This document shows, piece by piece, positions 1-64,000 of a stretch of DNA of 64,000 nucleotides. The stretch covers positions 1 through 64,000 of the forward strand of contig JANQIW010000080.1 in NCBI GenBank assembly GCA_028281945.1, written 5' to 3'. The stretch is from Prochloraceae cyanobacterium PL24a_bin.78 (GTDB lineage: Bacteria; Cyanobacteriota; Cyanobacteriia; Cyanobacteriales; JANQIW01). The notes beneath the pieces were generated by a model. That model searched no databases, had not been told where the DNA came from, and was given only the letters and a program-made list of their open reading frames with translations. Made by a program: the position numbers and the translations under genes. The stretch's first letter is position 1; each line of letters opens with the position of its first letter.

Positions 1-402
1 TTTTTGGAGGTCATGATTTACATCATTGCTGCTATTTATTCTTTATATAAAACAATTAGGATTTAAATCTGAACAATAAAAAATATTTGAAGTAAAAAAA
101 AAGAATAATTTAGAACTAATAATAGATCCTTGAGTTCACTATATTCTTAAGAATAAAAGTATTTTTAGAAAATATATAGCAATATAATCTTAAAATTTTC
201 AGAATAACTAAAGATTAATTACTTATCAATGAAGATTCTGCAAAAATGGTTTGGAGTTGATAGAATAATATAGCAATTTAGAAAAATTAGTGTTAATCTT
301 TAAGCTATGTTAAGGATTTAACCAAAACTTTTAAAAAATATAAACGTCAATAGCTCGGAACTGTTAAGTTGAAATAAAATTAACCATCAAAATTTGAAGA
401 CC
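1..402. other. non-coding, AT-rich left edge
   Basis: No convincing ORF, RNA gene or repeat is visible here. It is AT-rich sequence that probably holds the promoter of the DUF2808 gene, but no clear -35/-10 pair stands out. Confidence 0.5.
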
Positions 403-954
403 ATGTTTTTAAAAAAATTAACAACCAAAAAATTTTTAGCTGCATTAGCAATATCCAGTAGCTTAATCACTGGAATAGGAATGGTAGCAAATGCTCAAAA
501 CAATCCGGGATTAACCATATTTAGTGGAATCCAAAGAGAGAACATTCTAAGATATTATTTAGATTTTGGTGGTAGGCCTGGAGGATGGGATCGATATCGA
601 TTAAGAATTCCAGGAAAAAAACTAACCCAAGGAGCAGCAAAATTTATCATTGTATATCCAGATTATTATGAAGGCAAATTTGACACAGATAGTGTAGAAG
701 TTCGGATCAGACAAGGAAAAAAACAAGTATCCTTACCCTTAAGAGAAGTAATTTGGGATAAAGAAAGCCAACTCATAGAAATCACATTAGAAGAACCAAT
801 TACTGAAAGTAGAAGAGTAGAATTGGTATTATCCAATGTTAAAAACCCAGATTCAGGTGGAACATTCTATTTCCATTGTCAAATTCTTGCCCCAGGAGAA
901 ATACCTGTAGGTCTCTATTTAGGAACATGGATTCTAAGTATTGGTAGAGGCTAA
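403..954 (+). CDS. DUF2808 family secreted protein
   Basis: The product is a small exported protein of the cyanobacterial DUF2808 family, whose function is not known. The N-terminus is basic (FLKKLTTKKF) and is followed by a hydrophobic stretch and an ANAQ-like cleavage site near residue 32, a typical Sec signal peptide. The mature part has alternating beta-type segments such as KFIIVYPDYY, VEVRIRQGKK and RRVELVLSNV, with the family's late 'GGTFYFHCQIL' type motif. The ORF track starts at a TTG at 394, but the ATG at 403 leads straight into the signal peptide and is preferred here. It precedes rpmH with its own spacing and is probably a separate unit. Confidence 0.8.
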   Translation: MFLKKLTTKKFLAALAISSSLITGIGMVANAQNNPGLTIFSGIQRENILRYYLDFGGRPGGWDRYRLRIPGKKLTQGAAKFIIVYPDYYEGKFDTDSVEVRIRQGKKQVSLPLREVIWDKESQLIEITLEEPITESRRVELVLSNVKNPDSGGTFYFHCQILAPGEIPVGLYLGTWILSIGRG

Positions 955-1042
955 ATCAGAAGAAACAATTTCCAAATTGTGTTGGGAAAAAGACTAATAA
1001 AGATAAAGCTTCTGAAATGATCCACTCTGAATTCTTAATTAT

Positions 1043-1074
1043 ACATTACTTACTTGGTTAAGTAATGTTATAAT
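1043..1074 (+). promoter_or_regulatory. rpmH promoter overlapped by a 10-bp palindrome
   Basis: A perfect inverted repeat, ACATTACTTA / TAAGTAATGT with a 6-nt centre, ends at 1068. It is followed at once by a consensus -10 box TATAAT (1069-1074), 40 bp before the rpmH start. A weak -35 (TTACTT, 1046-1051) lies inside the left arm at 17-bp spacing, so the palindrome is placed like an operator. The hexamers and the palindrome are seen directly; regulation is inferred. Confidence 0.6.
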
Positions 1075-1113
1075 AGGAAAATGTGTCAAAAATTCAGGAG
1101 ATAATAAAAGTTA

Positions 1114-1251
1114 ATGAGTAAGAGAACCCTAGAAGGGACTAATCGAAAACAAAAAAGAAAATCAGGATTTCGTGCCAGAATGAGAACCAAAAATGGTCGT
1201 AAAGTAATTCAAGCACGAAGAAAAAGAGGAAGACATCGTTTATCAGTCTAA
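1114..1251 (+). CDS. rpmH: 50S ribosomal protein L34
   Basis: This 45-residue ORF is too short for the track. It encodes the very basic L34 protein of the large ribosomal subunit, with the family signature around [15 protein letters not shown] and an [19 protein letters not shown]-type tail. Its length equals the usual cyanobacterial L34. The ATG follows an AGGAG ribosome binding site (1097-1101). The gene sits directly upstream of rnpA, the almost universal bacterial order, and is probably transcribed from the TATAAT promoter at 1069. Confidence 0.96.
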
Positions 1252-1302
1252 TCAGTCTAATCAGACAAAAAAGAAAAATCAAACCATTATTCGATCGAAA
1301 AA

Positions 1303-1674
1303 GTGGGATTGCCTCGAACCAACAGACTTAAGCGGCGAGAAGATTTTAAAATCGTTTACTCTAGGGGCATTCGCCGCCATAGTTCCCATTTATCATTGCG
1401 AGCCTTACCCCCAGAATCTAAAAGTAAGGAAAATTCTCTCAAAGAAACCAAAATAGGGATATCCATTAGCAAAAAAGTATCCAAAAAAGCAGTAATTCGC
1501 AATCGCATCAAACGCCAGATTAGAGGAGCAATGAGAGAATTATTGCCTACATTTCCCAAAGGATGGAAAATACTTATTGTAGTAAAATCCGTGGCAAAAG
1601 AATGCAAATATGACAATTTTTTGAGAGAATTAAAAAAGTTGTTAGTAAAAGTAAAATCAATTAATGGGCATTAA
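1303..1674 (+). CDS. rnpA: ribonuclease P protein component
   Basis: This is the protein subunit of RNase P, which helps the catalytic RNA remove 5' leaders from pre-tRNAs. It starts with GTG and has the family N-terminus GLPRTNRLKRREDF. The basic RNase P signature, here KAVIRNRIKRQIRGAMRE, lies at about residues 62-80. At 123 aa its length is normal. Its last codons overlap the first codons of the next gene (ATG at 1664), so the two are probably translationally coupled within an rpmH-rnpA-PH-yidC-khpB operon. Confidence 0.95.
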   Translation: MGLPRTNRLKRREDFKIVYSRGIRRHSSHLSLRALPPESKSKENSLKETKIGISISKKVSKKAVIRNRIKRQIRGAMRELLPTFPKGWKILIVVKSVAKECKYDNFLRELKKLLVKVKSINGH

Positions 1675-2059
1675 AGAAAATATCTTCTATGAAGGAGGTC
1701 CTCATATTGGGGATTTGATCGTAAATATTTTATTAGGATTTACAGTAATCTGTTTACCTTTAACAGTGGGATCCATAGTAAGAGCAATCTGGTTGCGTTA
1801 TCGAATCAGCGATCGTCGAATCTCAGTAACAGGAGGTTGGATGGGGCGAGATCGGACAGATATAGTATATTCAGAAGCAGTAAAAATAGCTAAAATACCC
1901 AGAGGATTAGGATTCTGGGGAGATATAGTAGTAACTCTTAAAGATAGAAGTCGTTTAGAAATGCGCTCAGTCCCAAGATTTAGAGAAATACATGATTATA
2001 TGGCACAAAGAATCGCAGATAAAACAGATCGCCCTCTAGAATCAGTGATTGCCCGATAA
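1664..2059 (+). CDS. PH domain-containing membrane protein
   Basis: This 131-aa protein has one hydrophobic segment near residues 17-40 (LIVNILLGFTVICLPLTVGS). A bacterial PH-like (bPH/DUF304-type) domain follows, marked by YRISDRRISVTGGWMGRDRTDIVYSEAVKI and a late strand with LKDRSRLEMRSVP. Such proteins lie between rnpA and yidC in many cyanobacteria. A role in membrane biogenesis is inferred from that context only. The start overlaps the rnpA end by 11 bp. Confidence 0.8.
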   Translation: MGIKENIFYEGGPHIGDLIVNILLGFTVICLPLTVGSIVRAIWLRYRISDRRISVTGGWMGRDRTDIVYSEAVKIAKIPRGLGFWGDIVVTLKDRSRLEMRSVPRFREIHDYMAQRIADKTDRPLESVIAR

Positions 2060-2160
2060 GCTCAATGGAAGGAGAAAGAAAGACAATCAATCAAGAATTT
2101 AAATACCAAGAATTTAAATACAAAAAAACCAATAAACGCTCTTAACTGGACTTTGGACCT

Positions 2161-3504
2161 ATGGATTTTGGAATAAATTTTATTTCCACTAATATAATGT
2201 TGCCAATCCTAGATTTTTTCTACGGGATTGTGCCAAGCTACGGGTTAGCAATTATAGCCTTAACCTTAGTAGTTCGTTTCGCAGTATTTCCTCTTAGTGC
2301 TGGGCAAATTCGTAATATGAGAAAAATGCGGATTACCCAACCACTAATGAAAGAACGACAAGAAGAAATTCAAAAAAAGTATAAAGATAACCCCTCTAAA
2401 CAGCAGGAAGAAATGGGGAAGCTTATGCAAGAATTTGGCAACCCTTTAGCTGGTTGTTTCCCTCTCTTGCTACAAATGCCAATTTTATTTGCCCTATTTG
2501 CTACCCTAAGAGGTTCACCATTTAGTGATATAAATTATACAGTTGATCTTCAAGTTTTCCCAAAAGAACAAATAGAACAAATTCAACCACAAATATTTAC
2601 AACAAAACCCAAAAATGTATATGTGGATGAAGGAAATCATGATCGAATATTAGCAGTCCTACCTGGAGGAAATAAGTTAGTAGAAGGACAAGAAACCCAA
2701 ATCAAATTAGAAAATGCTGGAGGAACATCTTTAGAAAATCTAGTAGATCAATACTCAGATACTCAGATCAAGCCTAATTTTGTCGTCAAAAAAGGTGAAG
2801 AAAAAATCAATATTAATTCAGATGGCACAATAGAAGCCTTAGCACCAGGAGATGTCACAGTTGAAGTAACTGTACCCGGAATTGCTGCCTCAAAAGGATT
2901 CTTATTTATCAAAGCCCTAGGTCGAGTCGGTGTAACTTCACCTGACGGCACAATTAACTGGGATATCTTAGCAATGGTGATCTTTTTTGGTTTTAGTCTC
3001 TATCTTAACCAAGAACTTTCAGGGAAACAAAATGCTGGTTCAGGAGGAGCGGCTAACCAACAACAAGCAGTTAACAAAATAACTCCAATTATCTTTAGTG
3101 GAATGTTTCTCTTTTTCCCCCTACCTGCTGGGGTTTTAATGTATATTGTCATCGCCAATGTCTTCCAAACACTTCAAACCTTAATAATAATGCGTGAACC
3201 TTTACCAGAAAACTTACAAAAATTGGTAGAGCAACAGGAAAAAGCAGAAAAACAACAAGAAAGAAAGTTACAAAGAAAATCTGATACTTTCCAAGAAATT
3301 CAAACCATTACTACCACCGGAGAATCAATTCCTAATAATAATCTCTCCAAAAATTTCTCAAAACCTTTAGAAAAACCCCAGAGAAATCAAAAAACTAATA
3401 AAGCTAATCCAAAAACTAACAAAAACAACAAAACAAACAAAATCAATAAAGAACAAAAAAAACCAGGATCTGGTTTTGGCAAAACCGATTCTAAGAAAAA
3501 ATAA
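2161..3504 (+). CDS. yidC: membrane protein insertase YidC/Oxa1 family
   Basis: YidC inserts and folds membrane proteins; in cyanobacteria it serves plasma and thylakoid membranes. TM1 (about 24-46) carries the conserved groove arginine (ALTLVVRF, R39), followed by a charged coiled cytoplasmic loop ([21 protein letters not shown]). A second TM contains [16 protein letters not shown], and the last TMs lie at about 263-345. A lumenal/periplasmic insertion at about 120-260 includes an Ig-like Big_2-type stretch ([16 protein letters not shown]). The C-terminal tail (about 365-447) is very rich in K, N and Q. At 447 aa it is longer than the roughly 385 aa I recall for model cyanobacteria, because of this tail and loop. 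Confidence 0.93.
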
Positions 3505-3525
3505 CAATCTTTAGGATTAAAAATA

Positions 3526-4011
3526 ATGATAGATGTTGAAACCATCGATCTCGGAAAAGATTGGTTAGAAGAACTACTATATTTAATGGGTATTGATGCC
3601 TTAGTTAGCCCCTTAAAAATTGAAGAAGATGATCGATCTTGTTGGTTAGTAATCGATAAAACTAATTTAACCCCCAAACAAATCCAAATCTTAATCGGAG
3701 AAAAAGGCCACGCTATTGATGCCATCCAATATCTCACTAATACTTTGGTAAATATGGATTGCGATCGCAATTCCCAAAAAGCTTATACCGTTGAAATAGA
3801 TGGATATCGATATCAACGTCAAGAAGAACTTTTTCAAATGGTAGAAAGAGTAGCCCAACAAGTCAGATCAACAGGAAAAGAAAAAGAAATTAAAAATCTT
3901 TCATCTGCTGAACGTCGACAAATACATTCTTTCCTAGAAAACTCCAAAGATTTACAAACCGAAAGTAGAGGTCAAGAGCCAGATCGACGCTTAATTATTC
4001 GTCTTCGTTAA
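3526..4011 (+). CDS. khpB: KH-R3H RNA-binding protein (Jag/KhpB family)
   Basis: This 161-aa protein has a KH-like middle region (LIGEKGHAIDAIQYLTNTLVN, with the GxxG-type loop) and a C-terminal R3H domain around SSAERRQIHSFLEN followed by EPDRRLIIRL. In other bacteria Jag/KhpB binds small RNAs and affects cell division; its role in cyanobacteria is not settled. It starts 21 bp after yidC, the usual neighbour, so it is probably the last gene of that operon. A hairpin lies just after its stop. Confidence 0.88.
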   Translation: MIDVETIDLGKDWLEELLYLMGIDALVSPLKIEEDDRSCWLVIDKTNLTPKQIQILIGEKGHAIDAIQYLTNTLVNMDCDRNSQKAYTVEIDGYRYQRQEELFQMVERVAQQVRSTGKEKEIKNLSSAERRQIHSFLENSKDLQTESRGQEPDRRLIIRLR

Positions 4012-4017
4012 GATTTT

Positions 4018-4042
4018 CATTAGTTCCAAATTGGGACTAATG
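4018..4042 (+). terminator. hairpin after khpB
   Basis: A 10-bp stem CATTAGTTCC / GGGACTAATG (one G-T pair) encloses AAATT, 6 bp after the khpB stop. It lacks a good T run, so it may be a weak terminator or a 3'-end stabiliser. Confidence 0.45.
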
Positions 4043-4132
4043 ATTATTTAAGATAATTAATAAATTGACTTAATTAGTTAATTATTCTTTAAATTATTAC
4101 TTTTATAGAGTTATCAATTAGAGGCGGGGAAC

Positions 4133-4630
4133 ATGGAAACAATTTATATTCCAAATTTACTTAATAATCCCAACAAAAAAAAGGAAATTAATGTCGATGA
4201 ATTCCTAACAGAATTGGATACTTTAACCCCAATAAAAGGCAAAATAATCCTAATCCATGGTGGCAATTATTTAGAAATAAAAGCAAAAGTGGAAACAATT
4301 GTAACTCTAAAATGCGATCGCTGTTTACAACAATACAATCATCGTCTAGGAATAAACACCAAAGAAATTATTTGGCTAGATAAAAATGTAGCATTATTTG
4401 ACAAAAACTTACCTCAAGAAAGAGAAATAACTCAAGAAGATTTGTCAGAGAAACTAGCTCCATGGGGAAATTTTAACCCACAAAGTTGGTTATACGAACA
4501 ATTATGTTTAAGTATGCCCATGAGAAAATTGTGTGGCAAAAACTGCAAAACTCCAGCAAATTTATCAACACCAAATCCAACCATAGACAGACGTTGGGCT
4601 GGATTAGAAGCCTTAAAAAGAAAATTATAA
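4133..4630 (+). CDS. YceD family protein (DUF177)
   Basis: This 165-aa protein belongs to the DUF177/YceD family, whose members in other bacteria and in chloroplasts are linked to 23S rRNA accumulation and to rpmF operons. The family Cys pairs are visible: CDRC near residues 60-63 and CGKNC near 145-149, probably a zinc site. It starts after a purine-rich GAGGCGGGGA site, which supports the ATG at 4133. It lies between khpB and the Ycf46-type ATPase with gaps of over 100 bp on both sides, so it may have its own promoter. Confidence 0.82.
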   Translation: METIYIPNLLNNPNKKKEINVDEFLTELDTLTPIKGKIILIHGGNYLEIKAKVETIVTLKCDRCLQQYNHRLGINTKEIIWLDKNVALFDKNLPQEREITQEDLSEKLAPWGNFNPQSWLYEQLCLSMPMRKLCGKNCKTPANLSTPNPTIDRRWAGLEALKRKL

Positions 4631-4738
4631 AAATTAAAATATTTTATGATTTATGATTAATAACTCAAAATTTAATTTGTTAATAAATATTGATTAATCA
4701 TTAAATAAAACCCAAAAGAATTAATAAGATCGGAAAAA

Positions 4739-6244
4739 ATGAACTGGAATCAAGAATTTGAATTATTACTAAGAGCCTGTTATCCCATCATCTTTATTAC
4801 CACAGCAGAAGAAGAACGATTGGAAATAACCATCAAAAATTGTAGCCAAAAAGTCGGAAATCGGACAGTATATATCTGGGATTTTGTAGATGGTTACCAA
4901 GATAATCCCAATAACTCAGGATATGGGCAACGTAATCCCCTTCAAGCATTAGAATTTGTAGAAAAATTACCAGAGAAAGTAGGAGGAGTATTTATCCTCA
5001 GAGACTTTAATCGTTTTTTAGAAGATATCTCCATCTCTCGTAAACTTCGCAATCTCTCCAGAAGTTTAAAATCTCAACCCAAAAATATTGTCATCGTTTC
5101 CTCAGAAATTTCCATTCCCAACGAATTAAGAGAAACCTTAACCATATTAGACTTTCCCTTACCCACAGGTTCAGAAATCAAAACCGAAATTCAAAATCTC
5201 TTTAGTGCAACCCAAATATCCTTTTCCGATACATTACTAAATGAATTAGTGAGAGCTGCACAAGGATTATCCATCGAAAGAATCCGTAGAGTTTTAAGTC
5301 GTTGTCTTGCAGGCCATGGTACGATAGAATCAGAAGATGTGGAGCTCATCCTTGAAGAAAAACGTCAATCCATCAGACAAACCCAAATCTTAGATTACTA
5401 TCCAGCAAAAGAAGAAATTTCTGATATTGGTGGTTTAGATAACTTAAAAGATTGGTTATTACGTAGAGGAGGTGCTTTTAGCGATCGAGCTAGAGCCTAT
5501 GGAATCCCTCACCCTAGAGGTTTATTACTAGTGGGAATCCAAGGTACGGGTAAATCACTTACTGCTAAAGCCATAGCCCATCATTGGCATTTACCCTTAT
5601 TACGCTTAGATGTGGGCCGTCTTTTTGGAGGTTTAGTAGGTGAATCAGAATCCCGCACTCGGCAAATGATCAATTTAGCAGAAGCCCTTGCCCCCTGCAT
5701 ACTCTGGATTGATGAAATTGATAAAGCCTTCTCAGGATTTGAAGGAAAAGGAGATGGGGGGACAACTTCCCGTGTCTTTGGAACTTTTATCACTTGGCTG
5801 GCAGAAAAACAATCGCCGGTTTTTGTGGTGGCAACTGCTAATAATATTCAAAATTTACCCCCAGAAATGGTCCGGAAAGGTAGGTTTGATGAAATATTCT
5901 TTGTGGGTTTACCCTCCCAAGTAGAAAGAGAAGCTATTTTTAATGTTCATTTATCTAGATTACGCCCTCATAATCTGAAAAATTATGATCTCAAACGTTT
6001 AGCTTATGAAACTCCAGATTTTTCAGGTGCAGAAATTGAACAAACTTTAATTGAAGCTATGCACATTGGATTTAGTCAAAATCGAGATTTTACTTCTGAA
6101 GATATTTTAGAAGCAGCTAGTCAAATTATTCCCTTGGCCCGCACAGCTAAAGAAGAAATCGAATTCCTGCAAAATTGGGCGGCTTCTGGAAAAGCAAGAA
6201 TGGCTTCTCGTGAACATGGTTTAAATAATCCTATTCTTAATTAA
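4739..6244 (+). CDS. ycf46: AAA-type ATPase, Ycf46 family
   Basis: This 501-aa protein matches the cyanobacterial/plastid Ycf46 family, FtsH-like AAA ATPases without a protease domain. Residues 1-200 form a non-catalytic N-terminal region with a degenerate AAA fold. The active AAA module follows: Walker A GIQGTGKS (about 266-273), Walker [10 protein letters not shown] (about 320-328) and an arginine-rich segment [15 protein letters not shown] for sensor/finger residues. The protein is predicted to be soluble. Family work links it to control of photosynthesis and carbon uptake; that is family knowledge and cannot be read here. The SH3 gene follows after 8 bp, suggesting co-transcription. Confidence 0.88.
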
Positions 6245-6252
6245 TTAGGCAA

Positions 6253-6663
6253 ATGAAAGTAATAACAGATATATTTAAGGTAACAATTGGTGTAGTTGTA
6301 GGAATATTAATTGTAGCAGCCGGTGCAGTAGGTGCTGGTTATTATTTTATTTATCAAAGACTTTCTGAATCTCCAGAAAAACCAATTTATCCAGAAGATA
6401 AAAACCGAATTTCAGAACAAAAATCGGAAAAGGATGATTCACTATTAGGTAAGTATAAGGCTAGAGTAACTTGGCCTCAAGGATTACGTCTACGAGTCGA
6501 ACCAACTATAGATTCAAAAGCAGTAGGAGTGATTCCGTATAATGAAGAAGTTATTGTTGTGGAAGAAACAGAAGATGGAGATTGGCAGAGAATTATAGTT
6601 GTTCGTTTAGATGAAAAAGCTTGGGTGAAAGGAGGGAATCTTGAAAGAATAGAAGAAGAATAA
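6253..6663 (+). CDS. membrane-anchored bacterial SH3 domain protein
   Basis: This 136-aa protein has one N-terminal TM helix (about 8-33, VTIGVVVGILIVAAGAVGAG) and an acidic linker. Its SH3b-like domain is at about 70-130: RVTWPQGLRLRVEPTIDSKAVG, then EDGDWQRIIV and KAWVKGGNL. Such domains often bind cell-wall peptides, so a periplasmic placement is likely. It starts 8 bp after the ATPase stop and is probably in the same transcript; no functional link is known. Confidence 0.75.
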   Translation: MKVITDIFKVTIGVVVGILIVAAGAVGAGYYFIYQRLSESPEKPIYPEDKNRISEQKSEKDDSLLGKYKARVTWPQGLRLRVEPTIDSKAVGVIPYNEEVIVVEETEDGDWQRIIVVRLDEKAWVKGGNLERIEEE

Positions 6664-6830
6664 TATTTATAGTTTGTATTATTCTTTTTGTGAATTATTT
6701 TATCAACTATTATTGAAATATAAAAATAAAAAAAATATGATAAATTAATTTAATATCACCTACAATCTTTTATAATCTTGATGATGAACAACAGGGAATC
6801 TTTAATTAAATATTTTAAGGAAAGAAATAA

Positions 6831-7931
6831 ATGGCTACTCCAACAAAATCACCAACTTTACTTAGCCCTTTTACATTAGGGGATTTAGAACTGAAAAATC
6901 GAGTAGTCATGGCTCCTATGACTCGATCGCGGGCTGGCACAGAACAAATGCCTAATGCTTTGATGGCTGAATATTATGCCCAAAGAGCATCGGCAGGTTT
7001 GATTATCTCAGAAGGCACTTCTATTTCCAAACAGGCTATAGGATGGCAACAAGTACCAGGAATTTATACTGAAGAACAAGCCCAAGCCTGGAAACAAGTA
7101 GTAGATGCTGTTCATAGTAAAGGTTCTTATATATTCCTTCAACTTTGGCATTGCGGGCGTGCTTCTCATAGTAGTTTTTATGAGAATGGACAATTACCTG
7201 TGGCACCTTCTGCCATTAAGCTTAATGGTGAATATATTCATACTCCCATTGGTAAACAATCTTATGAAACCCCTAGGGCTTTAGAAACTGAGGAAATTCC
7301 TGGAGTGGTTGAAGATTATCGCAAAGCTGCTGAGTTGGCAAAAATGGCTGGTTTTGATGGGGTAGAAATTCATGGGGCTAATGGTTATTTGATTGATGAA
7401 TTCCTACAGTCTAAAACTAATCATCGTCAAGATAAATATGGTGGAAGCATCGAAAATCGATTCCATTTTCTTCAAGAAATTGTAGAAGCTATTCTTACTG
7501 TATGGCCTGCCAATCGTATCGGTGTTAGACTTTCTCCTAATGGTATTTTTAATGATATGGGATCTCCTGATTATCGAGAAACTTTTACTTATGTAGTGGA
7601 AAAATTAGAAGCTTTTGAGTTAGGTTATCTCCATATTATGGATGGTTTAGCTTTTGGTTTTCATGAATTAGGTGAGCCTATGAGTTTAGCTGATATTCAA
7701 TCTTATACTTCTATTCCTCTAATGGGAAATTGTGGCTATACACAAGAAACAGCAGAACAAGTTCTAGTGGAAGGATATGGTGATTTAATCTCTTTTGGAC
7801 GATCATTTATTAGTAATCCTGATTTAGTTGAACGTTTTGCTAACAATTGGGAATTGAATCCTCCTGCTGATATTAAAGATTGGTATTCTTTTGAAAAAGA
7901 AGGTTATATTGATTTTCCTACTTATCAATAA
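6831..7931 (+). CDS. Old Yellow Enzyme family alkene reductase
   Basis: This 366-aa FMN-dependent ene-reductase of the NemA/OYE type reduces activated C=C bonds or nitro groups with NAD(P)H. The TIM-barrel family signatures are present: LKNRVVMAPMTRSRA at the N-terminus, LQLWHCGRASH, and the substrate/flavin motif HGANGYLIDEFLQ followed by DKYGGSIENR. Its length is typical. A good ribosome binding site (AAGGAAAG) precedes the ATG. It is flanked by non-coding gaps and looks monocistronic. The natural substrate is unknown. Confidence 0.9.
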   Translation: MATPTKSPTLLSPFTLGDLELKNRVVMAPMTRSRAGTEQMPNALMAEYYAQRASAGLIISEGTSISKQAIGWQQVPGIYTEEQAQAWKQVVDAVHSKGSYIFLQLWHCGRASHSSFYENGQLPVAPSAIKLNGEYIHTPIGKQSYETPRALETEEIPGVVEDYRKAAELAKMAGFDGVEIHGANGYLIDEFLQSKTNHRQDKYGGSIENRFHFLQEIVEAILTVWPANRIGVRLSPNGIFNDMGSPDYRETFTYVVEKLEAFELGYLHIMDGLAFGFHELGEPMSLADIQSYTSIPLMGNCGYTQETAEQVLVEGYGDLISFGRSFISNPDLVERFANNWELNPPADIKDWYSFEKEGYIDFPTYQ

Positions 7932-8204
7932 ATAAATAAATTAATTTTAAATTTAATATCTAAAATCTTAAAGATAAGGAAGACTCAAATATCACGGAGA
8001 TTTAAGACTAACTTTAAATCAAGATTAAAGTATTAAATATCATGATTTTTAATAACACTTTAATTCTTGCTTATTTCAATTATCTTCTTTTATTTTCCTT
8101 ATCTTTTTAAGAGTAATTTATACTAAGAATAAAAAACTAATATTTTAAGCTAATACCTAAATGCAATATTGACATCTATTTCTCTAAAAAATTAAAAAGA
8201 AAAA

Positions 8205-8822
8205 ATGGAATCTTCTATTTTTAATCAACTTGATACTAGTTTAAATTCTAGTTTGAATTCTGCTTTGAAAGAATGGGCTATCACTATTAAAGCATTAGAA
8301 GCAGGAAAAACTCTTCTTTTACTAAGAAAAGGAGGCATCAAAGAAGTAGCAGGAAAATTTCAAATAAAATACCATCGGGTTTTACTTTATCCTACTTACG
8401 AACATCAAAAACTTGAATTATTAAAACCAGAATATTTTCAATTAGACGAAGTTAAATCTATTAATTCCATAAAGCCTTCAAACAGTATTTCTATTAATAG
8501 TTGGGCTGAAATAACTAATGTTTTTTCCCTAACCAATAAATCAATTTTAGAGGCTTTATCTCCTTACCATATTTGGAATTCGGAATTTTTAAATAAACGT
8601 TTCCATTGGAAACCAACTCAACCTTTATATCTTTTGTTATTGCGCACTTACAAATTACCTCAAACTTTTCAAATCCCATACCATCAAGAATATGGCGGTT
8701 GTAAATCTTGGATTGATTTGATGGAATCCATTTCGTTACAAAATAGTCTACCTGTTTTCAGAGATAATGATTACAATCTACAAGTAGAAGAAATTCACAA
8801 GATATTAAGAGATATTCAATAG
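8205..8822 (+). CDS. DUF1802 family protein
   Basis: This 205-aa protein resembles the DUF1802 family, with the N-terminal signature LKEWAITIKALEAGKTLLLLRKGGI and a following GKFQIKYHRVLLYPTYEHQ. The function is unknown. Its stop codon shares a base with the GTG start of the SelD fusion (TAGTG), which means tight translational coupling. That suggests a role tied to selenium or tRNA modification, but only by context. Confidence 0.75.
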   Translation: MESSIFNQLDTSLNSSLNSALKEWAITIKALEAGKTLLLLRKGGIKEVAGKFQIKYHRVLLYPTYEHQKLELLKPEYFQLDEVKSINSIKPSNSISINSWAEITNVFSLTNKSILEALSPYHIWNSEFLNKRFHWKPTQPLYLLLLRTYKLPQTFQIPYHQEYGGCKSWIDLMESISLQNSLPVFRDNDYNLQVEEIHKILRDIQ

Positions 8823-11062
8823 TGGAAGCAGTTAATCAACCAATCGTTAAAGAAATAGTTTTCATTGGTGGCGGCCACAGTCACGCTATCGCCTTGAAAC
8901 TATTAGGGATGAATCCTTTACCCGGAGTGCGTCTTACCCTCATTAGCGATCGCACCCATACCCCTTATTCAGGAATGTTACCAGCTTATGTGGCAGGTTT
9001 CTACAGTTTTGATGAAACACATATCGATTTACGCCCCCTGAGTCGTTTTGCGAATGCTCAATTATATGTCGATCGAGCTATTGGTATTGACTTAAGTAAT
9101 CAGAAGGTAATCTGTCAATCTCATCCACCAGTTGCCTTTGATTATTTATCCATTGATATTGGTAGCACTCCTAACAAAATTTCCGTAAAAGGAGCACAAG
9201 AATATACTATTCCTGTCAAACCTGTAGCCAAATTTTTAGCAATATGGAATCAAATTCTGGAAAAAGTAGCTGAGAATCGAGATCAACCATTAACGATTAG
9301 TTTGGTGGGAGGAGGCGCAGGTGGTGTTGAATTAGCTTTAAATATGCAAACTCGGCTACTGAATATCTTACCAAAAGAGAAGTTAACTATCAATCTGTTT
9401 CATCGAGGAGAGAAGTTATTAGAAAATCACAAGAATTGGGTTGGGAAAAGATTAGAAACTATCTTAATTGAAAGGGGAATCAATGTCTATTTAAAAACTA
9501 ATGTTAAAGAAGTTAACCATCAAAAATTAATTTATGATTCTGATTTAAATACTGATGTCATTGTCGAGTCAGATTATATTTTTTGGGTGACACAAGCATC
9601 GGCACAAAGTTGGTTAAAGTCATCAGGATTACTAACAGATTTAGATGGATTTATTTTAGTAGAAGATACTCTTCAATCAGTTTCTCATCCTCATGTTTTT
9701 GCCACAGGAGATATTGCTACCATGGTGAATCATCCTCGGCCAAAGGCAGGAGTATTTGCGGTGCGTCAGGGAAAACCTCTCTTTGAAAATATACAACGCA
9801 TTGTCTTGGGAAAACCTCTCAAATCTTTTAAACCACAAAAGGAATATTTGAGTTTAATCGGTACCGGGGATAAAAGTGCCATAGCTTCTAGAGGATTTTT
9901 CGCTTTAGAATCACGTTTATTATGGAATTTTAAGGATTATCTTGATACTGATTTTATGCAACGTTTTAGTAGTTTATCTCCAATGAAGGCGACAAAACCA
10001 AAGTTAGTGGAAAAAATGACTGATGAAATGCGTTGTGCTGGATGTGGTTCTAAAATTGGTAGTAATGTTTTAAGACGAGTTTTAAAGAGATTACAAGTTA
10101 TTGAAGGAGAAAATATTATTCTTGGTATACATTCTCCTGATGATGCTGCTGTTGTGAAGACTCCAAAGGATAAATTAATGGTCCATACGATTGATTATTT
10201 TCCTAGTTTGATTAATGATCCTTTTCTTTTTGGTCAAATTACAGTAAATCATTGTTTGAACGATTTATTTGCTATGGGTGCTACGGCTGATACTGCTTTG
10301 GCGGTGGTGACAATTCCTTATGGAAATGAAGATAAATTGGAAGAAACTCTTTATCAACTTTTATCTGGTGCGCAAAAAATTCTCCAAGAAACTCAGACTT
10401 CTTTAATTGGTGGTCATACGATCGAAGGGAAAGAATTAGCTTTTGGTTTAGCTTGCAATGGATTAGTATCACAAGATAAACTCTTAAGAAAGGATGGATT
10501 AGAGTTAGGAAATGTATTAATTTCCACTAAAGCTTTAGGCACAGGAACTCTTTTTGCTGCTGATATGCGTTATTTGACAAAAGGAAGATGGATTGATAAT
10601 GCTATTGAATCTATGTTACATTCCAATGAAGCAGCATCTAAGATATTTTTAGAATATGGAGCAACTGCTTGTACAGATATTTCTGGTTTTGGGTTATTGG
10701 GGCATTTATTGGAAATGATTCCAAAGAGAAAAATGAGGATAGAATTAGATTTAAATGGGATTCCTGTTTTAGATGGGGCGATGGAAGCTTTAGCAATGGG
10801 AATAACTAGTTCTCTACATTTACAAAATTTGGAGGCTTCTAATTATTATATTAGTAATTTTAAAGCAGCGATGGATTTTCCTAAATATCATATTTTATTC
10901 GATCCTCAAACTTCTGGTAGTTTGCTTGCAGCTATACCAGCAGAAAAAGCAAATGAATGTTTAAAAGCATTACAGCTTGCAGGTTATCAAAATAGTAGTA
11001 TGATTGGAAAAGTTATAGATAAAGAGCAAAATAATCAGCCTATTGTGATTAAATATAATTAG
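8822..11062 (+). CDS. selD: FAD/NAD oxidoreductase-selenide, water dikinase fusion
   Basis: This 746-aa fusion joins two enzymes. Residues 1-385 form a pyridine nucleotide-disulfide oxidoreductase of the NDH-2/YpdA-like fold: the FAD-binding GGGHSH near the start, a second NAD Rossmann motif VGGGAGGVELAL, and a late FATGDIA. From about 400 on it is SelD, which makes selenophosphate from selenide and ATP. The catalytic pair is visible as C408 and K411 in AGCGSKI, and DDAAVV follows as the metal/ATP motif. The catalytic position is Cys, not selenocysteine. Fused NDH-SelD proteins are known in cyanobacteria. Selenophosphate is probably used for 2-selenouridine in tRNA. Confidence 0.9.
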   Translation: MEAVNQPIVKEIVFIGGGHSHAIALKLLGMNPLPGVRLTLISDRTHTPYSGMLPAYVAGFYSFDETHIDLRPLSRFANAQLYVDRAIGIDLSNQKVICQSHPPVAFDYLSIDIGSTPNKISVKGAQEYTIPVKPVAKFLAIWNQILEKVAENRDQPLTISLVGGGAGGVELALNMQTRLLNILPKEKLTINLFHRGEKLLENHKNWVGKRLETILIERGINVYLKTNVKEVNHQKLIYDSDLNTDVIVESDYIFWVTQASAQSWLKSSGLLTDLDGFILVEDTLQSVSHPHVFATGDIATMVNHPRPKAGVFAVRQGKPLFENIQRIVLGKPLKSFKPQKEYLSLIGTGDKSAIASRGFFALESRLLWNFKDYLDTDFMQRFSSLSPMKATKPKLVEKMTDEMRCAGCGSKIGSNVLRRVLKRLQVIEGENIILGIHSPDDAAVVKTPKDKLMVHTIDYFPSLINDPFLFGQITVNHCLNDLFAMGATADTALAVVTIPYGNEDKLEETLYQLLSGAQKILQETQTSLIGGHTIEGKELAFGLACNGLVSQDKLLRKDGLELGNVLISTKALGTGTLFAADMRYLTKGRWIDNAIESMLHSNEAASKIFLEYGATACTDISGFGLLGHLLEMIPKRKMRIELDLNGIPVLDGAMEALAMGITSSLHLQNLEASNYYISNFKAAMDFPKYHILFDPQTSGSLLAAIPAEKANECLKALQLAGYQNSSMIGKVIDKEQNNQPIVIKYN

Positions 11063-11513
11063 AAATTAAGTATATTTATATTTTTGCCACAAATATATCT
11101 GAACAATCAAAAAAATTTGCGAATAAATATAAACATAAGTTGTAACACTGATTTTATAAAATAATGATAGAGTTTAAAAATCCTAAATCTAAGATAATTA
11201 AGGAAAATTTATTTTCCCTACTCTATACTATCAAGGGATAATTCTCTATCTCCCCATTCTTATACCAAATTTCTAAAAAGATGATAGAGTTAAAGCTCTC
11301 TTTTTCTTGCTGATTCCCAACCCAAAATCTATCTCCCTTGTCCCCCTTGTTCTCCTTATCCTCCTTGTCTCACCGTGCCCAAGTATATTATGGTTTTGGA
11401 AAAATGATATTACCATTCTCCCCATTCTTCATCTATATTACTATTAAAGAAAAATTAGCTAACATTTGACCTCAAAAACTAGGGAATAAAATAGATAATT
11501 ACTGTAAAAAAAA
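11063..11513. repeat. intergenic region with MITE-like repeat pieces
   Basis: There is no gene here. It holds pieces of the AT-rich interspersed element also found near 34.8, 47.8 and 55.8 kb. One is ATAATGATAGAGTTTAAAAA at 11161, followed by a TCTAAGATAATTAAGGAAAA-like block. A second left-end-like sequence ends in GATGATAGAGTT (11280-11291), and a right-end-like ACTATTAAAGAAAAA lies at 11440-11454. A CT-rich run (CTCCTTGTCTC-like) sits between. The copies look overlapping or nested and degraded. Confidence 0.6.
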
Positions 11514-12125
11514 TTATTTCTTTTCGTAGTTACGCCAAAGTCCGACTAATATTCCTTGTATATCTAACTGATCAAGTAATAATCTAATTGGTTTATATTT
11601 AGTATTAGAAGGCTTGAGAATAACTTTATCATCCCGACAATAAAAGTGCTTTAAAATAGTACCATATCCTTTCACTCTAGCTGCAACAATTTCACCATTT
11701 TGAATGTTTTCTTCAGGAGAAACAGAGCGTAAAATAGCAATATCTCCGTCCAAAATCAGATCTCCAATCATACTATCTCCTAAGATTTTTAACGCAAAGA
11801 GATTAGAACTATAAAAAAGACCAGATAAATCAAATTTTTCTCTAACATCAGTAAAAGGATCAACTAACTCTCCTGCTGCGATGGTTCCTAACATCGGTAA
11901 TCCTGTGGGACTATCCTTTAGAAGGCGAATAGTTCTAGCTTTCCCTTCACACCAATCAATATACCCTTTACTCCGCAATCTCTCTAAACGACTTTGTATT
12001 GGTGCAGGAGATCTCAATTTCATTGCTTCCATCATTTGACGAATAGAAGGTGCGTGTTTAGTTGTGTTAATATATTCTACCAACCAATTATAGAGTTCTT
12101 GTTGGGCATCTGTAAGCTTTTCCAT
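11514..12125 (-). CDS. lexA: LexA repressor
   Basis: This 203-aa transcriptional repressor has an N-terminal winged helix (about 1-70, PSIRQMMEAMKLRSPAPIQSR) and a C-terminal S24 peptidase fold. The self-cleavage residues are all present: the scissile Ala84-Gly85 in TIAAGEL, Ser118 in GDSMIGD and Lys159 in TILKHFY. Some cyanobacterial LexA proteins, notably in Synechocystis 6803, have lost these residues, so this one looks competent for RecA-stimulated cleavage. A LexA-box match lies about 37 bp upstream, so autoregulation is likely. Length is standard. Confidence 0.95.
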   Translation of the reverse strand: MEKLTDAQQELYNWLVEYINTTKHAPSIRQMMEAMKLRSPAPIQSRLERLRSKGYIDWCEGKARTIRLLKDSPTGLPMLGTIAAGELVDPFTDVREKFDLSGLFYSSNLFALKILGDSMIGDLILDGDIAILRSVSPEENIQNGEIVAARVKGYGTILKHFYCRDDKVILKPSNTKYKPIRLLLDQLDIQGILVGLWRNYEKK

Positions 12126-12161
12126 AGTACTAAAATTAAAAGATTCATAATTACTTTATTT

Positions 12162-12175
12162 AGAACATAAGTACT
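12162..12175 (-). promoter_or_regulatory. LexA box upstream of lexA
   Basis: On the minus strand this reads AGTACTTATGTTCT, which fits the published cyanobacterial LexA consensus RGTACNNNDGTWCB at every defined position. It lies 36-50 bp upstream of the lexA start, a position suited to autorepression. The match is seen directly; binding is inferred. Confidence 0.75.
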
Positions 12176-12231
12176 ATCTTACAGCAGGAGGCAAAAGTAA
12201 TTCTTATCTCTAAAGAGAGTTTTAAGATAGG

Positions 12232-13152
12232 TTAAATACCTAATAAACTGACAATCAAAGCTTTCTGGGCGTGCATTCGATTTTCAGCTTGATTCCAGAC
12301 TTGAGATTGTTTCCCTTCTATTACTTCATCGGTAATCTCTTCGTCGCGATGGGCGGGTAAACAGTGCAAGACAATGGCATCTTTAGCGGCATGATTCATG
12401 AGTTGTTGATTGACTTGATAAGGCTGAAAAATAGGAATCCGGTTTTGAGCTTTATCTTCTTGGCCCATTGAAGCCCAAACATCTGTGTAAACTACTTGTG
12501 AATCTTTAATGGCTGTTAAAGGATCATCTGTGATGAGAATTTCTGTTGAGTTTTGATTAAGTTGTTTTGCTTTGTTAACTATTTCTGGATTGGGTTCATA
12601 ATCTTTTGGGGTAGCGATGCGAACATTCATTCCCATTAAAGCACCACCTAATATGAGAGAATGAGCAACATTATTTCCATCTCCTAGATAAGTTAAGGTA
12701 ATACCTGATAAAGAACCAAATTTCTCTTGAATGGTTAATAAATCAGCTAAGATTTGACAGGGATGCTCTAAATCTGTTAAAGCATTAATAATGGGAATCT
12801 CGGCATATTTGGCAACGGTTTCTAAATCTTCTTGTTTAAAGGTGCGAATGGCTAAAATATCTAAATATCGATCTAAGACTCTGGCTGTATCAGAAATTGG
12901 CTCCCCTCTTCCTACTTGGGTTTGACTGACGTTGAGATCGATGACTTGCCCTCCTAATTGATACATGGCAACACTAAAAGATACTCTGGTGCGAGTTGAG
13001 GCTTTGTAGAATAATAGTCCTAATACTTTATTGCATTGTGGTTTGATTTTTCCTGTTTTGAGTTGGATTGCAAGTTCTAAGAGTTGTTGGATTTCTGAGG
13101 TTGTTAAATCTGCTATTCCTAATATATCTCTTCCAATTAATTCTTTTACCAT
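12232..13152 (-). CDS. argF: ornithine carbamoyltransferase
   Basis: ArgF makes citrulline from ornithine and carbamoyl phosphate in arginine synthesis. The 306-aa protein carries the carbamoyl-phosphate signature STRTR (about 52-56) and the ornithine loop HCLPAHRDEEI (about 263-273). A DLEHPCQILADLLT segment in between is also diagnostic. It lies upstream of lexA on the same strand with about 100 bp between, which includes the LexA box, so the two are probably separate units. Confidence 0.96.
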   Translation of the reverse strand: MVKELIGRDILGIADLTTSEIQQLLELAIQLKTGKIKPQCNKVLGLLFYKASTRTRVSFSVAMYQLGGQVIDLNVSQTQVGRGEPISDTARVLDRYLDILAIRTFKQEDLETVAKYAEIPIINALTDLEHPCQILADLLTIQEKFGSLSGITLTYLGDGNNVAHSLILGGALMGMNVRIATPKDYEPNPEIVNKAKQLNQNSTEILITDDPLTAIKDSQVVYTDVWASMGQEDKAQNRIPIFQPYQVNQQLMNHAAKDAIVLHCLPAHRDEEITDEVIEGKQSQVWNQAENRMHAQKALIVSLLGI

Positions 13153-13274
13153 GGTTATTTTCTATGGGTTAAGTTTAGAAGTTTTTATTATATATTTGGT
13201 AAATTATTTTTGGCTGTATTTTAAGTAAGGTAATAACAAATTTTTAGGATCACTTTAGAAGTATGATCCTTTCT

Positions 13275-14183
13275 CTAATCTACGACACAATTTTTGAGAC
13301 TTTCGATGGCATCTTGAAGGCCTGCAGTATGTATCCAACCAACAAAACCTGCATATTGACATTTATTTTGAGGATTACCAATAAATACGTGAAGAACACC
13401 TACCATATTAGTCCAAGTGCGAATTGTAGTTCCATCAGAAAAAGATAACACAGTTTCTGCTTTGGAGAAATCCCTTTCACTAGCATCGGTAATTCCTGGT
13501 AAGCGTCTGAAATAGAAAATCAAATCGGAAATGAGACTATCTTCTGAAGCTGGTAAAGGTTGTCTAGGTTGAGACCAAAATTCTTGGATGGTTTTAACGA
13601 CATCGGGGTGATCATCTCTCAATTGAGGATGGGAAACACCATCTAAACAAACAAAATGGGCGTGTTTAAGTTTAGTGGATTCTAAAGGAATGGTACCATC
13701 ACCACCACCAGTAGAGTTTCCAGCTACTACTAAAGTGGGAATTACAGCAGCAATTTTCTCAGCCAAAAATCTACGGTTTTTTCCTAAATCTTTGGCAATA
13801 CCTACTCCCCAACCAAAGGGATCCACTATTCTGGCTAAATCGGCTCCACCAATGGGGCATCCTAATAAAACTAATGATTCGATTCGATCCCACCATTGTC
13901 GATGATGAGACAGGATTTCTACCCAGATAAGTCCACCAAGAGAATGAGCAACAATACGGGTTGGAATATTGGAGTATTTTTCAAAGGTTTCCTCAGCTAA
14001 TTTTTCAACTTTTTGAATTAAAGGTTTGATTTGAACTAGAGTGTTAAAATATCCTAAATCTGGTACTAGTACATGAACATCTGATGAGGCTAAAATATTA
14101 GCTAATTTTGTCATAGGCTTGTTAGTATCAGCCATGCCATGTTGACAAAATAAAATGCTTTGAGGCTGTTTTACTTGTATCAT
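13275..14183 (-). CDS. alpha/beta hydrolase, lipase-like
   Basis: This 302-aa protein has an alpha/beta-hydrolase fold. The nucleophile elbow AHSLGG lies near residue 80, FCQHGMADT near the N-terminus may form part of the oxyanion region, and a DGVSHPQLRDDH stretch may supply the catalytic His. There is no signal peptide, so it is probably cytosolic. The substrate is unknown; lipase or esterase activity is a family guess. It is divergent from the DUF3493 gene, with 70 bp between their starts. The C-terminal 80 residues (from LPGITDASERDF) look like an extra small domain. Confidence 0.72.
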   Translation of the reverse strand: MIQVKQPQSILFCQHGMADTNKPMTKLANILASSDVHVLVPDLGYFNTLVQIKPLIQKVEKLAEETFEKYSNIPTRIVAHSLGGLIWVEILSHHRQWWDRIESLVLLGCPIGGADLARIVDPFGWGVGIAKDLGKNRRFLAEKIAAVIPTLVVAGNSTGGGDGTIPLESTKLKHAHFVCLDGVSHPQLRDDHPDVVKTIQEFWSQPRQPLPASEDSLISDLIFYFRRLPGITDASERDFSKAETVLSFSDGTTIRTWTNMVGVLHVFIGNPQNKCQYAGFVGWIHTAGLQDAIESLKNCVVD

Positions 14184-14253
14184 AATTTAAATTCCCTTAT
14201 TTAAATTTCCTTCAAAAGTTAAATCTAATAAAACAATACTAAAACATTACACT

Positions 14254-14523
14254 ATGAAAAATTCATCTAAACCAAAACTTTCTCCTGAAAAATACGCCCG
14301 ACTTAGGGCTGAAGCTAAGGCTCCTTATCGAGGTTTAAGAAAATTTATCTACTTTAGTTTTGGAGCTTCTGGAGGTTTGGGGGCATTGGTATTTTTAGCT
14401 CAGTTAGCGGCAGGAAGGGATGTTTCATCGGCTTTACCTAATTTTGCCTTACAAATCGGTCTTGTAGCTCTTATGGTTTGGCTTTTTCGTATAGATAAAG
14501 CTCCGGAGGAAGATGAAGGGTGA
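14254..14523 (+). CDS. DUF3493 family membrane protein
   Basis: This 89-aa protein of the DUF3493 family occurs in cyanobacteria and plastids; plant relatives have been linked to photosystem II assembly (LPA3-type). A conserved N-terminal block reads LSPEKYARLRAEAKAPYRGLR. Two TM helices follow at about 31-48 and 60-78. It is divergently arranged with the hydrolase and convergent with recA. Its function here is inferred from family work only. Confidence 0.78.
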   Translation: MKNSSKPKLSPEKYARLRAEAKAPYRGLRKFIYFSFGASGGLGALVFLAQLAAGRDVSSALPNFALQIGLVALMVWLFRIDKAPEEDEG

Positions 14524-14715
14524 AATTCAAGAGTAGGTAATTTTTATGGTTAGGTAAGATTTAAATTAATTTATTTTTTATATTTTATAATAATCTGCCT
14601 TATATTCTTAATTTCACAAAAAATATTTTTAGTTCGTAAATAGAATAGTGGGAATTTTTATCACCTAAAATTGACATCCCACCTCAACTCTATTGCATTT
14701 CTAAGAGCTATTATT

Positions 14716-15789
14716 TTATTCGTCTTCCAGTTCTAAGCTACCGTTTTCGTTATCAGAATCCCCATCAAAAAGTACATTTGAGATATCTAATTTTTCCCTT
14801 ACTTCTAGTTCAATCTTTTCTGATAGTTCTAGGTTTTCTTCTAAATATTTCACGGCATTATCTCTACCTTGAGAAATATTATCACCATTATAACTATACC
14901 AAGCACCTTTGCGAGTAATTACATCTGTTTTTTCGGCTAAATCTATCAGACAACCTAGACGAGAAATTCCTTTACCAAAGATAATATCAAATTCAGCAAT
15001 ACGAAAAGGAGGAGCTACTTTATTCTTTGCTACTTTAACTTTGGCACGAATTCCATATTCTCCTTCAGTTCCTTTTTTAAGGGTTTGAATTCTGCGGATA
15101 TCTAAACGAATAGAGGCATAATATTTTAAGGCATTACCACCTGTTGTTACTTCTGGGCTACCATAAGTGATACCAATTTTCTGACGTAATTGGTTTAGGA
15201 AAATAACTGTACAACCCGATCGCCCAATATTACCAGCAATTTTCCGTAATGCTTTACTCATGAGACGAGCGTGTAAACCCACCTGAGTATCTCCCATTTC
15301 CCCTTCAATTTCTGCTCTAGGTACTAATGCTGCTACTGAGTCAACTACAACAATATCTACGGCGGCAGAGCGAACTAATTGATCTACAATCTCTAAACCT
15401 GATTCTCCTGTGTCTGGTTGAGCAACTAAAAGATTTTCGATATCTACTCCTAAAACTTGGGAATAGGTGGGATCTAATGCGTGTTCTGCATCAACAAATG
15501 CTGCTACTCCTCCTATTTTTTGGACTTCAGCAATGGCGTGTAATGCTAAGGTTGTTTTACCTGAACTTTCTGGCCCATATATTTCAATGATTCTACCTTT
15601 TGGTAAGCCCCCTCCTAATGCTAAATCTAAGGTTAAGGCTCCACTGGGAATAGTTTCTACCTTCATTTGGGCAGCATCCCCTAAACGCATAATTGCGCCT
15701 TTCCCAAAGTTTTTTTCTATTTGATTTAATACTACGCCTAAGGCTTTTTCTTTATCAGGATTTTTTGTAATAGTATTATTTGTAGCCAT
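14716..15789 (-). CDS. recA: recombinase RecA
   Basis: RecA forms filaments on single-stranded DNA, drives strand exchange and stimulates LexA cleavage. At 357 aa it has Walker [10 protein letters not shown], the nucleotide-binding [13 protein letters not shown]-binding loop L1 EIEGEMGD and the L2 region [23 protein letters not shown]. The C-terminal tail is acidic ([16 protein letters not shown]), as usual. No full LexA box was found upstream, only a GTAC half site, so SOS control of recA is uncertain here. Confidence 0.97.
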
Positions 15790-16175
15790 TAATACCTCTA
15801 ATTTTTTGTTTTAATTAAGTACACTATTTTATCTAGTCTAGTTTTTTAGTTTATGCAATTTATTTTTGTGTTTCAAGGTTGATTGATGTTTAAATTTAGC
15901 TTCTATGGCTAGTATATAACTATCCTAGCATAATTTTACCAAGTTTTTGTTTTACTTTTCAACACTTTTTATCTCTTGAATTATTGGTTGATCTCGGCAT
16001 TATTTCAATTTTTGGGGGAATGATGGTCTTTAAAGGAAGTTTTTCTAGACTTTTAGCTATGGTCTAATTTTAATCTTCCATTAATTATTATACTATATCT
16101 TAAATTTTTAAATCTAATTGATAGATTATGATAATTAACAAAGCTTTATAAAGGATCTAGTTAATTTTGCCTATT
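15790..16175. other. divergent promoter region of recA and the PucC-like gene
   Basis: This non-coding stretch of about 385 bp lies between two divergent genes and must hold both promoters. No strong consensus pair, LexA box or repeat was identified. The sequence AAGTACAC near 15816 contains a LexA half site only. Confidence 0.4.
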
Positions 16176-17603
16176 ATGCCTAAAATCAAACTTCTAACAA
16201 TGTTTCGACTGGGTTTATTCCAAATGGGATTGGGGATTATGTCTCTTCTCACTTTGGGTGTCTTAAACCGAATTATGATTGATGAATTAAAAGTATTACC
16301 ATCAATCGCTGCTGGTGCAATTGCTATGCAACAATTTGTCAGCCCTATGAGGGTATGGTTTGGTCAAATGTCGGATTCTAAGCCTTTATTTGGCTACCAT
16401 CGTAGTGGTTATATTTGGTTAGGTGCAGCTTTTTTTACTAGTATTTCATTTTTAGCCTTACAAATTGTTTGGCAATTAGGGATAAGTTTACAAACTTCTG
16501 GTTGGAGTTTAACTACTAATATTTGGGCAGTTTTATTAGGGTTGGCTTTTGGTTTATATGGTTTAACTTTAAGTGCTAGTTCGACTCCCTTTGCTGCTTT
16601 ATTGGTGGATGTTTCCGATGAAGATAATCGCTCTAAATTAATCGGAATTGTTTGGTCAATGTTGATGGTTGGTATTGTACTTGGGGCTATTATTAGTTCT
16701 AGATTACTGAATACTCCTGAAATATGTGGGACTGCTATCCTAAATTATGATCCGACTCAAGTGGATAAAGTTGCTAATATTCCTATTCTTCAAGCTACTA
16801 TTAATCCTGTTTTTATTATCATGCCTGCAATTGTGATGAGTTTATGTCTAATTGCTACTTGGGGTGTGGAAAAGAAATATTCTCGTTATGGTGATAGAGT
16901 TATGCCTAACACGAGAAATGAGGAAATTAAGTTTGGTACTGCTTTACGGGTTTTAACCGCTAGTCGTCAAACTGGTTTATTCTTTACTTTTCTTCTCATG
17001 TTAACTCTGAGTTTATTCATGCAGGATGCTGTGTTAGAGCCTTATGGAGGAGAAGTGTTTGGTATGTGCATTTCTGATACCACTAAGTTAAATATTCCTT
17101 TTGGTATAGGTACTCTTATTGGAATTGGTTCTACTGGTTTTTTTGTTGTGCCTCGTTTGGGTAAAAAAGGTTCTACTAAAATAGGTTGTATTGGGGCGGC
17201 TGTATCTTTATTATTAATTATTTTTTCTGGATTTAATACTAATCAGGATTTATTAAAGTTAGGTTTATTATTTTTTGGTCTCTCTTCGGGGATGTTAACT
17301 GCTGGTGCGACTAGTTTGATGTTGGATTTGACGGCTGCTGAAACGGCCGGTACTTTTATTGGTGCCTGGGGTTTGGCCCAAGCTATCGCTAGGGGTTTGG
17401 CTACTTTATTGGGTGGTGCTTTTTTGGATTTGGGAAGGTTATTATTTTCTACTCCTGTTTTGGCTTATTCTCTGGTTTTCCTTTTACAGGCTTTGGGTAT
17501 GCTTTTTTCTATTTGGCTTCTTAAGCGTGTTAATGTTACTGAATTCCAAAATAATGCTAAAAAGGCGATCGCTATGGTTATGGAGGGGGATTTGGATGGG
17601 TAG
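16176..17603 (+). CDS. PucC/BCD-family MFS transporter
   Basis: This protein of about 475 aa has some 12 TM helices and belongs to the BCD (bacteriochlorophyll delivery, PucC-like) branch of the major facilitator superfamily. Cyanobacterial members are thought to act in assembling or delivering chlorophyll-binding antenna proteins. Family blocks include FRLGLFQMGLGIMSLLTLGVLNRIM, QQFVSPMRVWFGQMSDSKP and GYHRSGYIWLGA. The ORF track begins at a TTG (16167); the ATG nine bases later is preferred, but the TTG is better spaced from AAGGAT, so the choice is open. Confidence 0.85.
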   Translation: MPKIKLLTMFRLGLFQMGLGIMSLLTLGVLNRIMIDELKVLPSIAAGAIAMQQFVSPMRVWFGQMSDSKPLFGYHRSGYIWLGAAFFTSISFLALQIVWQLGISLQTSGWSLTTNIWAVLLGLAFGLYGLTLSASSTPFAALLVDVSDEDNRSKLIGIVWSMLMVGIVLGAIISSRLLNTPEICGTAILNYDPTQVDKVANIPILQATINPVFIIMPAIVMSLCLIATWGVEKKYSRYGDRVMPNTRNEEIKFGTALRVLTASRQTGLFFTFLLMLTLSLFMQDAVLEPYGGEVFGMCISDTTKLNIPFGIGTLIGIGSTGFFVVPRLGKKGSTKIGCIGAAVSLLLIIFSGFNTNQDLLKLGLLFFGLSSGMLTAGATSLMLDLTAAETAGTFIGAWGLAQAIARGLATLLGGAFLDLGRLLFSTPVLAYSLVFLLQALGMLFSIWLLKRVNVTEFQNNAKKAIAMVMEGDLDG

Positions 17604-17607
17604 TTAT

Positions 17608-17628
17608 TAAGTAATAAGTAATAAGTAA
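17608..17628 (+). repeat. heptamer tandem repeat (TAAGTAA)x3
   Basis: Three exact copies of TAAGTAA begin 4 bp after the PucC-like stop codon. Short tandemly repeated repetitive (STRR) heptamers of this kind are a known cyanobacterial feature. Similar runs occur at 52055 and 44201. Confidence 0.8.
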
Positions 17629-17652
17629 TATTTTTATTAACATTAATATTCT

Positions 17653-17690
17653 CGATCGAGATTCTTCTGTTTCTTCGATCGTTTTTTTTT
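17653..17690 (+). terminator. rho-independent terminator after the PucC-like gene
   Basis: A CGATCGA / TCGATCG stem (7 bp, plus a G-T pair) is followed directly by nine T residues, about 50 bp after the stop codon. This separates the carrier gene from the NLR locus. Confidence 0.8.
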
Positions 17691-17697
17691 GGGATTG

Positions 17698-17706
17698 TGG
17701 TATAAT
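17698..17706 (+). promoter_or_regulatory. extended -10 promoter of the NLR locus
   Basis: The sequence TGGTATAAT is a consensus extended -10 element (TGnTATAAT), 79 bp before the ATG at 17786 and just after the terminator of the upstream gene. No good -35 is present, which is acceptable for extended -10 promoters. Confidence 0.6.
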
Positions 17707-17785
17707 AGAAATAACTATAAAGATAAAATCTAGATCTTTTTAAATTAAATTACAAAAAATAGAACAAATATATAAGGAAATAATT

Positions 17786-18220
17786 ATGCTTGAGCCATTA
17801 GCAGCAGGTGCGATCGTTAAATTAGCTTTTGAAACTGGAATTAAAGGCGTTGTTGGGAAGTTAACTGAAGCAGCGATTAACAAAGGGAAAGAACTTTGGA
17901 ATGCAATTAAGGCTAAATTTGCAGGAAATCCTATGGTAGAAAATGCTATTAAAAATGCAGAAGAACAAAAATCTATGGAAGAAAATGTAGAGAATCTTTT
18001 AACTTCTTCAGTGGATTTTGCTATGAAAAACGATCGTCAATTTGCCGAACAAATACAGAATATTGCCCAACAAATAAATAAAGAAATTAATTCTAGCTCT
18101 CAAGATAGCAATACCATAAATGTTAATGCTAATGATGAAGCTAACGTTTTGAATAATCAAGCTAGAGAAATAAAAGGACAAAATAATGATTTTAGTAGAG
18201 GGAAAACTATAAAAAAGTAA
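17786..18220 (+). CDS. N-terminal domain ORF of an NB-ARC/TPR (NLR-like) protein
   Basis: This 144-aa ORF has a good AAGGA site 8 bp before its ATG. Residues 1-45 are an Ala/Gly-rich amphipathic segment (LAAGAIVKLAFETGIKGVVG). A Lys/Glu helix and a coiled stretch (MEENVENLLTSSVDFAMKN) follow, with an Asn-rich tail. I recognise no catalytic motif; N-terminal signalling domains of this general look occur on cyanobacterial NB-ARC proteins. The last sense codons and the stop are ATA AAA AAG TAA, which contains the slippery heptamer A AAA AAG. The NB-ARC frame continues in -1 from exactly this point, so the ORF is probably the first part of a longer protein and also a short product in its own right. 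Confidence 0.7.
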   Translation: MLEPLAAGAIVKLAFETGIKGVVGKLTEAAINKGKELWNAIKAKFAGNPMVENAIKNAEEQKSMEENVENLLTSSVDFAMKNDRQFAEQIQNIAQQINKEINSSSQDSNTINVNANDEANVLNNQAREIKGQNNDFSRGKTIKK

Positions 18221-18258
18221 GAGAAGGTAGTGTTATAGAAAAAAATTATGGCACTATC
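18197..18258 (+). promoter_or_regulatory. candidate programmed -1 ribosomal frameshift signal
   Basis: In order: AGAGGGA (18197-18203, Shine-Dalgarno-like), 7 nt, the in-frame heptamer A AAA AAG (18211-18217), the zero-frame stop TAA (18218-18220), and after an 8-nt spacer a 7-bp stem GGTAGTG / CACTATC (18226-18232 with 18252-18258, one G-T pair) with a 19-nt loop. These are the same parts, in the same order, as in the E. coli dnaX frameshift site. A -1 slip enters the NB-ARC frame with GTA at 18217. Confidence 0.6.
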
Positions 18259-20481
18259 AACATCAACTATAACTATTACAAACCTCTCAAAACAGAAACA
18301 GAAAACGGAAAAGTTGTCTCTTATTTTGGAATTTCATTCCATCGAAATCCCTTTTTTACCGGACGTAAAAGCATATTAAACAGCTTACACGAAAAACTAA
18401 GTAAAGAAGGAATGACAGCAATCAATCAAGTAGAAGCAATAAGTGGATTAGGAGGTATAGGCAAAACACAAACAGCCATAGAGTATGCTTACCGCTACCA
18501 TTACGATGAAACCTTTTATGAATGGGTATTGTGGGTAAACGCAGATACAGAAATTAATCTCAATCAAGATTTTGGGAGAATAGCACAACAATTACAATTG
18601 CCTGTATTTGGAGAAAAGTTAGAGGAACAAATTGAAGCGGTGCATCGATGGCTCAATACTCATGAGAAATGGTTATTGATTTTCGATAACGCAGATACTC
18701 CTAAATGGTTAAAAAAGTTTATTCCTACCAATCCTAAAGGAAAAATTCTCATTACTTCTAGAGCATCAAGGTTCGATATGGTAGGTGTAACTAAACCAAT
18801 TGTACTTTCTTCTTTAGAACCAAATGAAGCGGTGGATTTCTTATGCAAAAAAACAGGCTTTGAGTCTTCAGAATCTAACAAAGCCGCTGCTTTAGAGTTG
18901 GCAACGGAATTGGGATTTTTACCATTAGCTTTAGAACAAGCTGGAGCATATATCCTAGAGCTTCAAATTCCTTTTAAAGAATATCTTGAAATATATCGCA
19001 AAAAACGCCTAGAGCTTTTAGAAGAACCTCCAGATTTTTTAGAAGAGGATGAACCATTAGTAGAGAATTATCCTACTTCAGTTTTGACTACTTGGTCTAT
19101 GAATTTTCAAGCAGTAGAAAAGGCTAATAAAGCTTCTGCTGAATTACTGCGTTTTAGTGCTTTTCTTGCCCCAGATGCTATTCCCTACGAATTGGTACTT
19201 AAAGGTGCTTCTGAATTAGGGGAATCTATTGCAACAGCTTTAGATCTTCAAGATAAAGATGTTGAGGAAGGTTTGATTGATCTGCTTAAATTATTAAAAC
19301 CTATTGCTAACTATTCTCTGATTAACCGACAGTCTGAGATTTATTGTTATAGTATTCATCGAATGGTTCAAGAAGTTTTGCGCGATCGTATGGATACTGA
19401 AACCCAAAAGACTTGGGTGAGGCGATCGATTTCAGCAATGGAGCCAGCAACTTCTGATATAGGTATTTCTGAAATTTGGAGACACTACGCTCCATTTATA
19501 TCTCATAGTATAACAGTTGTTGAGTGGGCTAAGCTTCAAAGATATGAATCTCTATCTCTAGCATCATTATTAAACAAAGTAGGCTACTATTTAAATGAAC
19601 AAGGAAGATATACTGAAGCAGAATATTACTTGAGACAAGCCTTAAAAATCACAAAGCATCTGTCTAAAGGAAATCATTCTGATGTTGCCACAAGTTTAGG
19701 TCTTTTAGCTTTCATTTATAATAATCAAGGGAAATACAGTGAAGCAGAACGGTTCGGGATTGAAGCCTTAGAAATGCATAAGCGTCTATTTAAAGGAGAT
19801 TGTATTGAAGTGGCTCTGTCGCTAAACAATTTAGGTCTTATATACGATAACTTAGGGAGATATACTAAAGCAAAAGTTCTCTTTCAACGAGCATTGGAAA
19901 TGAGAAAACGTCTTTTTGAAGGAGATCATATTGAAGTAGCTACTAGCATTAATAATATAGCTATAATATATGATCATCAAGGGAGATACAGTGAAGCAGA
20001 AGCCTTCTATATTCAAGCCTTAGAAATGTCTAAGCGTCTATTTAAACAAGATCATCCTCGTAAGGCTACTTTTCTAAATAATTTAGGCTATCTCTATAAT
20101 AAACAAAGGAAATACAGTGAAGCAGAACTCTTTTTAATCCAAGCCTTGGAAATGAGAAAAGGCCTTTTTGAAGGAGATCATTTCCATGTGGCTATTAGCT
20201 TCAAAAATTTAGGCATAAACTATAGAGATCAAGAGAGATATTCTGAAGCAGAACCTCTTTTAACTCAAGCTTTGGAAATGACAAAACGTCTATTTAAAGG
20301 AAATCATCCTCATCTGGCACAAAGCCTAAAGGAATTAGGAATATTCTACCATAAACAAGGAAAGTACGATCAAGCAAAACCTTTATATATTGAGGCCTTA
20401 GAAATGGCTGAGAGAGCATTAGGAGTAGATCATCCTAATACTCTAAGCATTCGTGAAAACTTAGATTCATTAAAAGAGTAG
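18217..20481 (+). CDS. NB-ARC ATPase with C-terminal TPR repeats (NLR/STAND-like)
   Basis: The open frame runs from 18199, but the first ATG is at 18412, inside the conserved leader that precedes NB-ARC (NPFFTGRKSILNSLHEKL, about 18343-18393). No ATG, GTG or TTG lies in frame before it, and that ATG has a GAAGG only one base away. Counted from 18412, the P-loop is GLGGIGKTQTA (about 12-22), Walker B is WLLIFDNAD, and the GLPL-type motif is FLPLALEQAGAY. Then come a winged-helix region and about seven 42-residue kinesin-light-chain-like TPRs (about 395-680), of the form GRYSEAE..QALEM.KRLF. The full frameshift product would be about 898 aa. STAND proteins of this kind act as switch ATPases, some in phage defence; the role here is unproven. 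Confidence 0.8.
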   Translation, partial: VREGSVIEKNYGTININYNYYKPLKTETENGKVVSYFGISFHRNPFFTGRKSILNSLHEKLSKEGMTAINQVEAISGLGGIGKTQTAIEYAYRYHYDETFYEWVLWVNADTEINLNQDFGRIAQQLQLPVFGEKLEEQIEAVHRWLNTHEKWLLIFDNADTPKWLKKFIPTNPKGKILITSRASRFDMVGVTKPIVLSSLEPNEAVDFLCKKTGFESSESNKAAALELATELGFLPLALEQAGAYILELQIPFKEYLEIYRKKRLELLEEPPDFLEEDEPLVENYPTSVLTTWSMNFQAVEKANKASAELLRFSAFLAPDAIPYELVLKGASELGESIATALDLQDKDVEEGLIDLLKLLKPIANYSLINRQSEIYCYSIHRMVQEVLRDRMDTETQKTWVRRSISAMEPATSDIGISEIWRHYAPFISHSITVVEWAKLQRYESLSLASLLNKVGYYLNEQGRYTEAEYYLRQALKITKHLSKGNHSDVATSLGLLAFIYNNQGKYSEAERFGIEALEMHKRLFKGDCIEVALSLNNLGLIYDNLGRYTKAKVLFQRALEMRKRLFEGDHIEVATSINNIAIIYDHQGRYSEAEAFYIQALEMSKRLFKQDHPRKATFLNNLGYLYNKQRKYSEAELFLIQALEMRKGLFEGDHFHVAISFKNLGINYRDQERYSEAEPLLTQALEMTKRLFKGNHPHLAQSLKELGIFYHKQGKYDQAKPLYIEALEMAERALGVDHPNTLSIRENLDSLKE

Positions 20482-20515
20482 CAAAAAAATAGTATAATTT
20501 TTCCGAATTACCAAT

Positions 20516-21109
20516 TCACTTACTCCAAATAGCCAAACCACCCCCTTTACCACGTGCAGCAATAACATTTTTATCTATAAGAAAATAAGCAAAAAAAGCT
20601 AATTTACCCATACTTTCCTGAAAAAAAGAATCCTCTTTCTCTTTGCCGCCACGAATATAACCAGAATAAACCTGAGAACTAAATAATTTAACCGTGATTT
20701 GGGTAAAATCAAAAGCCAAAATATTCCTTTTCGACTGGAATTTAACCGGCCCACTTAAAGACAAATCCAATCCTGCAAATTTAACGGAATTTTCCACCTT
20801 CCCTCTAGAAAAAGACTCTTGTGGATTTGGTATCTCATCAGTTACTTTAGAGTAGGAAATTTGAATATTAACCCATGAAGGAAGATATTTTCCCGGCCCT
20901 AATAAAACTCCTGCTTGCGATCGAGATTTTTTCGTCCCAGTAATAAAACATAGATTCCAAGTCCCAATTAATTGCTCAAAAGAATAAAGATTAGGAGATT
21001 TCCTACTATTTTTCTCAGCCAATAATAAAGCATCCACCACATCACTAGGAGGAGGTTTAGGAATAGATTTAGAAGTAAACCATTGAGCAGCTTGTTGTAT
21101 TAATTCCAT
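20516..21109 (-). CDS. fibrillin/PAP-like protein
   Basis: This 197-aa protein has no signal peptide. The segment EQLIGTWNLCFITGT near residue 45, beta-strand-rich middle parts and the C-terminal ARGKGGGLAIWSK resemble plastid-lipid-associated (PAP/fibrillin) proteins, lipocalin-like proteins that bind plastoglobules or thylakoid lipids. The match is by eye and moderate. It is convergent with the NLR locus, with only 34 bp between stops. Confidence 0.55.
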   Translation of the reverse strand: MELIQQAAQWFTSKSIPKPPPSDVVDALLLAEKNSRKSPNLYSFEQLIGTWNLCFITGTKKSRSQAGVLLGPGKYLPSWVNIQISYSKVTDEIPNPQESFSRGKVENSVKFAGLDLSLSGPVKFQSKRNILAFDFTQITVKLFSSQVYSGYIRGGKEKEDSFFQESMGKLAFFAYFLIDKNVIAARGKGGGLAIWSK

Positions 21110-21327
21110 AAAAACCCTTTACATAAAAAAATTATAACCATAAAAAACTCGACCTTCACTAAACCTAACTAGTTAGAATAAAAAACATCCTAACCCTAGT
21201 TTATTACCAATCGAGTTTAAGAAATGACTCTTTAATCATATTGATAATTCTTGTTCTAAATCCAAATCTTTTTTTCTTCCATCTAAATTTAATGACTTAT
21301 CTTTTCAAAATCAAAAGAAAATTTACT

Positions 21328-22779
21328 TTAGATAATTTGAAAAAGTTGCTTAGAAGTCAAACTTAACTGATTAATATTCTCTCGAAGCTGTTCAATCCCA
21401 GTAGAAGTTTCACTAGCCCCAGAGTTAACCTCATTCATTGCCGCGATAACTTGTTCCACCGCTACAGTTTGCTGCTGGACTACAAGAGAAATTTGTTGAC
21501 TATTTTCCACCACATTATCAATACTATCTCTCACTCCAAGGAAAGCTTGAGACATAGAATGGGCTAAAGTCATGGTATGAGTAGCGCCTTTTGTTCCTTG
21601 ATCCGTAACCATAATACTAGAATTCATGGCCGCTTGAATATTTTTAGTTAAAGTATTAATCCGATCCGCAGACTTCTTAGTTTCATCAGCAAGTTTACGA
21701 ATTTCACTAGCAACCAACTTAAAACCCTTACCTTGTTCACCAGCCCTAACAGCTTCCACAGAAGCATTTAAAGCCAGCATATTAGTTTGACTAGCAATAT
21801 CTGCCACCAGCTTAGAAATACTACCAATTTGACCCGTTTGCTCACTCAAGTTAGAGATTTGTTTAGAGATTTGATTCACTTGATTTCTCAAAGTATCCAT
21901 ACTAGAAAGAGCTTGTTCTACACTAATAGTTCCTTCTTCTGCTAATTTTAAAGCTTGATGTGCTCCATTACTAGAAGACTGAGCCTGCTCAGAAAAAACC
22001 ACAGTCGCCGATCCCAATTCATCCATAGTGGTAGTAGTTTGATTTACATGACCTACTTGATTATTCACTGTTTGTTGTTGTTGTTCTATAGTTACAGCAA
22101 TTTCATTAGCAGCTACAGCCACTTCACTAGCCCTTTCTTTAATTGGTTTTATAATTGAATTAGCTACAAAGTAGGAAACAAAAATCCCTACAGCAATACA
22201 AATCACCCAACCACTCCAATTTATGATGGTGGCAATTCTTTGCTGACGAGCTGAATTTTCAAGATATTGTGTTCTAATATTTATTTCTTCTTCCAATACA
22301 CTACTCAATTGAACGTTAATGATTGAGCTTTGTTGTTGAAACAATGCTTGTTGATCTTCATTTGCTGCTCCTTGTTGTGTAAGAAGAATTATTTCATCAA
22401 GAATTTTAAAAAGTCTATCTATTTCTAACAATACTAATTCTACTTTCTCTATTCTTTCTGTATCCTCACCTATAAGGTTTCTTACTCTGTTTTCTCTTCT
22501 TTTATAACCTTCTAGTGACTCTTGATAAGCTTGAAGAAACTTTTCTTGTTTAGAGGTAACAAAACCCCGTTGGGCTGATATTGTATCAAAAAGAGATTTT
22601 GTTAAACCTTTAATCTCTCCTTCTATTTGGTAGGCTTCAGCTACCCAAGTTTGAGATTCGACAAGTTTAGATTGAGACCATTGATTTACTGCTGTAGTAA
22701 ATCCCATTACAACTAAAATTGTACCAAAACCAAAGGGCACAATTTGATTAATTTTAATATTGCTTGTTTTCTTTGCCAT
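21328..22779 (-). CDS. methyl-accepting chemotaxis protein
   Basis: This 483-aa chemoreceptor has TM1 at about 9-30. A periplasmic four-helix (CHASE3-like) sensor at about 40-180 contains the typical [21 protein letters not shown]2 is at about 184-206. A cytoplasmic coiled coil ends in the highly conserved hairpin tip [20 protein letters not shown] then [17 protein letters not shown]. No CheA, CheW or CheY gene is nearby, so it must signal through a pathway encoded elsewhere, in cyanobacteria usually type IV pilus phototaxis. Its ligand is unknown. Confidence 0.9.
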
Positions 22780-23319
22780 CTTAGTTGTTCTTGCTATTTT
22801 TTATGAGAATATTAGGATTTATTTTTAATTTTTTTGCTTTACTTTATTTTGCTTTGCTTTACTTTAAACTAATTTTCTTTTTACTTTTTATTACAGTAGT
22901 TCAAAGTTAAAGACTTAAAGTATTCTAATATTTTTAGTATCTTTCCGTTGTTTTTCCTCCATGACTAGAATTTTAGTTTAATTCTAATTTTTCCTATTGA
23001 ATCGCAAAATATGGATTATTCTAAAACAAAAAGGTTTCCGATTACAACTTGAAACATTATTACTCGAAAATCTATTTAGTTTACACTCTAGTATAAGATC
23101 CATTAGTCTTTTTCTGAGACTTTTTGGTTGAAAAAATCTTAAATTAAATTAATTAATTCTCTAAAGGAGTTAAAGTTTTTACTTTATTCTCCAATATAAT
23201 TTTTAGCTAGTACTAATATCTTTTTATCTTGTTTTCCAAATATTTATAAAATACCCAATATTTTACTTGCTTTACTAAATAAACTTTAAATTTTATTTTT
23301 TAGTTATTTAATAAAAGTA
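22780..23319. other. 540-bp non-coding region upstream of the chemoreceptor gene
   Basis: This AT-rich stretch lies between the start of the chemoreceptor gene and the stop of the DUF58 gene. A short imperfect repeat TTTGCTTTACTTTATTTTGC/TTTGCTTTACTTTA lies around 22833-22865. No ORF with a ribosome site and no RNA gene was recognised. Confidence 0.4.
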
Positions 23320-24558
23320 TTATTTGATAGGCTTAGATAATTCTGTCTCTAAAGGATGCTCTGAATCAATTATTAATCCAGATAGATTAGTACTAATTTT
23401 ACTTATTTGCATTGTATTATTTGAAAATAATACCCAACGACTTCCAGATGGAAGGAAATCAACTACTGGATTTTGAGTTAACCAAATTAAAGGTAATGAT
23501 GGAAACTCTTCTCCTATAGAATCTTCTCCTGCAACTATAGCAGCTAAAGCTTCTAATACTACTCTATTACCGTGAATTAAGCCAGTGCCTGCACTCCATA
23601 ATTGAGCATTTAATTGACATCTACTAGCATAAAAGTAGATAGATGCGGCAGCTATTACAGCATTTTCAAAATTTTCTGTTTCCCAAGAACTGGCACTATC
23701 TAAACAAATTATTACTTCTTGTCCTCCTGTAATAGTTTCTAATTCTCTTACCTGTAATTCTCCTAAACGAGCACTACTACGCCAGTGAATTAAGCGAGTA
23801 GGATCCCCTCTGCGGTATTGACGTAATCCTTTAGTTATTCCTTGACTAGCAGATTGATAGAGGCGTTCGCTTTGCAATTTTGTGCTATCGTCTTGTCCAA
23901 TACTATCTACCAGAGGACATTGTTTTAAAGGCAATACTTGAGGATAAACGATCGCTTTTGCGGGTATTTCTCTGCTTCTGCGACAATAACATATACCTAA
24001 TGGATTTGCTGTTTTTAACTCTATTTCATGCCATAAATAAACACCACGTTTAGTTGTAGTTAAATAATAAACCCAACGATAAACACTATAAGGCTCAATT
24101 AGTTCAATAGATTCAACTACTTCAAGATCTTTTTTCTTTTCCTTGTTAGTCATTGGCATTTGAATAGACTCTAACAAAGTATAAGGTAAAATATCTTCTA
24201 CTTCTAATAATGTCTTTGGTTTCGATGTTGGATTTTCAATGTCTAATTCGATTGTGAGAAGATCACCTGCACTTACTGGTGTAATAGATAATCGATTTAT
24301 AGTTAGTTTTTTTAGGGATTGAATTGGTAGAATTGCCCCTATGATTAATAAAGAGCCAATTATTCCACTAATTACATACAACCATCCAGATAAAGTATTA
24401 GTTGCTGCACCAAAAAAACATAACCCTATAAATAATAGTAGCCATCCACTATAAGAAGGATTTATCCATTTTCTTTCAAGCCAGAGGCTAAATTTTTCTA
24501 GTTTTTTTGGTAAATAGGTTTTCTTTTTTTTTCTTAAAGAATTTTTCATTGTCTTCAA
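23320..24558 (-). CDS. DUF58 domain-containing protein
   Basis: This 412-aa protein has two TM helices near the N-terminus (about 38-56 and 62-84) and a beta-rich middle region. The DUF58 signature is RRGDPTRLIHWRSSARLGELQVRELE at about residues 250-275, followed by a VWA-like fold (QEVIICLDSASSW). DUF58 proteins usually pair with a MoxR ATPase and transglutaminase-like proteins; neither is adjacent here. The exact function is unknown. The gene lies downstream of recJ on the same strand, 142 bp away. Confidence 0.85.
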   Translation of the reverse strand: MKTMKNSLRKKKKTYLPKKLEKFSLWLERKWINPSYSGWLLLFIGLCFFGAATNTLSGWLYVISGIIGSLLIIGAILPIQSLKKLTINRLSITPVSAGDLLTIELDIENPTSKPKTLLEVEDILPYTLLESIQMPMTNKEKKKDLEVVESIELIEPYSVYRWVYYLTTTKRGVYLWHEIELKTANPLGICYCRRSREIPAKAIVYPQVLPLKQCPLVDSIGQDDSTKLQSERLYQSASQGITKGLRQYRRGDPTRLIHWRSSARLGELQVRELETITGGQEVIICLDSASSWETENFENAVIAAASIYFYASRCQLNAQLWSAGTGLIHGNRVVLEALAAIVAGEDSIGEEFPSLPLIWLTQNPVVDFLPSGSRWVLFSNNTMQISKISTNLSGLIIDSEHPLETELSKPIK

Positions 24559-24700
24559 TTATTTGATTAGTTAAAAATTAACAATTAAGATGATTCCAAC
24601 TATGCAAATTTGGGCTAATATAACCATGCTTTCCCTATTTAGAAAAAGAATTTGCTAAAAGTCTTAAAAAAATATTTTAATTGTAAATCGTTATATTTTG

Positions 24701-27076
24701 TTATACCATTTCTTGAATAGTTTTGATTGATACTTGACAAAAATATTGCTTCTGAAATTCTTCTTCTGCCACTGCTTTTAAAAATTCAGTAATTTTTCCG
24801 TTGCCATCAGGAGATATTGTGATACTTGAGGTGAGATTAACTTGCAAATTATCTCCATGAAAAGAATAATTAAATCCTATTTCTGATAAAGTTTTTAATC
24901 CTAACTTAAGAGTTTGATGACTGATATTTAATTTTTTTCCTACTTCTTCTAAAGTAACTATTTTATTAGTTTTGCTTAAAAACTTAGCAATTCCTACTAA
25001 ATTTTTCCAAGTTTTTTCTGCTGAATTTTGATTAGCTTGGTAGGCTAAAGCTAACTTTTTTGAATTGGCTGTAGCTTGGTAATATTCTTGTTGAATTTGT
25101 TGCCATTTTTTAGGGCATTCTTCGAGGAGATTACAACCAATTAATTCTGATTTTTGTAGAGATTTTCCTCGGCAATCTATTAAATTGTTTTGCTTATCAA
25201 TCTTTTGATTTAACTGATGAGAATCAAGATTCGCTTTTCTAATATCTACCAATCTAAATCGGTGTTGATTGTTATGAGAATCAATATCAAATTCTCCCAC
25301 AATATCATAGAATTGATTTTCCTCTAATTCATATTTATTATGCCCCCACCAAATACCAGGAAAACCTTTTTCTTCTGCTATTGAATCATCATAGATTTTG
25401 AATTTAACATATTTATTCTGACTAGTTTTACCATTTTTATCTCGAAATTTTCCATAGTCTAAATCTTTAATACAGCAGTTTTTAATCAACAATTTTGGAA
25501 TTGGATTTCCCATACCATAAGGTTCGAGTATTTTTAAATTTGAAAATAAATTTTTATTCAATTCCGACACTTTAACAACCAAATCTATCTGTAGAGTAGG
25601 AGTAATTAAATTAACATCTATTTTTTTACGTAATTGTTGATTAATAGCTTCAGTAAATATAGGAATATTTTCTACTGGTAAACTTAAACCTGCTGCATAG
25701 GGATGCCCACCAAAACGATGCAATAATTTCTCTTGTGTTTTAACTAAATCGTATAAATCAATATTATTAATTGAACGTGCTGAACCTCTAGCTAATTTTA
25801 GATTAGAATTAATAGAGGTAGAATTAGGAAATGTAGAATTACTAGATAAATTATCAATAGATTGATGGTTAAAAGATTCATCTTTAGTAGTTAAAAGAAT
25901 TGTTGGCCTAGCGTATTCTAAAGCGATTTGATTAGCGACTAATCCTAATACCCCACTATCCCATTGGCTATCAGATAAAACAATCACACCAGTAGTAGAT
26001 AAATCGATTTCTTGAAGTTTTTTAACTGCCTCTTTTGCAATTCTTTGCTGTAATAATTTGCGACGAGTATTGACTAAATTCGTCTCTTCTGCTAACTTTT
26101 GACAGCGTTGTTCATCTTTGCTAGTCAGTAATTCCACACAAAAACTAGCATCACCTTTGATTCGACTGATGGCATTAATTCTCGGCCCAATACCAAAAGA
26201 AATATCAGTAGGACGATCGCCTTTTGACTTACATAATTTTAACAAATATGCTACACTAGGGCGAGTAGGATTTTCCATTTGTTTTTGTAACTGTTGAATC
26301 CCTTTTTGGGCAAGGTAACGACAATCCCCAGTTAACTGCACTAAATCAGAAATTAAACCAATAGCCACTAAATCCAACAAATTTTCCAAAGGATTTTGAG
26401 GAATATGTGGGAAAGCTAAGTAAAGTGCTTCAATTAATTTATAAGCCACTGCCACTCCAGAAAGATGATAAAGAGGATGTGTTTGGGCAAATTGACGAGG
26501 ATTAAGAAAACTAAAAACCTCCGGTCGATGGTCAGGAAGAGTATGATGATCTGTTATAATCAGATCGATCCCTAAACTCTTAGCATAAATTATTTCATTA
26601 AGATTAGTACTACCAGTATCACAGGTAATAATCAGATTAGCACCCCATTGTTTAAGGTTGTCAATTCCTTGACAATTAAGACCATGAGACTCCCGAAAGC
26701 GATTAGGAATGTAAGAAGTTAATTGCTCTTTATGAGGCAAAAACTCTGCTAAACCTTCTTTAAGTAAACTTGTAGCAGTAATACCATCTGCATCAAAATC
26801 CCCCCAAATGGCCACTTTTTCAGTATTAACTCTTGCCTTTTGGATTCGATAAATAGCTCGTTTAATTTCTTGCCCAAAAGCAGAAGAAGGGTTGGTAGGT
26901 TGATAAGCATCACAGTTAATAAAACCTTCCAACTTATTAGAATCTCGAAACCCTCGAAGCCATAGTAATTGGGCAGCATAATGTCCATCTTCAAGGCCAG
27001 ATAAATTACAGACAGTGTCAACAAACCCTGTAGGTATTGATTGGGAAGATCTTAATTGCCATTGAGGTTGAACCAT
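24701..27076 (-). CDS. recJ: single-stranded-DNA-specific exonuclease RecJ
   Basis: RecJ degrades single-stranded DNA 5' to 3' in recombination and mismatch repair. The DHH-phosphoesterase motifs are visible: motif I WGDFDADGITATSLL, a CDTGST segment, the DHH motif TDHHTLPDHRP, and the DHHA1 glycine-rich end RFGGHPYAAGLSL. At 791 aa it is longer than E. coli RecJ (577 aa). The extra C-terminal part (from about 560) holds an OB-like region and a helix-turn-helix-like stretch (KKLNISHQTLKLGLKTLSEIG), as in other cyanobacterial RecJ proteins. Confidence 0.93.
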   Translation of the reverse strand: MVQPQWQLRSSQSIPTGFVDTVCNLSGLEDGHYAAQLLWLRGFRDSNKLEGFINCDAYQPTNPSSAFGQEIKRAIYRIQKARVNTEKVAIWGDFDADGITATSLLKEGLAEFLPHKEQLTSYIPNRFRESHGLNCQGIDNLKQWGANLIITCDTGSTNLNEIIYAKSLGIDLIITDHHTLPDHRPEVFSFLNPRQFAQTHPLYHLSGVAVAYKLIEALYLAFPHIPQNPLENLLDLVAIGLISDLVQLTGDCRYLAQKGIQQLQKQMENPTRPSVAYLLKLCKSKGDRPTDISFGIGPRINAISRIKGDASFCVELLTSKDEQRCQKLAEETNLVNTRRKLLQQRIAKEAVKKLQEIDLSTTGVIVLSDSQWDSGVLGLVANQIALEYARPTILLTTKDESFNHQSIDNLSSNSTFPNSTSINSNLKLARGSARSINNIDLYDLVKTQEKLLHRFGGHPYAAGLSLPVENIPIFTEAINQQLRKKIDVNLITPTLQIDLVVKVSELNKNLFSNLKILEPYGMGNPIPKLLIKNCCIKDLDYGKFRDKNGKTSQNKYVKFKIYDDSIAEEKGFPGIWWGHNKYELEENQFYDIVGEFDIDSHNNQHRFRLVDIRKANLDSHQLNQKIDKQNNLIDCRGKSLQKSELIGCNLLEECPKKWQQIQQEYYQATANSKKLALAYQANQNSAEKTWKNLVGIAKFLSKTNKIVTLEEVGKKLNISHQTLKLGLKTLSEIGFNYSFHGDNLQVNLTSSITISPDGNGKITEFLKAVAEEEFQKQYFCQVSIKTIQEMV

Positions 27077-27206
27077 AACAAACTACAAAGGTAGAAAAAT
27101 CTGAGTAATACTACAGTATAATCTTAAAAATCCAAAGGGATCTAAAATATTTATTAAGATTAATGATATAATCGAGCAAAGACGATGTAAGTTCCAATGG
27201 TGAAAA

Positions 27207-29390
27207 ATGCCAATAATTCCAAAAATATGGCCTGGAAAACTCGGAAAGAAACTTAAAGAAAATTTGAGTCATTCTACCGAAGAAAAGAACTTAAAAACAT
27301 TTCAATGGAATCCTAGATATATCCCTGAAACTTTAACCCATATCAAGAAAGTATTTCCAGATGGAAAGGTGGATATTGCAGTGGCAGTATACTTTCCCAA
27401 AAGTTATAGTGCAGCAGCAGAAGAGCTAGAATATCCCAAAGAAATAGAAGAATGGTGCGTTCAGGTAAAAGTAAATAATGGCAACTGGCAAAATCTAAAT
27501 CGCCCTCCAGAAGGAAAATCTCATTGGTATTTAGATTTAGAGCAAGTTACGCCTGAAAGTAAGTTATTATTCCGCTACAAAGATAGTCAGGGAAATTGGA
27601 AACCACTAACTCCTCTAGGAAACCTAGATATTGTGTATGGTACAACTTATGTACCACATCCTAACTATCAATGGCAAAATGATCCCCCCAAATTTGATCA
27701 TGCTAAAGTTTTAATGGAAACAACCCTAGAAGGATTATTAGCAGGATATAAAGACGGGAAATTTGCCCCTAGAAGTATTGGAGAATTATTTCAAAAGTCT
27801 ATTTCCCAAAGAATTCTCAAAACAGATATCCCAGGAAAATTAGCTGATTGGGGTATAGACGAGATTATGGCTCCAGTATGTTCTTCAGTAGCCGATCGAT
27901 CGAATCTCAATCCCAAATTTAACTATTTAACCTATCACTTTGTAAATTTGGATTGGCAAATCGGAAGTTCTTATGAATTTAAGAAATTAATCGACAAATT
28001 TTATGAAAATAAGATTCAACTAGTCCCAGATTTAATTTTTGCCCATCAAGTAAAATCACCATTTGAAGGATCAATAGATCAAATGGGAAGAAAAAGTGAT
28101 GAGAAACAGTTATATGTGGATGAGGAAGCATTTCTGTTTAGAGATTATGGCACCTGGATGTTTAACTTTGAAGATCCAGCAGTAAGAAGAATATTAGTAG
28201 AAAAAATCGTAGCATTTATAGCTAAGTTTCGTTTAAAAATGATTCGCATAGACTATATAGACGGTTTAATTTTACAATATTCCAACCGAAGTGAAAACTA
28301 TAGTGAACATTTCATCAATGAATTAAAAGCAGAATTCAAAAAAGTAATGCCAGAGTTAATAACTCTAGGAGAAACATTTGAAGTAGCAAATAATCCATCA
28401 GTGAAAAACTTTATTGATGTATTCTATGCACCTATCGGATTTTCAATCGTAGAAGATTTATACAAGCCACCTTCACAAAGATATAGACCATTATATCCAG
28501 ACATAAAATTTTTAGAATCTCATCTTAATGAGGTAATTCATTATCAAAAAGAATCTCAAAGAAGAGAAGCATCTTACGCTCAACTTCACGACGAAACTTG
28601 GTATTGTCAACATATAGTATTAGGTCGTCCATATGTGCCTTGGGCTTATGGAGGAAATCCAGCACAATTAGCAAAGAATCAAGGAGAAGAATTAATTCGC
28701 ATGGGGCTGTTGAAATCAGAAAAGCTCCTAGATTTCGTAAGACGTTCCGTTAGAAATGTAGAAGGAATAACCTTATTTTCTGCCAATTTACGTTATATGT
28801 TTGTGCCAACAGTAGACTCCCTAAGTTTAGGTTGTTTAGACGAATCAGAACAATGGAAAGTAGTATGGGAAGGAATCTTACCATCTCAAATGGCAGAATG
28901 GAAAAAAACAGGCTTAGATGGCAAAGCAATATACAAGTTACATCAACAACACCGTGATGATATGGTAAAACTACGGCAGATTTTCCGAAAATACTCCAAA
29001 GTAAATGAGGAAACCAATCAGCCAATGATTATGCCAGAAGTTTACTATACTGACTCTGATGGTGGTATATTAGGCCTGTTTCGATGCAATTCAGATTTTG
29101 CCGAAGATTCCTTAGTAGTAGTATTTAATTTTGGGCCTGATACATTTGAGAATGATTTACTGTATGAATTACCACTTCCTGAAGGTTTTTACGGAAAATG
29201 GGAAGTTCTCTTTGACGGAGATTGGATTCAACCGGAAAATCGTTTAAACAATGAAAAAGAAAAAGGTTACAAATCTGGAACAATATTAGAACCAGTAGAA
29301 GCAAAATATTCTAACAAAGCTAATGTTCTCAATCTAAGAATAGGAGCTATGAGTTTAATCGTTCTTAAATATAAGAATATTTGGCGTTAA
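27207..29390 (+). CDS. GH13 family alpha-glucan enzyme, branching-enzyme-like
   Basis: This 727-aa GH13-type protein has an N-terminal beta domain (1-130) and then a (beta/alpha)8-like core. The putative nucleophile Asp is in MIRIDYIDGLI (about D349) and the acid/base Glu in LGETFEV (about E389). The usual late NHD motif is not evident; the nearest feature is AQLHDETWYC. A C-terminal beta domain follows (LVVVFNFGPDTFEN, LYELPLPEGFYGKWEVLFDGD). The layout is closest to glycogen branching-enzyme relatives, and cyanobacteria often carry several isoforms. With altered motifs, its activity is uncertain. A TATAAT lies at 27167. Confidence 0.75.
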   Translation: MPIIPKIWPGKLGKKLKENLSHSTEEKNLKTFQWNPRYIPETLTHIKKVFPDGKVDIAVAVYFPKSYSAAAEELEYPKEIEEWCVQVKVNNGNWQNLNRPPEGKSHWYLDLEQVTPESKLLFRYKDSQGNWKPLTPLGNLDIVYGTTYVPHPNYQWQNDPPKFDHAKVLMETTLEGLLAGYKDGKFAPRSIGELFQKSISQRILKTDIPGKLADWGIDEIMAPVCSSVADRSNLNPKFNYLTYHFVNLDWQIGSSYEFKKLIDKFYENKIQLVPDLIFAHQVKSPFEGSIDQMGRKSDEKQLYVDEEAFLFRDYGTWMFNFEDPAVRRILVEKIVAFIAKFRLKMIRIDYIDGLILQYSNRSENYSEHFINELKAEFKKVMPELITLGETFEVANNPSVKNFIDVFYAPIGFSIVEDLYKPPSQRYRPLYPDIKFLESHLNEVIHYQKESQRREASYAQLHDETWYCQHIVLGRPYVPWAYGGNPAQLAKNQGEELIRMGLLKSEKLLDFVRRSVRNVEGITLFSANLRYMFVPTVDSLSLGCLDESEQWKVVWEGILPSQMAEWKKTGLDGKAIYKLHQQHRDDMVKLRQIFRKYSKVNEETNQPMIMPEVYYTDSDGGILGLFRCNSDFAEDSLVVVFNFGPDTFENDLLYELPLPEGFYGKWEVLFDGDWIQPENRLNNEKEKGYKSGTILEPVEAKYSNKANVLNLRIGAMSLIVLKYKNIWR

Positions 29391-29443
29391 ATAAAATATG
29401 AGTTCTAGTTTATTGAAAAAAATAGTGAAAAGGTAGAGAATGA

Positions 29444-30694
29444 ATGATAGACTTATTTACATTTAATTCAATGGGAATGCGTTATGGATCTAGTAAGCTA
29501 TTCCAAATCTTAATTCCCTTAGCAGCTTATATTCTAATTAGAGATATTCTGATAGAAAAAGTTATTTTACCACCATCAATGGTGAAAAAAATAAGAAAAA
29601 TCCTTCCCTCAAATTCATGGGGAGAAAAATTATCAGCAGATTTGCCAATTATCTTTGAAAGATCTTTGGGTTTTTTGTCATGGAAAATAGGTTGTGATTT
29701 AGGTTTCTTCCTAATAGCAACAGGTTTAGGCCCTTGGCATCGAGCTTTTACTTGGTCAGGACTTATTCCTTATACCATCGTCCAATATCTGATTTATCAT
29801 CTCGTCGGCAGAAAGATGATTATCGGAGGTACTCTTAATCCTTTTGGACAGCAATCCATGCAACAACCCATGGGAGAACGTCCTAAGTTTTGGAAACAAA
29901 TTTTTGCTAAGTATTTCCATGAGGATATGAATTCAACCAGTTACGATGTTCCCATGCGACAAGTTATCCTCAAACCATTAATTGATTATCTAGGTTTAAT
30001 TGCAAGTTGGTCAACTTATACAATTGGTATATTTTATTTTCAATCAGGAGAAGTTAATGTTGCTCCTTTGATCCATTTTTCTTTCTATTCAATGTTTATC
30101 TTTTACTTTGTAAATACTTATGGGTATATTATTGGCTTCAATATAGGAGAATTACTTTACTCAGGATTCCAATCAATAGAAGAAAACTTCTCACAATGGA
30201 GAAGAGAAGAAAGTAAAGTTGATGATGAAAATACCCAAGAAAATCAATTTTTCCAACGAATTGATACTTTGATAAAAAGTACAGAATCTTTGTTAAAAGA
30301 ATTTGAATATAACTTTTATTGGCAAATCAAACCATTTTTAAATAAATATGGTTTAAATCCTAAATGGGTTTTCTCCGCAACTTGTGGAGTTTTCTGTATT
30401 ACAGTATTAGCACCTGGAGTTGCCAGTTTAATGTTTTCCCTAGGAGCAAATGTTAATGAATCATGGTTTGCTTTAAAAGGTCAAATGGATCCTACCCAAC
30501 TAGCACAAGTAATAGAAGTAGATGATAAATCAAAAGACCTTCCCAATGCTGAGATCGTCTTAGCAGAATATCCTCATATTTGGCAAGCTCTCTACGATAG
30601 TAATACTGAAGTAACTACTCATAATGTCGCAACAGATAATAATCTAGCAACAGATAATACTCCAATTCTTGGAGAAATTACCATTAACAACTAA
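29444..30694 (+). CDS. unknown multi-pass membrane protein
   Basis: I do not recognise this 416-aa protein. About six hydrophobic segments can be seen: 21-40, 74-95, 104-120, 178-200, 206-235 and 330-352. A charged coiled loop at about 240-290 (WRREESKVDDENTQENQFFQR) and an acidic C-terminal tail with the repeat ATDNNLATDNT face one side. It lies 53 bp after one GH13 gene and 166 bp before another on the same strand, so a link to glucan metabolism or to a cell-envelope process is possible. That is context only. Confidence 0.65.
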   Translation: MIDLFTFNSMGMRYGSSKLFQILIPLAAYILIRDILIEKVILPPSMVKKIRKILPSNSWGEKLSADLPIIFERSLGFLSWKIGCDLGFFLIATGLGPWHRAFTWSGLIPYTIVQYLIYHLVGRKMIIGGTLNPFGQQSMQQPMGERPKFWKQIFAKYFHEDMNSTSYDVPMRQVILKPLIDYLGLIASWSTYTIGIFYFQSGEVNVAPLIHFSFYSMFIFYFVNTYGYIIGFNIGELLYSGFQSIEENFSQWRREESKVDDENTQENQFFQRIDTLIKSTESLLKEFEYNFYWQIKPFLNKYGLNPKWVFSATCGVFCITVLAPGVASLMFSLGANVNESWFALKGQMDPTQLAQVIEVDDKSKDLPNAEIVLAEYPHIWQALYDSNTEVTTHNVATDNNLATDNTPILGEITINN

Positions 30695-30824
30695 TCATCT
30701 TAGGAAATAGTAATCCTGAGGAAAAATTAAAGATAAAGGGGAATTACTGATCAGGTGTAACATCAATTACAATATATTTTTAGGCAATTTATTTTGCTCC
30801 CCTTGTTTTTTTCCTGAATCCCAT

Positions 30825-30860
30825 AACTTTAAATTGATAAACTTTAAATTGATAAACTTT
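30825..30860 (+). repeat. 15-bp tandem repeat in the amylase leader
   Basis: The sequence AACTTTAAATTGATA is repeated exactly at 30825 and 30840, followed by a further AACTTT directly before the ATG at 30861. The repeat occupies the place of a ribosome binding site, and no Shine-Dalgarno sequence is present. Confidence 0.7.
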
Positions 30861-32969
30861 ATGTCTGAATACCTATTTATAGTAAAGTCTAAAATTAAAC
30901 ATCTGCCGAAAGGGATTTTAATATTGGTCTTGTTATTGCTATTTACAGTCCTGGAGTTATTCCCTATCTCAATAGCAATGGCAGCAGATTTATCAACACC
31001 TACATCAACCAAAGCATATTTAGATTCTTCTGTTGCTGTATTAGAATCTAATGATTTAGAAAATGATTTAAGCTTCAATCAAGAAATTTACCCTAAAACC
31101 AGAGGTAATTTAGGTAATGAAGTATTATATTACATAGTAGTCGATCGTTTTTTTGATGGAGAACCAAGAAATAACATTCCCGAATTTGCTTTTAATAATT
31201 CAGAAGGAATTAATTCGGAAGAACGTCTCTATAATGACATGAATAAACTCTTGGTCAACCATACTTATGATCCAACCCATTCTTACATGGGGATGTATTG
31301 GGGTGGAGATTTAAAAGGCGTTATAGAAAAATTAGATTATATAAAAAATTTAGGCGTAACCAAAATTATACTTTCACCACTACAAGATAATGCCAACGGC
31401 TTATTTTATCACCCAGATATACATAACTATTTACGTCGTTCCAAAGAAGATGTAGATGAAATAGAAGATGATTTTTATCAACATATCTCAACTTCCTATC
31501 ATGGTTATTGGACAAAAGATTGGTATGAATTAGAAGAACATTTTCGACAGCCAGAAGATCAAAACGAGGATCACTATAGAGTTTTCAAAGAACTCCTCAA
31601 TGAAGCAGGAAACAGAGGAATTGGGATAATCCTTGATATCACCATGAATCAAACCTCACCAGGTCATATATCAACCTCAACTCCTGAATTAGGAGCAGGA
31701 GGCTTTCTCTTTGGAGAATCCTGGTTTGCTGATAACGGCAATATCTATAAAAATGGCAAGTTAATGGCAACTCACTGGAATCCAAAAACAGGAGAAAGAG
31801 ATCCTGATGGTTGGTTCCATCCACCAATGATTATTTGGGATTTCGATCGAGCAACTAAAGAAATGCTAGAAGAAGGACAAATTAGTGGTGGAATGCCAGA
31901 CATTAATCAAGATGCACCTCAAGTGGAAAAATATTTTCTAGATGCTACAAAATTTTGGATGACTTTCAATGAAGGTGGATATCAAATCGCAGGTTTCCGC
32001 TTAGATGCAGTAAAACACATTAATCCTCGTTTCTGGCGAAAATTTGAAGATTTTGTTCTTTCTATTAATCCAGATGCCATTTTAATCGGAGAATATTTTA
32101 GTGGAGGATATAGAGATTCATCTAGCATAGATTTTATCCAAAACACCAATGAGATCAGCATTTTAGACTTTAACATTAGTGAAGCCATGCGTCGCTTTTT
32201 TGCCATGGATCGCTCTTGGGATGGTAGAACCTATATCTTAAAAGAAAATACTCTTGGTCATGATGGAGAATATTATAATCTTGGTCCATTGGGCAAAGTA
32301 TTTAATTGGATCTCTAATCCCGCTTCAACTTTAGAAATTCCTAGAGAATCTTTAGATCTTATCTCTGATGATGAAGCTAAAGGATGGGTGAGTTTTATTG
32401 AAAATCATGATCAGCCAAGATTGAAAACTTATTATCCGGATATGTCCGATCGTGCCTATTCCAGTTTAATTAAGTTCCAATTTGCAGCCAGAGGAGTCCC
32501 CTTGATTATGTATGGAACAGAAACTGCATTAGGTGTACCATTTCATCCAGAACATGAAGGATTATTTGGTATAGGTGGAGATCCTTTCAATCGACCGATG
32601 ATGATTTGGCCTAATTCTCAAGGTTGGAAATCTGAAGTTTACAACGCAACTAAACAAATGGCTCATTTACGTCAAGAATATCCTGTCCTTAGATATGGAA
32701 AAACTCGCTTTCTCTATCCTAAAAAATCTAACAAAGATAAGGATATTTTTATGTTGAGAGAACCTGAAGATTGTCCTTCTGAGAAGGCAAATTGTACTCG
32801 GATTTTATATGCTTATTCTACTCATGGTGGTGATTTTCTCTTATCATTCCCTAAAGATAGTATAGATAAATATGAAATAGTTGAAATGGGTAAAGAATCT
32901 GCCATTGTTGATGGTTTAGTTCCAATTAAATTAGCTCCTGAAGAAGCTAAAGTTTTAGTTTTGAAGTAA
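30861..32969 (+). CDS. secreted alpha-amylase family protein (GH13)
   Basis: This is a GH13 glycosidase of about 702 aa acting on alpha-glucans. The N-terminus has a basic region, a long hydrophobic helix and a probable cleavage site at ISIAMAAD, so it is exported. All GH13 catalytic residues are in place: nucleophile Asp382 in GFRLDAVKHI, acid/base Glu411 in LIGEYF, and Asp517 in ENHDQPRLKTY. The ORF track starts at a TTG (30834), but ATG 30861 leads directly to the signal peptide. The start lacks a Shine-Dalgarno sequence. Confidence 0.9.
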   Translation: MSEYLFIVKSKIKHLPKGILILVLLLLFTVLELFPISIAMAADLSTPTSTKAYLDSSVAVLESNDLENDLSFNQEIYPKTRGNLGNEVLYYIVVDRFFDGEPRNNIPEFAFNNSEGINSEERLYNDMNKLLVNHTYDPTHSYMGMYWGGDLKGVIEKLDYIKNLGVTKIILSPLQDNANGLFYHPDIHNYLRRSKEDVDEIEDDFYQHISTSYHGYWTKDWYELEEHFRQPEDQNEDHYRVFKELLNEAGNRGIGIILDITMNQTSPGHISTSTPELGAGGFLFGESWFADNGNIYKNGKLMATHWNPKTGERDPDGWFHPPMIIWDFDRATKEMLEEGQISGGMPDINQDAPQVEKYFLDATKFWMTFNEGGYQIAGFRLDAVKHINPRFWRKFEDFVLSINPDAILIGEYFSGGYRDSSSIDFIQNTNEISILDFNISEAMRRFFAMDRSWDGRTYILKENTLGHDGEYYNLGPLGKVFNWISNPASTLEIPRESLDLISDDEAKGWVSFIENHDQPRLKTYYPDMSDRAYSSLIKFQFAARGVPLIMYGTETALGVPFHPEHEGLFGIGGDPFNRPMMIWPNSQGWKSEVYNATKQMAHLRQEYPVLRYGKTRFLYPKKSNKDKDIFMLREPEDCPSEKANCTRILYAYSTHGGDFLLSFPKDSIDKYEIVEMGKESAIVDGLVPIKLAPEEAKVLVLK

Positions 32970-33006
32970 AAATATGATTCATCCCTCAAGTTAATTTATT
33001 TAAAAT

Positions 33007-33030
33007 AGCGATCCTTTTTGGATCGCTTCT
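33007..33030 (+). terminator. terminator after the amylase gene
   Basis: A perfect 8-bp stem AGCGATCC / GGATCGCT with a TTTTT loop is followed by TCTTTC, 38 bp after the amylase stop. It could serve both this gene and the convergent bvdR. Confidence 0.7.
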
Positions 33031-33101
33031 TTCATAAGTAGGTGTTAAAGATTTAAAACTTTTTACATTAATCTTGATATAGGAGTATGATTAAGTAAAA
33101 A

Positions 33102-34118
33102 TTATTCATGGTAAAGAGTTAAATCATCCAAGAAAACAGTTTTACCAATTTTAGCAGATTTATCAGCAGCATTTCCCACTTTAAGAGCATAACAACTCTC
33201 ACTAGCGTTTAAATATAAAGGCTTATTCTCAAATAAATAATCTAAAACTCTTTTGGTATCTTCAGTAAATAAACCTCTGCGACTACCTAATTTTATTTCT
33301 TCTTCTTCTTGTTGGATTAACTTTCCTCCATCGCCATCAAAAATGAGACTACCATGATCACCATGTAATTCAAAAGTTCGACAAGGTTGCCAAAAAACAT
33401 CACCTTTACCATAAGTAATATCTAAAATAATGCCATTTTTCATCCCAATTTGGGCATTACAAAGAGTAGAATTATAATCACCGTTTTCCGAAAGTTCCCA
33501 GAAACGAGATTGACAACTTACAGAATCTACCTCACCGAATAAATTAGTAAATCTATTAATCCGAGCAACAGCAGCAATGAAAGGAAATCCGGCTAAATTT
33601 TGATTATAAGTCCAAGGACGATTCAAAGGATGGCGACGAGTAATAGTAGTATAACGACCAAAAAAAACATTTCCAAGACGGGGCAAATATTCCTTAACAG
33701 CTTGATGTAAACCACCCAATAATTCAATATGTTCTACATGGAGAAGTTTTTGTTTTGTTTTAGCTAAAGTCACTAAATCTTCTGCTTCTTTGAAGTTTAA
33801 AGCGAGAGGAAACTCTACCACAACGTGTTTACCAGCTTCTATAGCCTTACGAGCGATGGAAGCATGATCTCGATTAATATTAGAGATAATTACTAAATCT
33901 ATCCGATCATCATTGATTAAATCATCAGGAGACTTCACAGAAGCCACAGAATAAGTTTGACAAAAATCCTCTACATTTTCTGGTGTATTACCATTCACCA
34001 TTAATAATTGAGCACGTGGATCTTCTTGTATAGCTTCTGCTCTACGTTTGGCAGCGTATCCTGTTCCTACCAAGCCTACTTTAAGAGGATTTTCTATTGA
34101 GAATCTGGCATCGATCAT
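33102..34118 (-). CDS. bvdR: biliverdin reductase (BvdR, Gfo/Idh/MocA fold)
   Basis: This 338-aa NAD(P)-dependent oxidoreductase has the Rossmann motif VGLVGTGYAAKRRAEA at the N-terminus. It resembles the cyanobacterial biliverdin reductase rather than general Gfo/Idh enzymes: KLLHVEHIELLGGLHQA near the middle, GKGDVFWQP, HGDHGSLIF and LGSRRGLFTEDT in the C-terminal half match what I recall of Synechocystis BvdR. The enzyme turns biliverdin into bilirubin and affects phycobilisome assembly. It is a single gene, convergent with the amylase. Confidence 0.85.
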   Translation of the reverse strand: MIDARFSIENPLKVGLVGTGYAAKRRAEAIQEDPRAQLLMVNGNTPENVEDFCQTYSVASVKSPDDLINDDRIDLVIISNINRDHASIARKAIEAGKHVVVEFPLALNFKEAEDLVTLAKTKQKLLHVEHIELLGGLHQAVKEYLPRLGNVFFGRYTTITRRHPLNRPWTYNQNLAGFPFIAAVARINRFTNLFGEVDSVSCQSRFWELSENGDYNSTLCNAQIGMKNGIILDITYGKGDVFWQPCRTFELHGDHGSLIFDGDGGKLIQQEEEEIKLGSRRGLFTEDTKRVLDYLFENKPLYLNASESCYALKVGNAADKSAKIGKTVFLDDLTLYHE

Positions 34119-34260
34119 TTTTTACTTTAATTTATAGATAATAATTATTAATAACTATAACTAGATTAAGATAAATAGATAGTTTTTGCTAAAGTTATAA
34201 GCTATATATATTTAATCTTTGTTATATCTTATATTATAAGTTTTTCTTATTTTCTCAGTG

Positions 34261-34327
34261 ATTAACAATTTGATTGCTAATGCCTTAAACAAATGGGATC
34301 TTTTTCCTCTAGTATCTAAAATGAAAC
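34261..34327 (+). promoter_or_regulatory. conserved upstream block of petF copy 1
   Basis: This 67-bp block is repeated upstream of the second ferredoxin gene (35098-35164) with 61 of 67 bases identical and no gaps. Both copies end 57 bp before the respective ATG. It contains a -10-like TAGTAT (34310-34315). Since the flanks differ, the block is probably a conserved promoter and regulatory region. Confidence 0.75.
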
Positions 34328-34384
34328 TTATTGAATTTGAAGTAAGTAAAATTTACCCTTCAATACTGAGAGGAGAACCAAGAT

Positions 34385-34684
34385 ATGCCAACTTATAAAG
34401 TTACACTAAAAAATGAAGAACAAGGTATTAATACAACTATCGAGGTACCTGATGATCAATATATTCTTGATGTAGCTGAAGAACAAGGTCTTGATTTACC
34501 TTATTCCTGTCGTGCGGGTGCTTGCTCTACTTGTGCTGGGAAACTAGAAACTGGTGATGTAGATCAGTCAGATCAATCTTTTCTTGACGATGATCAAATT
34601 GAGTCTGGTTATATTCTGACTTGTGTAGCTTATCCCAAATCAGATTGTACAATTCTCACTCACCAAGAAGAAGCATTATACTAA
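34385..34684 (+). CDS. petF: [2Fe-2S] ferredoxin (plant type), copy 1
   Basis: This 99-aa photosynthetic ferredoxin carries electrons from photosystem I to FNR and other acceptors. The cluster ligands are Cys42, Cys47, Cys50 ([14 protein letters not shown]) and Cys80 (ILTCVAYP). The start is typical ([13 protein letters not shown]), and the protein is acidic throughout. A GAGAGGAG site precedes the ATG. It heads a tandem pair, 537 bp from the second copy, and a hairpin follows it, so each copy is probably transcribed on its own. Confidence 0.97.
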
Positions 34685-34710
34685 TCTAGGGATAAAGTCT
34701 AAAAATCAGG

Positions 34711-34730
34711 ATTTATTCGGGGGAATAAAT
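34711..34730 (+). terminator. hairpin after petF copy 1
   Basis: A perfect 8-bp stem ATTTATTC / GAATAAAT with a GGGG loop lies 27 bp after the stop. There is no T run, so it may act as a 3' end or a stabiliser. Confidence 0.5.
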
Positions 34731-34750
34731 TAAGTCACTCTCAATATGAG

Positions 34751-34886
34751 ATAATTTTTCTTTAATAATGATAGATATTGAGTGAGGATATGATGATATA
34801 TGAAAATGGGAGAGAGTAAGTAAAATAAATTTTTATTAGTTATCCTAAATTTAGAATTTTTAAACCCTATCATTATTTTTGAAAAT
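34751..34886 (-). repeat. MITE-like element copy, inverted orientation
   Basis: This AT-rich element of about 136 bp lies between the two ferredoxin genes. Its ends are inverted relatives of each other (CTTTAATAATGATAGATATT at the left; CCCTATCATTATTTTTGAAA at the right). Read on the minus strand it contains the family core GGGTTTAAAAATTCTAAAT then TTAGGATAACTAATAAAAAT, shared with copies at 11161, 47641 and 55691. Confidence 0.6.
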
Positions 34887-35097
34887 TGAGATTGCTTTGA
34901 GCAAAAACTCTGTTTTATAATTGAAACTATAAAGTAATATAATTATATTTAATCAGAAATTTTTGCAAAATTAGAGCAATTAAAATATTTTAATTAATTG
35001 TAATTCCTAGTATGATTGACTTATAAGCAATTTATATATTATAATGCCCCTGATAATTGCTTTGATTATATGATAAGTTTTGATTATATTAGATCGA

Positions 35098-35164
35098 ATT
35101 AACAATTTGATTGCTAATAGCTTAACCACATGGGATCTTTTTCCCCTAGTATCGAAAATGAAAC
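35098..35164 (+). promoter_or_regulatory. conserved upstream block of petF copy 2
   Basis: This is the second copy of the 67-bp block, exactly 837 bp from the first; the two ATGs are also 837 bp apart. The -10-like TAGTAT is at 35147-35152. Six substitutions separate the copies. Confidence 0.75.
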
Positions 35165-35221
35165 AGATCTCATTTTGAGTAAAGAAAAACTGTCGTTCCA
35201 ATAAAGGAGGAGAAATAAAAT

Positions 35222-35530
35222 ATGGCAACTTACAAAGTTACACTAATAAACGAAGCAGAAGGAATCAATCAAACTATTGAGGTAGCTGATGATGAATTTA
35301 TTCTTGATGTAGCTGAAGAACAAGGTCTTGATTTACCCTATTCCTGTCGTGCAGGTGCTTGTTCTAGCTGTGCTGGAAAAGTTGATGGTAATGCTGATGA
35401 CTTTGTGGATCAATCAGAAGGTTCTTTCCTTGATGAAGACCAAATTAAAGAAGGTTATATTCTTACTTGTGTAGCTTATCCTAAAAAAGATTGTACAATT
35501 CGCACTCACGAAGAAGAAAATTTACTATAA
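35222..35530 (+). CDS. petF: [2Fe-2S] ferredoxin (plant type), copy 2
   Basis: This 102-aa paralogue of the preceding gene has ligands Cys42, Cys47, Cys50 and Cys83. It differs by a three-residue insertion in the loop after the third Cys (GNADDF region) and by a more acidic surface, which may change partner choice. A strong AAAGGAGGAG site precedes the ATG. The duplication includes the upstream block, so the pair arose by local tandem duplication of the whole transcription unit or has been kept similar since. Confidence 0.96.
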
Positions 35531-35571
35531 AAAATTTGCTTCAAAATAATCGAAGTTAATTAAAAATAATC

Positions 35572-35600
35572 TAGGGACTCTTATTTGAGTTCCTATTTTA
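35572..35600 (+). terminator. bidirectional terminator between petF copy 2 and the GNAT gene
   Basis: A 9-bp stem TAGGGACTC / GAGTTCCTA (one G-T) with a TTATTT loop is followed by TTTTATTATT. It sits between two convergent genes; the opposite strand has an A/T-rich partner run, so it may serve both. Confidence 0.8.
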
Positions 35601-36056
35601 TTATTGACTATCTGATATTTCTTCTAATTTTTTGATCATTTTAATATGGGTTATTCCTGCTTCTTCAAAGGTATTTCCTATTGGTTCAAATCCAAGTTTT
35701 TGATACAATTCTTGGATATATTCTTGAGCGTGAATTATTACTTGTTGGTGGTTTTGTTGTTTCATTATTTCTAATGCAACTTTGGTTAGTTTTGTACCAA
35801 TTCCTTGTCCTCTAACTGGTTTTAATACGGCTAATCTTTCTATTTTTGCTGTTTGTTGATCTAATTTTCTAATTCTTAAAGTTCCTACTGGTTGATTATT
35901 TAAATAGGCTAATAAATGTTTTGCTGTCTCATCTTGCCCATCAAATTCTAATTCTAAGGATACTTTTTGTTCTATTTGAAAAACTGTTTTTCTAATGCTT
36001 TGAATTGCTTTGATTTCTTGTGTATATTCGACTTGTTTGATTTCTAATTGATTCAT
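35601..36056 (-). CDS. GNAT family N-acetyltransferase
   Basis: This 151-aa acetyltransferase has the acetyl-CoA loop VRGQGIGTKLTKVALE at about residues 80-95 and a late LYQKLGFEPIGNTFEEAGI motif. This ElaA/YjcF-like arrangement is common among small GNAT proteins. The substrate is unknown. It is convergent with petF copy 2, and the stop lies at the foot of the shared terminator. Confidence 0.85.
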   Translation of the reverse strand: MNQLEIKQVEYTQEIKAIQSIRKTVFQIEQKVSLELEFDGQDETAKHLLAYLNNQPVGTLRIRKLDQQTAKIERLAVLKPVRGQGIGTKLTKVALEIMKQQNHQQVIIHAQEYIQELYQKLGFEPIGNTFEEAGITHIKMIKKLEEISDSQ

Positions 36057-36367
36057 GATTTAATTTAATCTCTAAGCTTATAATCAATTTTATCTTTTAA
36101 GAAAAGTTGCTATTGGATTGATATTAATCTCATCTAATTTAATGAAACAATAATCATTATCTTCTGCTTAATTTATTGTGATTATTTCCTTAATATTATC
36201 TTATTTTTATATAAATTTTTACTGAGAATAGAAGAAAAGAAAGACCAAAATTTAAAGCTTTTTCCCAAAAAAATGACAATTTTATCATAATTAAATAGTA
36301 GCCTTTAGTAAAAAAAATAGATATAATCATAAGTAAAGTTTTAATTAAAAATAATCAATATTGAAAA
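36057..36367. other. non-coding region with the subtilase promoter
   Basis: This 311-bp AT-rich gap lies between divergent genes. A TATAAT at 36322-36327 lies 40 bp before the subtilase ATG and is a probable -10. No clear -35, no repeat and no Shine-Dalgarno sequence were seen. Confidence 0.45.
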
Positions 36368-39300
36368 ATGGCATCTCAACTAAATACTATTCAAGGCATA
36401 CAAACAGAAGAAGAAATAAATTTAATAGAATTTGAAACCGCAGTTATTACTCTTGAAGATCAGTCTTTTGAAATTCAACAAACAAACTTTGGCGTAAATC
36501 CTGCTTTTGATTTAATTGGTTTAACTGATTTAAGAAATGATCCTCAATTTGCAGGAATTGATGGCAGTGGAGTATCTGTGGTGGTAATCGATACGGGATT
36601 AGATCAAAATCATCCTCTGCTCGCTCCTAATTATTTAAATGGCTTTGATTTTGTTAATAATAGTAATAATCCTATAGATACTCAAGGTCATGGCACTCAT
36701 GTATCAGGAATCGTGGGAGCTGCTGATCCAAATATCGGTGTTGCACCAGATGTAGGATTAATTGGTTTACAAGTATTTGAAGATAGTGGTACTGCTTTTA
36801 ATTCAACTATTGAAGATGCTTTGGAATGGGTTTTAGATAATCAGGAAAGATATAATATTGTTGCTGTTAATTTATCTCTAGGTGCAGGTTTTTTTACTTC
36901 TGAATCTAATGTTTTTGGTGATTTATTAATTGATGATATTCAAAGACTAGAAGAAGAAGGGGTTACTGTTGTGGCAGCAGCGGGTAATTCTTTTAGTAGT
37001 AATCAGTCTCAAAATTTGGCAGCACCTGCTATTTATAGTACTTTGGCTGTTGGTGCCGTTTGGCAAGATGGAGTTAATTCTAATGTTAGATTCTCTAGTG
37101 GTGCAACTGATTTTACTACAGGAGCCGATCGTCTCACCAGTTTTACTCAACGCTTAGATGATGATCATGTAATTTTTGCCCCTGGTGCTTTCATTAATAG
37201 TACAGTGCCTGGTGGGGGTTTTGAGCAATTTGCAGGAACTTCACAAGCATCCCCAATTGTGGCTGGTTCAGTGGCTTTACTCCAAGAAATCGCACTTGAA
37301 TTCGGAGGGCGTTTATTATCTCCAGAAGAAATTGTAGATATTATTACTTCTACTGGGGATAGAATTTTTGATGGGGATGATGAAAATGATAATGTTAATA
37401 ATACAAATACTGACTATCTTAGATTGAATATTCATAATGCTGCCCTTGAAGTACAAAGGCGTTTTGGAGTGATTGCGCCGCCATCAGAGGGAGGTATAAT
37501 TGGTGATGCTAATGGCACTATTACAGGGGCAATTTTTGGACCAATTCTTGATGGAAGAGTGGTTAATCCTATTGCCGGTTCTATTGGTATTGATGGTAAT
37601 TCTACTAATATTGGAAATACGGATGTTGATATTTTTCGATTTGAGGTTGTTTCCCCTAGTAATGTCAATATTGAGGTGATTTCTAATGCTTCTAATCCTG
37701 ATGATTTTGATAGTTTTCTTCGTCTTTTTGATGCTTCTGGAAATGAGTTGATTTCTGATGATGATGGTGGAGAAGGTTTGTTTTCTGAAATTGATATTGA
37801 ACTTGATCCGGGGACTTATTTTGTTGGTGTTAGTGGCTTTAATAATAGCAATTATAATCCTAATATTGCTGGTAGTGGTGTGGCAGGAGAAACGGGAAAT
37901 TATGCTCTAGATTTTAATCTAATTAATGATGATTCTAATGGAATTATTAGTGGTGCTATACCTGTTAATTTGGGAAGTAATTCAGATCCTTTAACGTTTA
38001 GCGGCTTTATTGGTGATGATTTAGGGAATTCTGTTGGCGGTGCTGATGTGGATTTATATGAGATTGTTGTTCCTGATAATGGGGTTTTATTTATTGATAT
38101 TGATACTCCTTTTTTGACTGATTTTGTAGATTCTTTTCTCCGTCTTTTTGATGCTAATGGTAATGCTTTATTTTTTAGTAATGGAAGTCTGGCTGAAAGT
38201 GATAATAATTTGTCTTTTGATGTGGATGGAAATTTAACTGAATTTACTGATTTTCAGTTTCCTGGTTTTGTTTTTGATGAACCTAATGATCGCACTTTTT
38301 TTAGTGGACATGATACTGATAGTTTTTTAGGAATTATTGTTGAAAGAGGCGATGTTTTTCATATTGGGGTTTCTGATTCTGCTAACCAAAATTATGATCC
38401 TAATAACCTCAATAATCGATCGGCTTTAGGCAGTGGTGGTTCTTATGATTTAATTATTGATTTTGTTAATAATGATGTCAATGGTAGCATTACTCAAGCT
38501 GTAAGTGGTATTTCTCTTCCTTTGATTGGCCAAGGTGGTTCTATTGGTTTTGATAATAGTGATTTGGCAGTGGGCGATCGAGATGTTGATTTTGTAAGAA
38601 TTAATTCTGAAAATGCTGGGATTTTGGAAATAGATATTGATTCTTTAGGTGATTTTTCTAATCAAAATCCTGTTAATACTTCTATTTTTTTGTTTGATGG
38701 TGATGGTAATCAGATTGCTTTTAATGATGATAATTTTAATGATGATAATCAGTTTGGAGTGCTAGATCCTCTTTTACAAATCCCTATAGAGGCAAATCAA
38801 GACTATTTTGTGGCAATTACGGGTTTTGGTAATGATAATTTTGATCCTTTCCAATTAGGTAGTGGTAGTGGAGGAGAAACTGGAGATTATACTTTTAATA
38901 GTAGTTTATTACCTCTGACTCAAATTAGTAATTTGTCCGATAATATTATTAATAATAATGGGGTGCAAAGTGTTAGTATTGGTGACGAAATATTTGCTAA
39001 CATTGGTTCGGATAATAGTCTATTTTTAGGGGATACTGATGTTGATATTTATAGTTTTATTCCAAGTGTTAGTCAAAGAGTAAATATTTTTACCACTACC
39101 AATGAGCAATTTAGTACTGATACTTTTCTTCGCTTATTCGATGCTAATGGTAACGAATTGGCTGCTAATGATGATCGAAATAATACTACTAGAGGTAGTT
39201 TATTACAGGTTGATGTTACTGCTGGACAGGAATACTTTATTGGTATAAATGGTGCTGGCGATGAACCGAGTGATTATAATCCTATTACTGGTGATGGTGT

Positions 39301-39730
39301 TAATTCTGGTGTGGAAGGTGATTATATTTTAGGTATTACGGAATTTCAAGAATTTGTAAATTCTGATGCTACTATCGATATTGATAATAATGGAGAAGTG
39401 GATGCTTTGACTGATGGTTTACTAATTATTCGTCATTTGTTTGGTTTTACTGAGGATTCACTAGTGAATGGTGTTCTTGCTAGTAATGCTCAAAGGAATT
39501 CTCCTAGTGAGATTGGGGAATTTTTGTTTGGAGTTGAGGAGATTCTTGATGTTGATGATAATGGAAATGTGGATGCGTTGACGGATGGTTTGTTAATTAT
39601 TCGTCATTTATTTGGTTTTACTGGGAATTCTTTGGTTAATGGTGTGGTTGCTAATGATGCTGAAAGGGATTCTGCTAGTGAAATTCAGGGTTATCTTGAT
39701 TCTATTATTCCTTCTGGAGATTTTGGTTAA
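36368..39730 (+). CDS. subtilisin-like S8 protease with PPC and dockerin/EF-hand-like repeats
   Basis: This 1120-aa protease has the catalytic triad Asp75 (VVVIDTGLD), His108 (QGHGTHVSG) and Ser292 (GTSQASPIVAG), with the oxyanion Asn207 (AAAGNS). After the catalytic domain (about 55-365) come four pre-peptidase C-terminal (PPC)-like beta domains at about 420-505, 560-715, 735-835 and 885-985. Each has a DVD start and an FLRLFDANGN-type turn. Two calcium-binding dockerin-like repeats end the protein: DIDNNGEVDALTDG (1004) and DVDDNGNVDALTDG (1061), each followed by LLIIRHLFGF. No Sec signal peptide is visible, so export would need another route such as type I secretion. Confidence 0.9.
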   Translation: MASQLNTIQGIQTEEEINLIEFETAVITLEDQSFEIQQTNFGVNPAFDLIGLTDLRNDPQFAGIDGSGVSVVVIDTGLDQNHPLLAPNYLNGFDFVNNSNNPIDTQGHGTHVSGIVGAADPNIGVAPDVGLIGLQVFEDSGTAFNSTIEDALEWVLDNQERYNIVAVNLSLGAGFFTSESNVFGDLLIDDIQRLEEEGVTVVAAAGNSFSSNQSQNLAAPAIYSTLAVGAVWQDGVNSNVRFSSGATDFTTGADRLTSFTQRLDDDHVIFAPGAFINSTVPGGGFEQFAGTSQASPIVAGSVALLQEIALEFGGRLLSPEEIVDIITSTGDRIFDGDDENDNVNNTNTDYLRLNIHNAALEVQRRFGVIAPPSEGGIIGDANGTITGAIFGPILDGRVVNPIAGSIGIDGNSTNIGNTDVDIFRFEVVSPSNVNIEVISNASNPDDFDSFLRLFDASGNELISDDDGGEGLFSEIDIELDPGTYFVGVSGFNNSNYNPNIAGSGVAGETGNYALDFNLINDDSNGIISGAIPVNLGSNSDPLTFSGFIGDDLGNSVGGADVDLYEIVVPDNGVLFIDIDTPFLTDFVDSFLRLFDANGNALFFSNGSLAESDNNLSFDVDGNLTEFTDFQFPGFVFDEPNDRTFFSGHDTDSFLGIIVERGDVFHIGVSDSANQNYDPNNLNNRSALGSGGSYDLIIDFVNNDVNGSITQAVSGISLPLIGQGGSIGFDNSDLAVGDRDVDFVRINSENAGILEIDIDSLGDFSNQNPVNTSIFLFDGDGNQIAFNDDNFNDDNQFGVLDPLLQIPIEANQDYFVAITGFGNDNFDPFQLGSGSGGETGDYTFNSSLLPLTQISNLSDNIINNNGVQSVSIGDEIFANIGSDNSLFLGDTDVDIYSFIPSVSQRVNIFTTTNEQFSTDTFLRLFDANGNELAANDDRNNTTRGSLLQVDVTAGQEYFIGINGAGDEPSDYNPITGDGVNSGVEGDYILGITEFQEFVNSDATIDIDNNGEVDALTDGLLIIRHLFGFTEDSLVNGVLASNAQRNSPSEIGEFLFGVEEILDVDDNGNVDALTDGLLIIRHLFGFTGNSLVNGVVANDAERDSASEIQGYLDSIIPSGDFG

Positions 39731-39803
39731 GGGATAAATATATTCTTTTTTGTTGGTAGCTTATCTCTTTTCCATTATTCTTCGAGTTTAAGAAGTAGTA
39801 ATT

Positions 39804-39912
39804 ATACCAAATCCCCAACTCAAATTGTCTTTATAATTTTCAATCCAATTCTTCTTTTTTTGGGAGTTTCAGCCAATTAAAATAAGCTAACTATGAAAAC
39901 TTGATTTGGTAT
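39804..39912. repeat. 109-bp element with 10-bp terminal inverted repeats
   Basis: The sequence is bounded by ATACCAAATC (39804-39813) and its exact inverse GATTTGGTAT (39903-39912), in the gap after the protease gene. It also contains CAAATTGTCTTTA, shared with the left end of the MITE-like family. No ORF is present. Confidence 0.55.
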
Positions 39913-39961
39913 TAGTAAACTTTATTTTTTGCCCAAATCTGATATTATTTTTTTTGATTAA

Positions 39962-40768
39962 TTATTTATCAGAATACCCCAAAATAAAGAAACTAGTAAT
40001 CTCATTCCAGATACCTTTTTTAGTTACTAAACTTTCTAAAGTAGAATTATAATCAGCCTTAACTGCCTCTAAAGTCTCCGAATCTAAATCTGGTAAAGGG
40101 TGACATAAAGGATTTTGAATCATAACTTCCCAAGATTTCTGGGCTTCGCTTAAACTTAAATAACTACCAAATTGTGACCATGTTACCTCTACTCTTGGAA
40201 AACCAACTTCTTTTAAGAGAGATTCACATTTTTCCTGATTTCCCGTTATGCCATTCCAACTTGGGAAATTAACTCCATATTTTTGGGCAACCTCTCTCAA
40301 TACCAAACCATGAACAAAAGAAGTTTCCGAAAAACCAGTTAATGCCATCAAACCATCTGGCTTAAGAAAAGTTTTCCAGCGTTTCAAAGAAGCATGAGGA
40401 TGGGAAAAATAAGGTAATGCCGAGCAACACATAATTCGATGGAAACTATTAATCGGTAAATCTATAGTTTCAGCATCAGCTTGTAGGAGAGTAATATTGT
40501 TCAAATTATCCGTAGCTATTTTCCTTTGAGCTTGTTGAAGCATTCCTGGGGAAGTATCCACCCCTAAAACTTCTCCATCATTGCCCACCAACTTAGCTGC
40601 CTCAATAGCTACTAAACCCGTGCCTGTAGCCATATCTAAGATTTTTTGTCCTAGTTGGATATCAGCTTTTTCAATTAATTTATGGGCAAGTTGAGGATGA
40701 AAACTACCCTCATCATAGTTGATTCTCTTGTCAAAATAAGTCCTTATTGCTGGTAGTCGATGAAACAT
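39962..40768 (-). CDS. class I SAM-dependent methyltransferase
   Basis: This 268-aa methyltransferase has motif I ILDMATGTGLVAIEAAK (about 43-59), the acidic motif II GEVLGVDTS, and LLQADAETIDLP for motif III. Overall it looks like the UbiE/MenG-related group of small-molecule methyltransferases. The substrate cannot be told. It is convergent with the protease gene and divergent from the sigma factor gene. Confidence 0.85.
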   Translation of the reverse strand: MFHRLPAIRTYFDKRINYDEGSFHPQLAHKLIEKADIQLGQKILDMATGTGLVAIEAAKLVGNDGEVLGVDTSPGMLQQAQRKIATDNLNNITLLQADAETIDLPINSFHRIMCCSALPYFSHPHASLKRWKTFLKPDGLMALTGFSETSFVHGLVLREVAQKYGVNFPSWNGITGNQEKCESLLKEVGFPRVEVTWSQFGSYLSLSEAQKSWEVMIQNPLCHPLPDLDSETLEAVKADYNSTLESLVTKKGIWNEITSFFILGYSDK

Positions 40769-41282
40769 ATTTTCCCCAAAATTAACTGTTTCTGTCTCAA
40801 AAAGCTGGCTATCTCCATTTCAAAATTTTTTAGTATTTAGAATCACTTTCTATAGAATTGATTATTACATAGATTCCTCTTCCATTACCAACTTTAGGAA
40901 AAGCTAAGTACACCAAGAAATTCTACAATTGTTAAAACTTTATCAAAAGTTCGGAGATCCGACTAGCCTAAACTTATTATTTTAATAGTATCTAGATCAT
41001 AATAGTATTAAGTTAATCAAAAAAAATTTTCGATCTATTTAATTAATTTAATTAATTTATTAAGAATATCAAAAAAAATTATCCAGATCGAATGATAACG
41101 ATGAACTTTTTTGCCATCGTTTCTGTCTAAACAAATACAACTAGATCAAGTTAAGTCAAAATTTTACTGACTTGATCGAAAAAACATAACCTAAAGTCTA
41201 GTCTACAACAAAGAATAATTCCAAAATTGGATTGTAAAGGAAAAGATTTTTTGCTTGTAGAAGGAGTAATTAAAGAAATCTT
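40769..41282. other. 514-bp regulatory region upstream of the sigma factor gene
   Basis: This non-coding stretch lies between divergent genes. It contains an AATTAATTTAATTAATTT run near 41040 and a short TCGGAGATCCGA hairpin near 40952. An inverted repeat GATCAAGT / ACTTGATC (41144-41151 and 41170-41177) lies about 105 bp before the sigma factor ATG. A long leader is common for group 2 sigma factor genes. Confidence 0.5.
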
Positions 41283-42284
41283 ATGCCCACTGCCAACAAA
41301 ACCAAATTAAAAGCCAAAGAAAAAACCACTAAAGCTGCTTTCACTGCGGATATGGTTCGTACTTATCTTCAAGAAATAGGTAAAGTGCCTCTCTTAACCC
41401 ACGAACAAGAAATTGTTTATGGCAAACAGGTACAAAAAATGATGTACTTGCTAGAAAAAAAAGAAGAGTTAGAAAAACAACTAGAAAGAGAAGTTAACCG
41501 AAAAGAATGGAGTGAATCTGCCAATATTAGCGAAGAAGAGCTAAAAACTACAATTAATCAAGGAAAGTGGGCCAAGAGGAAAATGATTGAGGCCAATTTG
41601 CGCCTTGTAGTAGCCATTGCCAAGAAATACCAAAAGCGTAATATGGAATTCCTCGATTTAATTCAAGAAGGTAGCTTGGGTTTAGAAAGAGGAGTAGAAA
41701 AATTTGATCCGACAAAAGGATTTAAATTTTCAACTTATGCTTATTGGTGGATTCGTCAAGCCATAACTAGAGCCATTGCCCAACAAGCCCGCACGATTAG
41801 ACTTCCAATCCATATTACCGAAAAACTCAATAAAATTAAGAAAACCCAGAGAGAATTATCTCAAAGACTAGGACGTAGCCCAACGCCAAAAGAAATTGCC
41901 AAAGAATTAGATCTAGAAGCAGCTCAAATCCGAGAATATTTTAGCATGGCTCGTCAACCAATTTCTCTTGATGTCAAAGTTGGGGATAATCAAGATACAG
42001 AATTATCAGAATTGCTTGAAGATGATGGCATTTCTCCTGATCATTACATTACTCAAGAGTTAATGAGACAAGATCTTAATAACTTATTAGATGAGCTTAC
42101 ACCACAACAAAAGGAAGTAGTCTGCCTACGTTATGGTTTAGAAAATGGTAAAGAAATGTCTTTAGCTAAAATTGGACAGCAAATGAATCTCAGCAGAGAA
42201 AGAGTGCGTCAATTAGAACATCAAGCTCTTGCCCATCTACGTAGACGTAGAGGAAATGTTAAAGAGTATATTATTGCTAGTTAA
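41283..42284 (+). CDS. group 2 RNA polymerase sigma factor (SigB/SigD-like)
   Basis: This 333-aa sigma-70 family protein lacks the long N-terminal region of the primary SigA. Region 1.2 is [17 protein letters not shown]. Regions 2.1-2.4 run through [25 protein letters not shown] and [24 protein letters not shown]. Region 3 is next, and region 4.2 carries the helix-turn-helix [20 protein letters not shown]. Length and N-terminus are closest to the SigB/SigD stress and dark/light sigma factors; the exact class is not certain. The ATG follows GAAGGAG at a short distance. Confidence 0.92.
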
Positions 42285-42287
42285 TTG

Positions 42288-42383
42288 AGAAGCATCCCCG
42301 GATACTTTTTTATCGGGATCTCCTATTCCTCATGGTGGAATAGAGTAAGCTCTATTCTATATTATATATAGTGGGGTGCTTCT
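42288..42383 (+). other. 96-nt highly self-complementary element after the sigma factor gene
   Basis: The outer arms AGAAGCATCCCC (42288) and GGGGTGCTTCT (42373) pair over 11 bp with one bulge. Inside are GAATAGAG-TAAG-CTCTATTC (8 bp), CTATAT-TAT-ATATAG (6 bp), and the mutually exclusive pairings CCCGGATA with TATCGGG and CTATTCC with GGAATAG. It begins 4 bp after the stop. It may be a structured 3' UTR or small RNA, a terminator or a miniature mobile element; which one cannot be decided from sequence alone. Confidence 0.55.
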
Positions 42384-42745
42384 AATCAGCTTTGATTAAG
42401 TAATATCTAAATTATCTTCAAACTAATTTTGATCTAAAGTAGGATTAATTCTAGTAATTGGCTATAGTTTAGAAATTTGCTTTTGGTTTTAATCAATTGA
42501 ATTATATAAGAAAGAATTTTATAAGAAAATATTTTAAACCTTATTAAGAATTATGATGTATAAGTTATTGTATTATAGCATTTAAGTTTTTTTTAAAATT
42601 TTCCGGAATTGAACCTCTAAGCAATGAAGTATTTATTAAGAATTTATTAGCTATTAACAAACTAATTTAATATTAAAAGTAAGAGATAAATATTTCGTTG
42701 GAAAATCGATACACAAAACATCGATGGAGGCAATAAAAACTAAAA
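42384..42745. other. non-coding gap
   Basis: AT-rich sequence between the structured element and the next gene. It should hold the promoter of the secreted protein gene; no clear boxes or repeats were recognised. Confidence 0.35.
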
Positions 42746-43240
42746 ATGCAATTGACAAAAATTTTACCATCATTATTTTCTAAAGTATCTCAACTAGGTT
42801 TGATTTTAACATTGGGCATGATGAGTGCCAATGCTGTCTTAGCTTTAAGTATTAAAGATAACTCAGAGACAAATCATAGCCCATTAGCCAATGGCACTTA
42901 TCTTTATGGAGAATCCCCTCAACCAGATAAGATAGGCAAAGAATATATCGTATTTAGAGTATTTCAAAATCGAGTAATAGGAGCATTTTACCTACCATAT
43001 TCAGAATTTAGTTGTTTTTATGGCAATATGGAAGCTAACCAGATGAAATTATCCATCGTCGATCCCTATGACAAAACAGTTACTTATGACAATAGTATCG
43101 CTTTTCGAGAGCTTTCCCCCATCGCAGCATCTGATAATAGAATTAGCCGGTCAGTTGGTTTAGAAGGATATCATCAAATTAACCAAGTTAGCCAAAACGA
43201 TCGACGAATACTTAATACTTGTCTAGAAGAATATCGATAA
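42746..43240 (+). CDS. conserved secreted protein of unknown function
   Basis: This 164-aa protein has a signal peptide (SQLGLILTLGMMSANAVLA, cleavage near residue 34). The mature region starts with NGTYLYGESPQPDKIGKEYIVF and continues with VIGAFYLPYSEFSCFYG, a pattern I associate with cyanobacterial proteins of unknown function. Two Cys residues (CFYG and NTCLEE) could form a disulfide outside the cytoplasm. It has no obvious operon partner. Confidence 0.65.
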   Translation: MQLTKILPSLFSKVSQLGLILTLGMMSANAVLALSIKDNSETNHSPLANGTYLYGESPQPDKIGKEYIVFRVFQNRVIGAFYLPYSEFSCFYGNMEANQMKLSIVDPYDKTVTYDNSIAFRELSPIAASDNRISRSVGLEGYHQINQVSQNDRRILNTCLEEYR

Positions 43241-43271
43241 ATTTGGAATTTAACAAGTCAATTCAAAGAAA

Positions 43272-43414
43272 TTAATTGAGAGAAGTTAATTGAGAGAAGA
43301 AAATTACACACTTTAAGGAATTGAAAAAGAACTATTGACAACTGAAGATATTGAGAATTGAAAATTGAGAGTAGAAAGTAAACAATTTAAAGTAAACAAT
43401 TTAAAGTAAACAAA
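43272..43414. repeat. short direct repeats in the gap before cobO
   Basis: TTAATTGAGAGAAG is repeated twice in tandem (43272-43299). AAAGTAAACAATTT occurs twice and then partly a third time (43375-43414). The surrounding gap (43241-43519) is rich in TTGAGAATTG-like words and contains no gene. Confidence 0.7.
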
Positions 43415-43519
43415 TCTACAAATTAAGACACTAAATTGAGAAATAATGATTGAGAATTGGAAATTAACCATCCATCAAAAGATAAATTCAAACCAACAAA
43501 TTGAGATTCAAAACCATAA

Positions 43520-44137
43520 TTAAAATTCAATCCCAGGTTGAGCTTTAATACCTTGTTCTCGAAAAGGATGTTTAATTAAAGTCATTTCCGTTACTAAATC
43601 TGCTTTTTCAATTATTGGAGAAGGAGCACCTCTACCAGTCAAAATCACATGGGAATCCTCTGGCTTTTGTTCCAAACCAGTTAAAACTTGATCCACTGGG
43701 AGATAACCTAATTTCATCGCAACATTAACTTCATCCAGAAGTACCAACTTATAATCTTCATTGAGAATAAATTCTAAGCTACTTTGCCAAGCCTCTGCGG
43801 TTTTTTCTATATCCCTTTGACGATCTTGAGTTTCCCAAGTAAACCCTTCTCCCATGGCCTTAAAAACTAATTGCCCTTCTTTTTCCCAATGACTTAAGGC
43901 AATCTTCTCTCCGGGTTCCCAACCACCTTTGATAAACTGGATAATGGCTACCTTATAACCACGACCTAGCGATCGTAAAACCATCCCCAAAGCCGCAGTT
44001 GTTTTTCCCTTGCCATGGCCAGTATTAACGATAATTAAGCCTTTAGATTCTTTCATTTGCGCAAGACGTTGATCTTGAACTTCCTTACGCCGCTGCATTT
44101 TCTTTTTATGATCTAGATCTGTAGAAATAATTTTCAC
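43520..44137 (-). CDS. cobO: cob(I)yrinic acid a,c-diamide adenosyltransferase
   Basis: This 205-aa CobO/BtuR/CobA-type enzyme transfers the adenosyl group of ATP to cobalt in the corrin ring. The nucleotide loop NTGHGKGKTTAALG is at about residues 37-50, with IIQFIKGGWEPGE and VLLDEVNVAMKLGYL further on, and the length is usual. It belongs to the cobalamin pathway together with the CbiG-CobJ fusion and cobB about 8-13 kb away. It is downstream of the dehydrogenase gene on the same strand, 85 bp apart. Confidence 0.93.
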   Translation of the reverse strand: MKIISTDLDHKKKMQRRKEVQDQRLAQMKESKGLIIVNTGHGKGKTTAALGMVLRSLGRGYKVAIIQFIKGGWEPGEKIALSHWEKEGQLVFKAMGEGFTWETQDRQRDIEKTAEAWQSSLEFILNEDYKLVLLDEVNVAMKLGYLPVDQVLTGLEQKPEDSHVILTGRGAPSPIIEKADLVTEMTLIKHPFREQGIKAQPGIEF

Positions 44138-44200
44138 CTCTTATTTAGATTGATTGAGATTTAGATTATTGAAAATATCTTATCTCAAGATTGAATTGTT

Positions 44201-44240
44201 ATTAGTTCTTAGTTCTTAATTATTAGTTATTAGTTTTTAC
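44201..44240. repeat. degenerate heptamer repeat at the dehydrogenase stop
   Basis: Variants of ATTAGTT/CTTAGTT run across the gene end (TTAGTTCTTAGTTCTTAATT and on), including the last codons of the dehydrogenase. It resembles the STRR repeats elsewhere in the window. Confidence 0.5.
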
Positions 44241-45113
44241 TTCTTTTTCATAAGCTCGAATCATTGCTTGAGTACCACAAAAAGCACCTTCACCATCATC
44301 AAGCTGTTGAACTAATTTAAACAAGCGATCGGCTAAATCCACTCCAGGGAAATTCTCTTCACTGGTTTCTTGAACTAATCTTAAATCCTTGAGAATATGT
44401 TTTACCATAAAACCGGGGGAAAAATCCTCCTCTATCATCTTTGGACCCAAATTAGATAAAGCCCAAGATCCAGCAGCACCAGTACTACAAACTTTTACAA
44501 TTAAATTGGGATCGATGGATTGATGTTTAGCAATTTTAATGGCTTCACATAAGCCTACCATAGTTAGAGAAGCTAATACTTGATTACAAAGTTTTACACC
44601 TTGGCCACTACCAACTGGCCCGCATAAATGAATATTTTTTCCCATGGTTTCAAACAAAGGCAGGCACTCTTCAAAGTCATTAGCCTCTCCTCCTACCATG
44701 ATAGTTAGAGTACCATTAATTGCACCAATATCACCCCCGGAAACAGGAGCATCTAAAAAACGGAGTTGATGTTGCTTTAAGTCGTTACCGATTTTAAGGG
44801 CAGCTTTCGATCCTATAGTACTCATATCCACGATTAAACTACCAGCAGGGGCAAATTTGGCTATTCCTTCCGTCCCTAAAATTACTTCTTCCACATCTGG
44901 CACATCTCCTAAGCAAGTAAAGATTATCTCAGCATTACTTACTGCCTCTTGGAGGGTGGATGAAATGTTTACGCCTCCTTGTTTTGCTATTTCTATCCCA
45001 GGGCGATTGGGAGTTCGATTCCAGCCTTTAACTTGGTATCCTTTTTTGGCGATATTGGCTGCCATAGGACCCCCCATTACTCCGAGTCCACAAAAAGCGA
45101 TTTGTTTATCCAT
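44223..45113 (-). CDS. 3-hydroxyisobutyrate dehydrogenase family oxidoreductase
   Basis: This 296-aa NAD(P)-dependent beta-hydroxyacid dehydrogenase has the N-terminal Rossmann motif FCGLGVMGGPMAANIAKKG, the substrate-loop DAPVSGGDIGA (about 121-131) and a catalytic-Lys helix GQGVKLCNQVL. Cyanobacterial relatives act as glyoxylate or succinic-semialdehyde reductases, so that is the likely role, but the true substrate cannot be read. The last codons lie in a heptamer repeat. Confidence 0.87.
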   Translation of the reverse strand: MDKQIAFCGLGVMGGPMAANIAKKGYQVKGWNRTPNRPGIEIAKQGGVNISSTLQEAVSNAEIIFTCLGDVPDVEEVILGTEGIAKFAPAGSLIVDMSTIGSKAALKIGNDLKQHQLRFLDAPVSGGDIGAINGTLTIMVGGEANDFEECLPLFETMGKNIHLCGPVGSGQGVKLCNQVLASLTMVGLCEAIKIAKHQSIDPNLIVKVCSTGAAGSWALSNLGPKMIEEDFSPGFMVKHILKDLRLVQETSEENFPGVDLADRLFKLVQQLDDGEGAFCGTQAMIRAYEKEVKTNN

Positions 45114-45263
45114 GGTGCTTTTCCTAACTATCTATTTGATCAAAACTAGGGTAACAATAAATCTCTCTTCCTTTCAAATCAAAGTTTGGGCTGTTTAAAT
45201 AATAATTTGATATAATATTAATGTAATCTTAACATAGCCGAAATTGACAGTAATTTATAAATC

Positions 45264-45833
45264 ATGACCATCACAAGAGAAATTTACTGGAATAAGTTAG
45301 CACAAATCAAAGAACTAAAAGAGTTTTTTGAAGAAGATTTTGAAGGATTTAAAAAGCTGATCCAAGATAATATTCAAGAGATTGAAAAATTTTCTCCTCA
45401 AGCTTTAGATAATTTTGCTAAATTGCGGGTATTAGAAGTAACTAATGGTTGTACTCAATGGGCTTTTCGTCGAGGGGATAAAGAGTGTTTATCCGTGGAA
45501 CAAACCCGGGAATGTATGAAGGTTGTTATGGGTTTTATGAAACGTTCAGAATTATATTTTCCTAGTGAAGGGCAGATAGAATTTGATGAAGCTCAAAAAA
45601 AATTTATGAAAGATATTAGAAATCTATTTATAAAAGCATTTAAAAAAAATGTTCCGGGATTACAAAGTCAATTTCATGGTACATCAACGGCACAATTTAT
45701 TGTCTATGGTCATGAGAGATTATATAAAGCTATGGCATTAGTTAAACAAGATTATGAATATCTTTTCTCTCCTTACTATATAGAAAGGGGACAAAAATAT
45801 ATTGGTGCTTATTTAGAAGGATATAGTAGTTAA
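45264..45833 (+). CDS. unknown alpha-helical protein
   Basis: I do not recognise this 189-aa protein. It seems mostly helical and charged, with no TM or signal peptide. Visible blocks are FAKLRVLEVTNGCTQWAFRRG, FMKRSELYFPSEGQIEFDEA and FHGTSTAQFIVYGHERLYKA. The single-gene setting, with a TATAAT at 45211-45216 about 48 bp before the ATG, suggests its own promoter. A conserved Cys and several aromatic residues may matter, but no function is offered. Confidence 0.6.
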   Translation: MTITREIYWNKLAQIKELKEFFEEDFEGFKKLIQDNIQEIEKFSPQALDNFAKLRVLEVTNGCTQWAFRRGDKECLSVEQTRECMKVVMGFMKRSELYFPSEGQIEFDEAQKKFMKDIRNLFIKAFKKNVPGLQSQFHGTSTAQFIVYGHERLYKAMALVKQDYEYLFSPYYIERGQKYIGAYLEGYSS

Positions 45834-45881
45834 TAATATAAATGTAAGATTAATTATCTTTTATAAAAAAACCTTAAAAAA

Positions 45882-47339
45882 CTATTTCAAACAATTATCA
45901 CAATGGCCACATCTAAAGTTTAATGCTTCTTGTGTAAATCCAAAAGCATTTAGTAAAAATTGCCAACGACATTTTTTAGTAGTTAAATATTTAGTCATTT
46001 TTTGGTATTCATTTTTGGTTTGAGAAAAGATTTCTATTGGTTTATTTACTCTTATTTGAGATGATATTTGATATTCAAAAGGGTTTTTCCATGTTAATTT
46101 TCCTGCACTATGAAGCATTGCTAATGCTAAATCTCCTTTAGGAAATCTGGTTATAATGGATTCTATTTCTCCTTCTGAAGGAATTTTTCGTGCTATTTCT
46201 TTAGCTTTTCTTTCTTGTTTTCTGACTTGATCGAGAAAATATTCCCTACTTTGTCGATCGTCTGGGTGTAATAAACCAGTTGGTTCACTCATTAAAGTAA
46301 GAGTGTTTGCAGTTTTTCCATCTCTACCACATCTGCCTACCTGTTGAATATATTCTGATAATAGTAAAGGTGGTTGATAATGAATTACCCAACCAACATC
46401 GAGTTTGTTAATCCCCATGCCAAAAGCAGATGTACATACCACAAAATTTATTCTTCCTTCTAGCCAATCTTTTTCAATCATACGTCTTTGTTTAGGACTT
46501 AAACCAGCATGGTAGGCTGATATATTATAATTTAAAGATCGAAACCATTGGGCTAATTTCTCTGAATCTTTACGCGTGCGAACATATATTAAACCAGAAG
46601 GTCTTTTTTGGGTATTAATAAAGTTCAATAATTGTTTTTTTCTGCATCGGTTAGTGTAAATACAATGAATTTTGAGGTTAATATTAGGGCGATAGAAACT
46701 TAGACGAAAGATTTGAGGATGGTTTAACTGTAGAGTATCAATGATTATTTGTTGAGATTTGGTATCGGCAGTTGCGCTAAAAGCGGCAATGGGAATTTTG
46801 CTATCTGTAGGTTTATCCTTTAATAAAGTTTCCCTAACTACACCTAAACGACGATAACTAGGCCTAAAAGTATCACCCCATTCTACCAAACAATGAACTT
46901 CATCTACGATTAAACCATTAATTTTGATATTTGGTTGAGATAAGATTTGCCATACAGGAAGACTGAAAAGAGTTTCTGGGGAGAGATAAAGTAATCTTAG
47001 AGTTTGTTTTTCTATGGCTTGGAGGGTTTGAATTTTGTGGGATTTTGGTAATTCACTATGGATGATGCCTGCTTTTAAATTGCGTTGTTGTAATTGGCTT
47101 ACTTGATTTTCCATTAATGCCAGCAATGGTGAAATTACGATGGTTAATCCTCTTTGCAATAAGGCTGGTAGTTGAAAGCAAATTGATTTACCTATTCCTG
47201 TTGGTAAAATGATGAGGGCATCTTTTGAGGCTAAAAGTGAGGTTATGATTTCTTCTTGAGGATAACGAAAGTTTTTATATCCCCAGATTTTTTCTAAGGC
47301 TTGTCGAATTTGAGATGGGTTTTCTCTAAATTTATTCAT
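45882..47339 (-). CDS. recQ: RecQ family ATP-dependent DNA helicase (short form)
   Basis: This 485-aa 3'-5' helicase has motif I ILPTGIGKSICFQLPALL, the DEVH box VDEVHCLVEWGDTFRPSYRRLG, motif III AFSATA, and motif VI QQVGRCGRDGK. A Cys-rich zinc region is reduced to the final CGHCDNC. The winged-helix RQC and HRDC domains of E. coli RecQ (about 610 aa) are absent, as in many cyanobacterial homologues. It probably acts in recombination or fork repair. Confidence 0.9.
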   Translation of the reverse strand: MNKFRENPSQIRQALEKIWGYKNFRYPQEEIITSLLASKDALIILPTGIGKSICFQLPALLQRGLTIVISPLLALMENQVSQLQQRNLKAGIIHSELPKSHKIQTLQAIEKQTLRLLYLSPETLFSLPVWQILSQPNIKINGLIVDEVHCLVEWGDTFRPSYRRLGVVRETLLKDKPTDSKIPIAAFSATADTKSQQIIIDTLQLNHPQIFRLSFYRPNINLKIHCIYTNRCRKKQLLNFINTQKRPSGLIYVRTRKDSEKLAQWFRSLNYNISAYHAGLSPKQRRMIEKDWLEGRINFVVCTSAFGMGINKLDVGWVIHYQPPLLLSEYIQQVGRCGRDGKTANTLTLMSEPTGLLHPDDRQSREYFLDQVRKQERKAKEIARKIPSEGEIESIITRFPKGDLALAMLHSAGKLTWKNPFEYQISSQIRVNKPIEIFSQTKNEYQKMTKYLTTKKCRWQFLLNAFGFTQEALNFRCGHCDNCLK

Positions 47340-47637
47340 TGTAATTATTGAAATATTTAGCTGGGTTATGGATTAATCTTGGTAAATATTTATATTATAT
47401 ATGGAGGATTGATGATTAGTTTTTGAAAAGAAATTTTTTTTATTTGATGAGATAAGCATTTATTTCTGGTTGAATTAATCATTTAATTTTTGTCTAAAGT
47501 ATGTTGAAACTTTTAGTTAGTGTATAAAATCTTATCTTGAAAGTGCTTTTTTAGTTAAACTGATTCTATAGGTTTAATAATAAATCATCATTTTAATTTT
47601 TCAAATTGATTTCGTTATCTTGATTATTTATCTATTT

Positions 47638-48017
47638 CATACCAATTTATCTTTAAAAATAAAAGAGTTTAAACATTCTCGATTTAGGATAATTAATAAA
47701 AATTTGTTTTTCCTATTCTTCTCTATAGATTCCTAATATCAAGAAAGTATTTAATAATGAATCATGGAATTAAAAACCCTATATCCCTAATAATCCTTCC
47801 ATTCTTCCCATTCCTAGGATTCTTTGATTAAGTCTCAAGTAAAAAGTAAGAAATCAGAAGATATACTAAATTTTCCCTTGTCTTCTTTGTCAATCGTTGG
47901 GGTAGCCTCTGGGTAAGCAGAAGTCTTCCTTGTCTCCCAACTCTCCCAACTCTCCCCATCTCCCCATCTCCCTATTCTCCTCTCAATCTCTATCACAATT
48001 ACGGGAAAAACCATATT
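47638..48017 (+). repeat. MITE-like element copy, interrupted
   Basis: The left end ATACCAATTTATCTTTAAA and core TTTAGGATAATTAATAAA match the family at 11161 and 55691. The right end CTCTATCACAATTACGGGAA then AAACCATATT closes it. The 380-bp span is longer than the roughly 140-bp simple copies, because a REP-like repeat and CT-rich sequence lie inside. Confidence 0.55.
47895..47929 (-). repeat. REP-like hairpin repeat, copy 1
   Basis: Read on the minus strand this starts with GGAAGACTTCTGCTTACC and continues with CAGAGGCTACCCCAACG. It matches the copy at 57457 at 31 of 35 bases. The centre CTTCTGC / GCAGAGG can form a hairpin in the other copy. Similar repeats are common in cyanobacterial genomes. 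Confidence 0.65.
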
Positions 48018-48043
48018 ACTGGTAATGAATCCTGCTTTAACTT

Positions 48044-48052
48044 TGGTATAAT
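48044..48052 (+). promoter_or_regulatory. extended -10 promoter of the thioesterase gene
   Basis: TGGTATAAT fits the extended -10 consensus and lies 72 bp before the ATG at 48124, 27 bp after the right end of the MITE-like copy. A -35 was not found. Confidence 0.5.
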
Positions 48053-48123
48053 CACCTCTAAAAGGAGTCAATCAAAAATTTCTCCAATATCATGATTTAG
48101 TGTAAATTGACTTAAATAAAACA

Positions 48124-48882
48124 ATGAAATCATCATCAACTTCTTCTTTATGGGTGATACGCCCTCAACCAAATCCTCAAATGAAATTTCGTCTTTTTTG
48201 TTTTCCATATGCAGGAAGTGGCACATCTGGTTTTAATCCTTGGTTGCGGGTAGTTTCTCCAGATATAGAAATGTGTTTAATTCGTTTGCCAGGAAGAGAA
48301 AGTCGATTTACAGAAACTCCCTTTACTGCTTTAAAGCCTCTTGTTGAAGTGTTAACATCGGAATTAATTCCATATTTAGATCAACCTTTTGCTTTTTTTG
48401 GTCATAGTATGGGAAGCTTTATTTTATTTGAAGCAGCAAGAGAATTACGTAGACAGCAGCAAGTAAACCCTAATTATTTATTTGTTTCTGGTCGTCATGC
48501 TCCTCATAAGAAAAATCCTTCAGGTTTAATTTACAATTTACCAGAAGATGAATTTATTAAAAAGATTGAATCATACAATGGAATACCAAAAGAAATTCTT
48601 CAAAATAAGGAAATGATGGAGTTGGTATTGCCGATTTTAAGAGCAGATTTTACTCTATTAGAAACTTATAATTATACTCCTGAAGAATCTTTATCTATTC
48701 CAATTATGGCTTTTGGAGGTTTAAATGATACAGTTGATGAAGAAGGTTTATCTGCTTGGGAAGAGGTTACTGATGATAAGTTTAGTTTAAAAATGTTTCC
48801 TGGAGGACATTTCTTTATACAAGAGCATTATCAAGAGATATTGAAAATTATAGATTCAGAACTTTTACATAATTATTATTGA
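48124..48882 (+). CDS. type II thioesterase (alpha/beta hydrolase)
   Basis: This 252-aa thioesterase is of the GrsT/TEII type that clears wrong acyl groups from NRPS or PKS carrier proteins. It has the N-terminal FRLFCFPYAGSGTSGFNPW, RLPGRESRF, the nucleophile Ser in FGHSMGSF (about residue 96) and a late catalytic His in GGHFFIQEH. No NRPS or PKS gene is in the window, so its partner lies elsewhere or it acts on another acyl carrier such as fatty-acid ACP. Confidence 0.85.
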   Translation: MKSSSTSSLWVIRPQPNPQMKFRLFCFPYAGSGTSGFNPWLRVVSPDIEMCLIRLPGRESRFTETPFTALKPLVEVLTSELIPYLDQPFAFFGHSMGSFILFEAARELRRQQQVNPNYLFVSGRHAPHKKNPSGLIYNLPEDEFIKKIESYNGIPKEILQNKEMMELVLPILRADFTLLETYNYTPEESLSIPIMAFGGLNDTVDEEGLSAWEEVTDDKFSLKMFPGGHFFIQEHYQEILKIIDSELLHNYY

Positions 48883-49122
48883 TATTTATTATGATAAAAA
48901 ATATACTTTTTATTTGAACAATTAAATATCAACAAGTAGTCAAATAATAAAAAGATTTTCAACGTTTTTTATCAAACAAAATTTTAGTTTTCAAATTTAA
49001 TAACAGCAAAAATTATATTGCAAAATAAACAAGAAATATTCTGAATTCACCAAGAAGTCTATTGCTATACTAAGCAAGGAAGTCTTAACAAAAATCAAAA
49101 CACAAACTAAAAAATTTATTAT

Positions 49123-50241
49123 ATGGACTCAGGCATCGATTTACAAGGAAGTTTCATCCAATCCCTCAAGGAATTGGGCTTACCAGCAGGAGCGGCAAAA
49201 GCTCTCTGGATTCCCCTACCATTGTTTATGATGATTATCGCAGCAACCGTAGGTGTTTTAGTATCAGTTTGGTTAGAAAGAAAAATCTCCGCCGCTGCCC
49301 AACAACGTATTGGCCCTGAATTTGCAGGTCCTTTAGGTATACTACAGCCAGTAGCAGATGGGATTAAATTAGTCTTCAAAGAAGATCCTATGCCAGCGAA
49401 ATCAGATCCTTGGCTGTTTACATTGGGTCCTGTTTTAGTGGTAATTCCCGTATTTTTGTCTTTTTTAATTGTTCCCTTTGGACAAAATCTGGTGATCACT
49501 AATTTAGAAATTGGCATCTTTCTTTGGATTGCTCTAAGTAGTATTACCCCCATTGGATTATTAATGTCTGGGTATTCCTCCAACAATAAATACTCACTTT
49601 TGGGTGGTTTAAGGGCGGCGGCACAATCCATTAGTTATGAAATACCTCTAGCTTTTGCAGTCTTGGCAGTTACCATGATGTCTAATAGCTTGAGTACCAT
49701 TGACATTGTTCAACAACAATCTGGTTATGGAATTTTAGGTTGGAATATTTGGCGACAACCTGTGGGTTTCTTAATTTTCTGGATTGCCGCTCTTGCTGAA
49801 TGTGAGCGTTTACCTTTTGATTTACCTGAAGCTGAAGAGGAATTGGTGGCTGGTTATCAAACTGAATATTCAGGGATGAAGTTCGGTCTATTTTATGTGG
49901 GATCTTATGTCAATTTAGTTTTATCTTCTCTAATCTTCGCAGTTTTGTATCTGGGTGGTTGGGAATCTCCTATCCCTTTAAATAGTTTAGCTGGTTTATT
50001 TGGAGTTAGCGAAACTACTCCTTGGTTGCAGGTGATTACTGCTTCTTTGGGAATCATTATGACTTTGATTAAAGCTTATGCTCTCCTGTTTCTGGCTATT
50101 CTTTTACGTTGGACTGTTCCTCGTGTCAGAATTGATCAGTTACTTAATTTAGGTTGGAAATTCCTTTTACCTGTTTCTTTGGTTAACCTATTATTAACGG
50201 CTGCTTTAAAGTTAGCTTTCCCTGTTGCTTTTGGTGGCTAG
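49123..50241 (+). CDS. ndhA: NAD(P)H-quinone oxidoreductase subunit 1 (NdhA)
   Basis: This 372-aa membrane subunit of the thylakoid NDH-1 complex corresponds to bacterial NuoH and links the ferredoxin/quinone module to the proton-pumping arm. It has eight or so TM helices. Signatures include [23 protein letters not shown] near the N-terminus and [27 protein letters not shown], the quinone-site loop. It is the first gene of ndhA-ndhI-ndhG-ndhE, the standard cyanobacterial order. Confidence 0.97.
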
Positions 50242-50275
50242 TTTTTGATTTTAATTGATGAGTTGAAGGCAAATT

Positions 50276-50875
50276 ATGTTTAAATTTCTCAAACAAGTAA
50301 CGGATTATGCTAAAGACAGCTTTCAAGCTGCTAAATATATTGGTCAAGGTTTATCTGTGACTTTCGATCACATGGGACGTAGACCTGTTTCTGTTCAATA
50401 TCCTTATGAAAAGTTGATTCCTTCTGAACGTTTTCGCGGCAGAATCCATTTTGAATTTGATAAGTGCATTTCATGTGAAGTATGTGTGCGTGTATGTCCT
50501 ATTAATTTACCTGTGGTAGATTGGGAATTTAATAAAGCGGTTAAGAAAAAAGAACTAAAACACTATAGTATTGATTTCGGTGTTTGTATATTTTGTGGGA
50601 ACTGTGTTGAATATTGTCCCACTAATTGCCTTTCTATGACTGAAGATTATGAGTTGGCATCTTACGATCGTCATGAACTTAACTACGATAATGTTGCCCT
50701 AGGACGTTTGCCTTATAAGGTAACTCAAGATCCAATGGTAACTGCAATGCGAGAATTTGCTTATTTACCTAAAGGCAGGATCGATCCTCATGATTTACCT
50801 GCTGGTAGTCAAAGAGCAGGTAAACGCCCTGAAGAGATTCTTAAGGAAATGGAATCGGAAAAAACTTCTAATTAA
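50276..50875 (+). CDS. ndhI: NAD(P)H-quinone oxidoreductase subunit I (NdhI)
   Basis: This 199-aa peripheral iron-sulfur subunit of NDH-1 has two [4Fe-4S] motifs: [12 protein letters not shown] and [12 protein letters not shown], each completed by the family spacing. It passes electrons from ferredoxin toward plastoquinone. It starts 34 bp after ndhA, in the same operon. Confidence 0.97.
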
Positions 50876-50881
50876 TCTAGA

Positions 50882-50925
50882 AGGGCATGGTTTAGGTAAA
50901 CGAAGTATCAGCCATGCTCTTTTTA
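50882..50925 (+). terminator. terminator-like hairpin inside the ndh operon
   Basis: AGGGCATGG / CCATGCTCT (9 bp, one G-T pair) with a 21-nt loop is followed by TTTTT, in the 105-bp gap between ndhI and ndhG. It may be an attenuator or a processing site that sets the ratio of the downstream subunits. Confidence 0.55.
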
Positions 50926-50980
50926 TGTTTTGTTGTATTTTGGATATTGATGTAAAAAATAAAGAAAGGAGATTTTGTAA

Positions 50981-51595
50981 GTGGATTTAGCTCAAGGAGT
51001 TCAAAGTGTTGCTTTTGTTATTCTCGGAGGAATGATGATTGCTGCGGCTTTAGGTGTGGTATTACTTTCTAATATTGTTTACTCGGCTTTTTTGTTGGGT
51101 GGGGTTTTTATCAGTATTTCTGGTTTATATATTCTTCTTAATGCTGATTTTGTGGCTACGGCTCAAATTTTGATTTATGTTGGGGCGGTTAATGTTTTAA
51201 TTTTATTTGCCATTATGTTGGTTAATAAGACTCAGGATTTTTCTTCTAATCCTAAACTTTTGATTCGTAAATTGTTAACTGGTTTGGTATGTTTGGGTTT
51301 ATTTGTTCTTCTTGGAACTATGGTTTTAGTAACTCCTTGGTCCCTTGATTCTACTTCTCCAGCAGTAATTGAAAGCACTACTGTTGCTATTGGGAAGCAT
51401 TTCTTTAGCGATTATTTACTTCCTTTTGAATTGGCTTCTATTCTTTTATTAATGGCTATGATTGGGGCGATTATTTTGGCTCGTCGGGATTTTATTGTGG
51501 AGCCTACCATCGATTCTACTGAAACTATTTCTACTTCTTTAAGTTTACCAGAACGTCCAAGAGAATTGACTTCTTCTGAGAGTCAGTCTTCTTAA
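50981..51595 (+). CDS. ndhG: NAD(P)H-quinone oxidoreductase subunit 6 (NdhG)
   Basis: This 204-aa membrane subunit (NuoJ-type) has about five TM helices. The conserved NADFVATAQILIYVGAVNVLILF is the TM3 region with the family's pi-bulge. It starts with GTG, preceded by AAAGGAGA. The C-terminal tail is Ser/Glu-rich and variable. It is the third gene of the ndh operon. Confidence 0.95.
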   Translation: MDLAQGVQSVAFVILGGMMIAAALGVVLLSNIVYSAFLLGGVFISISGLYILLNADFVATAQILIYVGAVNVLILFAIMLVNKTQDFSSNPKLLIRKLLTGLVCLGLFVLLGTMVLVTPWSLDSTSPAVIESTTVAIGKHFFSDYLLPFELASILLLMAMIGAIILARRDFIVEPTIDSTETISTSLSLPERPRELTSSESQSS

Positions 51596-51675
51596 TTTTG
51601 AAGTTAGAAATTTGTTGGAAATTTGTTAGGAATTATTAGAAAAATTTTTGAGTTTTTGTTAATTAAGGAGGTTTA

Positions 51676-51987
51676 ATGTTTATCCAACTTGAGTATTGTT
51701 TATTATTGGCGGCTGCTCTTTTCTGTATCGGTATTTATGGTTTAGTTAATAGTAGAAGTGCTGTTCGTGTTTTGATGTCTATTGAGTTGTTATTAAATGC
51801 TGTTAATATCAATTTGATGGGTTTTTCTAATTTTATCGATCCTGCTGAAATTAAAGGGCAAATGTTTGCGATTTTTGTGATTACTGTTGCTGCTGCTGAG
51901 GCTGCTGTTGGTTTGGCTATTGTTTTGGCTATTTATCGTAATCGCGAAACTGTTGATATGGAACAATTTAATCTCTTGAAATGGTAA
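51676..51987 (+). CDS. ndhE: NAD(P)H-quinone oxidoreductase subunit 4L (NdhE)
   Basis: This 103-aa NuoK-type subunit has three TM helices. The buried acidic residues are in [14 protein letters not shown] (TM2) and [17 protein letters not shown] (TM3), the proton-path glutamates of the family. A strong AAGGAGG site precedes the ATG. It is the last gene of the operon. Confidence 0.97.
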
Positions 51988-52026
51988 TTTTTTGGGGTTA
52001 ATTTTGAGGTTAAATTGATCGATTAT

Positions 52027-52045
52027 GGTGGGCTTTTTGCCTACC
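52027..52045 (+). terminator. hairpin after ndhE
   Basis: The 7-bp stem GGTGGGC / GCCTACC (one G-T) with a TTTTT loop lies 40 bp after the ndhE stop. It is terminator-like but without a T run. Confidence 0.45.
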
Positions 52046-52054
52046 GAATTGATT

Positions 52055-52075
52055 AAGTAAGAAGTAAGAAGTAAG
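52055..52075 (+). repeat. heptamer tandem repeat (AAGTAAG)x3
   Basis: Three exact heptamers AAGTAAG lie just after the ndhE hairpin. They match the STRR class and are similar to the TAAGTAA run at 17608, again shortly after a gene end. Confidence 0.8.
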
Positions 52076-52352
52076 AAATAAAAACTAATACTTAATAAAT
52101 ATTTGATTGCTTTTTTTTACAGTTAACTATTCAATAATTCAAGATTTAATTTCAAAATTTGTATGATTTTAAAACTATCAAAACTCTCGATAAAATTCTC
52201 TATAATTAATAGCTAAATACTATAAATTTATAACTTATAATTAATATTTAATAATCAACGATCGATTACTATAACAACTACTATATAACATCTATTTAAA
52301 ACAAATTCTACTATAAGTTTTCAAAACAATATAATATTAAAAATAATAGAAT

Positions 52353-54248
52353 ATGTCAGTATTTTCCCAATTCCAACCCATAGCAGTTATCGCCACAACA
52401 CCCACAGCAGCACAAAAATTACAACCTCTATGCCAAACTATGGGGGCAACTCTTTACATACCTGAGTCTATTTTTCAAGATCTAGAAAATATCCCTAATG
52501 CTAAAACTTACGAAAATTCACTAAAAGAACATATTGCATCTATTTGGTATCGTCATAAAGCAATCATTTTTTCCCTTGCAACAGGAGCAGTTGTTAGGAT
52601 TATTGCGCATTTAATAGCAGATAAATCTAAAGATCCTGCAATATTAGTTTTAGATGGAACAGGTAAATATATTATTCCTTTATGTGGTAGTCATCAAGGT
52701 GGAGGAGATAAATTAGCACAGTTAATCGCACCATATTTAGATGCAACACCAATATTAACTGGAGCTTCTAATTCTTTAGAATTACCAAGTATAGATATTT
52801 TAGGCATTACCTATGGTTGGGGCAAAGGGGAGGGGGATTGGTTAGGTGTACAAACCGCGATCGCTCATAACCAAACCATACAAGTAATTCAAGAAGTAGG
52901 TTCCACCTTATGGCAAAAGACATTACCTAAACAACATCCTTTCTCTTTTGGCTTTCCAGAATATAACGAAACTACGAAAGAAACCCTTTCCCCAGCAGGG
53001 AGGATTTGGATTACTGCTACCAAAAGGAGATTTTCTACCGAATCGGAATCCATACCTAAAATTCAATGGCATCCTAGGGTGTTATGGGTGGGGATTGGTT
53101 GTGTTAGGAATACTCCTAGAGAGTTAATCCAAGATGCTATAGAGACGACTTGCAAACGGTTTCATTTGGCAACAGAGGCAATCGCGGGTGTGGCTACCAT
53201 CGATATCAAGGCTGATGAGGTGGGGATTTTAGAATTATGTCGAGATGAAAATTTCCCTCTCTTAACTTTCTCTGCTGAAGATTTACGAGGCATCGAAACT
53301 CCTAATCCTTCTGAGGTTGTGAATCAAGAGGTGGGCACCCCTAGTGTGGCTGAAGCAGCTGCTATTCAGGCTACTGGCAATTCTTCTCTTTTGGTTTCTA
53401 AGCAGATTTTTAAGTGTGATACTGAATCTGATATTAAATCTGGCAATAAATCTGGTGCGGTAACAGTTGCCATCGCTCAATCGGAATTTGAATACATTGA
53501 TAAAAAGGGTAAATTATATTTAGTAGGAATGGGTCCGGGGAATTTATCTCAGATGACTCCCGCCGCTAAGGCTGCTATCGCTTCTGTTGATGTGGTAATT
53601 GGGTATTCTATTTATTTGGATTTGATTAATCCTCTTTTTCGTGCTGGGCAAGTTAGAGAATCTTTCCCTATTACTCAGGAAAAACAACGGGCTGAAAGGG
53701 CTATTGAGTTAGCTAAGTGGGGGTTGAATGTGGCGATGGTTTCTTCTGGTGATTGTGGAATTTATGGGATGGCGGGTTTGGTTTTGGAATTACTTCAGCT
53801 TGATGGTTGGGATGGGAATTCTCCTGAAGTGGAGGTTTTACCTGGAATCACTGCTTTGAATGCTGCCGCTGCTAGGGTTGGCGCACCTATGATGCACGAT
53901 TTTTGTGGTATTAGTTTGAGCGATTTATTAACTCCTTGGGAGGTTATTCTTAAGCGTCTGGAGGCTGCTGCTATGGCTGATTTTGTCACGGCTATCTACA
54001 ATCCTAAGTCGATTAAGCGCACTCAACAAATTGTTACGGCGCGGGAAGTTTTCTTGCGTTACCGTCTTTCTTCTACTCCTGTGGCTTTGGTTCGATCGGC
54101 TTTTCGCGAGGATGAGTCGATTATTCTTACTTCTCTTGATAATATGTTGGATTTTTCTATTGATATGTTTACTACTGTTATTATTGGGAATAGTTCCACT
54201 CGTAATTATTCTAATTGGATGATTACTCCTCGGGGTTATCAGGGGTGA
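52353..54248 (+). CDS. cobJ: CbiG-CobJ fusion: cobalamin biosynthesis bifunctional protein
   Basis: This 631-aa fusion has a CbiG-like N-terminal half: an N-terminal domain (about 1-150) with LATGAVVRIIAHLIADK, and the CbiG C-terminal domain (about 244-375) starting LWVGIGCVRNTPRELI. It is followed by a precorrin-3B C17-methyltransferase (CobJ/CbiH) from about 390, with YLVGMGPGNLSQMTPAAKAA, VSSGDCGIYGMAG and VLPGITALNAAAARVGAP. CbiG opens the ring lactone and CobJ/CbiH methylates C17 during ring contraction. Such fusions occur in cyanobacteria. cobB and cobO are further genes of the pathway in this window. Confidence 0.92.
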   Translation: MSVFSQFQPIAVIATTPTAAQKLQPLCQTMGATLYIPESIFQDLENIPNAKTYENSLKEHIASIWYRHKAIIFSLATGAVVRIIAHLIADKSKDPAILVLDGTGKYIIPLCGSHQGGGDKLAQLIAPYLDATPILTGASNSLELPSIDILGITYGWGKGEGDWLGVQTAIAHNQTIQVIQEVGSTLWQKTLPKQHPFSFGFPEYNETTKETLSPAGRIWITATKRRFSTESESIPKIQWHPRVLWVGIGCVRNTPRELIQDAIETTCKRFHLATEAIAGVATIDIKADEVGILELCRDENFPLLTFSAEDLRGIETPNPSEVVNQEVGTPSVAEAAAIQATGNSSLLVSKQIFKCDTESDIKSGNKSGAVTVAIAQSEFEYIDKKGKLYLVGMGPGNLSQMTPAAKAAIASVDVVIGYSIYLDLINPLFRAGQVRESFPITQEKQRAERAIELAKWGLNVAMVSSGDCGIYGMAGLVLELLQLDGWDGNSPEVEVLPGITALNAAAARVGAPMMHDFCGISLSDLLTPWEVILKRLEAAAMADFVTAIYNPKSIKRTQQIVTAREVFLRYRLSSTPVALVRSAFREDESIILTSLDNMLDFSIDMFTTVIIGNSSTRNYSNWMITPRGYQG

Positions 54249-54442
54249 TATAATTATTATTTTTTTATATAAATTTTCTTTTCATATACGCTAATAACAA
54301 TCTTGCAATTTTTTGGTTAACTATACTGACAACTTCAGTAAAAGAGTCATAAGTTGATTCAGTATCATCAATTAAATTTTTTTCTTCAGGTGTAATATCA
54401 ATTTTCTAAAATCATGATAGAGTTGACCTAGAATTTTTATCT

Positions 54443-55519
54443 TTAATTTTTGATTTTTTTTGATCTATCTCTTTCAATCTTAAAGAAAACTGATATAATA
54501 TCATTTTTCTTTTCTTTTAATGGGATATATGATTTTTCCTCTATTAATTTTTGAGATAAATTAGATAAAGAATTCTTCATACTTAATTCAATCTCAGCAA
54601 TGTCATCAGTTTCTTCAATTGATTTATCATCGATTTCTAGATTCAATCTATTTTCAGCTTCTTTAAGAAAATCTTTTGTCTGATACATCCAAAACTTTTG
54701 CTTGACAATTTCTTTAAACTCATGCCTTAATTCCATATGTGGGGTAATACTTTTTCCATTTTCTTTAATCCACCAATCTACCTTATTGTCTCTAGTAACG
54801 AAAATAATAGGCTTAGATTTCTCTTTAGCAAAATCTAAAATTTGAAACCAAATCATAACATCTCCATATTTTTCTTCCTCTTTCTCCTTATTAGCATCTT
54901 TAAAACCTGGAGGAATTGATTCTTGATATCGAGTTTCTGCTTCCTTATATTTTTCTTGCAAAGTTTCTTTATTGTATGGATTTCCTACTTTTGAATCATC
55001 AAATAAATCGAGAATTTGCTCTAAAATGCCATCATTTTTTGAGTCTAAATCAGAATAATTTTCTTCAAGGTTATTTATTTGATCTAGGAAAACTTGTTCT
55101 ATTTCTTCAACTCCTTGAATATACTCAGCATAATGTACTTCTTTTTCATCAAAGAGAGATTCGATTTCCGAAGAAATGATTCTTTTATTGTTTTCAAATA
55201 TCTTTTTAAGACTTTTTAATTCTTTTCGCTCGTTTTTCCATTTAGTAAGTTCATCTTTAGCTTTTTTGAAAGAGTCTTTTTCTGTCTTGATTGTCTTTTC
55301 CCTATTATTTAAAAACTCATTTGCTACTTGATAAGGTAACCAAATTCTATCTTCCTCTTTTAGTTTTTCCAGTATTTTAAATATATCTTTTCTTCTAGAA
55401 ATAGATGATCGATATATATCTAGTAAGAAATTAGTATCAAAAACAAAAATAGCATTATCCCAAAGTTCAGAAAAATCATCCTCAGATAGAGGTAATCGCC
55501 AAGAAAACAACTCTCTCAT
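54443..55519 (-). CDS. PIN-like nuclease domain protein
   Basis: This 358-aa protein has an N-terminal PIN-like domain (DUF4935/PIN_8 type). The first acidic motif is AIFVFDTNFLLDIYR (Asp near 28), the Glu motif is PYQVANEFLNNREK, and the last acidic motif is IIFVTRDNKVDWW. Between them lies a long Lys/Glu coiled coil (about 75-205), and a helical tail follows. PIN nucleases cut RNA and are often toxins or defence effectors; the activity and target here are unknown. It stands between two cobalamin genes and is bordered by a MITE-like element. Confidence 0.75.
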   Translation of the reverse strand: MRELFSWRLPLSEDDFSELWDNAIFVFDTNFLLDIYRSSISRRKDIFKILEKLKEEDRIWLPYQVANEFLNNREKTIKTEKDSFKKAKDELTKWKNERKELKSLKKIFENNKRIISSEIESLFDEKEVHYAEYIQGVEEIEQVFLDQINNLEENYSDLDSKNDGILEQILDLFDDSKVGNPYNKETLQEKYKEAETRYQESIPPGFKDANKEKEEEKYGDVMIWFQILDFAKEKSKPIIFVTRDNKVDWWIKENGKSITPHMELRHEFKEIVKQKFWMYQTKDFLKEAENRLNLEIDDKSIEETDDIAEIELSMKNSLSNLSQKLIEEKSYIPLKEKKNDIISVFFKIERDRSKKIKN

Positions 55520-55892
55520 ATTTTTTTATAATAAAAATATTAAATAACTTATACATCATAGCCAAAACTTCTAAAAACAGAATTGACTATACTATTATTA
55601 TAACACATCTATGACTAATTTTCCCCACGACGAATTCCCTAAGGAAGACTTGAGAGAAAATTGCCAAAACTACAGCAAAACTATAACATCATATCAAATT
55701 GTCTTTAATAATGATAGAGTGAAAAAATTCCAAATCTAGGATAATTAACCAAAACCAAAATTTATCCTCCCCATTCCCCCATTCTCCCACTCTCCCACTC
55801 TCCAATTCAATGTCTATCACTATTAAAGAAAAACCATATCAGCCAATATTAAAGCCGACATTAAAAGTGAAAAAGACAATTAAACCATCTAA
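55520..55892. other. 373-bp gap with a MITE-like element
   Basis: This non-coding region lies between the PIN-like gene and cobB. It contains the best-preserved MITE-like copy (55691-55839). No other feature was recognised. Confidence 0.5.
55691..55839 (+). repeat. MITE-like element, best-preserved copy
   Basis: This 149-bp element has terminal inverted repeats of about 28 bp. The left end reads ATATCAAATTGTCTTTAATA then ATGATAGA. The right end is TCTATCACTATTAAAGAAAA then ACCATAT, its imperfect inverse. The middle has the family core CCAAATCTAGGATAATTAAC and a CT-rich run (CTCCCACTCTCCCACTC). No ORF is present, so it would need a transposase from elsewhere. Confidence 0.65.
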
Positions 55893-57281
55893 CTAGATAC
55901 TAGATATTTTTGTTAAAAACCCCTTAGCCATAGAAAGATTTCCCCCAAAATGGAAATGAATATAAGAAGCATAAACATTAGACAAACCCCAACCCTCATA
56001 AGATGGGGTATTTTTCCCTTCCTCAATAGAAAAAAGAGGTTGAAATTCAGAAGAATCTCGTATTTCTTTTGTAATATAATTTGTAAGATATGATCGATGA
56101 AATTCATGGCCAACCAAAGAATCACCACCCTTTAACAACAAATTATCCCCCATAGCAATAGCATGACGATAACCCAAAATCAACTTCTTACCCATAACCG
56201 CAGTCGTAGGTAAAACCCCCACCATCTCCCAATAACCCCCCTCAAAATCAACTATCGCCTCAGACAAATACATTAAACCCCCACACTCAGCCAGAGTAGG
56301 AATTCCTTTTCTAACAGCAGCCAAAACACTCTTAATAGCAGACTGATTAGCCGTCAAATCCGAAGCAAAAACTTCAGGAAAACCCCCACCAAAATACATA
56401 CCATCAATATCATTAGGCAATCCAGAATCATGTAAAGGACTCCATTTTACAATTTCTGCCCCTAAATCTTCCCAAATATCCAAATTATCCTGATAATAAA
56501 AATTAAAAGCAGCATCATATGCAACTGCAATTCTCGGATGATTTCCTACGGGAATAAGTTTTTCCTTCCAAGATAACCTTAAAGTATCACTACAATCACC
56601 ATAACTAACCCGAAGCAAAGGTAATAGTTTTTCCCAATCAAAACATTTTTGAGCAATAGCAGCCAACTCATTAACAATAGTATTTATTTTACTAATCTCC
56701 CCAAAAGGAATCAATCCTAAATGACGAGACGGAATATTAATATTATCATCACGTTGAATCACCCCCAAAATAGGAACATTCAACTCAGCCAAAGCATCTT
56801 GAAGAATTTCTAAATGACGACTACTACCAACCTTATTCAAAACCAACCCAACAATATTTACCTTGGGATCAAATGATCGAAAACCATAGACAATCGCCGC
56901 TACACTAGCACCTACCTTACTACAATCCAGAGTTAAAATCACAGGTAAACCTAATAACTTAGCAACATGAGCCGTACTTCCAAATCCTTTATCACCAGCT
57001 TTGCCGTCAAATAATCCCATAACTCCCTCTACCAAACCATAATCTGCCCCCAAAATTCCTTTAGCAAAACAAGAGCGAACATAATCATTAGAAGTAAGTA
57101 CAGGATCTAAATTACGACAAGGATAATTAGTTATAGCAGAATGGAACATAGGATCAATATAATCAGGACCAACTTTAAAAGAGTGAACCCGATAACCTTT
57201 ATAAGACAAAAAAGAAAGTAGAGCAAGAGTAACTGTAGTTTTTCCTACTCCACTTTTTTCACCAGAAATTGCTAAAGTCAT
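55893..57281 (-). CDS. cobB: cobyrinate a,c-diamide synthase
   Basis: This 462-aa CobB/CbiA amidates the a and c carboxylates of cobyrinate with glutamine and ATP. The N-terminal ATP-binding domain starts with a P-loop (SGEKSGVGKTTVTLALL). The C-terminal class I glutamine amidotransferase domain has the nucleophile Cys in LAECGGLMYLSE and MYFGGGFPEVFA before it. The length is normal. It is on the minus strand, with the PIN-like gene between it and cbiG-cobJ. Confidence 0.94.
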   Translation of the reverse strand: MTLAISGEKSGVGKTTVTLALLSFLSYKGYRVHSFKVGPDYIDPMFHSAITNYPCRNLDPVLTSNDYVRSCFAKGILGADYGLVEGVMGLFDGKAGDKGFGSTAHVAKLLGLPVILTLDCSKVGASVAAIVYGFRSFDPKVNIVGLVLNKVGSSRHLEILQDALAELNVPILGVIQRDDNINIPSRHLGLIPFGEISKINTIVNELAAIAQKCFDWEKLLPLLRVSYGDCSDTLRLSWKEKLIPVGNHPRIAVAYDAAFNFYYQDNLDIWEDLGAEIVKWSPLHDSGLPNDIDGMYFGGGFPEVFASDLTANQSAIKSVLAAVRKGIPTLAECGGLMYLSEAIVDFEGGYWEMVGVLPTTAVMGKKLILGYRHAIAMGDNLLLKGGDSLVGHEFHRSYLTNYITKEIRDSSEFQPLFSIEEGKNTPSYEGWGLSNVYASYIHFHFGGNLSMAKGFLTKISSI

Positions 57282-57883
57282 AATTAAAATTCACATTAGA
57301 AAAATTATAATTCAGGAAAAATAATATTAATATTAGCCATTAGAATACTTTTAAAATTGTTTAATTTTTAGTATTGATTGAAAAAACTCTTATTTTTTTA
57401 TAAAGCTAAATATATGATATTGATATATTAAAAAACTAAATTAGAAAACCTGACAGGGAGACTTCTGCTTATGCAGAGGCTACGCCAACGGAAGACAGGG
57501 GAAGACAGGGGAGAGAATAGCATACATTAAAAATTTTTCCCTATAATTAACGCATATTATATTGAAAGCCAGATAAATTTTTGAGATTCTTCCCAACTCG
57601 AAACCGCATGAATACGTTAAACTAAACTTCTATTGAAAGGAAAATTTTTTTAAGCTAACATACTTGAAACCTTTATGGAGACTCGCATTGATTATACCAT
57701 GTCATCCCTTCAGTTAGAAAACCTAAAAAGATATATAAAAACCTATACATAAAAAAATAGATTCCTTGCCAAACCCTTTCATTATAGTTAAAGAATTAAT
57801 AAAAGCAAATTCTCCCCATAATCAATATCTGCAAGAAATCTATTATCTTCAATTCAAAATTAGATAACTCAAAAGAAATCTAA
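57282..57883. other. 602-bp non-coding region
   Basis: This gap lies between opcA and cobB. It contains a REP-like hairpin repeat (57457-57491) followed by a doubled GGAAGACAGG. The rest is AT-rich; no gene or RNA is recognised. Confidence 0.45.
57457..57491 (+). repeat. REP-like hairpin repeat, copy 2
   Basis: It starts GGGAGACTTCTGCTTATG and continues CAGAGGCTACGCCAACG. The core CTTCTGC-TTAT-GCAGAGG forms a 7-bp hairpin with a 4-nt loop and one wobble pair. A tandem GGAAGACAGG follows directly (57490-57510). It is related to the inverted copy at 47895. Confidence 0.7.
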
Positions 57884-59266
57884 TTAATCATCTAACTTAG
57901 GAGCAAGCTTTAATATTTCATATAAAACTTCCATACCTTGTTCATAAAGAACCTCTTTTCCCCAACGTTGTAACTGTTGTCCCAATAACTGGTCAGTTTT
58001 TTGGTCATATAAAGGAGTGACCTGCTGAATATAACACTTTTGCGCCCCACCTTGGGTTTCCATTCGCATACAACCAGTACCTTCAGAACAAAGAACAGAA
58101 CAACAATCAGCCTTTTCATTAGTAGAATGAAGCTTTAAAGCAATTAAATCCCCAGCAATTTCCCCCCAATCATCAAGAGGAATACCAGCCAACTCAGCCT
58201 CAATCTCCCGTTTATCAGCCCGAGTAAACTTAATCCGTCGGATATCATAATCACCCCCTTCATGAGTAAAACTCACAGGAGTCCAACCCAAACGACTAGC
58301 AACCCAACTCACAAACATCAAAGCTTGAGCAGGATTACCCATTTCATAATCAATAGTAAGACGATCGATTTCCGAAATAGCATTACGACGCTCAGGAGGA
58401 TCAAAAGTTTCAGCCGTCAACTCCTGCCAAGCAGCAAGCCTACCCCAATTCAAATCAGCAATAGGAGTATTTTTCTCCAACAACTCACCAATTACCAATA
58501 AATCAGACTCAGGCTTATTAAAAGTAGAAGAATCAATAATCAACCGCTCACAATCACCAACCAAACGTTGAAACAAACCATACTCAGTTTCCGGGCTAGC
58601 CTTCCACCAAATAAACTTAGGTAACTCAGCGATCATCAACTCAGAAATCACCCCACCGATACGTTCAAGGGCATGAGAAGTACCACGTAAAGTAATATAC
58701 TCACAACATACCAAAGTCGCACTATTAGACTTCTTAGAAACAGGGCAATAAGCAGAAACTTGAGCACTAACTCCCTCATCCTCACCAACAGTAGGACAAA
58801 GAGTAACAATGCGACAAGGATTAGAAGCAGCAATAGCATCAGCAATAGAAGCACCTTCTAAATCTTGAGAAAAATGCCTAGCAGCTTGAGTATCCCCCTT
58901 CCCTAATTCACCTTTTTCCTTAGCAGTAGTAAACTCCGATCGCAACTTAGCCAACAACTCATCATTAGAAACCCCAGTAGGTTCCAAACCATAAGCCTTT
59001 TGAGCAGCCTTAATGGCAACAGTAGTACGAGGGCCAGAGATTCCATCCACAGGCCCACTATAGAAACCTAAAGCCGCCAATAAAGGTTGAGTTTCTTCAG
59101 GCTCATAAACAATAAAGCTAAAAGTAGCGGCTCTAGTGGCACCAGGACCATCTTCTCCCTCACCATAACTCTGCCAGATTTCACTTAATTCACCCTCAAT
59201 ATGTAAAAGAGAAACATCTTTAGGGTCTTGTAAAGAAACAATTGGAGGAGATTGAGTACTTGTCAT
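57884..59266 (-). CDS. opcA: glucose-6-phosphate dehydrogenase assembly protein OpcA
   Basis: OpcA binds and activates Zwf, the first enzyme of the oxidative pentose phosphate pathway, and is redox controlled in cyanobacteria. This 460-aa protein has a peptidoglycan-binding-like repeat at about 57-105 (GFYSGPVDGISGPRTTVAIK). The OpcA core follows with ITLRGTSHALERIGGVISELMIAELPKFIWW. A Cys-rich segment near residue 395 (ADCCSVLCSEGTGC) may be the thioredoxin-sensitive part. It lies 164 bp downstream of zwf on the same strand, the standard cyanobacterial order. Confidence 0.95.
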   Translation of the reverse strand: MTSTQSPPIVSLQDPKDVSLLHIEGELSEIWQSYGEGEDGPGATRAATFSFIVYEPEETQPLLAALGFYSGPVDGISGPRTTVAIKAAQKAYGLEPTGVSNDELLAKLRSEFTTAKEKGELGKGDTQAARHFSQDLEGASIADAIAASNPCRIVTLCPTVGEDEGVSAQVSAYCPVSKKSNSATLVCCEYITLRGTSHALERIGGVISELMIAELPKFIWWKASPETEYGLFQRLVGDCERLIIDSSTFNKPESDLLVIGELLEKNTPIADLNWGRLAAWQELTAETFDPPERRNAISEIDRLTIDYEMGNPAQALMFVSWVASRLGWTPVSFTHEGGDYDIRRIKFTRADKREIEAELAGIPLDDWGEIAGDLIALKLHSTNEKADCCSVLCSEGTGCMRMETQGGAQKCYIQQVTPLYDQKTDQLLGQQLQRWGKEVLYEQGMEVLYEILKLAPKLDD

Positions 59267-59430
59267 AATTTATTCTCACTTTGTTTTTACTTTTTTCTCT
59301 AAACACTACATCAAAGTAGATGCACTAAATAGATATAGATTCCAGAACTAAAATAAGATACAGATAGAAAAAAACTAATTCTTAATTTTTTTTATTAGTA
59401 TTATGAAGTTATAAAAATCTTCAAATTCAT

Positions 59431-60960
59431 TTAAAGTCTGCGCCATTGACGACCATCACGATTCATAAAAGCAGTTGATTCAGGAGGATCCCAAGTACCA
59501 GCCTCATACATAGGTATAGTCGTAGGATCAGAAGGTGCATCCCAAACAGCCAAAGCAGGAGTTACCACCCGCCATGCTTCCTCCACCTCATCCCCACGGG
59601 TAAAGAGAGTTTGATCACCCAACATACAATCTAACAATAAACGATGGTAAGCATCAGTAGTAGCCATACCAAAAGAAGAACCATAGTTAAAGTCCATATC
59701 TACAGTTCGAGTGCGCAATTGGCCACCTGGCATTTTCGCTTCAAAACGGAGAGAAATTCCTTCATTAGGTTGAATCCGTAATGCTAAAACATTTGGATTA
59801 GCCTGTTTAGCAGCAGATTGGAAGATTAATAAAGGAACTTGGCGGAATTGGATCGCGATTTCAGACACCTTTTTAGGCATTCTTTTGCCAGTGCGGAGAT
59901 AAAAAGGAACACCTTGCCAACGCCAGTTATCGATTTCCAACTTCATAGCTACATAAGAAGGAGTAGTAGATTCGGGGTTAACATTTGCTTCATCACGATA
60001 TCCTGGAACAGCTTTTCCCTTCATCCAACCTGCTTTATACTGACCACGAATCGCACTATTTTCTAGATTATTAATATCTGCTAAGTGAGTAGTTTGTAAT
60101 ACCTTCACCTTTTCATTACGAACACTATCAGCATTAAGGGCATTAGGAGGCTCCATTGCTGTGAGACAGAATAATTGTAAGAGATGATTTTGCACCATAT
60201 CTCTTAGGGCACCAGAAGTTTCATAATAACCGGCCCGATCTTCTACCCCAACAGTTTCAGCCACAGTAATTTGCACATGATCTACAAACTGACGATTCCA
60301 AAGAGGTTCAAAAATGGCATTAGCAAAACGGAAAACCATTAAATTTTGAACAGTTTCTTTCCCTAAATAATGGTCAATCCGATAGATTTGTTCTTCCTTA
60401 CAAACCTTTTGCACAATTTGATTAAGCTTTTGGGCAGAAGTTAAATCTTTACCAAAAGGCTTTTCAATTACGAGACGGTGTTTAACAGGATCATCTAACA
60501 TTCCAGCCGCACCCAATTGCTTAATACCAGGTGGGAAGAACTTAGGAGAAACCGCCAGATAGAAAACCCGATTACCTCTAGTGCCGCGTTTTTCGTCAAG
60601 TTCCTCTAAAAATCCCTTAAGCTTCTGATAACTTTCAGGTTCATCCATATTTCCAGAGCAATAATAAAGCCCTTGGGCAAAATCCTTCCAGAATTCCTCA
60701 GAGCCAATGCCATCAGAAAATTCCTCAATTCCTTTGCGCATTTGTTCTCGGAAATAGTCATGACTCCAATCTCTACGGGCAACACCCACAATGGTAGTTT
60801 GAGGAGCAAGTCTTCTTTCCTGCTTCATCTTATAAAGTGCAGGCACCAATTTCCGTTGGGTTAAGTCACCTGATGCACCAAAAATTACTAAAATTAGTGG
60901 TTCTGTGGTGCGTTCTTGTTGTAATCCAATCCGAAAAGGATTTTCTAAAATTGCTACCAT
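59431..60960 (-). CDS. zwf: glucose-6-phosphate 1-dehydrogenase
   Basis: This 509-aa Zwf oxidises glucose 6-phosphate with NADP+ in the dark. The coenzyme motif is [13 protein letters not shown] near residue 28, the substrate/catalytic motif is [14 protein letters not shown], and [10 protein letters not shown] is also typical. It starts 308 bp upstream of the fbp stop, with the same orientation. The tal gene that joins this cluster in heterocyst-forming cyanobacteria is absent here. Confidence 0.97.
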
Positions 60961-61268
60961 AATTTCTTCTATTCTTTTTGTTTTCTATTTTTCTTGCGTA
61001 ATATTGTTTTACCTAAGGAGGGTTTTGCCTAAGTTAGTTCGGTTAGTTATTGGCTTTCATCTAAGGGCTTTGCTAACCAATCTGTTGAGCAGAAAACATT
61101 TGTTTATAATCTATTCCACGAGATGTAGCTTAAAATATAACACCTCACTATAGATTGATATTTTCTGACTTTAAGAATTAGATCTTGGAAATTTTGGCTC
61201 ATTTCCCCTTCAAATTCCCTAGAAATCCAGCAAATTCAGCCATGGCAAATTTAAGTTTGTTTTTATTT
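60961..61268. other. 308-bp gap between fbp and zwf
   Basis: Nothing but AT-rich non-coding sequence is seen. It should contain the zwf promoter on the minus strand, but no strong boxes were identified. No trace of tal is visible. Confidence 0.4.
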
Positions 61269-62336
61269 TTAAGCTTGTGATCCAGCTGTTTCCTTTTCTC
61301 GTCTAACTCGATCTTCGATAAATGATTCTACCAACTTGACATTTTCCGTACTACCGATAATTAAAGGTGTACGAGTATGGAGTTCACTAGGTATAATATC
61401 CAAGATAGGTTCCTCTCCTGTGGTTGCCCTACCTCCTGCTTGTTCAACTAAAAATGCTAAAGGAGCTGTTTCATAAATTAATCTTAATTTTCCTTGGGGT
61501 TTTTTAACTGTACCCGGATACAGGAATACTCCTCCTTGCATTAAAATACGATGAATATCTCCTACTAACGCTCCACTATAACGAGCAGTATATCCTTCAT
61601 GACGATGAACATATCTAGTAAAATCACGATAAGATTCTTCCCATTGCCAAAAATTACCTTCATTTGTACTATATATTGACCCTTTTTCTGGAATCTGAAT
61701 ATTTTCTTCAGCTAAAATAAACTCACCTAAACTAGGATCTAAGAAGAAAGAATGTACTCCTTTGCCCATAGTGTATACTAAGACAGTAGCTGGTCCATAG
61801 AGAATATATCCTGCTGCTACTTGTTCCCGGGCGTTAGTTTCTAGTAAATCTCTCCCTTCACCTTCACTATCATTTCCTACCTGCTGACGAATGGCAAAGA
61901 TGGAGCCTACGTTTAAATTAATATCTACATTAGAAGATCCATCAATGGGATCGAAAAGTAGAGTATAGCGTCCGATGGGACAATTTTCAGGAATGTAATA
62001 GAGATTATCCATTTCCTCTGAGGCTAAACGGCACACTAAACCACTTTGTTTAAATACTGAGATAAAAACATCGTTGGCATAGAGATCCATTCTTTTGACG
62101 GATTCTCCTTGTACATTCACGTCTCCTGTAAATCCTAGGGTATTTGCCATTAAGCCAGCACGACTCAAACGACGTGCAATTAATTTTCCAGCTAAGGCAA
62201 TACGATTCATGATGGCACTAAGATCTTGGGCTTCAGTGGAGAAGCTTTCAAATTGTTGTAAAACATGGCGAGATAGTGTGGTACAATCTCGGTCTAAGCT
62301 CATTTCTGGAATAACCGGTTGTTGTGTGTTAGTCAT
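61269..62336 (-). CDS. fbp: fructose-1,6-bisphosphatase class 1
   Basis: This 355-aa class 1 FBPase hydrolyses fructose 1,6-bisphosphate. It has the metal-binding motif [21 protein letters not shown] and, before it, the acidic [12 protein letters not shown]. The late [17 protein letters not shown] is also diagnostic. It is part of the fbp-zwf-opcA cluster, which can cycle hexose phosphate into the oxidative pathway. A TCCCTA / TAGGGA stem lies just upstream of the start in its leader. Confidence 0.95.
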
Positions 62337-62663
62337 GATTTTTCTCCCTAGGGCCTATACTTTATTATCTTAGGGATGGATTTATAAAATTTGTTAAAAC
62401 TTTACACTGACTTTATTTTCATCTATCTGAAAAGAATTTGCCAATTCAGGGATCATCTTTAGAAGTTATTAAAGATACAAATTCATCTCCAGCCAGAACT
62501 AGCCTCAAACTCTCTAAACTTCAGTATGTATTTATACTATCATCCAACAAAAAATTAGATCAAACTTTGTGGGATTTTTTGTTAAGTTTCATGTCGAGAT
62601 TCAATCCATGGAGACGATCTTTATGTATTGTCTTAAGTGGTGAATTGAATAGGAGATGGGCTT
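62337..62663. other. non-coding region between fbp and the terminal tandem family
   Basis: There is no supported gene; the 62438-62674 ORF of the track has no ribosome site and overlaps the paralogue's leader. The end (GTGAATTGAATAGGAGA-like, about 62640-62656) resembles the leader of the intact paralogue at 63301-63317. Confidence 0.45.
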
Positions 62664-62993
62664 ATCACGATTAAACAAATCAGTGGTTATAGTGATGAAA
62701 CTACTGCCAATACCAAGCAAATTTTTGGTTTCATTGATGACTCTGGCAATATCCAATCTGGTGAGGGTTTTATTAGTCGCAAAATTAAGGAAGGCACTTA
62801 TATCATCAAATTTTTAAAACCATTCTCTGGAATACCCATAGCTATCTGTACTATTTTCGGGCCTGAATGGAAAACTTTTAATCTTTCTATTGCTATTGTT
62901 GATATTAGTCCGTCTTTTCTTGTTTGTATAACTTCATCACCAGAAGCTTTGACTGACTGTGCTTTTATGTTTACTGTTACAGGGAAAGATTAA
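62664..62993 (+). pseudogene. paralogue of the 63325 gene without a normal start codon
   Basis: A 109-codon reading frame missing from the ORF track shares CTIFGPEWKTFNLSIAIV and the preceding SGEGF block with the intact gene at 63325 (CTIFGPPWRTFNMSIAIV). The frame has no ATG, GTG or TTG. An ATC lies 8 bp after AGGAG, where the intact copy has its ATG at 7 bp. It has a 14-residue N-terminal extension before the shared part. It may be a pseudogene with a damaged start or a gene using a rare ATC start. The coding part has no internal stop. Confidence 0.55.
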
Positions 62994-63324
62994 TCTTATT
63001 AGTCCCCTATTTTGGTAGATATAAATAGTGTTTTTTTTGTTAAACTCGAAACAATCCATTAGTTGTTTTTAGCTTTTAAGAGATATTGATTTATGTATTT
63101 ATAATTTCTATAAAGATTAAATATTAATTATATTTTAAGATGGAGTTGAATTGATTACTAATTAAAGCAAGACTATGAACCTGTATTTTGTGAGTACACC
63201 TCTTAACCAGACTTTTGATAAATACTTAGGAATTAAATTTTAGATTAAATTTTGCTTAAAAAATAACTCTTTTGAGAAAAACTTTAGTATCTTATTGATC
63301 GTGAATTGAAATAGGAGAAACGTT
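62994..63324. other. upstream region of the small tandem gene, duplicated further on
   Basis: This 331-bp region contains ATTAATTATATTTTAAG and GAATTGATTACTAATTAAAG-type sequence at 63123-63176, and AACTCTTTTGAGAAAA at 63265-63280. Both are repeated at 63841-63894 and 63983-64000. It is probably the promoter and leader of the 63325 gene. Confidence 0.55.
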
Positions 63325-63612
63325 ATGGCAGATAAGCATATTTATGGGACTGTTGGTGTCAATGGAAATATTATATCTGGTAAAGGCTTTAGCGTAGACA
63401 GAATTCAAGATGGCAACTATTATGTCCGATTTGATCAACCATTAGATGGAGAACCTTCACCAGTTTGTACTATTTTCGGACCACCTTGGAGAACTTTTAA
63501 TATGTCCATTGCAATCGTTGAAGCTTTTCCTGATGGCTTTATTTGTGTGACTTCAACACCAGATCGTCCTGTAGATTGTGGTTTCACATTCCTAGTGGTA
63601 GGTGAACATTAA
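63325..63612 (+). CDS. small beta-rich protein, tail-fibre-like repeat fold
   Basis: This 95-aa protein has a strong ATAGGAG site 7 bp before its ATG. The sequence SGKGFSVDRIQDGNYYVRFDQPL then VCTIFGPPWRTFNMSIAIV and VDCGFTFLVVG follows the pattern (GTGF-V-R---G-Y-V-F ... F-F-A-G) of beta-sandwich domains seen in phage tail fibres and C1q/collagen-like bacterial proteins. That likeness is by eye only. There is no signal peptide. It is the middle member of a tandem family with a damaged copy upstream and another leader downstream. Confidence 0.7.
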   Translation: MADKHIYGTVGVNGNIISGKGFSVDRIQDGNYYVRFDQPLDGEPSPVCTIFGPPWRTFNMSIAIVEAFPDGFICVTSTPDRPVDCGFTFLVVGEH

Positions 63613-63650
63613 TCAGGAGATTTCCAAGAAAGATCTCTGATGATTATTTT
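63612..63650 (+). terminator. hairpin after the small tandem gene
   Basis: ATCAGGAGAT / ATCTCTGAT (9 bp with one bulge) begins at the stop codon and is followed by GATTATTTTTAG. It is a probable terminator. Confidence 0.55.
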
Positions 63651-64000
63651 TAGATAAATTCGAGATTAAAACTCAATTTTCAGTTAGAAATCCCATTAAG
63701 GATAGGCTAACTGAGCTTTGTTTTTAGAATCTAAATGCACTCAAGACTACTTTTTGAAACAAACATTAGCTTTGATTTCTATATTTTAAGCTATTTTGGC
63801 ACAATGTTTAAATAATTTACAATATCTATAAATATTAATTATTAATTATATTTTCAGCTTTACTAGAATTGATTACTAATTAAAGCAAGATTGTGATGGG
63901 GAATTTCGGGATCACTGGTGTTCATGTAGCTTTTGATCATGGTTTAGCGATCAGACATTATCTTAAATTATCGTTAAACAATCACTCTTTTGAGAAAATC
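63651..64000. other. leader of a probable third tandem copy at the window edge
   Basis: Sequence at 63841-63894 and 63983-64000 repeats the upstream region of the 63325 gene. By the same spacing (about 58 bp from CTCTTTTGAG to ATG), a third gene would start near 64043, outside the window. No ORF lies inside this part. Confidence 0.5.

Follow-up and report, generated by a model that had tools for sequence, protein, structure and literature searches.

How is an NLR-type protein produced when its reading frame opens inside the end of a preceding gene and offers no start codon ahead of its conserved nucleotide-binding (NB) leader? This question is raised by a locus of Prochloraceae cyanobacterium PL24a_bin.78, located in the 64,000-nucleotide stretch of DNA that was analysed as a whole (hereafter the window). 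On its forward strand, ORF1 (17786-18220) encodes a 0-frame, effector-like product of 144 aa, predicted to be all-helical and to end in an Asn/Gln/Ser-rich C-terminal tail. The last codons of ORF1 read ACT ATA AAA AAG TAA, so that a slippery heptamer A_AAA_AAG (18211-18217), in phase for a -1 slip, is immediately followed by the 0-frame TAA stop (18218-18220). Also, 7 nt separate the heptamer from an upstream Shine-Dalgarno-like AGAGGGA (18197-18203), a possible stimulator. Two stops, TAG TAG at 18193-18198, close the -1 frame, which then stays open from 18199 to 20481 on the same strand (760 codons) and would be translated from 18217 after the slip. Pfam searches assigned NB-ARC (PF00931, 18373-18954, E 9e-14, 51.7 bits against a cut-off of 23.5), DUF7779 and TPR families to this ORF, which meets the criteria of an NLR-type STAND NTPase (NB-ARC/P-loop plus C-terminal repeats); the P-loop GLGGIGKT (18445-18468) falls within the NB-ARC domain. 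The NPFFTGR leader of the NB domain (approximately 18346-18366) is located 5' of the first possible start codon, the earliest ATG/GTG/TTG of the -1 ORF being the ATG at 18412, past the leader and before the P-loop. The predicted slip product is 898 aa long (144 + 754). The initial annotation, made from sequence alone, had described this ORF1 end and its slip phase, a -1 frame leading without a stop into the leader, P-loop and TPRs with no start codon before the leader, and two products of 144 and about 898 aa; all of these held, the first to the exact base and the last as predicted sizes only, no product having been measured.

The best explanation is a conserved programmed -1 frameshift at the effector/NLR boundary, a reading considered very likely (probability of about 0.87) in the absence of protein, ribosome-profiling or reporter data. 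The heptamer of the window is by itself weak evidence, because the source genome is AT-rich: AAAAAAGTAA occurs 152 times in it, against 99 for the reversed control, and shuffling yields an in-phase heptamer in the overlap at p ~0.10. The case for frameshifting therefore rests on homologues.

Searches with ORF1 profiles and one NLR as queries, after which the junctions were read, showed that ORF1 homologues are short ORFs directly 5' of NLR-type ORFs. The plasmid tblastn with the ORF1 of the window as query gave no matches. Start-less effector/NLR junctions of -1 layout, collected by protein similarity and frame layout and not by the presence of a heptamer, amounted to 15 loci in 11 cyanobacterial genomes. 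A canonical in-phase X_XXY_YYZ heptamer occurs inside the overlap of 4-18 codons in 14 of the 15, against 1.28 expected from shuffling, and in only 3/90 other ORF1 ends taken as control; the exception, L347, has an A_AAG tetramer only. Treated as independent, the loci give P ~3.5e-16 for this excess, a value that is overstated since several of them are paralogues and the 15 do not represent independent events.

Four ORF1 homologues occur elsewhere in the source genome (G000), whose assembly is a draft of 176 contigs. Three of them precede an NTPase-type ORF that lies in the -1 frame and lacks a nearby start, at A_AAA_AAG_TAA in L045 (C126) and L046 (C108) and at T_TTC_CCA_AAG in L047 (C129, reverse strand); in L044 (C64) a UGA separates ORF1 from an NLR in the same frame. 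The sensors vary among these loci, from the NB-ARC/TPR protein of the window to a NACHT-like P-loop protein in L045 and others, indicating that the junction recurs with different downstream proteins. The 11 further -1 loci belong to ten other genomes (G023, G162 with two, G117, G045, G168, G586, G598, G609, G605 and G591, the last one broken). The A_AAA_AAG_TAA arrangement is common to the window, L045, L046, L258 and L307. In other cases the letters of the heptamer change and slipperiness is kept, as in L308 (G_GGA_AAG) versus L336 (G_GGA_AAC), or L340 and L342 (G_GGA_AAG) versus their homologue L344 (C_CCA_AAG). The -1 peptide just past the heptamer is also kept (GKGTSPDEI in L340, GKGLSPDEI in L346, PKELSPDEI in L344), and divergence between homologous pairs falls mostly at codon position 3 in ORF1 and in the -1 ORF alike. 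The layout, the slippery sites, their conservation and the coding constraint on both frames are thus shown. In the broken locus, L346 (G591, C560), the slip site is intact and the NLR frame is interrupted after 88 codons, which likely reflects a decaying copy or an assembly indel.

Two rival explanations bear on these data. One could invoke an error in the assembly, or a gene in decay that was recently disabled by a frameshift, given the draft assembly, the location of the heptamer at a homopolymer, the fast turnover of NLR genes and the broken L346. This is very unlikely: the same arrangement is found in 11 genomes and in four loci of the source genome, the -1 ORFs are intact for hundreds of codons and both frames are under coding constraint. 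Alternatively, transcriptional slippage in the A6 run could add or drop an A in some of the mRNA and give rise to the same two proteins. Runs of 6-7 A are indeed present in the window, L045, L046, L258, L307 and L315; such runs are short for efficient polymerase slippage. Against this option, L308, L340, L342, L336, L317, L344 and L047 lack a long homopolymer and keep a tandem-slip heptamer, making it very improbable as well.

A third possibility is that effector and NLR are two separate genes, the NLR being made from a non-standard start codon near the stop, through coupling or termination-reinitiation. Indeed, the commonest layout among ORF1 homologues is a separate NLR gene with an ATG a few bases from the stop, often in the -1 frame, from which the window could derive by loss of the ATG, and L085, a locus of this separate type, apparently uses CTG instead of ATG. 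However, most of the 15 loci have no ATG, GTG or TTG ahead of the NB leader once the slip site is passed, L047, L340 and L342 have none before the P-loop either, and in nearly all loci the -1 ORF has its first Met past the P-loop (residue ~180-318 in most); the lack of usable starts is thus shown. Furthermore, coupling requires no slippery heptamer, yet 14/15 loci have one, and the NLRs of separate-gene loci carry their own copy of a motif, described below. Separate initiation is accordingly held to be very unlikely. Programmed frameshifting, by comparison, satisfies three of its criteria: an in-phase heptamer in the overlap, a downstream frame without an initiation site and conservation under two-frame selection. 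Recurrence among homologues, retention of the slip site, two-frame constraint and the late first Met together exclude a one-off mutation and make independent initiation unlikely.

Fused forms of the domain also exist. In L351, which counts in favour of the frameshift reading, an ORF1-type domain, the stretch after the stop and a P-loop protein are naturally joined in a single frame. In L352 (G185, C478) an ORF1-type domain continues in the same frame into a predicted membrane segment and WD40-like repeats, and the P-loop motif is absent.

Regarding stimulators of the -1 slip, a 13-bp hairpin (18226-18238/18246-18258, forward strand) begins 8 nt past the heptamer of the window and is a candidate for this role. 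Its minimum free energy is -12.9 kcal/mol (z -2.56), with 4/200 shuffles as good, and the 60-nt segment has a structure z of -4.1. The same 5' arm can alternatively form an H-type pseudoknot (18226-18271, forward strand; S1 18226-18233/18251-18258, S2 18234-18238/18267-18271), better than 299/300 dinucleotide shuffles. Across the -1 loci downstream structure has a mean z of -0.6 and reaches clear significance in three only, those of the window, L308 and L340; a general hairpin or pseudoknot behind all frameshift sites was therefore rejected, its support being limited to a few loci. Rfam searches matched no family, either at nine related loci or at the window itself, where the best E of 4.4 fell far short of the cut-off. 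The upstream Shine-Dalgarno-like stretch also occurs in paralogue L045 (AGGGGG) and is not general. As to the initial annotation, its AGAGGGA held in the window without being a general feature, and the spacing of its 7-bp stem held, the stem being longer than stated and a strong one not general. Its overall reading, a dnaX-like programmed -1 frameshift, is supported by the homologues as only the rarer of two recoding solutions. It was to be refuted if all close homologues were single-frame genes with no slippery site, which is not the case given 14 further two-frame loci.

The other solution is found in the many ORF1 homologues that end in UGA and are followed in the same frame by the NLR, with no start for ~50-190 nt. 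A genome scan with a 48-nt model of the post-UGA region recovered 77 sites in 62 of 390 cyanobacterial genomes. All 71 inspected sites of this model combine a stop (70 UGA, 1 UAG) with a same-frame open downstream ORF, and 63/71 have the UGAC context. The element contains a pseudoknot whose S1 stem, of 5 bp, begins after an 8-nt spacer from the stop; S1 pairs in 97.7% of cells, against 80.1% when shuffled, and covaries (0.548 versus 0.210, 0/500). S2, formed between the loop and downstream sequence, pairs better than 2000/2000 permutations (z -3.9), its variants including GGAGU/ACUCC, UUUGGU/ACCAAA and GCGC/GCGC. In order to remove circularity, a second model was built without the stop. In 30/30 inspected matches of this model an in-frame stop occurs exactly 6 nt upstream (27 UGA, 3 UAG and no UAA) and both ORFs are open. 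An Rfam search with the element gave no match. Incorporation of selenocysteine at these UGA codons was rejected, because SelA is absent from 12/12 element-bearing genomes searched, including the source genome, while the E. coli positive control was detected. The layout fits type II stop-codon readthrough, in which a conserved pseudoknot lies a fixed distance past a leaky in-frame stop and both ORFs share one frame; readthrough itself is inferred and has not been measured. If recoding, inferred from the sequences, occurs at both kinds of junction, UGA readthrough is the commoner and -1 frameshifting the rarer. This second form of inferred recoding at the junction also counts in favour of the frameshift reading.

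Loci with the readthrough pseudoknot comprise L158-L227 and L044 (62 genomes). In L259, L260, L262, L267 and L278-L295 the UGA is associated with other hairpins (tgaCTGCTGGTAGTCAACCAGGG, tgaCTGGCGGATCTGCACGCAAAAGCAGACGC), subtypes that fall outside model R1. The element also occurs in named finished plasmids of Nostoc sp. UHCC 0870 (L376), Nostoc sp. C057, Acaryochloris sp. 'Moss Beach' and Calothrix brevissima NIES-22, and all plasmid records with a homologous domain and the element are cyanobacterial. These four records show two genes, the second annotated from a TTG or GTG 75-117 nt past the stop. For the NLRs among L376-L379, the annotated starts lie within the conserved NB leader or beyond it, probably a systematic N-terminal truncation of the downstream protein. 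In L377 (C. brevissima NIES-22 plasmid4, 2501-2550) the UGA element precedes an annotated CHASE2-domain sensor and not an NLR, suggesting that the element is modular.

A possible role for recoding is suggested by a motif shared between effector and sensor. The last 45 residues of ORF1 were compared with the first 50 of the NLR, with a score of at least 40 required. At separate-gene loci a motif is common to the ORF1 end and the NLR start in 29/46 pairs, against 12% of permuted pairs (z 12.7), as exemplified by QGRDQINIETIQGN and YGRDQYNVEYVQGN of L156. None of the 69 readthrough loci shares such a motif, a contrast that also favours the frameshift reading, and recoding thus probably replaces the duplication. 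The inference drawn is that recoding places ORF1 and its motif on the sensor, making a duplicate motif unnecessary; that it does so as a substitute for the duplication seen in amyloid-templating effector/NLR pairs is probable, by analogy. The ORF1 tail of the window, NSSSQDSNTINVNANDEANVLNNQAREIKGQNNDFSRGKTIKK, is Asn/Gln/Ser-rich like the motif tails of separate-gene loci, its amyloid nature not having been shown. In L047, a nearly identical sequence occurs three times in the effector tail (LNTFGKIGDNATIQTGGNKTEYNFPKQ), in a manner reminiscent of repeated prion-motif units.

Under the frameshift model, ribosomes would initiate at 17786 and most would terminate at the TAA at 18218, releasing the free 144-aa protein. 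Some would slip back one base on A_AAA_AAG, aided by the stop codon together with the downstream hairpin or pseudoknot and perhaps by AGAGGGA, and would produce the 898-aa effector-NLR fusion. The fusion would act as sensor and would share with the free effector the assembly motif at the effector C-terminus; for this reason the activated, oligomerised fusion could seed polymerisation of the free effector, by analogy with HET-S/NWD2 and with bacterial BELL/BASS pairs. The occurrence of slippage, its rate and its purpose are inferred. The proposal, already made in the initial annotation as a new way of setting the ratio of free effector to sensor, that this ratio would be fixed by the slip rate remains an inference as well, one that we favour by a modest margin. 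A bolder reading, leaning only slightly towards acceptance, is that cyanobacteria make general use of recoding where effector meets NLR, through two unrelated routes, so that one prion-like motif would serve an abundant effector and a rare sensor fusion in a ratio fixed by the recoding rate.

If this is true, the stoichiometry of an immune sensor and its effector would depend on ribosome behaviour, not on separate genes, and would shift upon a fault in translation or interference by a phage. It would also account for the use of one signalling motif by effector and NLR without duplicating it, would suggest that annotation pipelines remove the N-terminus from a class of bacterial NLRs, and would establish, in cellular genes of bacteria, programmed stop-codon readthrough at a conserved pseudoknot as a widespread class. 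The loci reported here provide a list for reporter work.

No report of recoding in bacterial STAND/NLR genes was found in the literature searched, an earlier mention in the original BASS paper (Dyrka 2020) not being excluded. Several known systems offer parallels. In filamentous bacteria, BELL/BASS-NLR two-gene amyloid signalosomes are encoded by genes that adjoin or overlap (PMC7889193). The loci described here resemble them in the small helical-looking protein encoded beside an NLR in cyanobacteria, in the adjacent or overlapping genes and, at separate-gene homologues, in the motif common to the effector C-terminus and NLR N-terminus. Unlike them, the NLR of recoded loci has neither its own motif nor its own start and is expected only as a recoded fusion. 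In the window, the frameshift model predicts no second copy of the motif. The BELL domain is a helical bundle with a hydrophobic helix; ORF1 of the window matched no Pfam family, and helices are predicted in it by a single-sequence AlphaFold model of low reliability (pLDDT 51). Retroviral readthrough of the MuLV type relies on a stop codon and a pseudoknot 8 nt downstream. The UGA class resembles it in its leaky stop, 8-nt spacer and H-type pseudoknot, with S1 covarying and S2 supported, but is found at cellular cyanobacterial NLR junctions, with UGAC (63/71) instead of UAG and another pseudoknot sequence, not in Rfam. Finally, A_AAA_AAG is named as the dnaX frameshift site (PMC5009743), and the window shares with dnaX the heptamer, a 5' Shine-Dalgarno-like stretch, a 3' hairpin and two predicted products from one start. 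It differs in that its relatives also use G_GGA_AAG/AAC and C_CCA_AAG, often without strong structure, and in the nature of its predicted products, the short one being an effector-like domain and the long one the fusion of effector and NLR.
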